Assembly (NCBI GenBank): GCA_947629235.1
Contig: CANRCX010000011.1
Location: forward strand, 1-45,473
Length of the DNA: 45,473 nt
Reading direction: 5' to 3'
Source: an uncultured Bacilli bacterium
GTDB lineage: Bacteria; Bacillota_I; Bacilli_A; RF39; UBA660
Shown: positions 1 to 45,473 of the stretch, in pieces
How positions within the stretch are numbered: position 1 is the stretch's first letter
Layout of the letters: every line of letters starts with the position of its first letter
Made by a program: the position numbers and the translations under genes
Notes under the pieces: generated by a model
What the model saw: only the letters and a program-made list of their open reading frames with translations
What the model was told of the DNA's origin: nothing
Database searches by the model: none

Positions 1-92
1 GAGTAAAATTATTATACTAATAAATCAATGATTTGCAACTTCATCAATTTACTAATCAGTATTATACATGATATAATTTAATTGGTGATTAT

Positions 93-1274
93 ATGTATAA
101 TATAAATTATGAAGATATTTGTAAAGATACTAAAATATCAATTTCTTTAACTAAAAATTGTAATCATGAAATAAATATAGAACCTGGACAAGGATCTTTT
201 ACAATTGGTGTTAAAGGAATAGATAAAGATGATGTAGATGTTTGGGTAGATAAGGATGATAAAATCAATTGGAATGCTTTTTATGATTGTGAAAAATATT
301 TCAAAGGTCCAATGCATGATTCAACTAAATGGCCAAGATTCTTTTATTATACTGGAAATGATATTGGTTTTATTGAATGGTCAAATAAAAGAAAAATTGA
401 AATTTTTAAATGGAAACCACAAAAAAATATGAATGTTGACTTTACTAATGCTAATATTTATCAATTAGGTATTGATTCTAATTATAAATTAAATTTATCT
501 TTTGGAAAAAATATTAATCATTTAGATTTATATGGTAATCCTAATAATTATATAGTAGATAATTGTTTAAAAACTCCATCATTAGGATTTCATTTTAATA
601 AATATATAGATAATCAATATGTATTACCAAAATATGATTGCTTTAAAGATGTAGAAAATTTATTAATAGAATCTAGTCCAAATGGAGTTGCATTTGATTG
701 TAATAGTTTACTTCAATTTCCAAATTTAAAATTATTACATTTAGTTGGAAATATGACAAATCTTCAAGCATTAAAAAAATTAAAACATTTAAATAATTTA
801 GGTTTATGGAATATAGAAGATTTATCAAATTTTCCTTCACTAGATAATTGGAAAGAATTAAATAATTTTGTAGCGTCAAATATAGATGAAAATGTAGGAA
901 AAAGATTAAAAGAAGAAGCTAAAATTTTAAAAAAAGAAAGAAAATTTGAATTTATTTCAATTACTAAATTAAGAAATAAATTATGGTTTGAAAATGAATT
1001 TAATCTTCCATTTTCTAATTGGGATTCTAAAATAGAAAAGAAAGCTACATCAATTTATAAAAAATATTTAAAAGAAATAACTACTGCGAATACGAAAAAT
1101 GATATAAAGAATATAGTAATTAATTATACAAATTGCTTTAATAAATTAAATGATATTGAAACTATTGAAAGAGATGATATTTATAAAAGTTTATGTATGT
1201 TAATGAAAAACTCTTCAATATTTATTGAAGAAGATGTTTGGTTAAAATGGTTTAATGAAATAAGAGATTTTTAA
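93..1274 (+). CDS. Unrecognised 393-aa protein with weak leucine-rich repeat region
   Basis: I do not recognise this protein and assign no function. There is no signal peptide and no membrane segment, so it is probably cytoplasmic. The first ~170 residues are rich in Trp, Asp and aromatic residues. Residues ~185-265 have a leucine-rich, LRR-like rhythm (LLIESS, LKLLHLVGN, LNNLGLWN, LSNFPSL). The last ~120 residues are charged and probably helical. The start fits GGTGAT eight bases upstream. A possible -10 (TATAAT at 72-77) lies very close to the ATG, so the promoter is uncertain. It is monocistronic and followed by a terminator. LRR-like immunity or partner-binding proteins are one possibility, but that is inference only. 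Confidence 0.75.
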   Translation: MYNINYEDICKDTKISISLTKNCNHEINIEPGQGSFTIGVKGIDKDDVDVWVDKDDKINWNAFYDCEKYFKGPMHDSTKWPRFFYYTGNDIGFIEWSNKRKIEIFKWKPQKNMNVDFTNANIYQLGIDSNYKLNLSFGKNINHLDLYGNPNNYIVDNCLKTPSLGFHFNKYIDNQYVLPKYDCFKDVENLLIESSPNGVAFDCNSLLQFPNLKLLHLVGNMTNLQALKKLKHLNNLGLWNIEDLSNFPSLDNWKELNNFVASNIDENVGKRLKEEAKILKKERKFEFISITKLRNKLWFENEFNLPFSNWDSKIEKKATSIYKKYLKEITTANTKNDIKNIVINYTNCFNKLNDIETIERDDIYKSLCMLMKNSSIFIEEDVWLKWFNEIRDF

Positions 1275-1281
1275 TTAATAA

Positions 1282-1313
1282 AAAATAAGTTTAATTTTAA
1301 AACTTATTTTTTT
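1282..1313 (+). terminator. Rho-independent terminator of the 393-aa gene
   Basis: An 11-bp A/T stem (1282-1292 with 1300-1310), carrying the core AAGTTT/AAACTT, has a 7-base loop and runs into seven T residues. It begins eight bases after the TAA stop. Confidence 0.7.
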
Positions 1314-1393
1314 ATAACATAAAATTATGATTTAAAGCATAAATTAATACTTATATTATTATTTTAGTATATTTATTAATTAGAAATGTTATA

Positions 1394-1606
1394 TTATTTT
1401 TTATGAATTATGACTTCAATACCATGAAGTTTACATATTTTTAAAAACATTTCGAAACTAAATTTTACTTTTCCATATTCATATGCTTCAACTGTTTTAC
1501 GACTACGGTGAATAGTTTTAGCAAAGTCAGCTTGTGTAAGTTCAGTCCACTCACGAATTATTTTAATAATTTCTTGGGGCTCATAATTATTAGCCTTAAG
1601 TTGCAT
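1394..1606 (-). CDS. Small XRE-type helix-turn-helix regulator
   Basis: This 70-residue protein is almost entirely one HTH domain. The segment from ELTQADFAKTIHRS to RKTVEAYEYGK (residues ~22-49) has the classic pattern: helix 2, turn, recognition helix, then a Tyr/Gly turn. Such proteins bind DNA as dimers and usually repress their own promoter. The ATG at 1606 follows AGAGGTGA at good spacing. It is transcribed away from the 230-aa gene at 1766. An imperfect inverted repeat in the gap between them is a candidate operator. It resembles an antitoxin in size, but no toxin-like partner sits next to it in the same operon. The targets are unknown. Confidence 0.85.
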   Translation of the reverse strand: MQLKANNYEPQEIIKIIREWTELTQADFAKTIHRSRKTVEAYEYGKVKFSFEMFLKICKLHGIEVIIHKK

Positions 1607-1674
1607 AAAACTTCACCTCTATTCAAAAAACACTACTAACTAAATAATATATGAAATTTATTTTTATAGTTTAA

Positions 1675-1697
1675 AATTCCTAGTATAGATAGGATTT
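1675..1697. promoter_or_regulatory. Imperfect inverted repeat, candidate HTH operator
   Basis: AATTCCTA (1675-1682) and TAGGATTT (1690-1697) match as an inverted repeat with one mismatch and a 7-base spacer. It lies in the 159-base gap between the divergent HTH gene and the 230-aa gene, where an autoregulator would bind. The assignment rests on position and symmetry only. Confidence 0.3.
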
Positions 1698-1765
1698 CAT
1701 AATTATTGTTCCCAATAAAATAAATATTATTGATTTAAATTTTTAAAAAAGGAGAAAATATTAAT

Positions 1766-2458
1766 ATGACAAATAATAAATTAAAAAATTTATGTTTAAA
1801 AAATATTAAAAATTATGATCCTGATATATTAATTTTATTAGATACAAATTATATAAATGAATTAATATATAAAATTAATAATGTACTTAAAAAAAATCAA
1901 GATATTAATTTTATAATGGAAAAATTTTTAATTATTTTAAATTTAATCATTATTGAATTAAAAAATAAATTTATTAAATTAAATAATGACATATTTTTAG
2001 TATTAGAAAAAATTATTCCTATTAACGAATTTGAAATAATTGAACTATTATTTTCAAATATTGATATAAAAGATTGTAATGAATATAATTATTATTATAA
2101 AAAGAATGTTTATAAAATATTAATCAATAATTTTATTAGAAATATAAGTCAATTCCCACAAATAAAAAATTTACTTAAGAAAAGTAAAATTGAATATAAG
2201 CAAATAAATGATTATTCTTATGAAGAGTTAACTAAAATTATTAATTTATTATCAGATATTGTATTTTCTTCTTTAAATATAAATAATTCTATATTATTTA
2301 CTTATTTTGATTATGAAATATATAATAATATTGATAAAAATGATTTAAATAATACATTAATTAATAAAAATAAAATTATAAAATTAGAAAATAAAAGATT
2401 TAATGATTTATTAAAAGAATATCATAGTAAAAAAAAGTATTTGAAATATTTCAGATAA
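1766..2458 (+). CDS. Unrecognised Asn/Ile-rich 230-aa protein
   Basis: No family is recognised. The protein is extremely rich in Ile, Asn, Lys and Leu, reflecting the A+T-rich DNA. It looks all-helical, with a hydrophobic but not clearly membrane-spanning stretch at residues ~50-75 (KFLIILNLIIIELKNKF). There is no signal peptide and there are few cysteines. The ATG follows AAAAGGAG at 9 bases, a good ribosome site. It is divergent from the small HTH gene and could be its target. Its last codons form half of a terminator stem shared with the convergent sirtuin gene. Codon use is more extreme than in housekeeping genes nearby, so it may be a fast-evolving or acquired gene. Confidence 0.7.
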   Translation: MTNNKLKNLCLKNIKNYDPDILILLDTNYINELIYKINNVLKKNQDINFIMEKFLIILNLIIIELKNKFIKLNNDIFLVLEKIIPINEFEIIELLFSNIDIKDCNEYNYYYKKNVYKILINNFIRNISQFPQIKNLLKKSKIEYKQINDYSYEELTKIINLLSDIVFSSLNINNSILFTYFDYEIYNNIDKNDLNNTLINKNKIIKLENKRFNDLLKEYHSKKKYLKYFR

Positions 2459-2486
2459 TTATTTTAACTTTTCAAATACTTTTTTT
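2430..2486. terminator. Bidirectional terminator inside two convergent coding ends
   Basis: A perfect 17-bp stem (2430-2446 with 2470-2486, core AAGTATTTGAAA) encloses a 23-base loop holding both stop codons. Each arm starts with seven A and ends with seven T, so it can terminate transcripts from both sides. Both arms are coding: they specify KKKYLK near the end of the upstream protein and the C-terminal KVFEK segment of the sirtuin. Confidence 0.75.
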
Positions 2487-3175
2487 ATATTATCATGAAT
2501 TACTAAATTTGCTTTATAATCATATGGTGTTTCACTATTATTAATAATTACAAAATTTTTACCTTTAAATAAATTTAACATTTGATTAGCAGGATATACA
2601 AGTAATGAAGAACCTGCCACTATTAACAAGTCTGCATTACTTATTGATTTAACTGCATTATTCATTGTATCTTCATTTAACATTTCACCATAAAGTACAA
2701 CATTTGGTTTAATATATCCACCACAACTACATTTTGGTATTCCACTACTATTAAATATGTATTCTGCTGAATAACTCTTTTTACATTTTAAGCAATAATT
2801 TTCATATACACTACCATGTAATTCATATACATTTTTAATTCCTGATAATTTATGTAGTCCATCTATATTTTGAGTTATAACTGCTTTTAATTTTCCTTTG
2901 TCTTCTAACTTTTTTAAGTATTTATGAAGTGTACTTGGTTTTGCTCCTAGTGGATTCATATATGTTCTATAAAATTCATAAAAATCAATAGGACTATAAT
3001 AAAACATATTACTACTAAGCATTTCTTCTGCATTATATTTAGTCTTCATATTATAAATTCCATCTTTACTTCTAAAATCTTTTATACCACAATCTGTAGA
3101 TGTACCTGCCCCATCAAAAAATACTATATTATTAGATTCATCAATCATTTTTTGTAATTCAGATATTTTATTCAT
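2459..3175 (-). CDS. SIR2-family NAD-dependent protein deacylase (sirtuin)
   Basis: Sirtuins remove acyl groups from lysines, consuming NAD+ and giving nicotinamide and O-acyl-ADP-ribose. The family motifs are in order: the NAD loop GAGTSTDCGIKDFRS (residues ~22-36), TQNIDGLH with the NAD-binding Gln-Asn-Ile-Asp, the catalytic His in ELHGS, a zinc-binding CLKC...CSCGG ribbon, then GSSLLVYPA and INNSETPYD. The usual FTGAGIS is FFDGAGTS here. I start at the ATG at 3175, because AGAGAGTGA lies just upstream and the GTG at 3184 overlaps that site. The length (238 aa) is normal for bacterial CobB/SrtN-type enzymes. It is a single gene, convergent with and abutting its neighbour. Substrates cannot be told from sequence. 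Confidence 0.92.
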   Translation of the reverse strand: MNKISELQKMIDESNNIVFFDGAGTSTDCGIKDFRSKDGIYNMKTKYNAEEMLSSNMFYYSPIDFYEFYRTYMNPLGAKPSTLHKYLKKLEDKGKLKAVITQNIDGLHKLSGIKNVYELHGSVYENYCLKCKKSYSAEYIFNSSGIPKCSCGGYIKPNVVLYGEMLNEDTMNNAVKSISNADLLIVAGSSLLVYPANQMLNLFKGKNFVIINNSETPYDYKANLVIHDNIKKVFEKLK

Positions 3176-3265
3176 ATTAATCACTCTCTATATACATTAT
3201 ATCATTAAACATTAAAAATTTAGTTATTTTACATATAAAAAATATTTACTTATTCATATTATATA

Positions 3266-3304
3266 TTGATAGCAACTATTGTTATCAAATATTTCACCTA
3301 TAAT
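3266..3304 (+). promoter_or_regulatory. Promoter with palindromic operator upstream of TasA-like gene
   Basis: TTGATAGCAA (3266-3275) and TTGTTATCAA (3279-3288) form a 10-bp inverted repeat with one G-T pair and a 3-base spacer. A TATAAT -10 box follows at 3299-3304. The repeat covers the place where the -35 should be, and no good -35 is visible, so this promoter probably needs or is blocked by a regulator. It lies 27 bases before the TasA-like start. Confidence 0.45.
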
Positions 3305-3330
3305 GAAGCAAACATTATGAAAGGAGAAAT

Positions 3331-3825
3331 ATGAAAAAAGGAAAAAATATTATAATTATTTTGTGCTTTGTATCAATACTAATAATGTCAGTAGGTTACT
3401 CTACTTTTGCAACTGAAATTAAAATAGATGGTAATGCAGAAATCACTGGAGTATGGGATGTTAAAGTTTCTAATGTAGAAATTGAAAGTAAAAGTGATAC
3501 AGCAAGTAGTAATACTCCTATTTTCACAGATGATACTATAACATTTGATGCTAAATTAAATAAACCAGGGGACTATATAAAATATAAAATAACAGTTAAA
3601 AATGCAGGGACTATTGATGCTATTTTAAGTAATGTATTATGTATTTCAGATGACGAAAATGGTTCTAGTCAAATATTATATGAAACTACTAATTTAAAAA
3701 GTGAATTATTATCAGGAAATACAACTACATTTAATATAACAATTACATATGATAAAAATACATCTAGTATGCCAGATATAAAAACTAAAAAATATACTGG
3801 GATAATTGAATATGAGCAAATGTAA
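3331..3825 (+). CDS. TasA/camelysin-like secreted fibre protein
   Basis: This is a 164-aa exported protein. The N-terminus is a SipW-type signal: a hydrophobic run at residues ~7-22, then GYSTFATEIKIDGNAEI, the diagnostic region of TasA, CalY and camelysin-like proteins. Cleavage is expected after FA (residue ~27). The rest is a beta-rich domain with the family pattern KITVKNAGTIDAIL and LLSGNTTTFNITITYD. Such proteins assemble into extracellular fibres or surface layers in Bacilli. The gene is followed by a SipW-like peptidase and a DUF5305 protein, which strongly supports the role. AAAGGAG precedes the ATG. Family membership is firm, but fibre formation is inferred. Confidence 0.85.
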   Translation: MKKGKNIIIILCFVSILIMSVGYSTFATEIKIDGNAEITGVWDVKVSNVEIESKSDTASSNTPIFTDDTITFDAKLNKPGDYIKYKITVKNAGTIDAILSNVLCISDDENGSSQILYETTNLKSELLSGNTTTFNITITYDKNTSSMPDIKTKKYTGIIEYEQM

Positions 3826-4080
3826 ACTAAAAATATATTTTAAATATATAAAATCAACAACTAATAAAGAAAAAGTATATAATTCATTTTCACAATATAA
3901 TTTACTTTAATATATATTATAAAAGTTAAGAATAAAGGTATTATAATTTTAACATTTTTATATTTAATTTTAACTATTATATTACTTTGTTATAACTCTA
4001 AAATTTATACTAATATTATAAATCCTATATTTTTTACATTAATATCAATTTATTTAATTTATTATAATAAAAATAATTAT

Positions 4081-5043
4081 TTGTATAGTAATGATAAAAA
4101 ATATTTATTCTTTACAATAATAATTTCTATCATATCATCAATTATATATTTCTATTTAGGATTTATATTTGGATTTAATAATAATCCATTTAGTCATAAA
4201 TTATATAAAATAATATTAAATATATTAATTTATATAATACCAGTTATAGGTATAGAATTAATTAGATTTACTACTATAAATAAAAATAGATATAATAAAC
4301 AAATTATAATTTTTATAACAATATTATTAACACTACTTGAAATAAAATATAATTTATTTATCAATAGTAATTTAAGATTAATATATAAATATATATGTTC
4401 TAATATAATACCTTTAATATTTAAAAATGTGTTATATACTTATATAGATAAAATATCATTTTATCCACTTTCTTTATTATTTAGTATTGTTGATAACATT
4501 TTAATTTTATTATTACCTATATTACCTAATTTAAATTGGTTTATAAATGGTAGTACAAATATTATAAAATATTCTATTATTTATGGATTATTTAATTTTA
4601 AATATGATAATAAAACTATAATAAAAATTAAATCATTTTTTAAATTAAAATATATTTTAAAATTATTATTAATAATTTTGTTTGTTTGCTTTATAGCTGG
4701 AATATTCAAATATAAAATAATTGCTATTTTATCAAATAGTATGGATCCCATATTTAATAAAGGTGATATTGTAATATATAAAAAATTAAATGATAATGAA
4801 TTAAATAATTTAAATATTAATTCAATAATTGTATACAATGTAGATGATAGATTAATTGTTCACAGAATTGTTAAAAAAATTAAATCAAATAATAATATAG
4901 AATATATAACTAAGGGAGATGCTAATAATACAGCAGATTATAAAAAAGTATCTACTATGCAAATTAAAGGACAATATATATTTCATATTAAATATTTAGG
5001 TTATCCATCTATCTTATTAAATAAATTTTTTAATTATAATTAA
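4081..5043 (+). CDS. SipW-type signal peptidase I with long membrane N-terminus
   Basis: The C-terminal ~115 residues are an ER/archaeal-type signal peptidase. They hold SNSMDPIFNKGDIV with the nucleophile Ser220, VHRIV with general base His261 in place of lysine, and TKGDANNTAD with Asp280 and Asp286. The N-terminal ~200 residues hold about six hydrophobic segments, whereas usual SipW (~190 aa) has one or two. The listed start is a TTG without a ribosome site. The frame is open and hydrophobic back to 3901 with no ATG, GTG or TTG, so the true start is unclear. A short ATG frame at 3812-3910 overlaps the TasA stop and could be the lost 5' end after a frameshift. It probably processes the preceding TasA-like protein. 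Confidence 0.8.
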   Translation: MYSNDKKYLFFTIIISIISSIIYFYLGFIFGFNNNPFSHKLYKIILNILIYIIPVIGIELIRFTTINKNRYNKQIIIFITILLTLLEIKYNLFINSNLRLIYKYICSNIIPLIFKNVLYTYIDKISFYPLSLLFSIVDNILILLLPILPNLNWFINGSTNIIKYSIIYGLFNFKYDNKTIIKIKSFFKLKYILKLLLIILFVCFIAGIFKYKIIAILSNSMDPIFNKGDIVIYKKLNDNELNNLNINSIIVYNVDDRLIVHRIVKKIKSNNNIEYITKGDANNTADYKKVSTMQIKGQYIFHIKYLGYPSILLNKFFNYN

Positions 5044-5052
5044 GTGAGTGCT

Positions 5053-6012
5053 ATGAAAAAAAATAATTTAAATAAAATAATGTTATTATTAAGTATATTA
5101 TTTTTCATAATTGGTACTTATTTAATAATAGTAAATATTATTAATAATGGTAGTAATACAAATTATAAAATAATAAGAAATAGTGATTTTAAAATATATT
5201 TAAAAGATAATAAGTTTTATGAAAATAATATTCTTAATATAAATAATAAATATGACTATTATGCTAGTAAATCAATAGATAAAATTAAAATAAATTTTAA
5301 TTATAAATTTAATTCAAATAAAACAATTAATATAAAATATAAATATAATATTACTTCACAAATAGTTAGTAATATTGATAATGAAGATAAATTAATATGG
5401 AATAAAAATTATAATTTAAAAGAAGCAAAAGAATATGAAATTAATTCAAATACGTTTAATATAAATGATAGTATAGATATAGATTATAATTATTATAATT
5501 TGTATGCAAAAGAATATGATGAAGAATATAGAATTAAAACTAATCAAATATTAAAAATATATTTAAATGTTACATTTAAAACTAATTTAAATAATAAAGA
5601 ATATAGTGATTGTATAGAAATTGATATACCACTTACAAATACATATACAAGTATAACTAATAATTATGAAAAAAATACTATTTATAAAATTGAAAAAGAT
5701 AATAATTATATAAACTATATTATTGGTAGTAGTTTTATATTAATAAGTATTTTAATTATATTTGTAATACTTTTAAAGAAAGAAAATAAATCTAATAAAA
5801 ATATTAATTTAAAAAAATATAAAGATATTATAATTATAGTAAAGAATAAACCTAATATAGATAATTTAAATTATTTATTTGTTGAATCATTTGATAATTT
5901 AATAGAATTAGCTATAATTAATAATACTAAAATAATTTTATATAAAAATAAGAAAGAAACTAATTTCTATATTATATTAAATAACTATGTATATATTTAT
6001 ACTAGTTCATAG
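5053..6012 (+). CDS. DUF5305-like membrane protein of the TasA/SipW locus
   Basis: The 319-aa protein has an N-terminal membrane helix (residues ~10-30) and a second one at ~222-245. A ~180-residue extracytoplasmic domain lies between them, with a short cytoplasmic tail. The domain follows the DUF5305 pattern: IYLKDNKFYE, a repeated beta-rich Tyr/Lys region, IWNKNYNLKEA, and SIDIDYNYYN with the conserved Asp-Tyr...Tyr-Asn. DUF5305 genes commonly sit beside SipW-type peptidases, as here. The ATG at 5053 is preferred over the GTG at 5044, which overlaps the weak ribosome site. The function is unknown; a role in anchoring or assembling the secreted protein is inference. Confidence 0.7.
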   Translation: MKKNNLNKIMLLLSILFFIIGTYLIIVNIINNGSNTNYKIIRNSDFKIYLKDNKFYENNILNINNKYDYYASKSIDKIKINFNYKFNSNKTINIKYKYNITSQIVSNIDNEDKLIWNKNYNLKEAKEYEINSNTFNINDSIDIDYNYYNLYAKEYDEEYRIKTNQILKIYLNVTFKTNLNNKEYSDCIEIDIPLTNTYTSITNNYEKNTIYKIEKDNNYINYIIGSSFILISILIIFVILLKKENKSNKNINLKKYKDIIIIVKNKPNIDNLNYLFVESFDNLIELAIINNTKIILYKNKKETNFYIILNNYVYIYTSS

Positions 6013-6030
6013 AAATTAGTTTTTCTTTAT
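5957..6030 (+). terminator. Long-loop terminator ending the TasA-SipW locus
   Basis: AAACTAATTTC (5957-5967, inside the coding sequence) pairs perfectly with GAAATTAGTTT (6012-6022, starting at the stop codon). A 44-base loop separates them, and a T-rich run TTTTCTTTAT follows. The long loop makes it weaker than a standard terminator. Confidence 0.45.
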
Positions 6031-6075
6031 ATAATAATTTGTCATAAATGCCCATTATTCTGTCATTAAATGTTA

Positions 6076-6104
6076 TTGATTTATTTTTAAACTTATCATA
6101 TAAT
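6076..6104 (+). promoter_or_regulatory. Sigma-A promoter for MBL hydrolase and glycosylase
   Basis: TTGATT (6076-6081) and TATAAT (6099-6104) are separated by 17 bases. The start codon of the MBL gene is 46 bases downstream. The DNA-glycosylase gene follows 7 bases after that gene, so both probably share this promoter. Confidence 0.65.
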
Positions 6105-6149
6105 AAACGTTAATAAGGAAAATATGCTTATGATGAAAGAAGGTTGATT

Positions 6150-6779
6150 ATGAAAGATAAAATAGAAGTAAATTTACAAAGTAGTATTAGAATTAAAGAT
6201 AAGAATACCATTTATTTTGATCCTTTTAAAATTAGTGATGAAAGACACGATGCTGATATGATATTAATTACACATGATCATTTTGATCACTTAGATATTG
6301 ATTCTATTAATAATTTAATACATGATGAAACACTAGTAGTTGTACCAAATAGTATTATGGGTGAATGTATAGATAAAGGTATTCCTGCTAATCAATTAGT
6401 AAGTGTAATTCCAAATAAAAAATATAATATTTTAGGTTATTTAATTGATACAATACCAAGTTATAATATAAATAAAAAATTTCATCCAAAAGATAAAAAT
6501 TATGTTGGATATATAATTACAATTAATGATGAAAAGATATATGTATCTGGAGATACTGATATGACAAGTGAAAACAAAAATGTTAAATGTGATATTGCAC
6601 TTGTACCTATTGGTGGAACTTATACAATGGATTATACGGAAGCAGCTGAGTTAATTAATACAATTAAACCTAAAACTGTAATTCCAACTCACTATAAAAC
6701 TATTGTTGGAAGTGATGAAGATGCTAAAAAATTTAGTGAATTACTTGATAAAAATATTGAATGTATAATTAAATATTAA
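6150..6779 (+). CDS. UlaG-like metallo-beta-lactamase-fold hydrolase
   Basis: This 209-aa cytoplasmic protein has the metal-ligand set of the UlaG/MBL family. It carries THDHFDHLD with His42, His44, Asp46 and His47, SGDTD with Asp135, and the late His181 in PTHY. MBL-fold enzymes hydrolyse phosphodiester, lactone or thioester bonds using two metals. The substrate here cannot be told. The ATG at 6150 sits correctly behind AGAAGGTTGAT; the TTG two codons earlier lies in that site. It is cotranscribed with the DNA glycosylase downstream (7-base gap). A nucleic-acid role is possible from that context but not shown. Confidence 0.85.
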   Translation: MKDKIEVNLQSSIRIKDKNTIYFDPFKISDERHDADMILITHDHFDHLDIDSINNLIHDETLVVVPNSIMGECIDKGIPANQLVSVIPNKKYNILGYLIDTIPSYNINKKFHPKDKNYVGYIITINDEKIYVSGDTDMTSENKNVKCDIALVPIGGTYTMDYTEAAELINTIKPKTVIPTHYKTIVGSDEDAKKFSELLDKNIECIIKY

Positions 6780-6786
6780 GGATATT

Positions 6787-7281
6787 ATGAAAGTTATACA
6801 TACATTAGATCCAATATATGATAAAGATTCAAAAATATTAATTCTTGGTAGTATGCCATCTGTTAAATCTCGTGAAATAGGATTTTATTATGCTCATCCA
6901 AGAAATAGATTTTGGAGTGTCCTTAAAAAAATTTATAATGAAAATAATTTAGAAACAATAGATGATAAAATTAACTTTTTACATTCACATCATATAGCTT
7001 TATTTGATGTACTTGAAAGTTGTGATATTAATTCTTCTAAAGATTCATCAATTAAAAATATAGTTGTTAATGATTTATCACAAATACTTAATAATTCACA
7101 AATTAAAGTAATTTTTACTACAGGTAAAACAGCATACAATTTATATAATAAATATACTTATCCAAAAACTAATATTAAAGCAATTTACTTACCTAGTACT
7201 AGTCCTGCTAATAGCCCAAAAGGTATAGATGAATTATTAGAAAAAGAATATAGTAAGATAAAGGAATATACAGATTTATAA
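6787..7281 (+). CDS. Hypoxanthine/uracil DNA glycosylase (UDG family 6-like)
   Basis: The 164-aa protein matches the small DNA-deoxyinosine glycosylases of the UDG superfamily. Motif 1 is LGSMPS (residues 20-25) with GFYYAHPRNRFW (32-43), the hallmark of this family. Motif 2 is LPSTSPAN (~135-142). These enzymes excise deaminated bases (hypoxanthine from dI, sometimes uracil) and leave an abasic site for base-excision repair. The family usually has Asn40-type chemistry rather than the GQDPY of Ung. It follows the MBL gene closely, and its last 21 bases form part of a terminator. A radical SAM repair pair follows downstream, so this looks like a repair neighbourhood. Confidence 0.88.
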   Translation: MKVIHTLDPIYDKDSKILILGSMPSVKSREIGFYYAHPRNRFWSVLKKIYNENNLETIDDKINFLHSHHIALFDVLESCDINSSKDSSIKNIVVNDLSQILNNSQIKVIFTTGKTAYNLYNKYTYPKTNIKAIYLPSTSPANSPKGIDELLEKEYSKIKEYTDL

Positions 7282-7292
7282 TTCCTTTTTTA
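7261..7292 (+). terminator. Terminator overlapping the glycosylase stop
   Basis: AAGGAAT (7261-7267) pairs with ATTCCTT (7281-7287), with an inner TATA/TATA extension and then a run of T. Part of the stem is coding sequence of the glycosylase. Confidence 0.6.
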
Positions 7293-7303
7293 TATTTATT
7301 TAA

Positions 7304-7325
7304 ATTGTTAATAAGTTGTGAAAAT
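7304..7325 (+). repeat. Copy 1 of a 22-base intergenic motif
   Basis: This 22-base block (ATTGTTAATAA, one variable base, then TTGTGAAAAT) recurs at 19202-19223 with one difference. Here it lies 39 bases upstream of the -35 box of the radical SAM gene. It contains tandem TTGTTAA/TTGTGAA half-sites, somewhat like Rex or other redox-repressor half-sites, but as a direct rather than an inverted repeat. Confidence 0.35.
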
Positions 7326-7363
7326 AACTAACAAAAATTTCCATCAATTTATGCAAACAAATG

Positions 7364-7392
7364 TTTACATTTATGATTTGTTTTGCTATAAT
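7364..7392 (+). promoter_or_regulatory. Extended -10 sigma-A promoter of the radical SAM operon
   Basis: TTTACA (7364-7369), a 17-base spacer ending in TGC, and TATAAT (7387-7392) form a near-consensus extended -10 promoter. It directs transcription of the radical SAM, DUF4130 and chaperonin-like genes. It also shows that translation cannot start at the upstream ATG at 7361. Confidence 0.75.
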
Positions 7393-7408
7393 TATTTTGG
7401 TGATAAAA

Positions 7409-8614
7409 ATGGACTTAAAAGAAAAGCTTATTATACTAGCAGATAGTGCTAAATATGATGCATCTTGTTCATCAAGCGGAAGTACTAGAAAAAATAATGG
7501 TGGCATTGGTAATGCTTCTGTAAGTGGAATATGTCATTCTTTTACTAGTGATGGAAGATGTATTTCTCTTCTTAAAATTCTTATGACTAATTGTTGTATT
7601 TTTGATTGTAAATATTGTATAAATAGAAGAAGTAATAATGTTAAAAGAGCAATATTTACAAAAGAAGAAATATGCAGTATTACTATGAATTTTTATAGAA
7701 GAAATTATATAGAAGGTTTATTTTTAAGTTCAGGTATTATTAAAAGTCCAGATTACACAATGACTCTATTAATTGAAACAATTGAAATGCTTAGAAACAA
7801 ATATCATTTTGGTGGATACATTCATTGTAAAGCAATACCCGGTGCTAGTGAAAACTTATTAAAGAAATTAGGTAGTCTTGTAGATAGATTAAGTGCAAAT
7901 ATTGAACTTCCTACAAACGAAGGATTAAAATTACTTGCTCAAAATAAAGATGCTAATAAAATAGAAAAAATAATGTCTTATGTTAAAGATAATAGAAGTT
8001 CAAAGTTTGTTCCAGCTGGTCAAAGCACTCAAATGATAATTGGTGCTACTAAAGAAAGTGATTTAGATATAATGACTAGAAGTAGTAATGTTTATAATAA
8101 CTATAAACTAAAAAGAGTATTTTATTCAGCATACATCCCAGTCAATAAAGATAAAATGCTACCTACTCTAGAAGTTCCACCATTAAAAAGAGAAAATAGA
8201 TTATATCAAGCAGACTGGCTACTTAGATATTATAATTTTAAAGTGAGTGACTTATTAAGTAAAGATAATCCCAATTTTAATTTACTTTTAGACCCAAAAG
8301 CAGATTGGGCACTTAGACATATAAATGAATTTCCAAAAGAAATAAATACTTGTTCATATTATGATTTATTAAAAGTACCTGGTATTGGTGTTACTTCTGC
8401 TAAAAGAATTATAGAATCAAGAAAATTGTTTAAAATAAAATTTGATGATTTAAAAAGAATGGGAATAGTTTTAAAAAGAGCTAAATATTTTATAACTTGT
8501 AGTGGTAAATATTTTATTGATAAAGATAATATTAATTCTTCATTTATAGAAAGAAATTTATTACTTGAAGATAATACAAATAAAACCACTATAGAACAAT
8601 TAACATTATTTTAA
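7409..8614 (+). CDS. Putative DNA modification/repair radical SAM protein
   Basis: This 401-aa protein belongs to the radical SAM group long annotated as putative DNA modification/repair (TIGR03916-like). The cluster-binding motif is CCIFDCKYC with Cys63, Cys67 and Cys70, which hold a 4Fe-4S centre that cleaves S-adenosylmethionine. The N-terminus has the family's SAKYDASCSSSGS segment. Residues ~310-350 contain a helix-hairpin-helix DNA-binding motif, LLKVPGIGVTSAKRIIES. The start is set by TTGGTGAT before the ATG at 7409 and by the promoter position. The next gene is its usual partner (DUF4130), starting one base after the stop. The chemical reaction is not established; a role in DNA lesion repair is inferred from family annotation and partners. 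Confidence 0.88.
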   Translation: MDLKEKLIILADSAKYDASCSSSGSTRKNNGGIGNASVSGICHSFTSDGRCISLLKILMTNCCIFDCKYCINRRSNNVKRAIFTKEEICSITMNFYRRNYIEGLFLSSGIIKSPDYTMTLLIETIEMLRNKYHFGGYIHCKAIPGASENLLKKLGSLVDRLSANIELPTNEGLKLLAQNKDANKIEKIMSYVKDNRSSKFVPAGQSTQMIIGATKESDLDIMTRSSNVYNNYKLKRVFYSAYIPVNKDKMLPTLEVPPLKRENRLYQADWLLRYYNFKVSDLLSKDNPNFNLLLDPKADWALRHINEFPKEINTCSYYDLLKVPGIGVTSAKRIIESRKLFKIKFDDLKRMGIVLKRAKYFITCSGKYFIDKDNINSSFIERNLLLEDNTNKTTIEQLTLF

Positions 8615-9379
8615 ATGAAAAATAAATCAGTATATTTATATGATGGTAGTTTTATAAATTTATTAAATTTAATTTATAAACTATATCAAAATAAAATTAT
8701 TCCCCTAGATATTAAAGACTATAATTATCAAGTTAATTTAATTGATAATGTTATAAATTTAAATATAGAAAGTGATGAAAAAATAATAGATAAAATAATT
8801 AGTAATTTAGGACTTCCTATATTTAATACAATATATAAATTATATTTATCAAATAATGATGATAAAGAATTATTAATGTTTTATTTTTTTGGTTATAGTA
8901 TCAAATATAAAAATAAAATATTTAATTTAAGAAATAATGAAATAATTACAAAAGTATTAAAAATAACTAAACATATAGGTAGTGAAAATCATAAATACAA
9001 AGGATTCTTAAGATTTAAAGAATTAAATAATAATGTTTTATATGCAGAAATATCACCTGATGATAATATACTTCCATTACTTGTTAACCATTTTAAAGAA
9101 AGACTTAAAAATGAACTATGGATAATTAAAGATACTAAAAGAAATATTATGGCTATTTATGATAAAATTAATGTTTATATAATTAATGCGAATGATATTG
9201 ATATTAATATAAAAGATTACTCTAATAGTGAAAAACAAATACAAGATTTATGGAAAACATTTTATAAAACAGTATCTATTAAAGAAAGAAGAAATGATAG
9301 ATGTAGAATAAATTTTATGCCTAAAAAATATTGGAAATATATAATAGAAATAGGAGATGGAAATGAAAAAAGTAGTTAA
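8615..9379 (+). CDS. DUF4130 / probable DNA repair protein (TIGR03915-like)
   Basis: The 254-aa protein begins with YLYDGSFINLLNLIY and carries the whole DUF4130 pattern: HKYKGFLRFKEL, YAEISPDDNILPLLVNHF, WIIKDTKRNIMAIYD, WKTFYKTVSIKERRN and FMPKKYWKYI. This family is regularly paired with the radical SAM protein, as here, and is related to a UDG-like fold in some annotations. No membrane segment is visible. No ribosome site precedes its ATG, which directly follows the upstream TAA, so translation is probably coupled. Its last 17 bases overlap the chaperonin-like gene. The activity is unproven; the pair is likely a repair module. Confidence 0.85.
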   Translation: MKNKSVYLYDGSFINLLNLIYKLYQNKIIPLDIKDYNYQVNLIDNVINLNIESDEKIIDKIISNLGLPIFNTIYKLYLSNNDDKELLMFYFFGYSIKYKNKIFNLRNNEIITKVLKITKHIGSENHKYKGFLRFKELNNNVLYAEISPDDNILPLLVNHFKERLKNELWIIKDTKRNIMAIYDKINVYIINANDIDINIKDYSNSEKQIQDLWKTFYKTVSIKERRNDRCRINFMPKKYWKYIIEIGDGNEKSS

Positions 9380-10889
9380 TGGTAATATATTAAGAGATAA
9401 AATGAATGAAGCAATTGATTTACTATGTGATACAGTTAAAACTACACTTGGTCCAAAAGGAAGCAATGTTATTATTGATCACTCTGCATTTAGTCCATTT
9501 ATTACAAATGATGGTGTTACGATTGCTAATAACATTGAAAGTGAAGATGAAGTTATTAATACTATTTTAAATTTAGCAAAAGAATCTTCAATAAATACAA
9601 ATGATTTAGTTGGAGATGGAACAACTACTACCCTAGTATTATTACAAAGTATATATAAAAATGGAATTAAAGAATTAAATAATATAAGTCCAATTATATT
9701 AAAAGATGAATTATTTTCATCTCTTGAAAATATAACTAATTTATTAAAGAGTATTTCATTTAAAGCTAATAAAAAAGAATTATTAAGTATTGCTACTACT
9801 TCTTCTAATTCTTCTACAATTGGTAAAATAGTTAGTGATGTATACTCTAAAGTTAATAATAAAAATATGATTAAAGTTACTGAAAGTGATAATGAAAAAA
9901 CAAATATTATATATAAAAAAGGATATATTATAGATTCACTTTTATCTTCTGCTTATTTTCTAAAAGACTTACCAAGTGTTAGTTTAAATAATGCTTATGT
10001 TTTAATAGTAAATGATTACTTAGATAATGTTGATGATATAGCAAATATATTAAATGAAGTAATTAAAACTAAAACTCCATTAATACTTCTTTCAGAAGAT
10101 TATAGTGATATGTTTACAGAAGAAATCATTAGTTTAAATATGCAAGGAATATTAAATGCATATTTATTAAAACACCCTGGTTATGGATTTGAAAAAATTG
10201 TTACATTAGAAGATATTGCTTTAATTACAAATGCTAGTATTACAAATAAAGAAAATATTAAATTAAATCATTTAGGTAAAATTGATAATGTAACTATAAA
10301 TAATAATGAAATAATATTTAATTTTAAAGAAAATGATAAAATTAATAAAAAAATAAATGAAATAAAAAAGTTAGAAAGTAATGACTTTAATAATAAAAGA
10401 TTATCTATGCTTACATCTATGAGTGTTGAAATACAAGTTGGTGGTTTTACAACAACTGAAAAAAGAGAAAAGAAACTGAGATATGATGACGCGATATGTG
10501 CTGTATTTTCTTCATCAAATGGAATACTTTTAGGAAGTGGAATTAGTTTATATCAAATTAGTGAACAATTAGATGAAAGTACTATAGCAAATAAAATATT
10601 AAAAACATCTCTTAAAAGTCCATTTGAACAAATTATTTTAAATGCAGGACTTGATGAAAATAAAATTATTAGTGAAATTAAAAAATCTAATTATAAAAAA
10701 GTATATAACATATTAAAAGAAAAATATGAAAGTATAGATAATACTAGTGTAATTGATACTTATGATGTCGTTATTAATTCACTTAAAAATGCTATATCAA
10801 TATCATCTATGTTACTTACAACAACTAGTTTAGTAATAAATGAATATCAAAATAATTTAAATGAGTTAAAAGAATATGGTAATATTTAA
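9363..10889 (+). CDS. Divergent GroEL-like (Cpn60) chaperonin
   Basis: The 508-aa protein aligns by eye along the whole of GroEL (~545 aa). The N-terminal part has VKTTLGPKGSNV and ITNDGVTIANNI. The ATP loop is VGDGTTTT with Asp85 (GroEL Asp87). The late catalytic Asp376 is in RYDDAICAV (GroEL Asp398), preceded by VEIQVGG. NAGLDENKI and SLKNAISISSMLLTT follow in the second equatorial half. ATPase residues are therefore kept. The substrate-binding apical segment is shortened and altered (GYIIDSLLSSAYF instead of GYLSPYF), the C-terminal GGM tail is missing, and no groES is adjacent. TAGGAG before the ATG at 9363 sets the start. It overlaps the repair gene upstream by 17 bases. I think it is a specialised paralogue, not the housekeeping GroEL. 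Confidence 0.85.
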   Translation: MKKVVNGNILRDKMNEAIDLLCDTVKTTLGPKGSNVIIDHSAFSPFITNDGVTIANNIESEDEVINTILNLAKESSINTNDLVGDGTTTTLVLLQSIYKNGIKELNNISPIILKDELFSSLENITNLLKSISFKANKKELLSIATTSSNSSTIGKIVSDVYSKVNNKNMIKVTESDNEKTNIIYKKGYIIDSLLSSAYFLKDLPSVSLNNAYVLIVNDYLDNVDDIANILNEVIKTKTPLILLSEDYSDMFTEEIISLNMQGILNAYLLKHPGYGFEKIVTLEDIALITNASITNKENIKLNHLGKIDNVTINNNEIIFNFKENDKINKKINEIKKLESNDFNNKRLSMLTSMSVEIQVGGFTTTEKREKKLRYDDAICAVFSSSNGILLGSGISLYQISEQLDESTIANKILKTSLKSPFEQIILNAGLDENKIISEIKKSNYKKVYNILKEKYESIDNTSVIDTYDVVINSLKNAISISSMLLTTTSLVINEYQNNLNELKEYGNI

Positions 10890-10930
10890 ATAAATTAGTA
10901 GTTTTTATCCATAATATTAATGGTGATATT

Positions 10931-12400
10931 ATGAAATACAAAAGTATATGGTTAGATAATGATTTAAATAAAAATATTCATAGTCTTGATAAAGATATTT
11001 CTTTAGATGTATTAATTATTGGTGGTGGCCTTAGTGGACTTAATACACTTTATCATTTAAAAGATACAAATCTTAATGCTGCACTTGTTGATGCGTCATT
11101 AGTTGGTAGTGGTGTTAGTGGTCACTCTACTGGTAAAATAACTTATTTACAAGAATTAATATATCAAGATCTAACTAAAACTTATAATAAAAATGTTGCT
11201 AAAAAATATTATCAAAGTCAAATTACAGGACTTAATAATCTTGTAAAAACAATTCTAAAAGAAAAAATAAAATGTGATTTAGATAAAGTAGATTCTTATG
11301 TTTTTACAACTAATAAAGATGAAATTAAAAATATTAGAACTGAAAAAGAAATACTTGAAAGCTTTAATGTTAAAGTAGAAGAAAGATTTGGTAATATTGA
11401 AAATTTAAATAGTACTTATTCTATTAAAGTAAGTGATACTTATGTATTTCATCCTGTTAAATATTTATATGCTCTTAAAAATATATGTTTAAAAGCAAAA
11501 AAAGAAATTTATGAAAATACTAAAATCATTAATATTGAAAAAAGTGATAATGAATATATTTGTAAGACTGATAAATATACTATAACTGCTAAAAAGGTAG
11601 TCTTTGCAGGACACTACCCTTTCTTTACTATTCCTTTTTTATCTCCACTTAAATTTAACATAGAAAAATCATATATTACAGCTTCTCTTAGTAAATATAA
11701 AAAATATTCATTAATTACTTCTAAAAATCCTTGTAAATCTATAAGATTTCATAAAGATAAAAATGAATATAAAATATTTTTGACCAATTCAAATAAAATT
11801 TGTAATGAATTAGATGAAAAAAAGAATTTTGATAATTTAATTAACAAATCACATTCATTAAACTTAAATCCAGAATATATTTGGAAAAATGATGATATTA
11901 TGTCAGTTGATAAGCTACCATATATAGGAAGATTAGAAAGTGACAATGATAACTTTTTAATTGCTACTGCTTATAATACTTGGGGAATGATTAATTCTTA
12001 TATTGCTGGTGAAATTATAAGTGATATTATTTTAAATAAACACATTCAATTTGAAAATTTATTTAACCCACTTAGAATAAAAGGATTAAGTGCATTACCA
12101 AAGTATGCAGATAATATATTTAGTAATATGAAAGGATTTGCTAAGAGCAAAATTCAAAGAAATAAAAATTGGTATTCAAATAATGTAAAAATTAAAAATA
12201 TAAATGGTATTAATGTAGGAATATATAAAGAGAATAATAAAACTTATAAAGTTAATACAAAATGTCCACATTTAGGTTGTAGTTTAATATTTAATGAAAA
12301 AGAAAAGACATGGGATTGTCCATGTCATGCTTCAAGATTTGATATAAATGGTAAATGTATAAAAGGACCTAGTAAATATAATATTAGTTATAAAGAATAA
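10931..12400 (+). CDS. FAD-dependent oxidoreductase fused to Rieske 2Fe-2S domain (YhfW-like)
   Basis: Residues ~20-370 are a DAO-type flavoprotein with the FAD loop LIIGGGLSGLNTLYHL and the GSGVSGHSTGKITY segment typical of this family. Residues ~415-489 form a Rieske domain: CPHLGC (Cys445, His447, Cys450) and CPCHASRF (Cys463, Cys465, His466). They carry two Cys and two His cluster ligands plus the disulfide pair. The architecture and length (489 aa) match B. subtilis YhfW. It is cytoplasmic. The electron donor and substrate are unknown. GGTGAT precedes the ATG, 42 bases after the chaperonin gene, so it may be the last gene of that operon. It converges with the DNA ligase gene with one base between stops. 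Confidence 0.87.
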   Translation: MKYKSIWLDNDLNKNIHSLDKDISLDVLIIGGGLSGLNTLYHLKDTNLNAALVDASLVGSGVSGHSTGKITYLQELIYQDLTKTYNKNVAKKYYQSQITGLNNLVKTILKEKIKCDLDKVDSYVFTTNKDEIKNIRTEKEILESFNVKVEERFGNIENLNSTYSIKVSDTYVFHPVKYLYALKNICLKAKKEIYENTKIINIEKSDNEYICKTDKYTITAKKVVFAGHYPFFTIPFLSPLKFNIEKSYITASLSKYKKYSLITSKNPCKSIRFHKDKNEYKIFLTNSNKICNELDEKKNFDNLINKSHSLNLNPEYIWKNDDIMSVDKLPYIGRLESDNDNFLIATAYNTWGMINSYIAGEIISDIILNKHIQFENLFNPLRIKGLSALPKYADNIFSNMKGFAKSKIQRNKNWYSNNVKIKNINGINVGIYKENNKTYKVNTKCPHLGCSLIFNEKEKTWDCPCHASRFDINGKCIKGPSKYNISYKE

Positions 12401-12401
12401 A

Positions 12402-13292
12402 TTATTTAACTTCACTTATAAATATTGGTTGTCTTAAATGATTAGATTTTGTTCTTTCTAAATATTTAACTTTACATTTATATTTAGGATTAATATAAGT
12501 ATTTTCTTCATTATAATCTTCAAATGGGCTTTTAGTAGATTTTAATTTTTTTAATTTTTGATAAAGTTCTTTTTTCTTTGCCATACTAACTTTACCTATA
12601 AATTCAAATCTTTTATTTTTTATTTCACCTAAAACTAATGAAATAACATTACTATTCTTTTTTTCATTATAACCACAAATATAAAAATTACCACTTTTTA
12701 AATTTTTAATTTTAATCCAATTATAATTTCTATCATTTATTATATATTTACTATCTTTCTTTTTAGCAATTATTCCTTCTAATCCAAGCTTAACTACTTT
12801 TTTAAATAAATCAATTCCAGTTTCTTCTATATATTTATTTTTAATAAATACATCATTATCTTTATATTTACTAAGTATTTCTTTTCTCTTCATTAAATCT
12901 AAATTAGTTAAATCTTTATTTTCATAAAGTATATCAAAACATACAAACTCTACTTTCATTTCTTTACTATAAGTTTTAATAGTGTTTTCATTTTTTAATC
13001 TAAATCTTTCTTGAAGTTTTTGAAATGATGGTTTATTATTATCAAATACTACTATTTCACCATCAAATATTACATTTTTATTAACAATATTTTTAATTGA
13101 TTGAAGTTCTGGATATAGATGTGTAATATCATAATAATTTCTACTTTTAATTATAACTTTTTTTGGACTTGCGAATACTAATGCTCTTTGACCATCAAAT
13201 TTAAGTTCAAATATATAATCTTTTGAGTTAAATGGTTTTTCTATTTCTTTAAGCAACATTGGAGAGAATTTTTTATTTTTCCATATATTCAT
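12402..13292 (-). CDS. ATP-dependent DNA ligase of the NHEJ system
   Basis: This 296-aa enzyme has only the nucleotidyltransferase and OB domains of LigD-type ligases. Motif I is ELKFDGQRA with the AMP-accepting Lys31. Other ligase motifs visible are KSRNYYDITHLYPEL, FDGEIVVFD, FVCFDILYENK, EGIIAKKKDSKYI and WIKIKNLK. No polymerase or nuclease domain of full LigD is present. The ATG overlaps the Ku stop by one base (TAATG), so both come from one mRNA. Together with Ku it seals double-strand breaks by end joining, probably important in spores or stationary cells. It could also act in other repair. Confidence 0.92.
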   Translation of the reverse strand: MNIWKNKKFSPMLLKEIEKPFNSKDYIFELKFDGQRALVFASPKKVIIKSRNYYDITHLYPELQSIKNIVNKNVIFDGEIVVFDNNKPSFQKLQERFRLKNENTIKTYSKEMKVEFVCFDILYENKDLTNLDLMKRKEILSKYKDNDVFIKNKYIEETGIDLFKKVVKLGLEGIIAKKKDSKYIINDRNYNWIKIKNLKSGNFYICGYNEKKNSNVISLVLGEIKNKRFEFIGKVSMAKKKELYQKLKKLKSTKSPFEDYNEENTYINPKYKCKVKYLERTKSNHLRQPIFISEVK

Positions 13293-14038
13293 TATTTCTG
13301 TTTTAAACTTTTTTCAAGTGCTTCAAATAAATCACTAACACTTTGTTTTTTACCTTTCCTTACACTCTTTACTTTTTTACCATTTAACTTATCTTTAATA
13401 GCTTCTTTTATATTATTTTGGTATTCATCTTGATATTTATTTGGTTCAAATTTACTACTTCTTTGTTCAATTAATTTAATTGCTAAATCAAGTTCTTTTG
13501 GATCTACTTTTTCATCTATTTCTTCATCTGGCATAAATACTTCTTCATGAAAAAATAATGTAGTCATAATAATACCATGTTTAGTAAATCTTAATATACA
13601 ATAATAAAATTTACTACCAATAACAGTTTTAGCAAGTGCTACTTTTTTTACTTTTTTAAGTGCTTCACAAAAAAGATTATAAGCTTTAGAAGATTTTTCT
13701 GTTTCTAAAATATAACTTTTTTCATAATATACAGGATCTATTTGTGATATATCAACAAAAGATACTATTTCTATTTCTTTTTCATTTTCAGGTTTTAATT
13801 TTGATAATTCTTCTTTATTAAATATAATATATTTATCTTTTTCATATTCATATCCCTTAATAATATCTTTTTCTTTTAAATCACTTTTACAATGTGTACA
13901 ATATTTTATATATTTAACTCTATTCATACACTTCTTATGCAATTGATTAAAAGATGTATCATTATTTCTAATTAATGGATTCATTATTATAGGAATATTA
14001 ACAAGTCCAAAAGAAATATTACTATGTACATTTGGCAT
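13292..14038 (-). CDS. ku: Ku protein (non-homologous end joining)
   Basis: The 248-aa protein has the bacterial Ku core from NISFGLVNIPI (residue ~6) through the HKKCMNRVKYIKYC zinc-like region and the beta-barrel (YIFNKEELSKLKPE, LETEKSSKAYNLF) to SKFEPNKYQDEY. It ends in a short Lys-rich tail. Ku rings hold broken DNA ends and recruit the ligase encoded next. The ATG at 14038 follows AATGGTGAAG; upstream ATGs in frame lie before this site and are not used. Two promoters on this strand lie upstream, the farther one making a leader that begins with a hairpin. Length and partner gene are typical. Confidence 0.93.
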   Translation of the reverse strand: MPNVHSNISFGLVNIPIIMNPLIRNNDTSFNQLHKKCMNRVKYIKYCTHCKSDLKEKDIIKGYEYEKDKYIIFNKEELSKLKPENEKEIEIVSFVDISQIDPVYYEKSYILETEKSSKAYNLFCEALKKVKKVALAKTVIGSKFYYCILRFTKHGIIMTTLFFHEEVFMPDEEIDEKVDPKELDLAIKLIEQRSSKFEPNKYQDEYQNNIKEAIKDKLNGKKVKSVRKGKKQSVSDLFEALEKSLKQK

Positions 14039-14075
14039 AATCTTCACCATTTTTATTATTCTCATAATGAGCTTA

Positions 14076-14104
14076 ATTATACTTGAAGAAAATAAAAAAG
14101 TTAA
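14076..14104 (-). promoter_or_regulatory. Proximal sigma-A promoter for ku-ligase
   Basis: On the minus strand TTAACT (14104-14099), a 17-base spacer and TATAAT (14081-14076) lie 37 bases before the Ku start codon. The ribosome site follows within the transcript. Confidence 0.55.
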
Positions 14105-14137
14105 ACACTTATTAAAAGCATTTAAGATATAAAACCA

Positions 14138-14196
14138 CAGTAAAGGCTCTTATCCTTCACTGCTTTCATTATAAAAGATAATGATTTAAAAGTCAA
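14138..14196 (-). promoter_or_regulatory. Distal promoter and 5' leader hairpin for ku
   Basis: On the minus strand TTGACT (14196-14191), a 17-base spacer and TATAAT (14173-14168) form a strong promoter. The expected start (~14162) is at the first base of a hairpin: CAGTGAAGG (14162-14154), a 7-base loop, then CCTTTACTG (14146-14138) with one G-U pair. TGGTTTTAT follows. The hairpin could protect the 5' end of the ku mRNA or stop most transcripts early. Confidence 0.5.
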
Positions 14197-14206
14197 ATTA
14201 TAATTA

Positions 14207-14234
14207 AAGCTATTAACAATTTTGTTAATAGCTT
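14207..14234 (-). terminator. Terminator of the CPBP protease operon
   Basis: AAGCTATTAACA (14207-14218) and TGTTAATAGCTT (14223-14234) form a perfect 12-bp stem with a 4-base loop just beyond the protease stop. The following T run is short (TTAATTATAA on the minus strand). Confidence 0.6.
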
Positions 14235-14240
14235 ATTATT

Positions 14241-15674
14241 TTATTCATCTCTATTTAATATAGACATTTTATCTTCTGAAATTAACATATAATATCCATA
14301 ATCTGGATTAAATGCTGTAACATATGAAATATCTTTTTCACGATCATTAATAACTAGTAATTCTGATACATCAGATAATAAATATTTTTTCATTCCATCT
14401 TTTATATTATTCATAAATGTATTTTCATTTGTTATATCTTCTTTTTTAATATATTTATAGAATAAGAATGGATTAGTATTATCTATATAATCTATATATG
14501 CAAGAACAAAATAATCTTTTTCTTCCATTATAATATAGTCATATAAATATTCACATTCAAATTCAATAGAATATTTTGTATTTAAATTAGTTAATACTAA
14601 ATTAGAGTCATCATTAACTTCTAATTTAAAATTATAATTTTCTTCACTAATATTTGCTTCAGCATTTGAATCACTATTTTGATTATTTAGAATTTGTCTA
14701 GTATGTTTAATATAATAATCTTCATAATTATCTGTTATTAAAGAATAATTGTCTAATTTATAACTATCAAATGTATATTCATCACCCATTTTAGATCCAG
14801 TACTAGTAGTGCCAACTAAAAATACTAAATATAAAACTATACTTATACATGCTAATAAAATTACAGTCTTCTTTTTAGGTGTACTATCTATATCTTTAAC
14901 ATAAGGAATCATATTTAATAATTCTGCTGCTGCCATTAATATAGTAAAAATAACACTAATTGCTGAAATAATTGAAGTTGTTTCAACTGTTGATGTAACT
15001 GGTGCAATTAATGATAAATATATTGAAAAATCCCAAAATGCATGTAATAATATAACACTCCAAATATTTTTTGTTTTGTAATAAATTATACCAAACATAA
15101 TTCCAGTTCCAGCTGCTCCTATAACTTGTGTTATTGTTGATATAAGATCTTGACCATATAGTACATTAGAAAAATGCAAAACCCCAAAAATAAGTCCACT
15201 GACTATTATAGAATACCAAACACCCTTTTTAGTATCACCGAATCGTTCTAAAAATTCATTTAATAACCATCCACGGCATAAAAATTCTTCAGCTACACCA
15301 ATAAAAAAGCAACCTATAATTAAATTAATAATTGAAAGTCCACCATGCATTATTCCATTTAAGCCACCTGCTAGAAGTATAATTAAAACTCCACCAATTA
15401 TATAATAAATTCCATAAAATAAACCTTTTGTAATTTTTTCACTTTTTTGAGTAAATACATAAGAATTTTTAAATATTAACATTACTATTAATACTAATAA
15501 TGCTAATATTGCTTCAGTTATAACTAAATTTCCTTGTGGATAATATGCTAAAGAATTCAATATTATTGTTGATCCATAACCCCAAATAATTAGCTCTGTT
15601 ATTATAAAAAAAGCTATTAACATAAATATAGTATATAAAACTATATTTGGTTTTTTCTTCTCTTTTCCATCCAT
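14241..15674 (-). CDS. CPBP (CAAX/Abi) family intramembrane protease
   Basis: The 477-aa membrane protein has about eight hydrophobic segments in the first ~300 residues. The CPBP motifs are AEEFLCRG (Glu129, Glu130, Arg134), FGVLHFSN (His167) and LLHAFWDF (His211, Asp215). These form the active site of Rce1-like glutamic intramembrane proteases, which in bacteria act in prenyl-independent processing, immunity or stress. A final ~165-residue soluble domain, poor in motifs and probably outside the cell, is larger than usual for the family. It begins 5 bases after the stop of the small membrane protein upstream and is cotranscribed with it. The substrate is unknown. Confidence 0.85.
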   Translation of the reverse strand: MDGKEKKKPNIVLYTIFMLIAFFIITELIIWGYGSTIILNSLAYYPQGNLVITEAILALLVLIVMLIFKNSYVFTQKSEKITKGLFYGIYYIIGGVLIILLAGGLNGIMHGGLSIINLIIGCFFIGVAEEFLCRGWLLNEFLERFGDTKKGVWYSIIVSGLIFGVLHFSNVLYGQDLISTITQVIGAAGTGIMFGIIYYKTKNIWSVILLHAFWDFSIYLSLIAPVTSTVETTSIISAISVIFTILMAAAELLNMIPYVKDIDSTPKKKTVILLACISIVLYLVFLVGTTSTGSKMGDEYTFDSYKLDNYSLITDNYEDYYIKHTRQILNNQNSDSNAEANISEENYNFKLEVNDDSNLVLTNLNTKYSIEFECEYLYDYIIMEEKDYFVLAYIDYIDNTNPFLFYKYIKKEDITNENTFMNNIKDGMKKYLLSDVSELLVINDREKDISYVTAFNPDYGYYMLISEDKMSILNRDE

Positions 15675-15679
15675 AAAAA

Positions 15680-16063
15680 TTAATTTCCTTCCTTCATTTG
15701 ATTTTCATTTAAAGATTCAATAGGTACTTGTACTTCTACTCCTGAATAAGTACAAGTAGCTGTTCCATCATTATTATCAACACAATTTTCAAGATTTTGA
15801 ATTAAATATAATCCAGATATACCTAAAACTAAAATAATTATACAAATAATACCTATAATAATTCCTGCTAATGATAAACCTTTAGCTTCTTTAAAAGCAA
15901 TAAATCCTAATATTACACCAACTATTGCAAAAAATAATCCTATAATTGATAAAATTAAAATATTACTACTACCTGCAAATAAAAATGGAAATATAGATAA
16001 TATTGATAAAACTAATGATAGAATTGCTAATGTTTTCTTTTTTATAGATATTCCTCCTTTCAA
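15680..16063 (-). CDS. Small DUF4190-like membrane protein
   Basis: This protein has three hydrophobic segments (KKKTLAILSLVLSILSIFPF, IIGLFFAIVGVILGFIAF, SLAGIIIGIICIIILVLGI) with the repeated GL/SLVL pattern of DUF4190-like proteins. A ~40-residue tail outside follows, with two Cys that could pair. The start is odd. A strong AAAGGAGG site (16060-16053) sits seven bases before an ATA codon at 16045-16043. The only standard in-frame start, TTG at 16063, lies upstream of the ribosome site and would be blocked by it. I keep 16063 as the outer limit, but the protein probably begins at the ATA (121 aa). It is the first gene of the CPBP operon. Confidence 0.7.
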   Translation of the reverse strand: MKGGISIKKKTLAILSLVLSILSIFPFLFAGSSNILILSIIGLFFAIVGVILGFIAFKEAKGLSLAGIIIGIICIIILVLGISGLYLIQNLENCVDNNDGTATCTYSGVEVQVPIESLNENQMKEGN

Positions 16064-16141
16064 AACAAGAAGATGATAGATTAATTAAGAAAATATAACA
16101 AATTTTATAAATTATTTCTGCTACCTACTATCTTCATTATA

Positions 16142-16170
16142 ATTATATCTTTTTATCAAATAATTGTCCA
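16142..16170 (-). promoter_or_regulatory. Sigma-A promoter of the DUF4190-CPBP operon
   Basis: On the minus strand TGGACA (16170-16165), a 17-base spacer and TATAAT (16147-16142) are near consensus. The ~80-base leader starts with GAAGATAG and later holds CTATCATCTTC, so its ends can pair imperfectly. Confidence 0.7.
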
Positions 16171-16201
16171 TAAAAAAATAATCTAGAAATTCTAAATTAT
16201 T
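16171..16201 (-). terminator. Terminator of mscL
   Basis: An 11-bp stem (16201-16191 with 16187-16177, one G-U pair, 3-base loop) runs into a T tract on the minus strand. The stem includes the mscL stop codon. Confidence 0.75.
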
Positions 16202-16628
16202 TTTTATTATTTTTCTTTAATAAATCTCTTATTTCTTCAAGTAATAAAACTTCATCACTTTTTTTAGGTTCTTCTTTTTTCTCTTCTACTTTTTCTTTTA
16301 TAAAGAATCCATTGATTAATTTAACAAATATAAATACACAAAATGCAACTATTAAAAAATCTATAACATTTTGAATAAATGATCCATATTTAATTACTGC
16401 ACTACCAACAGTAATACTTAAATTTGAAAAATCATGTCCACCTATTATTATCCCTACTATTGGCATTAAAATATCATCAACAAGAGAAGAAACTATTGTT
16501 CCAAAAGCACCACCTATAATAACTCCAACAGCTAAGTCTAATACATTACCTCTTTTAATAAATGTTTTAAACTCATTAATAAATCCTTTTGATTTTTTTA
16601 ATTCTTCTTTAATATTAGCTTTTTTCAT
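16197..16628 (-). CDS. mscL: Large-conductance mechanosensitive channel MscL
   Basis: The 143-aa protein forms the pentameric channel that releases solutes when membrane tension rises in osmotic downshock. [19 protein letters not shown] (residues ~20-38) is the family signature covering the N-terminal helix and the start of TM1. [21 protein letters not shown] completes TM1, and [20 protein letters not shown] is TM2. The tail is a Lys/Glu-rich coiled helix ([10 protein letters not shown]). The ATG at 16628 follows AGAGGTG; the longer upstream frame lacks a ribosome site. It lies 34 bases after the EamA gene and is probably cotranscribed, ending at a strong terminator. Confidence 0.95.
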
Positions 16629-16662
16629 TACTACACCTCTTTCAAAAAAATTATAACATATT

Positions 16663-17511
16663 TTAAAATATAAGTATAATAGTTCCAATAATTATTGAAG
16701 ATAAACCAATAATTTCTTTTTTATAAATTTTCTCTTTTAATAAAATACATGAAAATATAACAGTAAATACTATATTTAATTTTTCAATTGGAAATACTAA
16801 ACTAGCTTCTCCTTTTTGTAATGCAGCATAATAGCATAACCAAGAAAGTCCAGTTGTTAAACCAGATAATATAATATATTTAATATCATTTAATTTTAAC
16901 TTTTTATAATCTTTATATTTCTTAGTAAATAATACATATAACCATATCAAAATAAATACAATAAAAGTTCTAATTAATGTTGATAATATAGTATTAATTT
17001 TATCTAAGCCAATTTTACCAAATATAGTTGTAGTACTTGTAAATATTGCAGTTAAAATAGCATAAATTAACCATTTGTTATCTTTTTCTTTACTATCTTT
17101 TTTATTCATTATGAATGTACCACCAATTATTAAAATACTTGATATTATTTTTACTAATGTTATTTTTTCACTTAAAAATATTGATGATAATAAAAGTGTT
17201 ATGACTATACTAGTTTTATCAATAGATGCTACATTATTAACATTACCAAGTTTTAATGCTTTAAAATAAAATATCCAAAGTAATGTTGTAGATATACCAG
17301 ATAAAATTAAAAATATAAATGTTTTCATATTAATGTTAGTAACTTCAACAAATAAATTTTTAAACATTACTAAAATTAAGAAAAATATAAGTATTACAAT
17401 TGTTCTTAGAGAAGATGAGAAACTAGAATCAATATCACTAACTGACATTTTAGCAAATACAGCAGTTATTCCTGCAAAAAAAGACGCAAGTAATGCATAT
17501 ATTATCCACAT
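16663..17511 (-). CDS. EamA/DMT-family transporter
   Basis: The 282-aa protein has ten hydrophobic helices in two repeats. Each repeat begins with an EamA pattern ([41 protein letters not shown]). Each ends in the conserved small-residue plus Glu segment ([44 protein letters not shown]). EamA proteins export amino acids, metabolites or nucleotide sugars. The substrate cannot be told here. The ATG at 17511 is chosen because GGTGA lies 6-7 bases upstream. It is divergent from murE and upstream of mscL on the same strand. Confidence 0.88.
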
Positions 17512-17620
17512 ATTATTCACCAATATTATTATTAACAAATTTACTTATCTTTACACTTAAAATAGTTAAAAAATTCATTTTATAGTGTTAGAGTGATATA
17601 ATTTTTATAAGGGTGATTTT

Positions 17621-18979
17621 ATGTTTAAATATGAAACTGATTCAAGAAAAGTAGAAAAAGGACAAATTTTTGTTGCGATTAAAGGACTTACAGTAGATGG
17701 ACATGACTTTATTAATTCAGCAATAGAAAAAGGTGCTAGTAAAATAATAAGCGAAAAAGATTTAGATATAAATGTACCATATTTAAAAGTTAAAGATACT
17801 AGTGAATATTTAAAAGAAACATTAAAAAAAGAATATGGAAAAGAAATTAATAAATTAAAATTAATTGGTGTTACAGGTACTAATGGTAAAACTACTAGTT
17901 GTTATCTTATTTATCAAATGTTATTAAATTTAGGTGTAAATTCAGCTTATATTGGAACGCTTGGATATTATCATAAAGATGAATTTATAGAACTTAATAA
18001 TACAACACCAGATATATTAACTATTTATAAACTACTTATGCATGCTAAAGAAAGTGGTTGTGAAAGTGTAGTTATGGAAGTTAGTTCCCAAGCATTATCA
18101 TATGATAGATTAAATGGAATAAATTTTTCAATAATAGCATTTACTAATTTAACAGAAGACCATTTAGATTATCATAAGACTATGGAAAATTATTTAAAAG
18201 CTAAACTTTTAATATTAGATCACTTAAAAGATGATGCAATTATTATTGCTAATAAAGATGATAAAAATTATACTAAGTTCAAAAAAGATAATCACAAGTT
18301 CTTAACATTTGGATACAAAGCAGATTATGAAATAATTGATTTTAAAACAAGTCCAAATGATACAGATTTAACATTTAAATTTGATGGGTGTGAATATAAT
18401 GTTAATGTTCCACTAACAAGTAAATTTAATGTTTATAATTATCTTACAATGTTATCAATTGTTAATAATTATGGCTTTGATATTGATAAAATAATTAACA
18501 AAACTAAAAATTTAAAACAACCAAAAGGTAGATGTGAATCATATAAAGTTAATAATGGAACTGCAATTATCGATTATGCACATACACCAGATGCAGTTGA
18601 AAAAGTAATTAATGCATACCTTGAACTTAAAAAGAATAGAATTATTACACTAATTGGTTGTGGTGGGGATAGAGATCCTAAAAAAAGACCAATTATGGGA
18701 GAAATAGCTACAAGACTTAGTGACTATGTTATTTTAACAAGTGATAATCCTAGAACTGAAGATCCACAAGCAATAATTGATGATATAATTAAAGGAATTA
18801 AAAAAGATAATTATGAAGTTGTTGTTGATAGAAAAGAAGCAATAAAAAAAGCAATTGATTTAATGGAAAAAGATGATATATTATTAATACTTGGTAAAGG
18901 TCATGAAAATTATCAAATAATTGGAAAAACTAAACATCATTTAGATGATAGTGAAGAAGTATTAAATTATAAAAAATAA
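17621..18979 (+). CDS. murE: MurE, UDP-MurNAc-tripeptide ligase (meso-DAP type)
   Basis: The 452-aa cytoplasmic ligase adds the third stem-peptide residue to UDP-MurNAc-L-Ala-D-Glu, using ATP. Domains in order: N-terminal uridine-binding (DSRKVEKGQIFVAIKG), central ATPase with VTGTNGKTTS (Lys90, Thr91), TTPDIL and HLDYHKTMENYLKAK, and C-terminal GGDRDPKKRP. The amino-acid pocket reads SDNPRTEDP (Asp375-Arg378). Arg in DNPR marks meso-diaminopimelate enzymes, in contrast to the lysine type of staphylococci. KGHENYQ follows near the end. GGGTGAT precedes the ATG, with TATAAT at 17597-17602. It stands alone, outside a dcw cluster. The organism therefore makes a DAP peptidoglycan. Confidence 0.95.
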   Translation: MFKYETDSRKVEKGQIFVAIKGLTVDGHDFINSAIEKGASKIISEKDLDINVPYLKVKDTSEYLKETLKKEYGKEINKLKLIGVTGTNGKTTSCYLIYQMLLNLGVNSAYIGTLGYYHKDEFIELNNTTPDILTIYKLLMHAKESGCESVVMEVSSQALSYDRLNGINFSIIAFTNLTEDHLDYHKTMENYLKAKLLILDHLKDDAIIIANKDDKNYTKFKKDNHKFLTFGYKADYEIIDFKTSPNDTDLTFKFDGCEYNVNVPLTSKFNVYNYLTMLSIVNNYGFDIDKIINKTKNLKQPKGRCESYKVNNGTAIIDYAHTPDAVEKVINAYLELKKNRIITLIGCGGDRDPKKRPIMGEIATRLSDYVILTSDNPRTEDPQAIIDDIIKGIKKDNYEVVVDRKEAIKKAIDLMEKDDILLILGKGHENYQIIGKTKHHLDDSEEVLNYKK

Positions 18980-19000
18980 TTTTACTTCTTTTTTATTTAC

Positions 19001-19035
19001 AAAAAAATAAGAATATACATAAATCGTATATTCTT
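19001..19035 (-). terminator. Minus-strand terminator with no obvious gene
   Basis: AAGAATATAC (19009-19018) and GTATATTCTT (19026-19035) form a perfect 10-bp stem with a 7-base loop. On the minus strand it is followed by A then seven T. On the plus strand no T run follows, so it does not serve murE. It implies a minus-strand transcript from the gap. Confidence 0.6.
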
Positions 19036-19201
19036 ATAAAAATATTTAATACTAATAAATAGTTAAAAGAGTGTATGTAGTAAGGTAGGAATAACTCTTT
19101 TATTAAATATCTTCTATGTAAAACATTTTATTTACTTCATGTACTTTTTTATAACTATTACTATATCACTTCTCCTTTCTTAATATTAATTTTACTTTTC
19201 A

Positions 19202-19223
19202 ATTGTTAATAAATTGTGAAAAT
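19202..19223 (+). repeat. Copy 2 of the 22-base intergenic motif
   Basis: This block differs from the one at 7304-7325 at one position (A instead of G after ATTGTTAATAA). Here it lies between the phosphoketolase terminator and the minus-strand ribosome site of the gap, not directly before a recognised gene. Confidence 0.35.
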
Positions 19224-19252
19224 CAAGTATATTTTTTTAAAAAGTGTAAACT

Positions 19253-19282
19253 AAAAAGGTAATAAATTAATATTACCTTTTT
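19253..19282 (-). terminator. Terminator of phosphoketolase
   Basis: AAAAAGGTAATA (19253-19264) pairs perfectly with TATTACCTTTTT (19271-19282) around a 6-base loop, starting in the stop codon. The minus-strand T run is formed by the stem's own end. Confidence 0.65.
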
Positions 19283-21611
19283 ATTCCCATTTCCAATCTC
19301 TTATTTCAGGCATATCTTCGCCATATTCATGTATATATTCTTTATGTTCAATTAATTTATCTTTACACCATTCCATTAAATGACTTCTCTTATCACCTAG
19401 TTGTGGTAAATATTTAAGAGCATCCATTACTAAATGATATCTATCTAATTTATTTTGTACTTTCATATCAAATGTTGTAGTAATTGTTCCTTCTTCAATA
19501 TAACCATGAACATGTATATTCTTATTTGTTCTCTTATATGATAGTTGATGTATTAAATGTGGATAACCATGGAATGCAAATATAACAGGTTTATTTTTAG
19601 TAAATAAACTATCAAATTCACTGTTATCAAGTCCATGTGGATGATTATCTGGGCTTACTAATTTCATTAAGTCAACTACATTTACAAATCTAATTTTTAA
19701 ATCTTTAAAGTTTTCTCTTAATATTTTAGTTGCTGCTAGGGCTTCAACTGTTGGAGTTTCACCAGCACATGCCATAACTAAATCAACTTCATCATTTTCA
19801 TCATTACTAGCAAATTCCCATCTACCAAGTCCTTTAGTACAATGCTTTATTGCTTCATCCATTGTAAGCCATTGTGGTCTTGGATGTTTTGATGCAACTA
19901 TTACATTAATATAATTTTTACTTCTAATACAATGATCAAAACATGAAAGTAATGTATTAGTATCTGGTGGTAAATATATTCTTACTGTATCTGCTTTTTT
20001 AGTAACTAAATGATTTAAGAATCCTGGATCTTGATGAGTAAATCCATTATGATCTTGTTGCCATACATAAGAAGCTAGGATGTAATTTAATGATGCTATT
20101 GGTCTTCTCCATGGTAACTCTTTAGTAACTTTTAACCATTTAGCATGTTGTGATGCCATTGAATCAACTATTCTAATAAATGCTTCATAACTATGGAAGA
20201 ATCCATGTCTACCAGTAAGTAAATATCCTTCTAACATACCTTCACATAAATGTTCAGATAAAACTGAATCTATTACTCTTCCACTACTACTTAAATATTC
20301 ATCACTATCATATGTAATTCCATTCCATTGTCTATTTGTAACTTCAAATACATGATTTAATCTATTAGAAAGTGCTTCATCTGGTCCAAATATTCTAAAA
20401 TTCTTCTTATCTTCATTTAATTTAATAATATCTCTTACAAATTTACCAAGTTCCATCATATCTTGAGTTACTACTTCACCTGGTTTTTCTATATTAATAG
20501 CATAATTTCTAAAATCAGGAATATTTAATTCTTCTAATATTTTTCCACCATTAGCATGTGGATTCATTCCCATTCTTCTATTTCCAACTGGAGCTAAAGC
20601 TTTAAGTTCATTTATTAATTTACCATTTTCATCAAATAATTCTTCTGGTTTATAACTTCTTAACCATGCTTCTAAAACAGAAACATTATCAGGATGAGAT
20701 TTATCTACTAAAAGTGGTACTTGATGTGATCTAAAACTTCCTTCTACTTCTTTATTATCAACCATTTTAGGTCCTGTCCAACCTTTTGGTGTTTTTAATA
20801 TTATCATAGGAAATACGGCTCTTTTATTAAGTCTTGTTTTTGATTTAATTTCTTGTATTTCTTGAATACATTTATCTAATGTTTTAGCCATAGTTTCATG
20901 ATATTTCATAATAGTATTTTCATAAACTATATATGGTTTCCATCCACAACCTTCAAAAAATTTAATTAATTCTTCTTCTGGCATTCTAGCAAATATAGTA
21001 GGATTTGCAATTTTAAATCCATTTAAATGAAGTATTGGTAAAACTACACCATCAGTAAGTGGATTTATTATTTTATTTAAGTGCCATGATGCTGCAAGTG
21101 GACCTGTTTCAGCTTCACCATCTCCAACAACACATGCAGCTATTAAACTAGGATTATCTAAAACTGCTCCAAAAGCATGTGAAAGACTATATCCAAGTTC
21201 TCCACCTTCATTAATACTACCTGGTGTTTCAGGAGCTACATGTGAAGATATACCACCTGGAAAACTAAATTGTTTAAATAATTTTCTTAGTCCTGCTTCA
21301 TCTTCTGTGATATTTGGATAAATTTCACTATAACTTCCTTCTAAATAAGTATTAGATACAATTGCTTGTCCACCATGACCTGGACCTGAAACATATATCA
21401 TATCTAAATCATATTTTTTAATTATTCTATTTAAATGAACATATACAAAATTTTGTCCTGGAGCTGTACCCCAATGACCTACAACATTTGGTTTAATATG
21501 TTCTAATTTTAATGGTTCTTTTAATAATGGATTATCTTTTAGATATAATTGACCTAATGATAAATAATTAGCAGCTCTAAAATATGCATCCATCTTTTCT
21601 AGTTCTTCCAT
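19281..21611 (-). CDS. xfp: Xylulose-5-phosphate/fructose-6-phosphate phosphoketolase
   Basis: The 776-aa thiamine-diphosphate enzyme splits xylulose-5-P (and often fructose-6-P) with phosphate to acetyl-phosphate plus a triose- or tetrose-phosphate. This is the key step of heterofermentation. Visible motifs are [20 protein letters not shown] (residues ~45-64), [10 protein letters not shown], the ThDP-magnesium site [36 protein letters not shown] and [12 protein letters not shown]. Length is normal (~790). The ATG follows AAGGAGG. It follows tsaE on the same strand but a terminator lies between, so it is probably its own unit. More C and G in codons than in neighbours fits high expression. 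Substrate preference cannot be read from sequence. Confidence 0.96.
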
Positions 21612-21659
21612 ACCTTCCTCCTTATTCTTTATATATTTATTCTACCATTTTTTATAAAC

Positions 21660-21685
21660 AAAAAAAAGAGTTTATAGTACTCTTT
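21660..21685 (-). terminator. Terminator overlapping the tsaE stop
   Basis: AAAGAGT (21665-21671) pairs with ACTCTTT (21679-21685) around a 7-base loop. On the minus strand it runs into a T tract. The stem is partly inside tsaE. Confidence 0.65.
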
Positions 21686-22124
21686 CACATAAATCTTCAT
21701 ACTTACTACCATGTGGAGTAATAACAAATTGTCTAGTATTTTCATCTACAATTTTAATTTTAATATCTAATCTATTTTTAGGTAAGATATCTTCAATTAA
21801 ATCAGACCATTCAATTATACATACACCTTTTTTAGTAAAATATTCTTCAATTCCTAAATCTTGTTTAACATCACTTAAACGATAAACATCCATATGGAAC
21901 AATTTCATTTCTCCACCTTCATACTCTTTTATTATATTAAAAGTTGGAGAAGTAATATTATCAGTTATTCCAAGTGCCAAAGCAAAAGCCTTAGCAAAAA
22001 CAGTTTTACCGCTTCCTAAGTCTCCTTCTAAACATATTACCATATTAGGAAATTTTTCTGATTCAATATTTTGTGCTAATTCTATTGTTTCATCCTCATC
22101 GTAAGCTGTTATTTTGTATTGCAT
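21672..22124 (-). CDS. tsaE: TsaE, tRNA t6A-modification ATPase
   Basis: The 150-aa ATPase works with TsaB and TsaD to place threonylcarbamoyl on A37 of ANN-decoding tRNAs. It has the P-loop LEGDLGSGKT (residues ~32-41), SPTFNIIKEYEG, the conserved FHMDVYRL, and GIEEYF...VCIIEWSD. All are TsaE signatures. The ATG at 22124 follows AATGGTGATG; in-frame ATGs a few codons earlier overlap that site. A plausible promoter (TTGTAT, 18-base spacer, TACAAT) lies just upstream on the minus strand. TsaB and TsaD are not in the window. It is divergent from the cotJ genes. Confidence 0.94.
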   Translation of the reverse strand: MQYKITAYDEDETIELAQNIESEKFPNMVICLEGDLGSGKTVFAKAFALALGITDNITSPTFNIIKEYEGGEMKLFHMDVYRLSDVKQDLGIEEYFTKKGVCIIEWSDLIEDILPKNRLDIKIKIVDENTRQFVITPHGSKYEDLCERVL

Positions 22125-22229
22125 TATCATCACCATTATCATTGTATCATTATTATAAAAACTTATACAAGTTTTTTTGTATAATTTACATTTTTTTGTT
22201 AACTCAAAGTAATTTAATTTATCATTTAT

Positions 22230-22273
22230 CTAGTTAACTAGTCTATACATAAGACAAATGTCTTTCATACAAT
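22230..22273 (+). promoter_or_regulatory. Sporulation-type promoter with two palindromes before cotJ
   Basis: CATACAAT at 22266-22273 matches the -10 of the mother-cell sigma-E factor, which drives cotJ in B. subtilis. No clear sigma-E -35 is seen. Two perfect inverted repeats lie directly upstream: CTAGTTAACTAG (22230-22241) and AAGACA-AA-TGTCTT (22251-22264). The second occupies the -35/-10 spacer. They are candidate operators. Confidence 0.45.
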
Positions 22274-22294
22274 AGTCTAGAAAGGGTGATAAAA

Positions 22295-22786
22295 ATGTAT
22301 TTTGATGAAAATAATAATTATTATGATATTCTAGCTAATGAAGAAAAATATGATATTGATGAATATAATACTACAAAAAATAGTATAAACAATTTTGATA
22401 TCAATATTGATAGTATTAATTTTGATAGAACAAGTAAACTTTATTCAACTGAAGAAGGGTTTAATAAAGGTAATATGTTTGAAAATTTATATTCTAAATA
22501 TAAAAATCATGTATATAAACTAAAAGTAAATAATATAAAAGATGAATTATTATATAAAATTCAAATGTATACTTTTGCTATGAAAGATTTAAATTTATAT
22601 TTAGACTTACATCCAGAAGATAAAGAAATGCTTTTAGAATATCAAAAATTAAGAAAAATGAAAGAAGAATTAAAAAGCAAATATGAAAGAGAATATGGAC
22701 CACTTTGTGCAAGTGAAGTAACTAGTACAACAAACTTTAATTGGATTAGTAATCCATGGCCATGGGATAAAGGGGGTAATTTATAA
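22295..22786 (+). CDS. CotJA/CotJB-like spore coat fusion protein
   Basis: The last ~90 residues of this 163-aa protein are CotJB: KDELLYKIQMYTFAMKDLNLYLDLHPED, YEREYGPL, and the Trp-rich end WISNPWPWDKG. Before them, KLYSTEEGFNKGNMFENLY (residues ~47-65) matches the C-terminal signature of CotJA (LYSPEEAL..GT.FPELY). In B. subtilis these are separate genes of the cotJABC operon, so this appears to be a fusion. The first ~45 residues are acidic, Asn/Asp/Tyr-rich and unlike CotJA. The proteins belong to the inner spore coat. The ATG at 22295 follows AAAGGGTGAT. It overlaps cotJC by one base (TAATG). The CotJB part is sure; the CotJA part is likely. Confidence 0.85.
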   Translation: MYFDENNNYYDILANEEKYDIDEYNTTKNSINNFDINIDSINFDRTSKLYSTEEGFNKGNMFENLYSKYKNHVYKLKVNNIKDELLYKIQMYTFAMKDLNLYLDLHPEDKEMLLEYQKLRKMKEELKSKYEREYGPLCASEVTSTTNFNWISNPWPWDKGGNL

Positions 22787-23343
22787 TGTTTAAATATGAA
22801 AAAATGTTAGAATATCCTATTAACGTAAAGAAAAAAGATTTAAAAATGGCAAAACTTCTTGTAGCTCAATTTGGAGGCCCTGATGGTGAACTTTCAGCAT
22901 CTTTAAGATATTTAACTCAAAGATTTAGTATGCCAGATGACAAAGGTAAAGCACTACTTAGTGATATTGGTACTGAAGAACTTGGGCATGTAGAAATGAT
23001 TTGTACTATGATTAATCAATTAATAAAGAATGCTACTGTTGATGAATTAAAAAAAGCTGGTTTAGATGCTTGGTATACTGAGCATAATAAAGGTTTATAT
23101 CCAATGGATGCTAATGGTGTTCCATATACTGCTGCTTATATTCAATCTACAGGTAATCCAATAGTAGATTTACAAGAAGATTTAGCTGCTGAAGAAAAAG
23201 CACGAGCAACTTATGAAAATTTAATGGATTTAACTGATGATGAAACGCTTCTAGCGCCACTTAGTTTTTTAAGGCAAAGAGAAGTTGTACATTATGCAAG
23301 ATTTAAAGAATTATTAGAATATTATAAAAGAAAAGGATATTAA
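22786..23343 (+). CDS. cotJC: CotJC, manganese-catalase-like spore coat protein
   Basis: The 185-aa protein is a ferritin-like four-helix dimanganese protein. It resembles non-haem manganese catalase and is found in the inner spore coat of spore formers. Likely metal ligands are Glu35 (GGPDGELSASL), Glu65 and His68 (GTEELGHVEM), the Glu cluster in EDLAAEEKARATYE, and Glu/His in FLRQREVVHYARF. The length is typical. The ATG shares a base with the upstream stop, so the two are translated together. Its last codons form one arm of a terminator shared with the convergent ABC permease. The presence of cotJ genes is the main evidence that the organism sporulates. Confidence 0.94.
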   Translation: MFKYEKMLEYPINVKKKDLKMAKLLVAQFGGPDGELSASLRYLTQRFSMPDDKGKALLSDIGTEELGHVEMICTMINQLIKNATVDELKKAGLDAWYTEHNKGLYPMDANGVPYTAAYIQSTGNPIVDLQEDLAAEEKARATYENLMDLTDDETLLAPLSFLRQREVVHYARFKELLEYYKRKGY

Positions 23344-23364
23344 GTTAAGCCTTAATATCTTTTT
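23331..23364. terminator. Bidirectional terminator across cotJC and ABC permease ends
   Basis: AAAAGGATATTAAG (23331-23344) pairs with CTTAATATCTTTTT (23351-23364), with one G-T pair and a 6-base loop. The arms are the last codons of cotJC (KRKGY-stop) and of the permease. T runs lie on both sides. Confidence 0.7.
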
Positions 23365-24058
23365 TTATGAATTTTCTATTACCTAAAAAATAAAGTATAA
23401 ACATTGTAATTATATCAATAGTTATTCCTTTATATATATTTAAATTAATACCAAGTTCACTATTCATATTATTAAGTACAACTTTATCATTAAATAATGA
23501 AAAGTCTAAATAAGGTAAAAATGTATATTCTACAATATTTATATTTATTCCAAAAAATATTTGAGATATTATTAATGAAAATGTTAATGTGAAAATTGAT
23601 ATACCTACACAAAGTGAAACACTTTTAAATTTTGTAGATAAATATAGTGAAAAAACTCCAATAAAATAAGCAGGTATACTATATGCAAAATATTTAATTA
23701 TATATTTTAAACTAATTGTTTTAGATAATAGAAATGTAACTAATATAATAAGTATTATAGTTAATGTAATATAAATAAATATACTAAACAATTTTGATAA
23801 ATATATTTTATATCTTTTAACTGGTTTAGTTAAATATTGTCTAAATGTACCATTTTCAATTTCAGAAGATATTATGCCACCAAAAAATATACTTACACTA
23901 ACACCTATAAAAGGAATTAAATTATATGAAAGATATAGTAAATCATTATCACTTACTTTTTTCATAATAAATAAAGCTATAATGAATATTATTTGTGAAA
24001 AAAATAATTTACTTTTTTTAATTTTATTAAATTCATTATTAATTAGTTTTATCATCAT
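23345..24058 (-). CDS. ABC-2 type transporter permease
   Basis: This 237-aa membrane protein has six hydrophobic segments. The N-terminus is the usual cytoplasmic start of ABC-2 permeases of the NatB/BcrB type (LINNEFNKIKKSKLFF). The first loop, SSEIENGTFRQYLTKPVKRYKIYLSKL, contains the conserved EIENGT-R...P coupling helix. It pairs with the ATPase encoded just upstream, whose stop overlaps this start. Two adjacent ATGs are possible; the second (24055) is better spaced from AGTAGG. Such pairs export antibiotics, peptides or ions. The substrate is unknown. Confidence 0.88.
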   Translation of the reverse strand: MMIKLINNEFNKIKKSKLFFSQIIFIIALFIMKKVSDNDLLYLSYNLIPFIGVSVSIFFGGIISSEIENGTFRQYLTKPVKRYKIYLSKLFSIFIYITLTIILIILVTFLLSKTISLKYIIKYFAYSIPAYFIGVFSLYLSTKFKSVSLCVGISIFTLTFSLIISQIFFGININIVEYTFLPYLDFSLFNDKVVLNNMNSELGINLNIYKGITIDIITMFILYFLGNRKFIKKDIKA

Positions 24059-24923
24059 TACCTACTAAATCAAAAAATTCTCTTTCTAAATTATTTTTAT
24101 TTTCATATATTCTATATACATTAATATTATTAAGTATTAGTTCCTTATTTAATTTACTAATTGTATCATCACTTTCATATACTTCTAATTCTTCATTTAT
24201 ACAATAATTATTTAATAATAATTTTGCTTTTGAAAAATCATCTACTTCAAACATAACATTTTTCTTTTGTACATCATTATCTAAATGCTTAATATTTATT
24301 ATTTCTCCATCATTTATAAATACTATTTTATTACATAAACTTTCTATTTCACTTAACATATGAGAAGATATTATAATTGTTGTATCTTTCATATTTTTTA
24401 ATATACTTATTATTTTCTTGATTCCAATTGGATCTAATCCATTAGTTGGTTCATCTAATATTAATATTTTAGGTTTGTTTATTAAAGCAGTGGCAATACC
24501 GAGTCTTTCTTTCATACCAAGTGAATAAGTTTTTACTTTTTTACCTAAATATTTTTCTAATTCTACAATTCTTACTATTTCTTTTATTTGTTCTTCATCA
24601 ATATCTTTAAACATAGATTTAAATATTTTTAAATTATTTTTACCTGATAAATTTTTATATAAATCAGGTGATTCAATTAATGTTCCAACCATAGATAAAC
24701 ATTTTTCAAAATCATCTTTTAAATTATACTCATAATAAAATATATCTCCTTCATCATATGAATATAATCCTGTCATTATTTTCATTAAAGTACTTTTCCC
24801 CGCACCATTTGGTCCAACTAAGCCAATTATTTCCCCTTCATAAGCATCAAAGCTTATGTTTCTAAGTATCTTTTTTCCATTAATAGATTTACTAACATTT
24901 CTAATTTTAATAGATTTTTTCAT
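24039..24923 (-). CDS. ABC transporter ATP-binding protein (BcrA/NatA type)
   Basis: The 294-aa ATPase has Walker A GPNGAGKST (residues ~37-45), the Q-loop region GTLIESPDLY, signature YSLGMKERLG, Walker B ILILDEPTNGLD and the switch His in IISSHM. The C-terminal ~80 residues are the extension common in drug and lantibiotic resistance ATPases. The GTLIESPDLYKNLSG stretch is typical of the BcrA/LanF immunity group. It drives the ABC-2 permease encoded next (20-base overlap). AAGGAAAG precedes the ATG, and a good promoter lies 25 bases upstream. No bacteriocin or two-component genes are adjacent. Confidence 0.93.
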   Translation of the reverse strand: MKKSIKIRNVSKSINGKKILRNISFDAYEGEIIGLVGPNGAGKSTLMKIMTGLYSYDEGDIFYYEYNLKDDFEKCLSMVGTLIESPDLYKNLSGKNNLKIFKSMFKDIDEEQIKEIVRIVELEKYLGKKVKTYSLGMKERLGIATALINKPKILILDEPTNGLDPIGIKKIISILKNMKDTTIIISSHMLSEIESLCNKIVFINDGEIINIKHLDNDVQKKNVMFEVDDFSKAKLLLNNYCINEELEVYESDDTISKLNKELILNNINVYRIYENKNNLEREFFDLVGNDDKTN

Positions 24924-24947
24924 AAATACTTTCCTTTCTTTTAAAAA

Positions 24948-24976
24948 AGTATAGTAAATTATGTTTTAACTTTCAA
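24948..24976 (-). promoter_or_regulatory. Sigma-A promoter of the ABC transporter
   Basis: On the minus strand TTGAAA (24976-24971), a 17-base spacer and TATACT (24953-24948). A 15-base direct repeat (ATTAACATAAATTTA at 24994-25008 and 25049-25063) lies upstream in the same gap. It could be a regulator site, or chance in A+T-rich DNA. Confidence 0.6.
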
Positions 24977-25090
24977 ATCAGTAAAATTAAATTATTAACA
25001 TAAATTTATTAGTAATTTAATAGTTTTTATCTAAAGAAAAATTAACTAATTAACATAAATTTAACACTTAAAAATTAATAATTAGTAAAA

Positions 25091-25119
25091 AATAAAAAAC
25101 TTATATTTTTTTATAAGTT
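25091..25119 (-). terminator. Terminator of the AAA+ gene
   Basis: AACTTATA (25098-25105) pairs with TATAAGTT (25112-25119) around a 6-base loop, followed on the minus strand by TTTTATTTTTT. It lies 3 bases after the stop. Confidence 0.7.
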
Positions 25120-25121
25120 CT

Positions 25122-26159
25122 CTATTTATCATTTAAATCAACATTTTCTTCAGCTATTAAATCTTTAAATAATTCTTTAAATCTAGCTATTTCTTTTACT
25201 TTACTATCTTCATAAACAACTTTTGTTCTATTTATTGCTTTATAAAAATGTTTAATCTTTACTTCAGATGCATTTTCATATAATGCCATTGAAAAAGCAC
25301 TCATTACAATTGTTAAAGCTATATCTGGATATCTATTACCTATTTCATATATTCTTTTGTATTCATCAGTCATTTCAACAATAAATCTAAATATTTTTTC
25401 TTTAATAAAATCTGTATAAGCTAACTTAATACCTGTTCTTTTTTCATATTTTGGATATGTTCCCATTAAAATTTGTGTACATTGATCCATTGTAGGTTCT
25501 GCTACATCTACTTTTAAAAATCTTCTTAAGAAAGCTCTATCTCTTAAAATATATGCTTCATATTCTTCATAAGTAGTAGCACCTATCATTTTAATATCTC
25601 CACGATCAAGTCCAGGCTTTAACATATTTGCAAAGTCTATACTCATATTAGATGTATTTCTATTTACAAGTAAGTGAACTTCATCAATAAATAAAATTAT
25701 ATTCTTTTTAGTTTTAAGTTCATCAACTAATAATTGAAGTCTATTTTCAGTTTGTCCATTGGTTACTGTTTCTCCAAGTAAACTAGAAACATTTACTTTA
25801 ATTAATTCATAAGGTTTTAATGCGTTTGGAATAGTACCATTTACCATTCTATAACCTATTCCTTCAACTATAGCTGTTTTACCTACACCAGCTTTACCAA
25901 CAAGTAATGCACTTTTTTCTGGAGTTAAAAGTATTTCAATTGTTTGTTCAATTTCACTTTCTCTTCCAATAGCTGGATTGGTAACATATTCTTTTTTACT
26001 TAAGTTTTCACCATATGTCTCTAAAATACTAACCTTTTTAATATTATCATTTGAATCTTCTACTTTTTCATCTATAATATTTACTGTATTGGGTATACTA
26101 TTAGTAGGAGTATTATTTACATCATTAGGTATATCAAAAAATTCTAACTTATCATTCAT
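25122..26159 (-). CDS. Single-domain ClpA/B-type AAA+ ATPase
   Basis: The 345-aa protein corresponds to the first AAA+ module (D1) of ClpA/ClpB/ClpC. It shows [17 protein letters not shown] (residues ~61-77), Walker A GKAGVGKT (88-95), Walker [10 protein letters not shown] (~154-162), a pore-loop region, sensor 1 [12 protein letters not shown], and the arginine finger and small domain at [17 protein letters not shown]. There is no N-domain, no second AAA+ module and no IGF/L ClpP loop, so it is not a complete Clp unfoldase. The first 60 residues are acidic and low in complexity. AAGAAGGA precedes the ATG. It is monocistronic, with its own promoter and terminator, next to tRNA-Asn. The partner is unknown. 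Confidence 0.87.
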
Positions 26160-26184
26160 AACTAATTCCTTCTTTACTAAAATA

Positions 26185-26213
26185 ATTTTAACAATTTTAT
26201 TAAAAAAAGTCTA
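26185..26213 (-). promoter_or_regulatory. Promoter of the AAA+ gene
   Basis: On the minus strand TAGACT (26213-26208), a 17-base spacer and TAAAAT (26190-26185). It stands back to back with the tRNA promoter. Confidence 0.5.
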
Positions 26214-26221
26214 CATATTTA

Positions 26222-26250
26222 TTGACAAACTAAAATTGTTATCATATAAT
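26222..26250 (+). promoter_or_regulatory. Consensus sigma-A promoter of tRNA-Asn
   Basis: Perfect TTGACA (26222-26227), a 17-base spacer and perfect TATAAT (26245-26250) end 13 bases before the tRNA. It is the strongest promoter in the window. Confidence 0.85.
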
Positions 26251-26263
26251 ATTTAATGAAATT

Positions 26264-26339
26264 GCCCAATTAGCTCAGTCGGTAGAGCGCACGGCTGTTA
26301 ACCGTTAGGTCGTAGGTCCGAGTCCTACATTGGGCGCCA
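26264..26339 (+). tRNA. tRNA-Asn (GTT)
   Basis: This is a 76-base cloverleaf with encoded CCA. The acceptor stem is GCCCAAT/ATTGGGC with discriminator G, and the D arm is GCTC...GAGC. The anticodon loop CTGTTAA has GTT at 26297-26299, and the T stem is GTAGG/CCTAC. The T loop reads TCCGAGT, with C where nearly all tRNAs have U55 (pseudouridine), and pair 27-43 is C-T. Both are unusual but the fold is complete. It has its own promoter and terminator. Confidence 0.96.
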
Positions 26340-26350
26340 TTAAGATAATA

Positions 26351-26385
26351 ACTCAGAATTTACTTCTGAGTTTTATTTTTTTATT
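26351..26385 (+). terminator. Terminator of tRNA-Asn
   Basis: ACTCAGAA (26351-26358) pairs perfectly with TTCTGAGT (26364-26371) around a 5-base loop. It is followed by a T-rich run TTTATTTTTTTATT. Confidence 0.85.
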
Positions 26386-26432
26386 TTATTTTTACATAAT
26401 TTAAGTTATAATAATTTTTAACGGAGGGTTTT

Positions 26433-27005
26433 ATGGATGAGATTGTAAATGATATCTATAATGAAGTAAGAAATAGATGTATGCTTCCTAGTAATGCTTA
26501 TGGTATTGGAGCATGGAATCATCATATAGAATTAGTTTATAAAATAGCCACTAGAATTTATAGTGAATATAATGCTGAATATTATATAGTAGCACTTGCA
26601 GCTTTACTTCACGATATAGCATCAGTTACTAATAAAGACTTTACAGAAGAACATCATATTATTGGAGCTCAAATAGCTGGTGATTTACTTCAAAAATATG
26701 ATATATCAAAAGATAAAATTGAGCTTATTAAAAAATGTATTTTAAATCACCGTGGAAGTAGATTAATGCAAAAAACTACAGGAGAAGAAATATGTATTGC
26801 TGATGCTGATGCAATGGCTCATTTTTATAGTATCCCTTCTCTTTTAAAAATGGCTTACGTAGATAAAAATATGTCTATTGATGATGGAAGTGATTTTATC
26901 TATAATAAATTAGAAAGAAGTTATAATAAATTATCAGATAAAGGAAAAATAATTACTACACCACAATATGAAGCAGCAAAATTAATATTAAAAAGAAATT
27001 TTTGA
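26433..27005 (+). CDS. HD-domain phosphohydrolase
   Basis: The 190-aa cytoplasmic protein has the metal-binding HD signature. A first His lies at ~30-31 (AWNHHIEL), with the His60-Asp61 pair in AALLHDIASV, HH at ~74-75, a His in LNHRGS and a late Asp in CIADADAMAH. HD proteins are phosphomonoesterases or phosphodiesterases acting on nucleotides. This one resembles the small stand-alone YedJ-like group. The substrate is unknown. A strong ACGGAGG precedes the ATG. It ends in TGA, the clearest use of TGA as stop in the window. It lies between the tRNA-Asn terminator and the small RNA promoter. Confidence 0.87.
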   Translation: MDEIVNDIYNEVRNRCMLPSNAYGIGAWNHHIELVYKIATRIYSEYNAEYYIVALAALLHDIASVTNKDFTEEHHIIGAQIAGDLLQKYDISKDKIELIKKCILNHRGSRLMQKTTGEEICIADADAMAHFYSIPSLLKMAYVDKNMSIDDGSDFIYNKLERSYNKLSDKGKIITTPQYEAAKLILKRNF

Positions 27006-27027
27006 TTTTATTATTTAAGACAATCAC

Positions 27028-27056
27028 TTGAAAAAATAATGAATATATGCTATTAT
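27028..27056 (+). promoter_or_regulatory. Extended -10 promoter of the small RNA
   Basis: TTGAAA (27028-27033), a 17-base spacer ending TGC, and TATTAT (27051-27056). No start codon with a ribosome site follows before the terminator at 27142-27180. Confidence 0.65.
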
Positions 27057-27062
27057 GTATAT

Positions 27063-27180
27063 ATCAAGTGAAACTTGAATAAAATAAAAAAGAGAAACAT
27101 TTATTGCAGTGAATGTCTTCTCCAAAAATAATTTGTTGATAGACACTCTATCTAGTTGTATAGAGTGTCCTTATTTTTTT
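27063..27180 (+). ncRNA. Unrecognised small RNA, about 118 bases
   Basis: A promoter and a strong terminator bracket this non-coding segment between two convergent genes. The predicted RNA has three stems. The first is TCAAGT-GAA-ACTTGA at 27064-27078. The second is a 12-bp hairpin (27092-27103 with 27110-27122, one bulged C, one G-U) with loop TTGCAG. The last is a terminator stem GACACTCTAT/ATAGAGTGTC (27142-27151 with 27160-27169), followed by C and then TTATTTTTTT. An unpaired A/U-rich stretch (27123-27141) lies between stems 2 and 3 and could pair with targets. It does not look like 6S, SRP, tmRNA or RNase P RNA. It cannot be an attenuator of feoB, which is on the other strand. Confidence 0.65.
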
Positions 27181-27263
27181 ATAGCAAGCACTAAAACAAT
27201 CAGTAATAATAAGATGATACAGATGTATCTTACACTATATAATGTATATTCAACTATATGATT

Positions 27264-29234
27264 TTATATAAATAAATTTAATATTATTAGAAACGATATT
27301 CCAGTTATTAATGGTATTATAAATGCATAAAGCATCCATTTACTTCCGACTTCACTTTTAATAGTAGCAAGTGTAGTAGCACAAGGATAATGCATTATTG
27401 AAAATAATATTGCACTAATTGCAGTACTAATAGTCCATCCATTATCAACAAGAATACTCTTAATACTTGTGTAATCTGCAATTAATGGAACATTACTACT
27501 TCTTAAATATCCCATTATTATTAAAGGAAGTACTATTTCATTAGCTGGAAGTCCTATAATAAATGCAAGTAATATTACACCATCTAATCCCATTAATTTA
27601 GAAAATGGTTCTAAAAAATTTGATAATATTGAATATACTGATATACCATTTACACTTGTATTATTTAAAATCCATATTATTATTCCAGATGGAATTGATA
27701 CTAAAATAGCTTTTTTTAAAATAGATAAAGATTTATTTATAAAACTAATTTTTAAAATTCTAGAAAGACTTACTTTTTTATAATCAGGAAGTTCTAATAC
27801 AAAAAATCCAGAAGTACCTTTTAATAATGTTTTAGAAAGAATAAATGATGTTAAGAATGAAATTAATATTGCAAACAATACAAATATTGTTAAATACATT
27901 GATACAAGTAATTTATTACTACTATTTACAAAAAACATAGATATAATTGCTATTATCATTGGAAATCTTCCATTGCAAGGAATAAAAGCATTAGTAAGTA
28001 TTGCAAGTAATTTATCTCTTTTACTATCTATTATTCTAGATCCTACTACTGCACAAGCATTACAACCAAATCCAGAACATATAGTTAATGCTTGTTTTCC
28101 ATGGCATCCAGCACATTTACAAATTCTATCAAAATTAAAAGCAATTCTAGGTAAAATACCTGCTTCTTCTGCATAAGTAAATAAGAAGAAAAATATAACA
28201 AGTGGAGGAAACATAACCGATACAATAAAACTAACTACTCTATATACTCCAAATAACAATGGCTCATATATAAATTCTGGTACACTAAATTTAATACACA
28301 AATTATATAATACATTTTCAATTTTAGTAACTAATAAACTTAATAAATCACTAGGATAATTAGCAAGTACAATAGTTATTAAAAATATTCCAAATACAAT
28401 TAAAAGCATAAGTATAATAGCAGTTATTTTATTTGTAAATAATTTATCTAAAAAACTAATTTTTTTCTCTTTTGTTCTATTAACTACTCTATTACTTATT
28501 TCTTTTGATAAATCATTTATTTTATAACATATATTATCTGAAATATATTCTGAATTAATATTCATTAAATATTCATTAATTTTATTTGTATTAATATCAA
28601 TATTAAACTTATCTTTGATACTTTTTACAATACTTTTATTTTTTTCAAGAAGGCTTAGTGCTATAAACTTATTTTTAAATTTAAAATCTATTAATTCTAG
28701 TACATCATCAACGTTATTCTCAATATCTAAATTATATAAAAAATTAAAATTACTTACTCTATCACTTTCAAGTGCATCTAATAAATCATTAATACCAATT
28801 TTATTTTTAGTAGAACATTTTATTACTTCTACACCTAATATATCACTTAGTAAATCACTATCTACACTAATACCTTTAGAATCAAGTTCATCTATCATAT
28901 TAAGACATACTATTACATTTTTATTTATTTCTAATATTTGTAATAATAAATTCATATTTCTTTCGATATTAGAACTATCCATTACATAAATAATTTTTTC
29001 ATATTCACTAAAAAGTAATGTATCTCTTGCTATTATTTCTTCTTCACTTAAACTAGATAATGAATATATACCAGGTAAATCAATTAAATTGAAATTTGTA
29101 CCCTTTATTTTAGCTTCTGCAAGATCAACTGTTTTACCTGTCCAATTACCTGTATGTTCATTTGAACTAGTAAGTATATTAAATATAGAAGATTTTCCTA
29201 CATTTGGATTTCCACATAATAATATATTACTCAT
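27264..29234 (-). CDS. feoB: FeoB, ferrous iron transporter
   Basis: The 656-aa protein imports Fe2+ through the cell membrane. The N-terminal GTPase has G1 GNPNVGKSS (residues ~8-16), G3 DLPG and G4 NMID. A four-helix linker region follows to residue ~260. The membrane part starts near 275 with Gate motifs in inverted repeats (SGFGCNACAVVGSR...IPCNGRFP; IIGLPANEIVLPLIIMG). Instead of the usual GFGCNVPA...C.ARLP it has a Cys-rich variant (CKCAGCHGKQAL, GCNACAV, CNGRFP), also seen in some clostridial FeoB. It is shorter than E. coli FeoB (773 aa). Its ATG overlaps the feoA stop, so the two are translated together. Metal choice other than iron is possible. Confidence 0.94.
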   Translation of the reverse strand: MSNILLCGNPNVGKSSIFNILTSSNEHTGNWTGKTVDLAEAKIKGTNFNLIDLPGIYSLSSLSEEEIIARDTLLFSEYEKIIYVMDSSNIERNMNLLLQILEINKNVIVCLNMIDELDSKGISVDSDLLSDILGVEVIKCSTKNKIGINDLLDALESDRVSNFNFLYNLDIENNVDDVLELIDFKFKNKFIALSLLEKNKSIVKSIKDKFNIDINTNKINEYLMNINSEYISDNICYKINDLSKEISNRVVNRTKEKKISFLDKLFTNKITAIILMLLIVFGIFLITIVLANYPSDLLSLLVTKIENVLYNLCIKFSVPEFIYEPLLFGVYRVVSFIVSVMFPPLVIFFFLFTYAEEAGILPRIAFNFDRICKCAGCHGKQALTICSGFGCNACAVVGSRIIDSKRDKLLAILTNAFIPCNGRFPMIIAIISMFFVNSSNKLLVSMYLTIFVLFAILISFLTSFILSKTLLKGTSGFFVLELPDYKKVSLSRILKISFINKSLSILKKAILVSIPSGIIIWILNNTSVNGISVYSILSNFLEPFSKLMGLDGVILLAFIIGLPANEIVLPLIIMGYLRSSNVPLIADYTSIKSILVDNGWTISTAISAILFSIMHYPCATTLATIKSEVGSKWMLYAFIIPLITGISFLIILNLFI

Positions 29235-29451
29235 AACTAACCTCTATATTTAATGCATCTTCATGTCTTACAGCTATAAATGTATTTTTTATTTTATAAC
29301 AAGATGGATCTTTAAAAATAGAATCAAATACTTTTTCTATTTTTTCTCCATTTATAAAACCCATATCATATAGTCTTCTTTTCTTTATACCTTTTAAATT
29401 TATGTTTTTGATTATTGCAGATTCATTAATTTTTAAATCACATAAATTCAT
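29227..29451 (-). CDS. feoA: FeoA, SH3-like partner of FeoB
   Basis: The 74-aa cytoplasmic protein has the FeoA fold pattern: CDLKINESAIIKNINL, KRRLYDMGFINGEKIEKVF (with the conserved R-L-DMG-..G) and CYKIKNTFIAVRHEDALNI. FeoA binds FeoB and is needed for iron uptake. The ATG at 29451 follows AAAGGGTGAT; the GTG nine bases earlier lies inside that site. It overlaps feoB by eight bases. No Fur box could be confirmed by eye. A weak TATATT -10 lies upstream, inside the possible longer reading of the divergent gene. Confidence 0.92.
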   Translation of the reverse strand: MNLCDLKINESAIIKNINLKGIKKRRLYDMGFINGEKIEKVFDSIFKDPSCYKIKNTFIAVRHEDALNIEVSYE

Positions 29452-29521
29452 GATAATCACCCTTTGCTATTAGTAATATATGAGTTCTTATTTTTTTAGA
29501 CACAAAAACATATTATTTATT

Positions 29522-29899
29522 ATGAATCAAATTTTCAATGACATTTTCAATTTAAATCCAAGATATTCTACTACAATAGGATTCATAGTAGCACTTATTT
29601 TAATTGATAATTTAAATGCAGCAGAACAAAATTTAGTTGGAAACTGGCTTGAATTTGTAGGTCAAACTATACTTACCAATGCTGCTAGTCAAACTGTCAT
29701 TGAAAGTAGAGCAACTGGTAACTTAATAAATATAAATTCAAAAGAAATAAAATGTGTATATAATCCACCAGTTTATGATATTAAAAAAATTAAACAAATT
29801 ATTAATCAATTTTACCCAAATAATAAAGATGAAGTGGATATTATAATGAAATCATTAAAAGAATTACAAAAGAAAGTTGAAGAATTAAAAAAAGATTAA
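29522..29899 (+). CDS. Conserved small protein of unknown function
   Basis: The 125-aa protein begins MNQIFNDIFNLNPRYSTTIGFIVALILIDNL. One hydrophobic segment at ~18-30 leads to AAEQNLVGNWLEFVGQTILTNAASQTVIESR. I recall similar AEQN..GNW...GQ...TNA proteins in other Bacillota, but with no known role. The C-terminus (residues ~85-125) is a Lys/Glu-rich helix, possibly a coiled coil. Neither this ATG nor an in-frame ATG at 29480 has a good ribosome site. I choose 29522 because the conserved-looking part begins there and the earlier stretch overlaps the feoA promoter region. It ends exactly where the convergent DUF1700-like gene ends. Confidence 0.7.
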   Translation: MNQIFNDIFNLNPRYSTTIGFIVALILIDNLNAAEQNLVGNWLEFVGQTILTNAASQTVIESRATGNLININSKEIKCVYNPPVYDIKKIKQIINQFYPNNKDEVDIIMKSLKELQKKVEELKKD

Positions 29900-31294
29900 T
29901 TATTTTCCAATAACTAACCTTTCTTCATCATTTTTATTTATTGATATTTTTACTGTATATCTTGATAATTCATCATTATCAAATATTTTCTTTTCTTTCA
30001 AATCATCTAAATATACACTAAGTCTATCTCTATCATCTAATTTTAATGATACATAAACTGTATTACTTGTTCTAGTAGTATAATAGTCATAATAAGCTTC
30101 ATAATATTTAACTTCTATTTTAACTTTATCTTTTAATGTTTTATCATATACTAATTCATATTCAGTATCATAATTACTATTAAAGTTTATTTTTAATTTT
30201 TTAGTTTTATCAGATGGTAATACAAAATTTTCTAATTTAGTAGTCATACTATATTTTTCACCTACATTTTGTACTACTTCAATTTTAGTGATTTTATATA
30301 ATGTATCAGCAATACCATATGCTATTAAACAAATTGAAACTATTATTATAATTAAATTTACAAATAATCTATTTCTTCTTTTAAATATTACTTTATTAAT
30401 CATTATAATAATCCATAAGATTAATACATCAAGGCCAAATAATGAAATACTTATTCCAATAAATTTAATACCATCCAAGTATGCTATCAATGATGCCATG
30501 AATACAACGCATACCCATAACCATATAAATAATAAAAGAGCAATTAAAATTATACCTAATGTTTTTAATATAATTCTTATATTTCTAGTCTTTTTACTTT
30601 CAAACATTTTCTTTTCAGTAGTGATTTCAGATATTTCACTAAGTTCTTCATTTACTTCTTCTTTTATTTCACTACTTATTTCTTTAATTTCATCTACAGC
30701 TTTTTCTACATCATTTTTACGTTTAAATTTTGATTTTATTTTATTAAATAAATTTTTTATTTTTTCTTTTATATTTAATTTTTCTTTTTTAGTAGATTTT
30801 TTATCCTTACCCTTTTTACTATTTTTTTGTTTTTTATTATTTGAATTTGACTTATTATTTTTAGATTTTGATTTTTCTTCTTTTATTTTTTCTTTAGTCT
30901 TATTTTCTTTTAATTTAAGTTCTTCTTCTTTTTTAGCTTCTTTTTCTATTTTATTTAATTCTTTTTTATGTCTTCTATTTTCTTTATAATTATTTAATTT
31001 TTGTTTTAAAGTTAATTTTTCTTTCTTTCCTTTTTTATCTTCTTTATTTTCTTCTTTGTTTTTAGATTTAAATATTTTATGTATGAAAGAATTTGATTTA
31101 ATAATTTCTATTTCTTTTTTAGCTACTTCTTCTGGTGTACCAATACTTTTTAAAATATCAGTTATTTTTCTATTTTTACTTTTTTCTTCTTTAATAATAT
31201 TTTCATATTTAGAAATTATTTCTTTTTTCTTTTTAGATTTAACTTTTTTTAATTCTTTTTCTAATTCTTCTAAAAATTTTTTATCCTTCTTCAT
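29900..31294 (-). CDS. HAAS/DUF1700-like membrane protein with long Lys-rich linker
   Basis: The first ~75 residues of this 464-aa protein form a HAAS/DUF1700-type helical domain: KFLEELEKELKKV, IISKYENIIKEE, ITDILKSIGTPEEVAKKEI. This domain is often regulated with PadR repressors; none is adjacent here. Residues ~85-240 are an extremely Lys/Glu-rich, low-complexity linker. Four hydrophobic segments follow (~245-345), then a ~120-residue C-terminal domain of beta-like composition, possibly outside the cell. The ATG at 31294 follows AAAGGGGAT. The function is unknown; membrane stress or envelope roles have been proposed for relatives. Monocistronic. Confidence 0.75.
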   Translation of the reverse strand: MKKDKKFLEELEKELKKVKSKKKKEIISKYENIIKEEKSKNRKITDILKSIGTPEEVAKKEIEIIKSNSFIHKIFKSKNKEENKEDKKGKKEKLTLKQKLNNYKENRRHKKELNKIEKEAKKEEELKLKENKTKEKIKEEKSKSKNNKSNSNNKKQKNSKKGKDKKSTKKEKLNIKEKIKNLFNKIKSKFKRKNDVEKAVDEIKEISSEIKEEVNEELSEISEITTEKKMFESKKTRNIRIILKTLGIILIALLLFIWLWVCVVFMASLIAYLDGIKFIGISISLFGLDVLILWIIIMINKVIFKRRNRLFVNLIIIIVSICLIAYGIADTLYKITKIEVVQNVGEKYSMTTKLENFVLPSDKTKKLKINFNSNYDTEYELVYDKTLKDKVKIEVKYYEAYYDYYTTRTSNTVYVSLKLDDRDRLSVYLDDLKEKKIFDNDELSRYTVKISINKNDEERLVIGK

Positions 31295-31365
31295 ACAAAT
31301 TATCCCCTTTAAATGATTATATATAATAGTATATAAACCAATATTTGTCAATAATTTTATGATTT

Positions 31366-31402
31366 TTTTAAAGAAAAATATTACTATTTCTAGTAATATT
31401 TT
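31366..31402 (-). terminator. Terminator of the CotF-like pair
   Basis: TAGTAATATTTT (31391-31402) pairs perfectly with AAAATATTACTA (31375-31386) in a 12-bp stem. On the minus strand it has a GAAA tetraloop, followed by TTTCTTT. It lies 5 bases after the coat-protein stop. Confidence 0.75.
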
Positions 31403-31407
31403 ATCTA

Positions 31408-31716
31408 TTAACTAAGCTCACTTAATTTTGTGCTATATTTTGTATAAGCTTTTTCTATTTTATTTTCTTCTTCTGGTGTTATAGTATACCATCCTTTAGA
31501 AAACATTAAGTTATAAATATCTCTTGCCATATCTTTTGTATCTTCAAAGATATCAATTATTTTTTTATATAAATATTTATTACTCATTTCATTAATTGCA
31601 ACACTATAACTATTTGAAATATTTTTTTCTGATAACATTATATCATTTAGTATATCTTCATCATTTAACATTTCATCTTTTGGTGTTTGTTCACATTCAT
31701 TTTTTATTTCTTTCAT
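31408..31716 (-). CDS. CotF-family spore coat protein
   Basis: The 102-aa protein matches the Coat_F domain: LNDEDILNDIMLSEKNISNSYSVAINEMSNKYLYKKIIDIF is the helix pair with the conserved D-L--EK----Y--A--E pattern. DMARDIYNLMFSKGWYTI ends with the typical F---GWY. Coat_F proteins are ferritin-like helical bundles of the spore coat. An AT-rich ribosome site AAGGAGG lies upstream. It follows a 65-aa relative by 12 bases, as one operon. Together the two resemble a longer CotF divided into two proteins. Expression late in sporulation is expected, but no sigma site is certain. Confidence 0.88.
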   Translation of the reverse strand: MKEIKNECEQTPKDEMLNDEDILNDIMLSEKNISNSYSVAINEMSNKYLYKKIIDIFEDTKDMARDIYNLMFSKGWYTITPEEENKIEKAYTKYSTKLSELS

Positions 31717-31728
31717 TTTTATTCCTCC

Positions 31729-31926
31729 TTATTCTAAAATATTTAGTAGATCTTTATAATGCTTAGCATGCATTTTTTTAGCTTTAACAAGTATTTCTTT
31801 TACTTCACTATCTTCTACATTTTCTAAAAATGCATATATTTTTTTATTCATTATAAAGTTCCAATTCATCATATCTTCTATATATAATAAGTCTTTTATA
31901 GATATAACATTTGGTGTTTCTTTCAT
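31729..31926 (-). CDS. Short CotF-like spore coat protein
   Basis: The 65-aa helical protein reads ISIKDLLYIEDMMNWNFIMNKK, then KAKKMHAKHYKDLLNIL. The second half, with its conserved MH--HY---L ending, is typical of small Coat_F-related proteins encoded next to a full CotF. AGGAGGT precedes the ATG at perfect spacing. An 11-bp perfect inverted repeat lies 19 bases upstream of the gene. Being too short for a complete four-helix bundle, it may pair with the downstream 102-aa protein. Coat location is inferred from family. Confidence 0.8.
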   Translation of the reverse strand: MKETPNVISIKDLLYIEDMMNWNFIMNKKIYAFLENVEDSEVKEILVKAKKMHAKHYKDLLNILE

Positions 31927-31945
31927 AGTTTTACCTCCTAGTAAT

Positions 31946-31969
31946 ATTATTTACAAACTTGTAAATAAT
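31946..31969. promoter_or_regulatory. Perfect 11-bp inverted repeat before the coat genes
   Basis: ATTATTTACAA (31946-31956) and TTGTAAATAAT (31959-31969) are separated by two bases. The repeat sits between the divergent coat genes and hsp20, 19 bases upstream of the coat start. The same ATTATTTACAA is in the upstream region of the lipoprotein gene at 44627-44637. It may be an operator or an mRNA 5' hairpin. Confidence 0.4.
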
Positions 31970-31995
31970 AATTATGTAAAATTATTCCAAATAAA

Positions 31996-32036
31996 TTAGC
32001 ACTTACTATTGACAAGTGCTAATTATTGAGTATAAT
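31996..32036 (+). promoter_or_regulatory. CIRCE operator and promoter of hsp20
   Basis: TTAGCACTT (31996-32004), nine bases, then AAGTGCTAA (32014-32022) is a CIRCE element, the HrcA repressor site, with one symmetrical change from TTAGCACTC/GAGTGCTAA. The promoter TTGACA (32009-32014), 16 bases, TATAAT (32031-32036) overlaps it, so bound HrcA would block transcription until heat stress. Confidence 0.9.
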
Positions 32037-32061
32037 TATATATGTAAGGAGATGATAATAA

Positions 32062-32457
32062 ATGAGTTTATTACCAGGAAAATTTTATTTAGATGATTTC
32101 TTTGATGATTTTGCACCAATGCCAAGAATGCCAAGAATGGATATGAAATGCGACATCTATGAAAAAGGTGGTAATGTTCACATTGAACTAGACGTTCCAG
32201 GATTTGACAAAAAAGATATCAAAATTGATGTTGAAGATGGAATTCTTACAGTAGAAGCAACAAAAGATGAAGAAAAAGAAGATGAAAGTAAAAACTACTA
32301 TAAGAAAGAAAGAGTTTATGGATCTTTCAAAAGACAATTCAATGTTGGAAATATTAGTGAAGAAGATATCAATGCTAAATTCAACAATGGTGTATTAGAA
32401 ATCTCTTTCCCAAAAGAAGAAAAGAAAGAAACAAAGAAATTCATAGAAATAAAATAA
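32062..32457 (+). CDS. Hsp20/alpha-crystallin small heat-shock protein
   Basis: This 131-aa ATP-independent chaperone holds unfolding proteins. The alpha-crystallin domain spans residues ~28-120: KCDIYEKGGNVHIELDVPGFDKKDIKIDVEDGILTVEA, then YGSFKRQFNVG with the conserved F-R-F type strand, and FNNGVLEISFPK, the GVL strand. It ends in KFIEIK, with an I-x-I-like tail used for oligomer contacts. Codons contain more C than in neighbours (TTC, GAC, AAC), as expected for a highly expressed gene. TAAGGAGATGAT precedes the ATG. A CIRCE element shows HrcA control. hrcA, groESL and dnaK are not in the window. Confidence 0.96.
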   Translation: MSLLPGKFYLDDFFDDFAPMPRMPRMDMKCDIYEKGGNVHIELDVPGFDKKDIKIDVEDGILTVEATKDEEKEDESKNYYKKERVYGSFKRQFNVGNISEEDINAKFNNGVLEISFPKEEKKETKKFIEIK

Positions 32458-32468
32458 GTAAAAAAAGT

Positions 32469-32505
32469 AAAAGGATAATCAAAATTGGTTATCCTTTTTA
32501 TTTTG
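32469..32505. terminator. Bidirectional terminator between hsp20 and ychF
   Basis: AAAAGGATAATC (32469-32480) pairs with GGTTATCCTTTT (32487-32498), with one G-T pair and a 6-base loop. It is followed by TATTTT on the plus strand, and by TTTTTTACTTTTTT on the minus strand. It ends at the ychF stop. Confidence 0.8.
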
Positions 32506-33604
32506 TAACATTAAATCTAAAATAGCAAATATCTCCATCTTGCATTATATATTCTTTACCTTCTAGTCTAGCTTTACCAGCTTCTTTTACTTTAAGTTCA
32601 CTTCCACACTCTATTAAATCATCATAACTCATAACTTCTGCTTTAATGAATCCTTTTTCAAAATCTGTATGAATTATACCTGCACATTCAGGAGCTTTCA
32701 TTCCATCTTTAAATGTCCATGCCCTAACCTCATCCTTACCAACTGTAAAAAATGTTTTAAGACCAAGAACATGATATGTAATATGAATCAATTGATCAAG
32801 TCCACTATTAGCAATACCCAAATCATTTAAAAATTCTTTCTTGCTTTCTTCATCAAGTTCAGATAATTCACTTTCAATTTTAGTACACATCATTACTACA
32901 GATGAGCCTTCATTGCTTGCTATTTCTCTTACTTCTTTTACATATTTATTTTCACCATTTAATAAATCATCTTCACTAACATTAGCAAGATATATAAATG
33001 GTTTAATTGTTATTAAATTATATGTTTTTAATAATTTAACTTCTTTTTCATCGAAATCTACTAATCTTAACATTATTCCAGATTTTAAATTTTCAATTGC
33101 TTTCTTTAAAACAGATACTTCAAATAACCCTTCTTTATCATTAGTAGTAACTGCTTTCTTCTCAACCTTTAATAATCTATTTTCTACTATTTCTAAATCA
33201 CTTAATATTAATTCATAATTTACTATTTCAATATCTCTTCTAGGATCAATATTCCCCTCAACATGTATAATATCTTTATTTTCAAAACATCTAACTACTT
33301 CAACAATTGCATCAACTTCTCTAATATTAGCAAGAAATTTATTACCAAGACCTTCTCCTGTTGATGCTCCTTTTACAAGTCCTGCTATATCAATAAATTC
33401 ATATTGAGTATTTATTACTCTTTCTGGTAAATACATATCATATAATGTTTCTAATCTTTTATCAGGAACACTTACTACACCAACATTTGGATCAATTGTT
33501 GCAAAAGGATAGTTAGCTGCTAGAATATTTTTTTTAGTAATAGCATTAAATAATGTACTTTTTCCAACATTAGGAAGTCCTATAATACCTGCTTTAAGCG
33601 CCAT
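32498..33604 (-). CDS. ychF: YchF, Obg-family ribosome-binding ATPase
   Basis: The 368-aa protein is a conserved P-loop NTPase that binds ATP rather than GTP and associates with ribosomes. It has the P-loop GLPNVGKST (residues 9-17), [14 protein letters not shown], the G3 [29 protein letters not shown] in place of the usual NKxD motif, and a C-terminal TGS-type domain ending CYFRFNV. Length is normal (~365). The start overlaps the AbgT stop by 11 bases, with AGGTG upstream. It is the last gene of the soj-spo0J operon, the same neighbourhood as B. subtilis yyaF. Confidence 0.96.
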
Positions 33605-35123
33605 ATGTTACACCTGGGAGTGACCCTATTCCAATTGGAATACCTATCATATACCATCCAACAATAATTGTACACCAAATTACTGCTATATATAAACTAT
33701 AAGGTATCATATATCTAATACTACCAAATAGTGTTACCATATCACCTTTATTATATTTTTCTAAAAATGCTATATAAATAACAAAATAGGTAAATATTGG
33801 AGTAATTCCATTAGTTATTGATTCACTAGCAGTATATATAACTTGTGAAAATTCTGGACTAATACTAGCATTCATTAATAATGGAACAATAGTTGCTGAT
33901 AACATAGTCCACTTAGTGAGTGAATCTGGACACAATATATTACAAATAGCAATAAGTAATATAACTAATAATATTAAACCAATACCAGTAAAATTAAGTC
34001 CACCTATTAAATTAGATATAAATGCAGTTAATACTTCTCCTATACCACTTTCTTTAAATACATTTATAAATATAGATGCAAAGAATATAAGTACAAGAAT
34101 ACTACCAATTTTATCTAATGAATAAGCAAGACTATCTGCAACATCTTTACTACTTTTTAAAGTTTTAGTCATAAATCCATAACCAAACCCAACAAGTACA
34201 AAGAAAAGTGTTGCTATAAATATAAATCCTTTATTAAATAGTGAATTAACACCAAATAACATATCAATATATTTAGTTGCAGTATTATCAAGTAGTGCAC
34301 CAGATAATGGAAGTCCTGGTATTATCATATATGTTATTAATAAAATATATAGTATACCAATAGCACTTCCTATTATTAAGCCTCTAAGTTCTTTATTTGT
34401 AATTACAACTTCTTCTTCATCAGTTTCATATCTTGGAAGTTTTGGCATAACCTTCTTTTCTGTTACATAAGTAAATACAAAAGATGTTACAAGTAATACT
34501 AAAATCATTATAAATAATGAAAAGAATATACCAATATTATATGTTGCATCTGTAACTCTTGCAGCATTTAAAGTAAGTGTTAATAATGAACTATCAGTAG
34601 CAGTTAAAAATATATTGATTCCTGTACCAAATGATAATGCTGCAAATGATGCTATTATTCCACCAAAAGGATTTCTTCTTCCATATTTAAATAGTAAAGC
34701 ACCAATTGGTAACATAACAACAAATCCAATATCACCAAGTAATGAAAATAACAAACTAATAAATATTAATATGAATGTTAATGTATTCTTTTTAGAATTC
34801 CTAGTAAGAATTGTAAAAAAAGTTCTCATAAATCCTGTTTTTTCAAGAACACCTATTCCAATTAATACAATTATTAATGTAGATAATGGTGTAAAATTAA
34901 CAAAATTACTAACAGAACTTGTTACTATATATTTAAGACCCGATGTACTAAATAAATTTTTAACTTCAACTACATTATTTATTATATCATTTGTTCCTTT
35001 ATTAACAGTTGAATATTCTCCTTGAACATTAAGTAAATGAAGAAAACCACTTAAAATAATAGTAATAAAAGTTAAAATAATAAATGTCATAATCGGACTA
35101 ATTTTCTTTTTCTTCTTAAACAT
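33594..35123 (-). CDS. AbgT-family transporter
   Basis: The 509-aa membrane protein has about 11-13 hydrophobic segments and the AbgT pattern. It begins with an N-terminal HLLNVQGEYSTVN loop, NNVVEVKNLFSTSGLKYIVTSSVSNFVNFTPLSTLIIVLIGIGVLEKTGF, and later GINIFLTATDSSLLTLTLNAA. The end carries CPDSLTKWTMLSATIVPLLMNASISPEF. AbgT proteins carry p-aminobenzoyl-glutamate or export sulfonamides. GAGGAAT precedes the ATG. It sits inside the soj-spo0J-DUF951-ychF operon, where B. subtilis has no transporter, so it looks like an insertion into a conserved block. The substrate is not known here. Confidence 0.92.
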   Translation of the reverse strand: MFKKKKKISPIMTFIILTFITIILSGFLHLLNVQGEYSTVNKGTNDIINNVVEVKNLFSTSGLKYIVTSSVSNFVNFTPLSTLIIVLIGIGVLEKTGFMRTFFTILTRNSKKNTLTFILIFISLLFSLLGDIGFVVMLPIGALLFKYGRRNPFGGIIASFAALSFGTGINIFLTATDSSLLTLTLNAARVTDATYNIGIFFSLFIMILVLLVTSFVFTYVTEKKVMPKLPRYETDEEEVVITNKELRGLIIGSAIGILYILLITYMIIPGLPLSGALLDNTATKYIDMLFGVNSLFNKGFIFIATLFFVLVGFGYGFMTKTLKSSKDVADSLAYSLDKIGSILVLIFFASIFINVFKESGIGEVLTAFISNLIGGLNFTGIGLILLVILLIAICNILCPDSLTKWTMLSATIVPLLMNASISPEFSQVIYTASESITNGITPIFTYFVIYIAFLEKYNKGDMVTLFGSIRYMIPYSLYIAVIWCTIIVGWYMIGIPIGIGSLPGVTYGA

Positions 35124-35308
35124 TAATATTCCTCAACTTTCTTTAATTTTTTATCAAATTCTATCCTATCCATCATAATGCTTCTTCCACATTTAACACA
35201 TTTTATTTTAATGTCTACACCTACTCTTGTAACTTCCCAAAGATTAGTTCCACAAGGATGTGGTTTTTTCATTATGACTTTACTTCCTATTTTATATTCT
35301 TTATTCAT
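35123..35308 (-). CDS. DUF951 protein (YyzM-like)
   Basis: The 61-aa protein has the DUF951 pattern: YKIGSKVIMKKPHPCGTNLWEVTRVGVDIKIKCVKCGRSIMMDR. The conserved KKPHPCG and KC--CGR provide three Cys and one His that may hold zinc. The family is found next to spo0J and ychF in many Bacillota, as here. The role is unknown; it may be a small nucleic-acid- or ribosome-related protein. AAAGTGGAT precedes the ATG. It starts one base after the spo0J stop and overlaps abgT by one base. Confidence 0.92.
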   Translation of the reverse strand: MNKEYKIGSKVIMKKPHPCGTNLWEVTRVGVDIKIKCVKCGRSIMMDRIEFDKKLKKVEEY

Positions 35309-35309
35309 T

Positions 35310-36206
35310 TTAATCCACTTTCACTTCAATATTTAATATATCAAGTATTCTTTCTAAATCTTTTTCACTATTAAATGGAATAACTATTTTTTTATTTTGT
35401 ATTTTTACTTTATTACCTATTTTTTCAGTCATTGCATCTTCTACATAATCATATGTATTATCTTTAGTTCTACTTATTTTTTTAACTCTTTTATATAATG
35501 GATTACTCGCTATTTCTTCTATTTCTCTTACAGATAGTTTTTCTTTTTTAATTCTAGTTGCTAATTCTTTTATTTTTTCTTCATCTTCAAGTTTACTTAA
35601 TACTTTAGCATGTCCCATTGATATTAAATTATTTAAAACATCATTTTTAACTGAATCAGGAAGTCTTAAAAGACCTAACATATTAGTAATATAACTTCTA
35701 CTTTTACCAATTCTACTTGCAAGTTCTTCTTGTGTTATATTTAATGCTTTTATTAAATTTGCATATGCTTCTGCTTCTTCTATAGCTGTTAAATCTTCTC
35801 TTTGAATATTTTCAAGAAGAGCTATCTGCATCATGTCTTCATCACTAAATTCTTTTATAATTGCTGGTATTTCTTCTACACCAACAAGTTCACAAGCTTT
35901 CTTTCTTCTTTCACCTGCTACGATTTCATAACCTTTTATACTTTTAGTTACAATGATTGGTTCTAATACTCCAAATTCCTTAATTGAATTTGCAAGTTCA
36001 ACTAATTTTTCTTGATCAAATGTTTTTCTTGGTTGATAAGGATTACTTCTAAGTTCATTAATATTAATTTGCACTATATCTTCACTTTTAGCATTCTTTA
36101 CTATTTCTTCTTCTAAAGATTCTAGTGGATTAATATTTAATGATTCATTACTAAATAATTGTTCTAAACCTTTACCAAGAGCTTTTCTTCTATTATTTGG
36201 ATTCAT
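35310..36206 (-). CDS. spo0J: ParB/Spo0J chromosome partition protein
   Basis: The 298-aa DNA-binding CTPase spreads from parS sites and loads SMC for chromosome segregation. The start KALGKGLEQLF interacts with ParA. Residues ~45-140 are the ParB/Srx domain with ELRSNPYQPRKTF, the CTP-binding GERRKKACE and ENIQREDLTAIEEA. The HTH is ITQEELASRIGKSRSYITNMLGLLRLP. The C-terminal ~50 residues dimerise. It overlaps soj by 14 bases. No perfect parS (TGTTTCACGTGAAACA) is visible in the window. In spore formers it also controls entry into sporulation through Soj. Confidence 0.96.
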   Translation of the reverse strand: MNPNNRRKALGKGLEQLFSNESLNINPLESLEEEIVKNAKSEDIVQININELRSNPYQPRKTFDQEKLVELANSIKEFGVLEPIIVTKSIKGYEIVAGERRKKACELVGVEEIPAIIKEFSDEDMMQIALLENIQREDLTAIEEAEAYANLIKALNITQEELASRIGKSRSYITNMLGLLRLPDSVKNDVLNNLISMGHAKVLSKLEDEEKIKELATRIKKEKLSVREIEEIASNPLYKRVKKISRTKDNTYDYVEDAMTEKIGNKVKIQNKKIVIPFNSEKDLERILDILNIEVKVD

Positions 36207-36981
36207 TTCTATCTATCACCTCTTTTGCTAAATTTAAATAAGCAAGTGCTCCTTTACTTTTAGGATCGTATTCTATTATAGGTTTACCATGAGAAGGAGC
36301 TTCTACTAATTTTACAAGTCTAGGTATTATTGTACTAAATACTTTTTCATTAAAGAATTTTCGTACATCTTCAACTACTTCAAGACCAAGTAGAGTTCTA
36401 CCATCTAACATAGTTAATAATACACCTTCAATATCTAAATGTGGATTTATACTTTGTTGTACTTTTAATATTGTTTGTAATAATTGTTGTACTCCATCTA
36501 AACTATAAAATTCACATTGTATTGGAATTAATACTGAATCAGATGCTGCTAGAGCATTGATTGTAAGTGTACCTAAACTAGGTAAACAATCTATTATTAT
36601 ATAATCATATCTATCTCTAATTGTATCAAGTTGCTTTTTTAATTGTTCTGATATTACAAATTTATTATCTTGAAGACTTATTTGTATAAGTTCCATGTCA
36701 ATACCAGCAAGTTCTATTGTTGATGGAATTATACTTAAATTTTTAAATGGTGTTTTAATTATACTTTCTTTTATATCACAATCTCCAAGAATTACATTAT
36801 ATATACTTTTTTTAATTTTTTCACGTCCTACACCAAGCCCTGTTGTAGTATTACTTTGTGGATCTAAGTCAATAAGTAAAACTTTTTTACCTAAAAGTCC
36901 TAAAGAACTAGATAAATTAATACTTGTTGTTGTCTTTCCTACTCCACCTTTTTGATTTACTATTGCTATAATCTTTCCCAC
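36193..36981 (-). CDS. soj: ParA/Soj partition ATPase
   Basis: The 262-aa deviant Walker ATPase works with Spo0J in origin segregation and controls DnaA. It has NQKGGVGKTT (residues 9-18) with the signature Lys11, LLIDLDPQSNTTTGLG, YDYIIIDCLPSLG and the conserved IPIQCEFYSLDG. Length is normal. The start is GTG at 36981, behind AAGGAAGG. It is the first gene of a five-gene operon (soj, spo0J, DUF951, abgT, ychF). A -10 TAAAAT lies about 30 bases upstream on the minus strand, with only a poor -35 (TTTCAA). The block suggests that the replication origin is not far away, though rsmG and gidA are absent from the expected side. Confidence 0.96.
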   Translation of the reverse strand: MGKIIAIVNQKGGVGKTTTSINLSSSLGLLGKKVLLIDLDPQSNTTTGLGVGREKIKKSIYNVILGDCDIKESIIKTPFKNLSIIPSTIELAGIDMELIQISLQDNKFVISEQLKKQLDTIRDRYDYIIIDCLPSLGTLTINALAASDSVLIPIQCEFYSLDGVQQLLQTILKVQQSINPHLDIEGVLLTMLDGRTLLGLEVVEDVRKFFNEKVFSTIIPRLVKLVEAPSHGKPIIEYDPKSKGALAYLNLAKEVIDRNESK

Positions 36982-37099
36982 TGCATTTACCTTCCTTATC
37001 TACACAATATTTTATCATATATTGATTTTTTTTGAAATAGAAATATGGAACAAATTTATTATATTTTTTTAGTTATAAGAATTATATAATTTTTATACA

Positions 37100-37132
37100 A
37101 TTAAAAACTTATGAATTCTATTTTTCATAAGT
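37100..37132 (-). terminator. Terminator of the metallopeptidase operon
   Basis: ACTTATGAA (37107-37115) pairs with TTCATAAGT (37124-37132) around an 8-base loop, then TTTTTAATT on the minus strand. The arms include the last codons and the stop at 37118. Confidence 0.7.
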
Positions 37133-38266
37133 CTTTATAGATTTATTTTCATATTCATCAATATCTTCTTTTAAATAATCTAATGCATTTAATAACATTT
37201 CAGTACTTAATTCTCCACTCAATATATAATTTATACTTCCTAAATTACCTTTTTTAGTCATTTTTTTATTATAAGTTTCTATATTTTTTAAATCTATTAT
37301 TCCTTTTTTATAATTATAAAACATAATAACTGATAGCATAAACCCAATTGTATATTTAAATGAATCTACAACATTTTCAAACAAATCATCAAATTTTTCT
37401 TTTTGCTCTTCTAAATCTTTTATCTCTTTTTCTATTAACTCTTTTTCTTTTAATAATTCTTCACTTTTATTTCCTTCTTTTATTTTTTTGTTTATATTAT
37501 ATAGTTTAGATTTACTTTTAAACTCTTTAATAGATATTAAATCTTCTTTATAAAAATCACTATAATTAACATCTCTCATTTTTGAAATTAAATATAATGT
37601 ATAACCTAATTTATCTACAGAAGAAGAGTCCATATCTATACATAATTGGATTTGTTTTATATTATCTTCTTTATAATAATCTTTACTTTTTAAAAAATCA
37701 TAAATTAAATATTCTATAAACCTAGATATATTTTCTGTATAAACTTTTCTATCTAATGATGAATAAATATCATTATCAATAATCTCATAATTACCATTTG
37801 TATAATGAAAAAATTCATGCATAATAACAAAAGTATCTTTTAAAGTATGATTAATTACAACATTTATATAATTTCTTATATCACCATGTTCATCTAAATA
37901 ACCTCTATAATATGATTGATTAATTTCTTCATCATTTTCATCAAATTCTTCACTATCTACATCTATTAAATTAATTGTTCCATCATTTAATAATTTTTCA
38001 AATTCATTTAAATACTCTGGAAAATAATTACTTAAAAATTCTCTACATAAATTTAATGACTCATTTATTGTCATATAATTCTTATAATTTTTTCTTATTG
38101 GGCCATCAAATATTTTTAATTTGTTGTAAAATTTTCTTGCCATATCAAGAAATTCATCAGTATTATCTTTTAAATAATTTAATATTATATCATCATCATT
38201 TTCTAAAAATACATTGAAAGCTAATTTCATATTATTTAAAAGTGTTTTATCATTATTTTCTTCCAT
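37118..38266 (-). CDS. M3-like zinc metallopeptidase, divergent
   Basis: The 382-aa protein carries HEFFH (His150, Glu151, His154), and 24 residues later YTENISRFIEYL with Glu178. This resembles the HExxH...ExxS..E arrangement of M3 oligopeptidases such as PepF. The rest is Asp/Glu/Lys-rich and helical, including a coiled-coil-like LLKEKELIEKEIKDLEEQKEK (~270-290). It is much shorter than PepF (~600 aa), so it may be a minimal or specialised member. There is no signal peptide. It starts 3 bases after the stop of the FAD gene and is probably translationally coupled. The peptidase role is likely; the substrate is unknown. Confidence 0.72.
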   Translation of the reverse strand: MEENNDKTLLNNMKLAFNVFLENDDDIILNYLKDNTDEFLDMARKFYNKLKIFDGPIRKNYKNYMTINESLNLCREFLSNYFPEYLNEFEKLLNDGTINLIDVDSEEFDENDEEINQSYYRGYLDEHGDIRNYINVVINHTLKDTFVIMHEFFHYTNGNYEIIDNDIYSSLDRKVYTENISRFIEYLIYDFLKSKDYYKEDNIKQIQLCIDMDSSSVDKLGYTLYLISKMRDVNYSDFYKEDLISIKEFKSKSKLYNINKKIKEGNKSEELLKEKELIEKEIKDLEEQKEKFDDLFENVVDSFKYTIGFMLSVIMFYNYKKGIIDLKNIETYNKKMTKKGNLGSINYILSGELSTEMLLNALDYLKEDIDEYENKSIKTYEK

Positions 38267-38269
38267 TTT

Positions 38270-39670
38270 TTAATTTCTTTCTAAAATATCTCTAGCTGCT
38301 ATTAAACCAGTTGCTGCAGCAGTTACAATATTACCTGCTTTACCAGAACCATCACCAATAAAGTATATATCATAATCTTCTAATTTAAATTTATTATTTG
38401 TATCTATTTCATTACTAAAGAATTTAATTTCAGGACCATAAAGTAATGTTTCATCATTATTAACACCTGGTATTATTTTATCTAATTTTTCAAGACCTTC
38501 TAATATATTTGTAATTATTCTATGTGGTAATACAAGGGCAAGGTCCCCTGCTACACAGTCTTTAAGTGTTGGTTCAATAAATCCTTTATTAATTCTTTTC
38601 CACTCACTTCTTCTTCCTTTTTTCAAATCTCTTAAAGATTGAATGATTGGTTTTCCATCTCCTAAAACATTAGCTATTCTTGCAATACTTTCACCATATA
38701 ATCTTGTATTTGTAACAGGCTCTGTAAGACCAACTTTACTAATAAATGCAAAATTTGAATTATTTGATTTTATATCTTTTAAAGAGTGCCCATTAACACA
38801 AATAAATCCATAATAATTTTCTTTAGCAACAAAACCACCGGGATTAGTACAGAATGTTCTTATTTCATCAGAATATGTATCAGTTTTAATAAATATAGTT
38901 GGATCATATATTACATTTGTTATATCTTCAAGTATTTCTTTTCTAACTTCAACTCTAACACCAATTTCAATACTTTGACTAGTATATGGAATATTATATT
39001 TATCAGCAAGTTCTTGTACCCATTTAGCACCTGTTCTACCAGGAGCAACTACTATCGTTTTAGCAATCATATTTGGTTTATTATCTATTATTACTTCATG
39101 TTCTGTTTTACTTTTACTTATAATATCACTAACATTAGCATTTTCATAAATATCTACACCTTTGTTTTCTAAATAATCAGTAAAGTCTTTTATATATCCA
39201 GGAAGTTTATCACTACCTAAATGTTTTTGTTTTATTAAAAGTAATCTTGCTCCATGTTTAGCAACTTCTTTTTTTATTTCTTCTGCTTCTTCCATATTAG
39301 ATGGATAAACATCACTATCCATTTTAAATTTAGTGAATATTTCTTCAGTATCATCTATAATTTGATATGCTTCACTTTGAGACATATATTTAAATAAATC
39401 ACTTTTTCCAAGTTTTGGTATAAAATTTAATTTTCCATCACTAAATGTACCTGCTCCACCATATCCAGATAATATTTGGCATGGATTACAATTCATACAT
39501 TTACCACCATTAATTTTCATTGGACACATTCTAGTTTCAGCTCTATGTCCTTTATCAACTAATGCTATTTTTAAATTCTTATTTTTTTCAATTAATTCAT
39601 AAGCACAAAATAAACCTGCAGGTCCTGCTCCAATTATTAAAACATCATAATTTTTAACTTCTTTTTTCAT
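38270..39670 (-). CDS. FAD/NAD(P)-dependent oxidoreductase (COG2509-like)
   Basis: The 466-aa flavoprotein starts with the FAD-binding LIIGAGPAGLFCAYEL (residues ~10-25) and VDKGH. A Cys-rich insertion MCPMKINGGKCMNCNPCQI (~48-66) is followed by GYGGAGTFSDGKLNF. These are marks of the COG2509 group of uncharacterised dehydrogenases. The C-terminal part has YFIGDGSGKAGNIVTAAATGL, the FAD-ribityl contact. The four clustered Cys may bind a metal or iron-sulfur centre, or form redox disulfides. AAAGGAGT precedes the ATG. It is followed by the metallopeptidase in the same operon. The substrate is unknown. Confidence 0.92.
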   Translation of the reverse strand: MKKEVKNYDVLIIGAGPAGLFCAYELIEKNKNLKIALVDKGHRAETRMCPMKINGGKCMNCNPCQILSGYGGAGTFSDGKLNFIPKLGKSDLFKYMSQSEAYQIIDDTEEIFTKFKMDSDVYPSNMEEAEEIKKEVAKHGARLLLIKQKHLGSDKLPGYIKDFTDYLENKGVDIYENANVSDIISKSKTEHEVIIDNKPNMIAKTIVVAPGRTGAKWVQELADKYNIPYTSQSIEIGVRVEVRKEILEDITNVIYDPTIFIKTDTYSDEIRTFCTNPGGFVAKENYYGFICVNGHSLKDIKSNNSNFAFISKVGLTEPVTNTRLYGESIARIANVLGDGKPIIQSLRDLKKGRRSEWKRINKGFIEPTLKDCVAGDLALVLPHRIITNILEGLEKLDKIIPGVNNDETLLYGPEIKFFSNEIDTNNKFKLEDYDIYFIGDGSGKAGNIVTAAATGLIAARDILERN

Positions 39671-39714
39671 ATTACTCCTTTTTTATACACATTTAAAATA
39701 ATAAATGTATAAAT

Positions 39715-40578
39715 TTATTTAATTTCAATCTTTTTACTAGCATATTCTTCTAATAATTTAGGATTATCAAAAATATATTGTAATAATTGAACTGATTTAG
39801 CAAAATAATATCCATCAGCTATTCTTTCATCTAAATTTATTCCAAATTCACATATTTTTCTAATTTCTTTTTTACCATTTATAATTACTTCTTCATCCTT
39901 TATTTCACCCATTGTTGCTAAACCACTTGCATTACCAAAATTAGTAATATTATGAAATATTGCTCCACAATGAATACTACCTAAATTTGATACAATCAAA
40001 CTACTATAATATAAATTATCTTCAACTAATGAAGATGGTAATAATCCTACTTTATCACACCATTTAAATACACCAACAATTGGTACTCTAATTATATTTG
40101 GTAATTTACCTAATATTTCAATTGCACTATTAGCACCTTTTTTATCCACTTCTTTATTTCTAATTGAATCTACTTTATCTAATATTTTTTTACTAATTGT
40201 ATGTATATTATCATCTTTATCTATTTTAACTAAAATCATCATTTCTTCTGCATTATCATCAAAAGCTATTTTAGCTACAAAAGAAATAACTACATCATTA
40301 TGTTCATATATATGTCTATTTGCAACAAATCTATTTAAGTATGGCCTATTATAATATACTTTTCCAATAGCTGCCATAAAAGCATGAAAAATAGTAATAT
40401 GTTCACCTTTCTTTTTTAATTTTTCAACATATTTACATAATTCAGTTACATCCATCTTTTGATTAATATATACATCGCTTACAGATCTATCTGGCTTTAA
40501 ATCAATTAATATTTGACTAAGTCCAGAAATGTTATCTACTCTTTTTGCATATTTTCTATCAACTAATCTTTTTTTCAT
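39715..40578 (-). CDS. Stand-alone 2-oxoacid dehydrogenase-type acyltransferase domain
   Basis: The 287-aa protein is a single E2/CAT-like acyltransferase domain, without the lipoyl and binding domains of real E2. Family parts include MDVTELCKYVEKLKKKGEHITIFHAFMAAIGKVY, RPYLNRFVANRHIYEH, and the end segment GINLDERIADGYYFAKSVQLL. The catalytic motif of E2/CAT is HRxxDG; here the His position is Asp (DERIADG), so the normal mechanism is doubtful. The NGKKEIRKI strand and TMGEIKDEEVI are typical of this stand-alone group. It lies between a cation antiporter and a flavoprotein, all on one strand. GAGGGAAT precedes the ATG. The role is unknown. Confidence 0.85.
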   Translation of the reverse strand: MKKRLVDRKYAKRVDNISGLSQILIDLKPDRSVSDVYINQKMDVTELCKYVEKLKKKGEHITIFHAFMAAIGKVYYNRPYLNRFVANRHIYEHNDVVISFVAKIAFDDNAEEMMILVKIDKDDNIHTISKKILDKVDSIRNKEVDKKGANSAIEILGKLPNIIRVPIVGVFKWCDKVGLLPSSLVEDNLYYSSLIVSNLGSIHCGAIFHNITNFGNASGLATMGEIKDEEVIINGKKEIRKICEFGINLDERIADGYYFAKSVQLLQYIFDNPKLLEEYASKKIEIK

Positions 40579-40628
40579 AATTCCCTCACTATTTAATTAT
40601 AAAAAAAATAAGTTAATATTGCAAATTA

Positions 40629-41591
40629 TTATGTTGCAAAAATGTAAGCATAATAAATTACAAATAAACTTATCATTATTGCGCCTTCTATTTTTGATAA
40701 AACTTTATCATTTTTAGCAAATATATATAGTGTAAAGGCTGCTATATGTACAAAAATAATATCAATTAAATTAAAATTTGTTGATGAGAATCCACCAAAT
40801 ATCAACAAAGGTAATCCAAGTACTACTCCAATATTAAATATGTTTGTTCCAATTATATTACCTAATGCTATATCAAATTCACCTTTCTTAGCTGCAACCA
40901 CTGTCATAGTCATTTCAGGTAAAGAAGTTCCAATTACTACAACTGTCATTGTAATAACTTTTGTACTAACATTTAATATTTCTGCTAAAACTTTAGCATT
41001 GTCAACAACTAAATCACTTGAAAATATTATCATAATACAACAAATTATAGTAAGTAAAATAGATTTTATTATTCCATATTTCGGTTTTTCTCTATCAAAA
41101 AAATCTTGTTTTGATTTTACTACAGATATTATATAAAACATAAACATAGCAAAGAAACATAAAAATATTACACCATCTTGTCTAGTTAATATAAAATCAC
41201 TATGAATTCCACCTATATAATGAGATATTATTGATAAAGTAAACATAGATGTTATAACTAATAATATCGGTAACTCTTTTTTTGTTACTTCGTGTTTTAC
41301 TTTAATAGGAGAAATACAAGCAGCAATACCTATTATTAATAAAATATTTACAATATTACTTCCAACTACATTAGCAAGTGCTATATCACCGCTGCCAGTA
41401 GCAATACTATTAAATGATATTGCAAGCTCTGGAGCACAAGTACCAAAAGCAGCTACAGTAAGAGCTATCATCATTTTAGACATTTTAAAATTAGTTGCTA
41501 TAGAACTAACAGCATCTACAAATACATCAGCACTTTTAACAAGTATTACAAATCCAATAAGTAATAAAATTATCACTTTAACTACTTCCAT
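40629..41591 (-). CDS. Calcium/sodium antiporter (CaCA family, YrbG-like)
   Basis: This 320-aa protein has ten membrane helices in two inverted repeats. Each repeat carries a CaCA alpha motif: AAFGTCAPELAISFNS...ANVVGSNIVNILLIIG (residues ~45-95), and VVIGTSLPEMTMTVVA...GNIIGTNIFNIGVVLGLP (~215-260). Acidic Glu in PELA and PEMT bind the cation. YrbG-type proteins exchange Ca2+ for Na+ or H+. TAGGAGAAT precedes the ATG. It may be cotranscribed with the acyltransferase (50-base gap). No riboswitch is seen in the short leader. Confidence 0.94.
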   Translation of the reverse strand: MEVVKVIILLLIGFVILVKSADVFVDAVSSIATNFKMSKMMIALTVAAFGTCAPELAISFNSIATGSGDIALANVVGSNIVNILLIIGIAACISPIKVKHEVTKKELPILLVITSMFTLSIISHYIGGIHSDFILTRQDGVIFLCFFAMFMFYIISVVKSKQDFFDREKPKYGIIKSILLTIICCIMIIFSSDLVVDNAKVLAEILNVSTKVITMTVVVIGTSLPEMTMTVVAAKKGEFDIALGNIIGTNIFNIGVVLGLPLLIFGGFSSTNFNLIDIIFVHIAAFTLYIFAKNDKVLSKIEGAIMISLFVIYYAYIFAT

Positions 41592-41652
41592 ATTTATTCT
41601 CCTATCCTTATAACATTATAAACTAAAAATTAATATTTTAAAAGCTTTTAAA

Positions 41653-41677
41653 TAAAAAAGACTCTAATTATTAGAGC
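41653..41677 (-). terminator. Terminator of the lipid kinase gene
   Basis: CTCTAA (41662-41667) pairs with TTAGAG (41671-41676), 3-base loop, followed on the minus strand by TCTTTTTTATTT. The stem overlaps the stop codon. Confidence 0.65.
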
Positions 41678-42608
41678 TTTCAACATCATCTAGATTCTTT
41701 TCAAATAATTTATCAATATTTTTTGTTGGCAATAACATATAGTTATCTTTATTTATTTTAATTTCAAATTTTTTAGATTCATGTTTTAATTCATCACCAT
41801 CAATACACCAAGAAGGTGGAATTTCATCAAATTCAAGTTTAATTTTATCTGTTTTGAAATATGTAAACCCTGGAATATTATTCATTTCTCTTCTTTTTAA
41901 ATAATATACAGCTTTTATAATATCCATTTTATTTTTAATATCACACATTAAAACTTCAAACTTATTATCATCAAGCTTAACATCATCATAGATATTATTT
42001 ACTCCACCAACTCTATTACTATTAGTTATAAATATAAATGAAAATTTATTTTCGTATTTTACGCCATCAACTTCATATTTAACATTATAAAATTGTAGAT
42101 TTTGTTTTAATTGTTGGATTCCATATATAACATATGCTAGTTTTCCATATTTCTCTTTTAACTTTCTAGGTGTAGCATAAGATATATCAACATATGCTCC
42201 CATACATGCAACATATACAAAAGGATTATTATTTATTAGACACACATCAATATTTTTTTCTGTTCCATTAAGAAGCATTGCTATATTATTTATTGTATTA
42301 CTACTCATTCCATACATATGAGCTACATCATTTACACTTCCAAGTGGTAAATGTCCAAGTAATATTGGTTTATGTCTTTCAATATTACCAGATATTACTT
42401 CATTTAAAGTTCCATCTCCACCTGCACATAATAGCAAATCAACATCTTTTAACTTTTTAGTTAATTCTTTAGCATGTCCTTTATACTCTGTATAAATTAT
42501 TTCTGTATCATATCCATAATTTTCTAATATTTTATATATTTTTTTTACATCATTTCTATTTGTTAATTTTCCACTATTCGGATTGTAAATAACTACGCAT
42601 CTCTTCAT
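41664..42608 (-). CDS. YegS/DagK-family lipid kinase
   Basis: The 314-aa protein has the diacylglycerol kinase catalytic fold: CVVIYNPNSGK (residues ~4-14), LLLCAGGDGTLNEVISG with the nucleotide-binding GGDGT (63-67), and HLPLGSVNDVAHMYG. A C-terminal beta domain has WCIDGDELKHES with the conserved IDG-E. Such enzymes phosphorylate diacylglycerol or related lipids; Gram-positive DgkB recycles diacylglycerol from lipoteichoic acid synthesis. Usual NDFAR is NDVAH here. AGAGGGATAAG precedes the ATG. It is a single gene with its own terminator. Confidence 0.92.
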   Translation of the reverse strand: MKRCVVIYNPNSGKLTNRNDVKKIYKILENYGYDTEIIYTEYKGHAKELTKKLKDVDLLLCAGGDGTLNEVISGNIERHKPILLGHLPLGSVNDVAHMYGMSSNTINNIAMLLNGTEKNIDVCLINNNPFVYVACMGAYVDISYATPRKLKEKYGKLAYVIYGIQQLKQNLQFYNVKYEVDGVKYENKFSFIFITNSNRVGGVNNIYDDVKLDDNKFEVLMCDIKNKMDIIKAVYYLKRREMNNIPGFTYFKTDKIKLEFDEIPPSWCIDGDELKHESKKFEIKINKDNYMLLPTKNIDKLFEKNLDDVESSNN

Positions 42609-42689
42609 AACTTATCCCTCTATTAAATATATTATATCATTTATAAAAATAGTTGTAAATTTTTAATTTTTTCTAATTGTATGATAAAT

Positions 42690-42728
42690 AAAATTTTTAA
42701 ATTATTGTAAAAACAATTTAAAAATTTT
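42690..42728. repeat. Perfect 14-bp inverted repeat in a divergent gap
   Basis: AAAATTTTTAAATT (42690-42703) and AATTTAAAAATTTT (42715-42728) are exact inverted copies with an 11-base loop. The 217-base gap separates the divergent lipid kinase and YbaK genes, where no terminator is needed. It is A/T only, so some chance matching is expected. Confidence 0.45.
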
Positions 42729-42825
42729 GCCTTTAGATTATCTATTTATATCAAACTTTTTTATATAGAAAGCTATAAATAATACACAGAATTATGATAT
42801 AATGATTCATAAAGGAAGTGAAAAT

Positions 42826-43290
42826 ATGGCTATAGAAAAAGTAAAAGAATATTTTAAAAAATATAATATGGATAATAAAATAATTGAATTTGACGTTAGT
42901 AGTGCTACTGTTGAGCTTGCAGCTAAAGCACTAAACACAGAAGAGCAAAGAATTGCTAAATCTTTATCTTTTAGATTAAAAGATAGAATAATTTTAATTG
43001 TTTTAGCAGGAGATGCGAAAATTAGTAATTCCAAATATAAATCTTTCTTTCATGAAAAGGCACATATGTTATCTTTTGATGAAGTAAATGAATTTGTAGG
43101 ACATCCTGTAGGTGGAGTATGTCCATTTGCAATTAATGATGGTATAGATGTTTATTTAGATGAATCATTAAAAAGATTTGAAACTGTATTTCCAGCTTGT
43201 GGAAGTACTAATTCTGCAATTGAACTTACAATAAAAGAATTAGAAAAATATTCAAATTATAAAGAATGGATAGATATTTCAACATATTAA
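42826..43290 (+). CDS. YbaK/EbsC-family aminoacyl-tRNA deacylase
   Basis: The 154-aa protein has the YbaK/ProX editing-domain pattern. RIAKSLSFRLKDRIILIVLAGDAKIS carries the conserved catalytic Lys (~46), followed by KAHMLSFDEVNEFVGHPVGGVCPFAI with the family GHPVGGV-PF motif, and FPACGSTNSAIELT near the end. Such enzymes hydrolyse mischarged tRNAs (for example Cys-tRNAPro or Ala-tRNAPro). The ATG at 42826 follows AAAGGAAGTGA; an in-frame ATG at 42802 lies in the -10 region (TATAAT at 42798-42803) and cannot be used. Single gene, converging with the lipoprotein gene. Confidence 0.93.
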   Translation: MAIEKVKEYFKKYNMDNKIIEFDVSSATVELAAKALNTEEQRIAKSLSFRLKDRIILIVLAGDAKISNSKYKSFFHEKAHMLSFDEVNEFVGHPVGGVCPFAINDGIDVYLDESLKRFETVFPACGSTNSAIELTIKELEKYSNYKEWIDISTY

Positions 43291-43340
43291 AAAAGCAATT
43301 ATAGAGTGTAATAAATTAGTACAACTCATTAATTGCTTTT
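43291..43340. terminator. Bidirectional terminator between ybaK and the lipoprotein gene
   Basis: AAAAGCAATTA (43291-43301) pairs with TAATTGCTTTT (43330-43340), starting right after the ybaK stop and touching the lipoprotein stop. The 28-base loop contains an inner GAGT...ACTC pairing. Confidence 0.65.
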
Positions 43341-44544
43341 AATTTTGCAAATTTTTATTATCATTAAGCTCAATAGCATTGGGAACTTCAACAACAGTTT
43401 CATTATGTGGAACTTCTTTTACTTCTTCTACATATTCATTATTTTTAGTAACAAACATTGCTTGTTTTTGAACAATATTTACTTGCTTTTGAGTTTCTTC
43501 ACTTGGAAGAACAATTTCCAAACTATTATTACTTGGAAGTGGACCTTGAACATCTAGATTTTGCTGTAACATAGTATTTTGATTATCTATTTGTGGTGTA
43601 GTCATTGGGTTTGGTGTTAAATTTTGATTTTGGATACTATTTTGTGTATTCATATTATTCATACTATTCATATTATTTACATTATTCATAATACTTGGAT
43701 CATAATCTGTATGAATTAATGTATCCTTTTGAGATTTCTTATTTTTAATAATAATTATAACTACTATAATTAAAATGATTATTGCAACTATAGAACCACC
43801 TAATATTAATATATTAGTTATATTTAATAAACTAAATGAAAAATTAATATCAGATTCACCAGCTATTAAATCCCATGTAAGAGTTTTTCCATCATCACTT
43901 ACTTTAGTTGCATTATTTGATATAGCTTTGCTTGGTAAAATTAATTTATAATTAAATTCCATTTCATTTGCTAAACTAATAAGATCATTTATATTTTCTT
44001 CATCAGTATCAGTTTCTTCAACATTAACATCTTCATCATTTATATCAGTATTTGTTGAATCATTATTATTTGATGAATCAATATTAGCAGTATCATTTTC
44101 AGATTCATCAATATCAATTGTATTATCATTTGTATATTCATCAGTATCTACAGAATATTTAAATGTAGCAGTATATGTATTTTTCAAGAATCCTTTTTCT
44201 AATTTAAACATAACTTTATCATCAATTTGTCCTTCTAATATATCACTAATAACAAAGGTAGCTCCATCACTATTAGAATATTTATCAATATTATCATATT
44301 TTTTTGTAAATTTGTATCCTGAATAACCTTCAATTTTTGCTTCAGAAATAGTGAATCCAGCATTTTCATATGATTCTCTATCAAAAGCTTCTGTCATACC
44401 TTCTTTAAGATCATCAGCTATTAAAATTTCACTTTCAAAAGTCATGCTTTTATCATTTTTAATAGTCATAGTATTATAATTTTTAATACAACCACTTAAC
44501 ATTAATAAGCAACTCATTAATATTATATATTTTAATTTTTTCAT
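43339..44544 (-). CDS. LppM-like membrane lipoprotein with Asn/Met-rich tail
   Basis: The 401-aa protein begins with a lipoprotein signal ending LSGC (Cys19 is lipidated). Residues 20-235 are extracellular, with the LppM/DUF3153 features MTIKNDKSMTFESEI, an Asp/Asn/Thr-rich acidic linker (~140-190), and NYKLILPSKAISNNATKVSDDGKTLTWDL. One membrane helix follows (~243-268). The cytoplasmic tail is low-complexity, with repeated NNMNSMNNMNTQN-like units and Gln/Pro. It is therefore held at both ends in the membrane. The function is unknown. The start follows AGAGGTGCA, and an extended -10 promoter lies upstream with palindromes. Confidence 0.82.
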   Translation of the reverse strand: MKKLKYIILMSCLLMLSGCIKNYNTMTIKNDKSMTFESEILIADDLKEGMTEAFDRESYENAGFTISEAKIEGYSGYKFTKKYDNIDKYSNSDGATFVISDILEGQIDDKVMFKLEKGFLKNTYTATFKYSVDTDEYTNDNTIDIDESENDTANIDSSNNNDSTNTDINDEDVNVEETDTDEENINDLISLANEMEFNYKLILPSKAISNNATKVSDDGKTLTWDLIAGESDINFSFSLLNITNILILGGSIVAIIILIIVVIIIIKNKKSQKDTLIHTDYDPSIMNNVNNMNSMNNMNTQNSIQNQNLTPNPMTTPQIDNQNTMLQQNLDVQGPLPSNNSLEIVLPSEETQKQVNIVQKQAMFVTKNNEYVEEVKEVPHNETVVEVPNAIELNDNKNLQN

Positions 44545-44571
44545 ACTGCACCTCTTTTATTTTTCTAATTA

Positions 44572-44635
44572 AGTATACCACAAATTATTTAAAATAAAAA
44601 GATATCTACGCGATATCTATGTAAATATTATTTAC
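44572..44635 (-). promoter_or_regulatory. Promoter with tandem palindromes before the lipoprotein gene
   Basis: On the minus strand an extended -10, TGGTATACT (TATACT at 44577-44572), lacks a good -35. Upstream are AGATATC-TACGC-GATATCT (44600-44618) and the 15-base palindrome GTAAATATTATTTAC (44621-44635). A regulator-dependent promoter is plausible. Confidence 0.4.
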
Positions 44636-44672
44636 AATTTTTACACTTTTAAAGTATATTTTTAAAATACAA

Positions 44673-45353
44673 TTATTTATACTTTAATTTTTTTAAATAA
44701 TTCTTTTTTTCTTCACACAATCTATAGCTTTCTATTGCTTTTTGAATTGCTTTATTATGTATAAATTTATTTAATTTTCTTGTTTCAAATATTGATATGG
44801 TTTCATCCCATTGTTTTATAAGGGCAAAACTAAAATACCAAGATATTGCCATTTCGACATAATAATCATTATTTTTGACATTTAAAACTAAATTATTTAT
44901 TTCACTATTAAATTCATCATCCAAGTAAAAGTTTAATAATGTAACTATAGAAAATCTAATTTTATATTTTTCATTACTTTTTATCCATATTTTTAAATGT
45001 TTATATACTTTTTTTAAATCAGTTTTAAAAATTTTAGGTTTTATTACATCACAAACTTCCCAATTATCTACATATGAAAGAAAGCTATTTAATTTAATAA
45101 GTACATCATTTAAATCCTGATTATTAGATATTAAAATTCCATGCAATATGTTTTCCTCTAAATATTTATGTGGCAATTCGTTCATAAATAAAGAATATTT
45201 ATCATCTTTAATGAATTCACTTGCAATTTTTCTTATATAAGGAATTTTTACTCCGATTATAGTATTTTTATCAACATTTGGTAATAATTTTGAGTTAAAC
45301 TCTTTAAATTTTAAATCTTGATATTTAAACAAATTATCAACAATTTTTTTCAT
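44673..45353 (-). CDS. AlkD-like DNA alkylation repair protein
   Basis: The 226-aa protein is made of HEAT-like helical repeats and matches the AlkC/AlkD family: FNSKLLPNVDKNTIIGVKIPYIRKIASEF (residues ~18-46), YLEENILHGILIS, YVDNWEVCDVIKPK and YYVEMAISWYFSFALI. In AlkD the Trp and Asp of VDNWEVCD and the Trp of the later repeat surround the flipped-out lesion. These glycosylases remove positively charged alkylated bases such as 3-methyladenine. The ATG follows TTGGTGAT. It is separate from the repair island at 6.8-14 kb. It lies beside a possible mobile-element end. Confidence 0.9.
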   Translation of the reverse strand: MKKIVDNLFKYQDLKFKEFNSKLLPNVDKNTIIGVKIPYIRKIASEFIKDDKYSLFMNELPHKYLEENILHGILISNNQDLNDVLIKLNSFLSYVDNWEVCDVIKPKIFKTDLKKVYKHLKIWIKSNEKYKIRFSIVTLLNFYLDDEFNSEINNLVLNVKNNDYYVEMAISWYFSFALIKQWDETISIFETRKLNKFIHNKAIQKAIESYRLCEEKKNYLKKLKYK

Positions 45354-45405
45354 GAATTAATCACCAAATTTATTTTAACATTAAATAAATATTAAAAAAA
45401 TAAAT

Positions 45406-45473
45406 AACCACGTCTAAAGGCGTGGTTTTCACATGGCCTATAAGGCCCTAACACCTACATACCCACAAATGAA
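45406..45473. mobile_element. Possible end of an IS200/IS605-type element (cut by window)
   Basis: After 50 bases of nearly pure A/T, the DNA changes to GC-richer sequence with two hairpins. AACCACGTC-TAAA-GGCGTGGTT (45406-45427, 9 bp with one G-T) and GGCC-TATAA-GGCC (45435-45447) are followed by unstructured TAACACCTACATACCCAC. Subterminal hairpins and such C-rich ends are typical of IS200/IS605 and TnpB-type elements. No transposase is visible because the window ends. A terminator or RNA element is also possible. Confidence 0.4.

Follow-up and report, generated by a model that had tools for sequence, protein, structure and literature searches.

Between an HD-domain hydrolase gene and the convergently oriented feoB in the window (the whole 45,473-nucleotide stretch of DNA from an uncultured Bacilli bacterium that was analysed here) there lies a predicted small RNA with a promoter and terminator of its own (Table 1). 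Its promoter has a -35 element at 27028-27033 and a -10 element at 27051-27056 with a TG before it; a promoter scan of this AT-rich stretch is no proof alone because the matches occur at chance frequency (14 against 13.8 expected), and it is the conservation of the promoter in relatives that provides the proof. The terminator-like hairpin, which is followed by a T run, is one of three such sites in the scanned region, where 0.3 are expected. The minimum free energy structure of the 118-nt RNA (-28.8 kcal/mol, z = -4.63) contains three stem-loops, and none of 200 shuffled sequences folds as well. No Rfam family matches the RNA at the gathering threshold, nor at a permissive E-value, where the matches returned are chance ones (the best, PyrG_leader, scores 22 bits where 65 are required). 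A first-pass annotation had described an independent RNA convergent with feoB, no leader, and outside the common families, with an extended -10 promoter, three ordered stem-loops and a terminator ending in a T run, and all of these features stand. It had also seen no plausible coding sequence, which holds for the plus strand but overlooks the remnant of a hydrophobic ORF on the minus strand at 27171-27263.

Table 1. Features at the locus and the basis on which each was placed; toxin and antitoxin assignments are predictions.
Feature	Coordinates	Strand	Basis
HD-domain hydrolase gene	26433..27005	+	syntenic in L132, 90.5% identity
Antitoxin promoter: TTGAAA, 17-bp spacer, TATTAT with extended TG	27028..27056	+	aligned with intact syntenic L132 and other copies
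Antitoxin RNA, about 118 nt	27063..27180	+	fold z -4.63; covariance model R1 match 27059-27182, 86.1 bits
Antitoxin 5' hairpin, CAAG-loop-CTTG	27065..27077	+	fold; covariation helix 1, 96.9% of cells paired
Nearly invariant AATAAAATAAAAAA	27078..27091	.	invariant columns of alignment A1; direct sequence reading
Central stem-loop SL1	27092..27122	.	covariation helices 2 and 3; closing 5'-3' helix in toxin mRNA folds
Antitoxin terminator hairpin	27142..27169	+	terminator scan; covariation helix 4; 5'UTR-contact test
Toxin remnant, in-frame NHIVEYTLYSVRYICIILLLLIVLVLAIKK and stop, without start codon or SD	27171..27263	-	alignment with intact relatives
Deletion junction region, net loss of 152 bp compared with L132	27233..27250	.	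alignment with L132, L133, L155
feoB	27264..29234	-	syntenic with L132, L133, L155; C-terminus 81-97% identity

The structure is strongly supported by covariation. In alignment A1, which holds the antitoxins of 40 relatives and in which four named helices were scored, 92.7% of cells are standard pairs and 22 of the 27 pairs have changes on both sides, including in the stem at 27092-27122, which lies within the covarying helices and where compensatory changes had been proposed as a check. None of 500 shuffles scores as high, although this figure, like the other shuffle and permutation figures given below, overstates independence because the modules are related to one another; sliding the partner by one to three columns reduces pairing to 28-41%, a control that favours the structure because this was partly derived from the same sequences, although the double changes are independent of that. 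A custom covariance model, R1, searched across related genomes as the annotation had also proposed, matched many copies, and the promoter, the three stem-loops and the terminator are kept across dozens of relatives. From these comparisons we take the predicted small RNA at 27063-27180 to be real.

Comparison with these relatives also reveals what the RNA ordinarily faces. Of 143 antitoxin copies whose 5' part is intact, 90 are opposed by a convergent hydrophobic ORF of 24-30 amino acids with a strict Shine-Dalgarno (SD) sequence, as against 13 of 4000 random places; about a third of the antitoxin copies have no recognised toxin ORF. A scan of all loci yielded 103 modules (77 once dereplicated) with toxin types of about 24-30 amino acids, and the ORFs of three toxin groups evolve as coding sequences, with pN/pS values of 0.52, 0.34 and 0.29. 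A small hydrophobic ORF, a ribosome site and an antisense RNA together make up the layout of a type I toxin-antitoxin system, and these sequences indicate that the RNA is the antitoxin of a large, undescribed family of such systems in uncultured gut Bacilli; the convergent peptide we infer to be a membrane toxin. No toxin peptide matches a family in Pfam or NCBIfam, just as the RNA matches none in Rfam, and one could accordingly propose that the peptide has no toxic effect and is a small membrane protein regulated by the RNA for another purpose. We regard this as improbable, as what is seen here is typical of type I toxins: the antisense layout, the masking of the SD, an architecture of tight repression, many copies and frequent decay.

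The window copy has no intact toxin gene, and only the antitoxin half is left. L132, in genome G011, has a complete module between the same two genes (the C-terminus of feoB is 94.7% identical there), with a toxin, VKKREYNIRLLRCICIILLLLIVLVLAIKK, that has a GTG start and an SD; in L133 and L155 the module adjoins feoB. The window aligns with these relatives up to about 27232 and resumes from about 27250, and what is missing relative to L132 comprises the toxin start, the SD, the 5'UTR, the promoter with its LexA-like box and half of the feoB terminator. The peptide left after the deletion reads RYICIILLLLIVLVLAIKK and stop, and its C-terminal 19 residues are those of the conserved toxin. Because this remnant has no start, the RNA would be an orphan antitoxin, and since the window copy can make no toxin, it has no target in cis. 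We thus consider it very probable that the RNA at 27063-27180 is a type I antitoxin whose toxin gene is truncated here, noting that the truncation is seen in a single contig and that the assembly is incomplete (91.7% complete, 64 contigs).

The free-standing regulator envisaged by the first-pass annotation is therefore an antitoxin by origin, since its relatives, syntenic L132 included, face the SD-preceded hydrophobic ORF. A trans-acting small RNA with iron or stress targets and no relation to toxins would suit an RNA with its own promoter and terminator and no intact toxin beside it, but the same RNA faces such an ORF in 90 of 143 copies and at the syntenic locus, and we think this reading extremely unlikely. 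For iron control as such we found nothing in support, and feoB is a neighbour only. A different connection with feoB follows from the deletion itself: the inverted repeat AAAAATCATATA..TATATGATTTTT, the terminator that lies 3' of feoB in L132, has lost one half in the window, so that the feoB mRNA may read into the toxin remnant and end at SL1 and its U-tract, where the minus strand has its next terminator-like structure. Such a 3'UTR would therefore be fully complementary to the window RNA, which could act as an antisense regulator of feoB. This too is decidedly improbable, as it would be a by-product of a deletion in one genome, relatives that have the module beside feoB keep the feoB terminator intact, and the family adjoins many other genes.

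The syntenic locus of genome G014 is broken in another way: the 5' part of the antitoxin is 100% identical over 127 bp and is followed by insertion-sequence-like DNA. The two antitoxin halves are on different contigs (L134, G014:C4:54939, and L155, G014:C66:206), and the antitoxin has apparently been interrupted.

In intact modules the toxin mRNA is predicted to be about 250 nt long, to span the whole antitoxin region and to end at SL1 plus a U-tract, so that the antitoxin is antisense to it from about the toxin stop codon, which lies at or within the antitoxin's own terminator, through the 3' end of the mRNA. The minus strand of SL1 is thus the stem of the toxin mRNA terminator, and the minus strand of AATAAAATAAAAAA is its U-tract; the first-pass annotation was right that this A/U-rich stretch is unpaired in the antitoxin, but its role as antisense of the U-tract had been missed. 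SL1 is also complementary to the toxin 5'UTR, which is itself similar to SL1 and able to pair with the 3' end of its own mRNA, and in the predicted fold of the L135 toxin mRNA (-78.5 kcal/mol, z -8.65) the 5' end is paired to the 3' end. A long 5'-3' closing helix is a feature of the full-length toxin mRNAs of hok/Sok and AapA1/IsoA1, and the one predicted here is similar in kind, with no homology. A local hairpin is predicted to mask the toxin SD, with a mean unpaired probability of 0.17 in 74 modules; the fold predictions give no support to hok-like activation through processing, since in them 3'-trimming leaves the SD closed (0.17 against 0.18).

There is a second predicted contact, between the 5' arm of the antitoxin terminator and the toxin 5'UTR, which in the window RNA would involve GACACTC (complementary to GAGTGTC). 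The arm and the 5'UTR sequence co-vary between toxin types, the pairs being GCACTTAA/TTGAGTGC, TCACCTAA/TTGGGTGA, GCATCTGA/TCAGATGC and GTACC/GGTAC. Cognate antitoxins and toxin 5'UTRs match at a mean of 5.96 of 8 positions as against 4.71 when permuted, with a maximum of 5.47 in 10,000 permutations, although some single modules match weakly. We used this terminator-arm motif test of cognate pairing in place of RNAduplex on the whole 5'UTR, which is a weak test: the gain of cognate over other pairs is modest (-26.6 against -23.5 kcal/mol), and the cognate energies lie only about one standard deviation below shuffles.

The promoters of the toxin genes suggest how they might be controlled. An exact [AG]AACN4GTT[TC] box is present in 30 of 77 toxin promoters, where 0.46 are expected from shuffles, and in none of the 77 antitoxin promoters; nine toxin promoters have a related sequence, GTTCGNTTGTTT, that is not palindromic. 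Within the host's taxonomic family, AAACN4GTTT or AAACN4GTTC occurs in most recA promoters, the few readable lexA promoters have a related box, and lexA itself is present in the host and nearly all its relatives. The simplest reading of these sequences is that the toxin promoters would be repressed by LexA and induced by DNA damage. With regard to position, the AAACN4GTTT palindrome abuts the -10 element of many toxin promoters (as in the intact modules L035, L122 and L028), while in others GTTCGNTTGTTT lies over the -35 element and resembles a direct repeat.

We propose that in an intact module the two convergent promoters would make the antitoxin and the toxin mRNA, and that a constitutive antitoxin would pair with the mRNA at both its 3'UTR and its 5'UTR, keep the SD closed and block translation, with the long duplex exposed to cleavage by a double-strand RNase of the RNase III type. 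DNA damage would lift LexA, toxin transcription would outrun that of the antitoxin, and the toxin peptide would insert into the membrane. The RNA in the window would then either be drifting or perhaps retain the ability to neutralise a related toxin.

Candidates for such a toxin are encoded in the same genome. It has 10 DNA-level matches to the RNA and eight matches to the covariance model; one of the eight (C5:24997, 41.6 bits) is weak, resembles an ordinary hairpin and has different flanks, and we have not counted it, leaving at least seven copies of the antitoxin RNA. Three of these (C4:47907, C4:34948 and C48:5510) have intact convergent toxin ORFs, MKTKTFLIKILKLIIIILFLIIILIIVIKK, MRKSEKYLCSIIILLIIVILIILIK and MNKKDFLILSLVILIFLLVLLLFIVLI (two on C4 and one on C48), all hydrophobic, with a strong SD, and located just past the antitoxin terminator on the opposite strand; the other four of the seven strong copies (the window, C8:31501, C52 and C1) have none. 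Such a distribution would fit the idea that orphan antitoxins are kept as trans-acting antidotes, with the window RNA neutralising the intact C4:47907 toxin (MKTKTFLIKILK...) in the manner of an anti-addiction RNA. The promoter, stems and terminator in the window are indeed intact, and its predicted duplex with the 5'UTR of that toxin, at -27.9 kcal/mol, is nearly as stable as that of the toxin's own antitoxin (-28.5 kcal/mol) and more so than its duplexes with the other two (-16.6 and -22.7 kcal/mol), although duplex energies discriminate poorly among AT-rich RNAs. The leftover of a recent deletion would, however, look equally intact, and we regard a retained antidote function as rather unlikely, if worth bearing in mind.

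Two other features of this genome are of note. A toxin-like ORF, MKKREFNIKVLRYICIILFLLIVLILAFNNQSSN, at C8:30607-30664 (L005) has no antitoxin adjoining it; the orphan copy at C8:31501 is about 0.9 kb away. Two antitoxin copies at contig ends (L003 on C52 and L008 on C48) adjoin the same sequence of about 60 bp, TGATAGCGTTTACAAAGTGTGGAGATTTG..., which is probably part of a longer repeat where the assembly broke.

The sample from the host's taxonomic family comprised 145 genomes, almost all of different genera; model R1 matches 102 of them, and the highest copy number in one genome is 23. Among 296 genomes sampled across the class there are 26 positives, 25 of them in the host's family and one in another, and the RNA family is thus nearly absent outside it. 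DNA-level matches were present in 16 of 40 relatives, and a search of GTDB species genomes with a 20-base pattern derived from the RNA gave more than 115 stretches, almost all in metagenome-assembled genomes of uncultured Bacilli/Tenericutes; matches to the pattern in Apilactobacillus and Flavobacterium have no model match and are attributed to chance, and four viral contigs with the pattern likewise have no model match. In 43 of 137 modules (among L016-L159) a tRNA gene is located no more than 300 nt upstream, in every case on the same strand as the antitoxin, as against 11 of 1000 random stretches, which suggests either that modules insert behind tRNA genes or that such sites offer a safe harbour. 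We rejected an origin as a mobile element, since plasmid and phage records contain no DNA-level match and no direct repeat of the tRNA end was found downstream of the tRNA-adjacent modules.

An unexplained small RNA is thereby placed in a large and unannotated toxin-antitoxin family, which marks out one family of uncultured Bacilli and can be found with R1. The family matters in that many of its toxins, judging from their promoters, appear poised to be turned on by DNA damage, and its many orphan antitoxins offer material for studying how a module comes to be disarmed and whether the RNA left behind retains any protective effect. More speculatively, genomes of about 1 Mb would carry up to two dozen LexA-controlled type I modules, with one antitoxin scaffold serving several types of toxin and with orphan antitoxins kept as a cross-acting antidote network that sets the threshold for SOS growth arrest, a scheme to which we assign a low probability.

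Among known systems the layout is closest to that of par/Fst of pAD1 (RNA I/RNA II) and related chromosomal modules, in which convergent promoters, a hydrophobic toxin of about 30 amino acids and antisense overlap at the terminator hairpins are combined with an SD-masking stem and with direct repeats in the DNA that give the antitoxin and the toxin 5'UTR a second stretch of complementarity (PMC7472228). The modules described here share the convergent promoters, the overlap at terminator hairpins, the second complementarity to the 5'UTR (with its mean match above the permutation maximum) and the SD-masking hairpin. They differ in that the antitoxin, at about 118 nt, has a 5' hairpin and two covarying stems, that the toxin mRNA ends at a separate stem, that many toxin promoters have a LexA-like box, and that neither the PXXXG(C) motif nor the charged C-terminal tail of Fst is present in the toxins. 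Membership of the Fst family was rejected on these toxin features, as PXXXG(C) is absent from alignment A2 and there is no Fst match in Pfam or NCBIfam.

In TxpA/RatA and BsrG/SR4 of Bacillus subtilis the antitoxin is likewise antisense to the 3' end of the toxin mRNA (PMC8167048), but the toxins here have only 24-30 amino acids and there is a second contact at the 5'UTR; the family search found no similarity of the TxpA or BsrG type, although proteins this short escape such searches. TisB/IstR-1 of Escherichia coli (and also DinQ/AgrB and SymE/SymR) combines LexA-type control of the toxin promoter with a hydrophobic toxin and an RNA antitoxin (PMC11264685, PMC6563280), as is predicted here, but IstR is not a convergent antisense RNA of the toxin 3'UTR, the bacterial group is a different one, and the box in our modules is a prediction. 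The family is not described in the open literature searched, which did not extend to subscription journals or to databases such as T1TAdb; that literature records no SOS-inducible type I toxin beyond the E. coli group, and these, if the predicted LexA control is true, would be the first. Elsewhere in the window, the ORF at 22786-23343 appears by eye to be CotJC-like (manganese catalase/spore coat type), which hints at spore genes in this small-genome relative of the Mollicutes.
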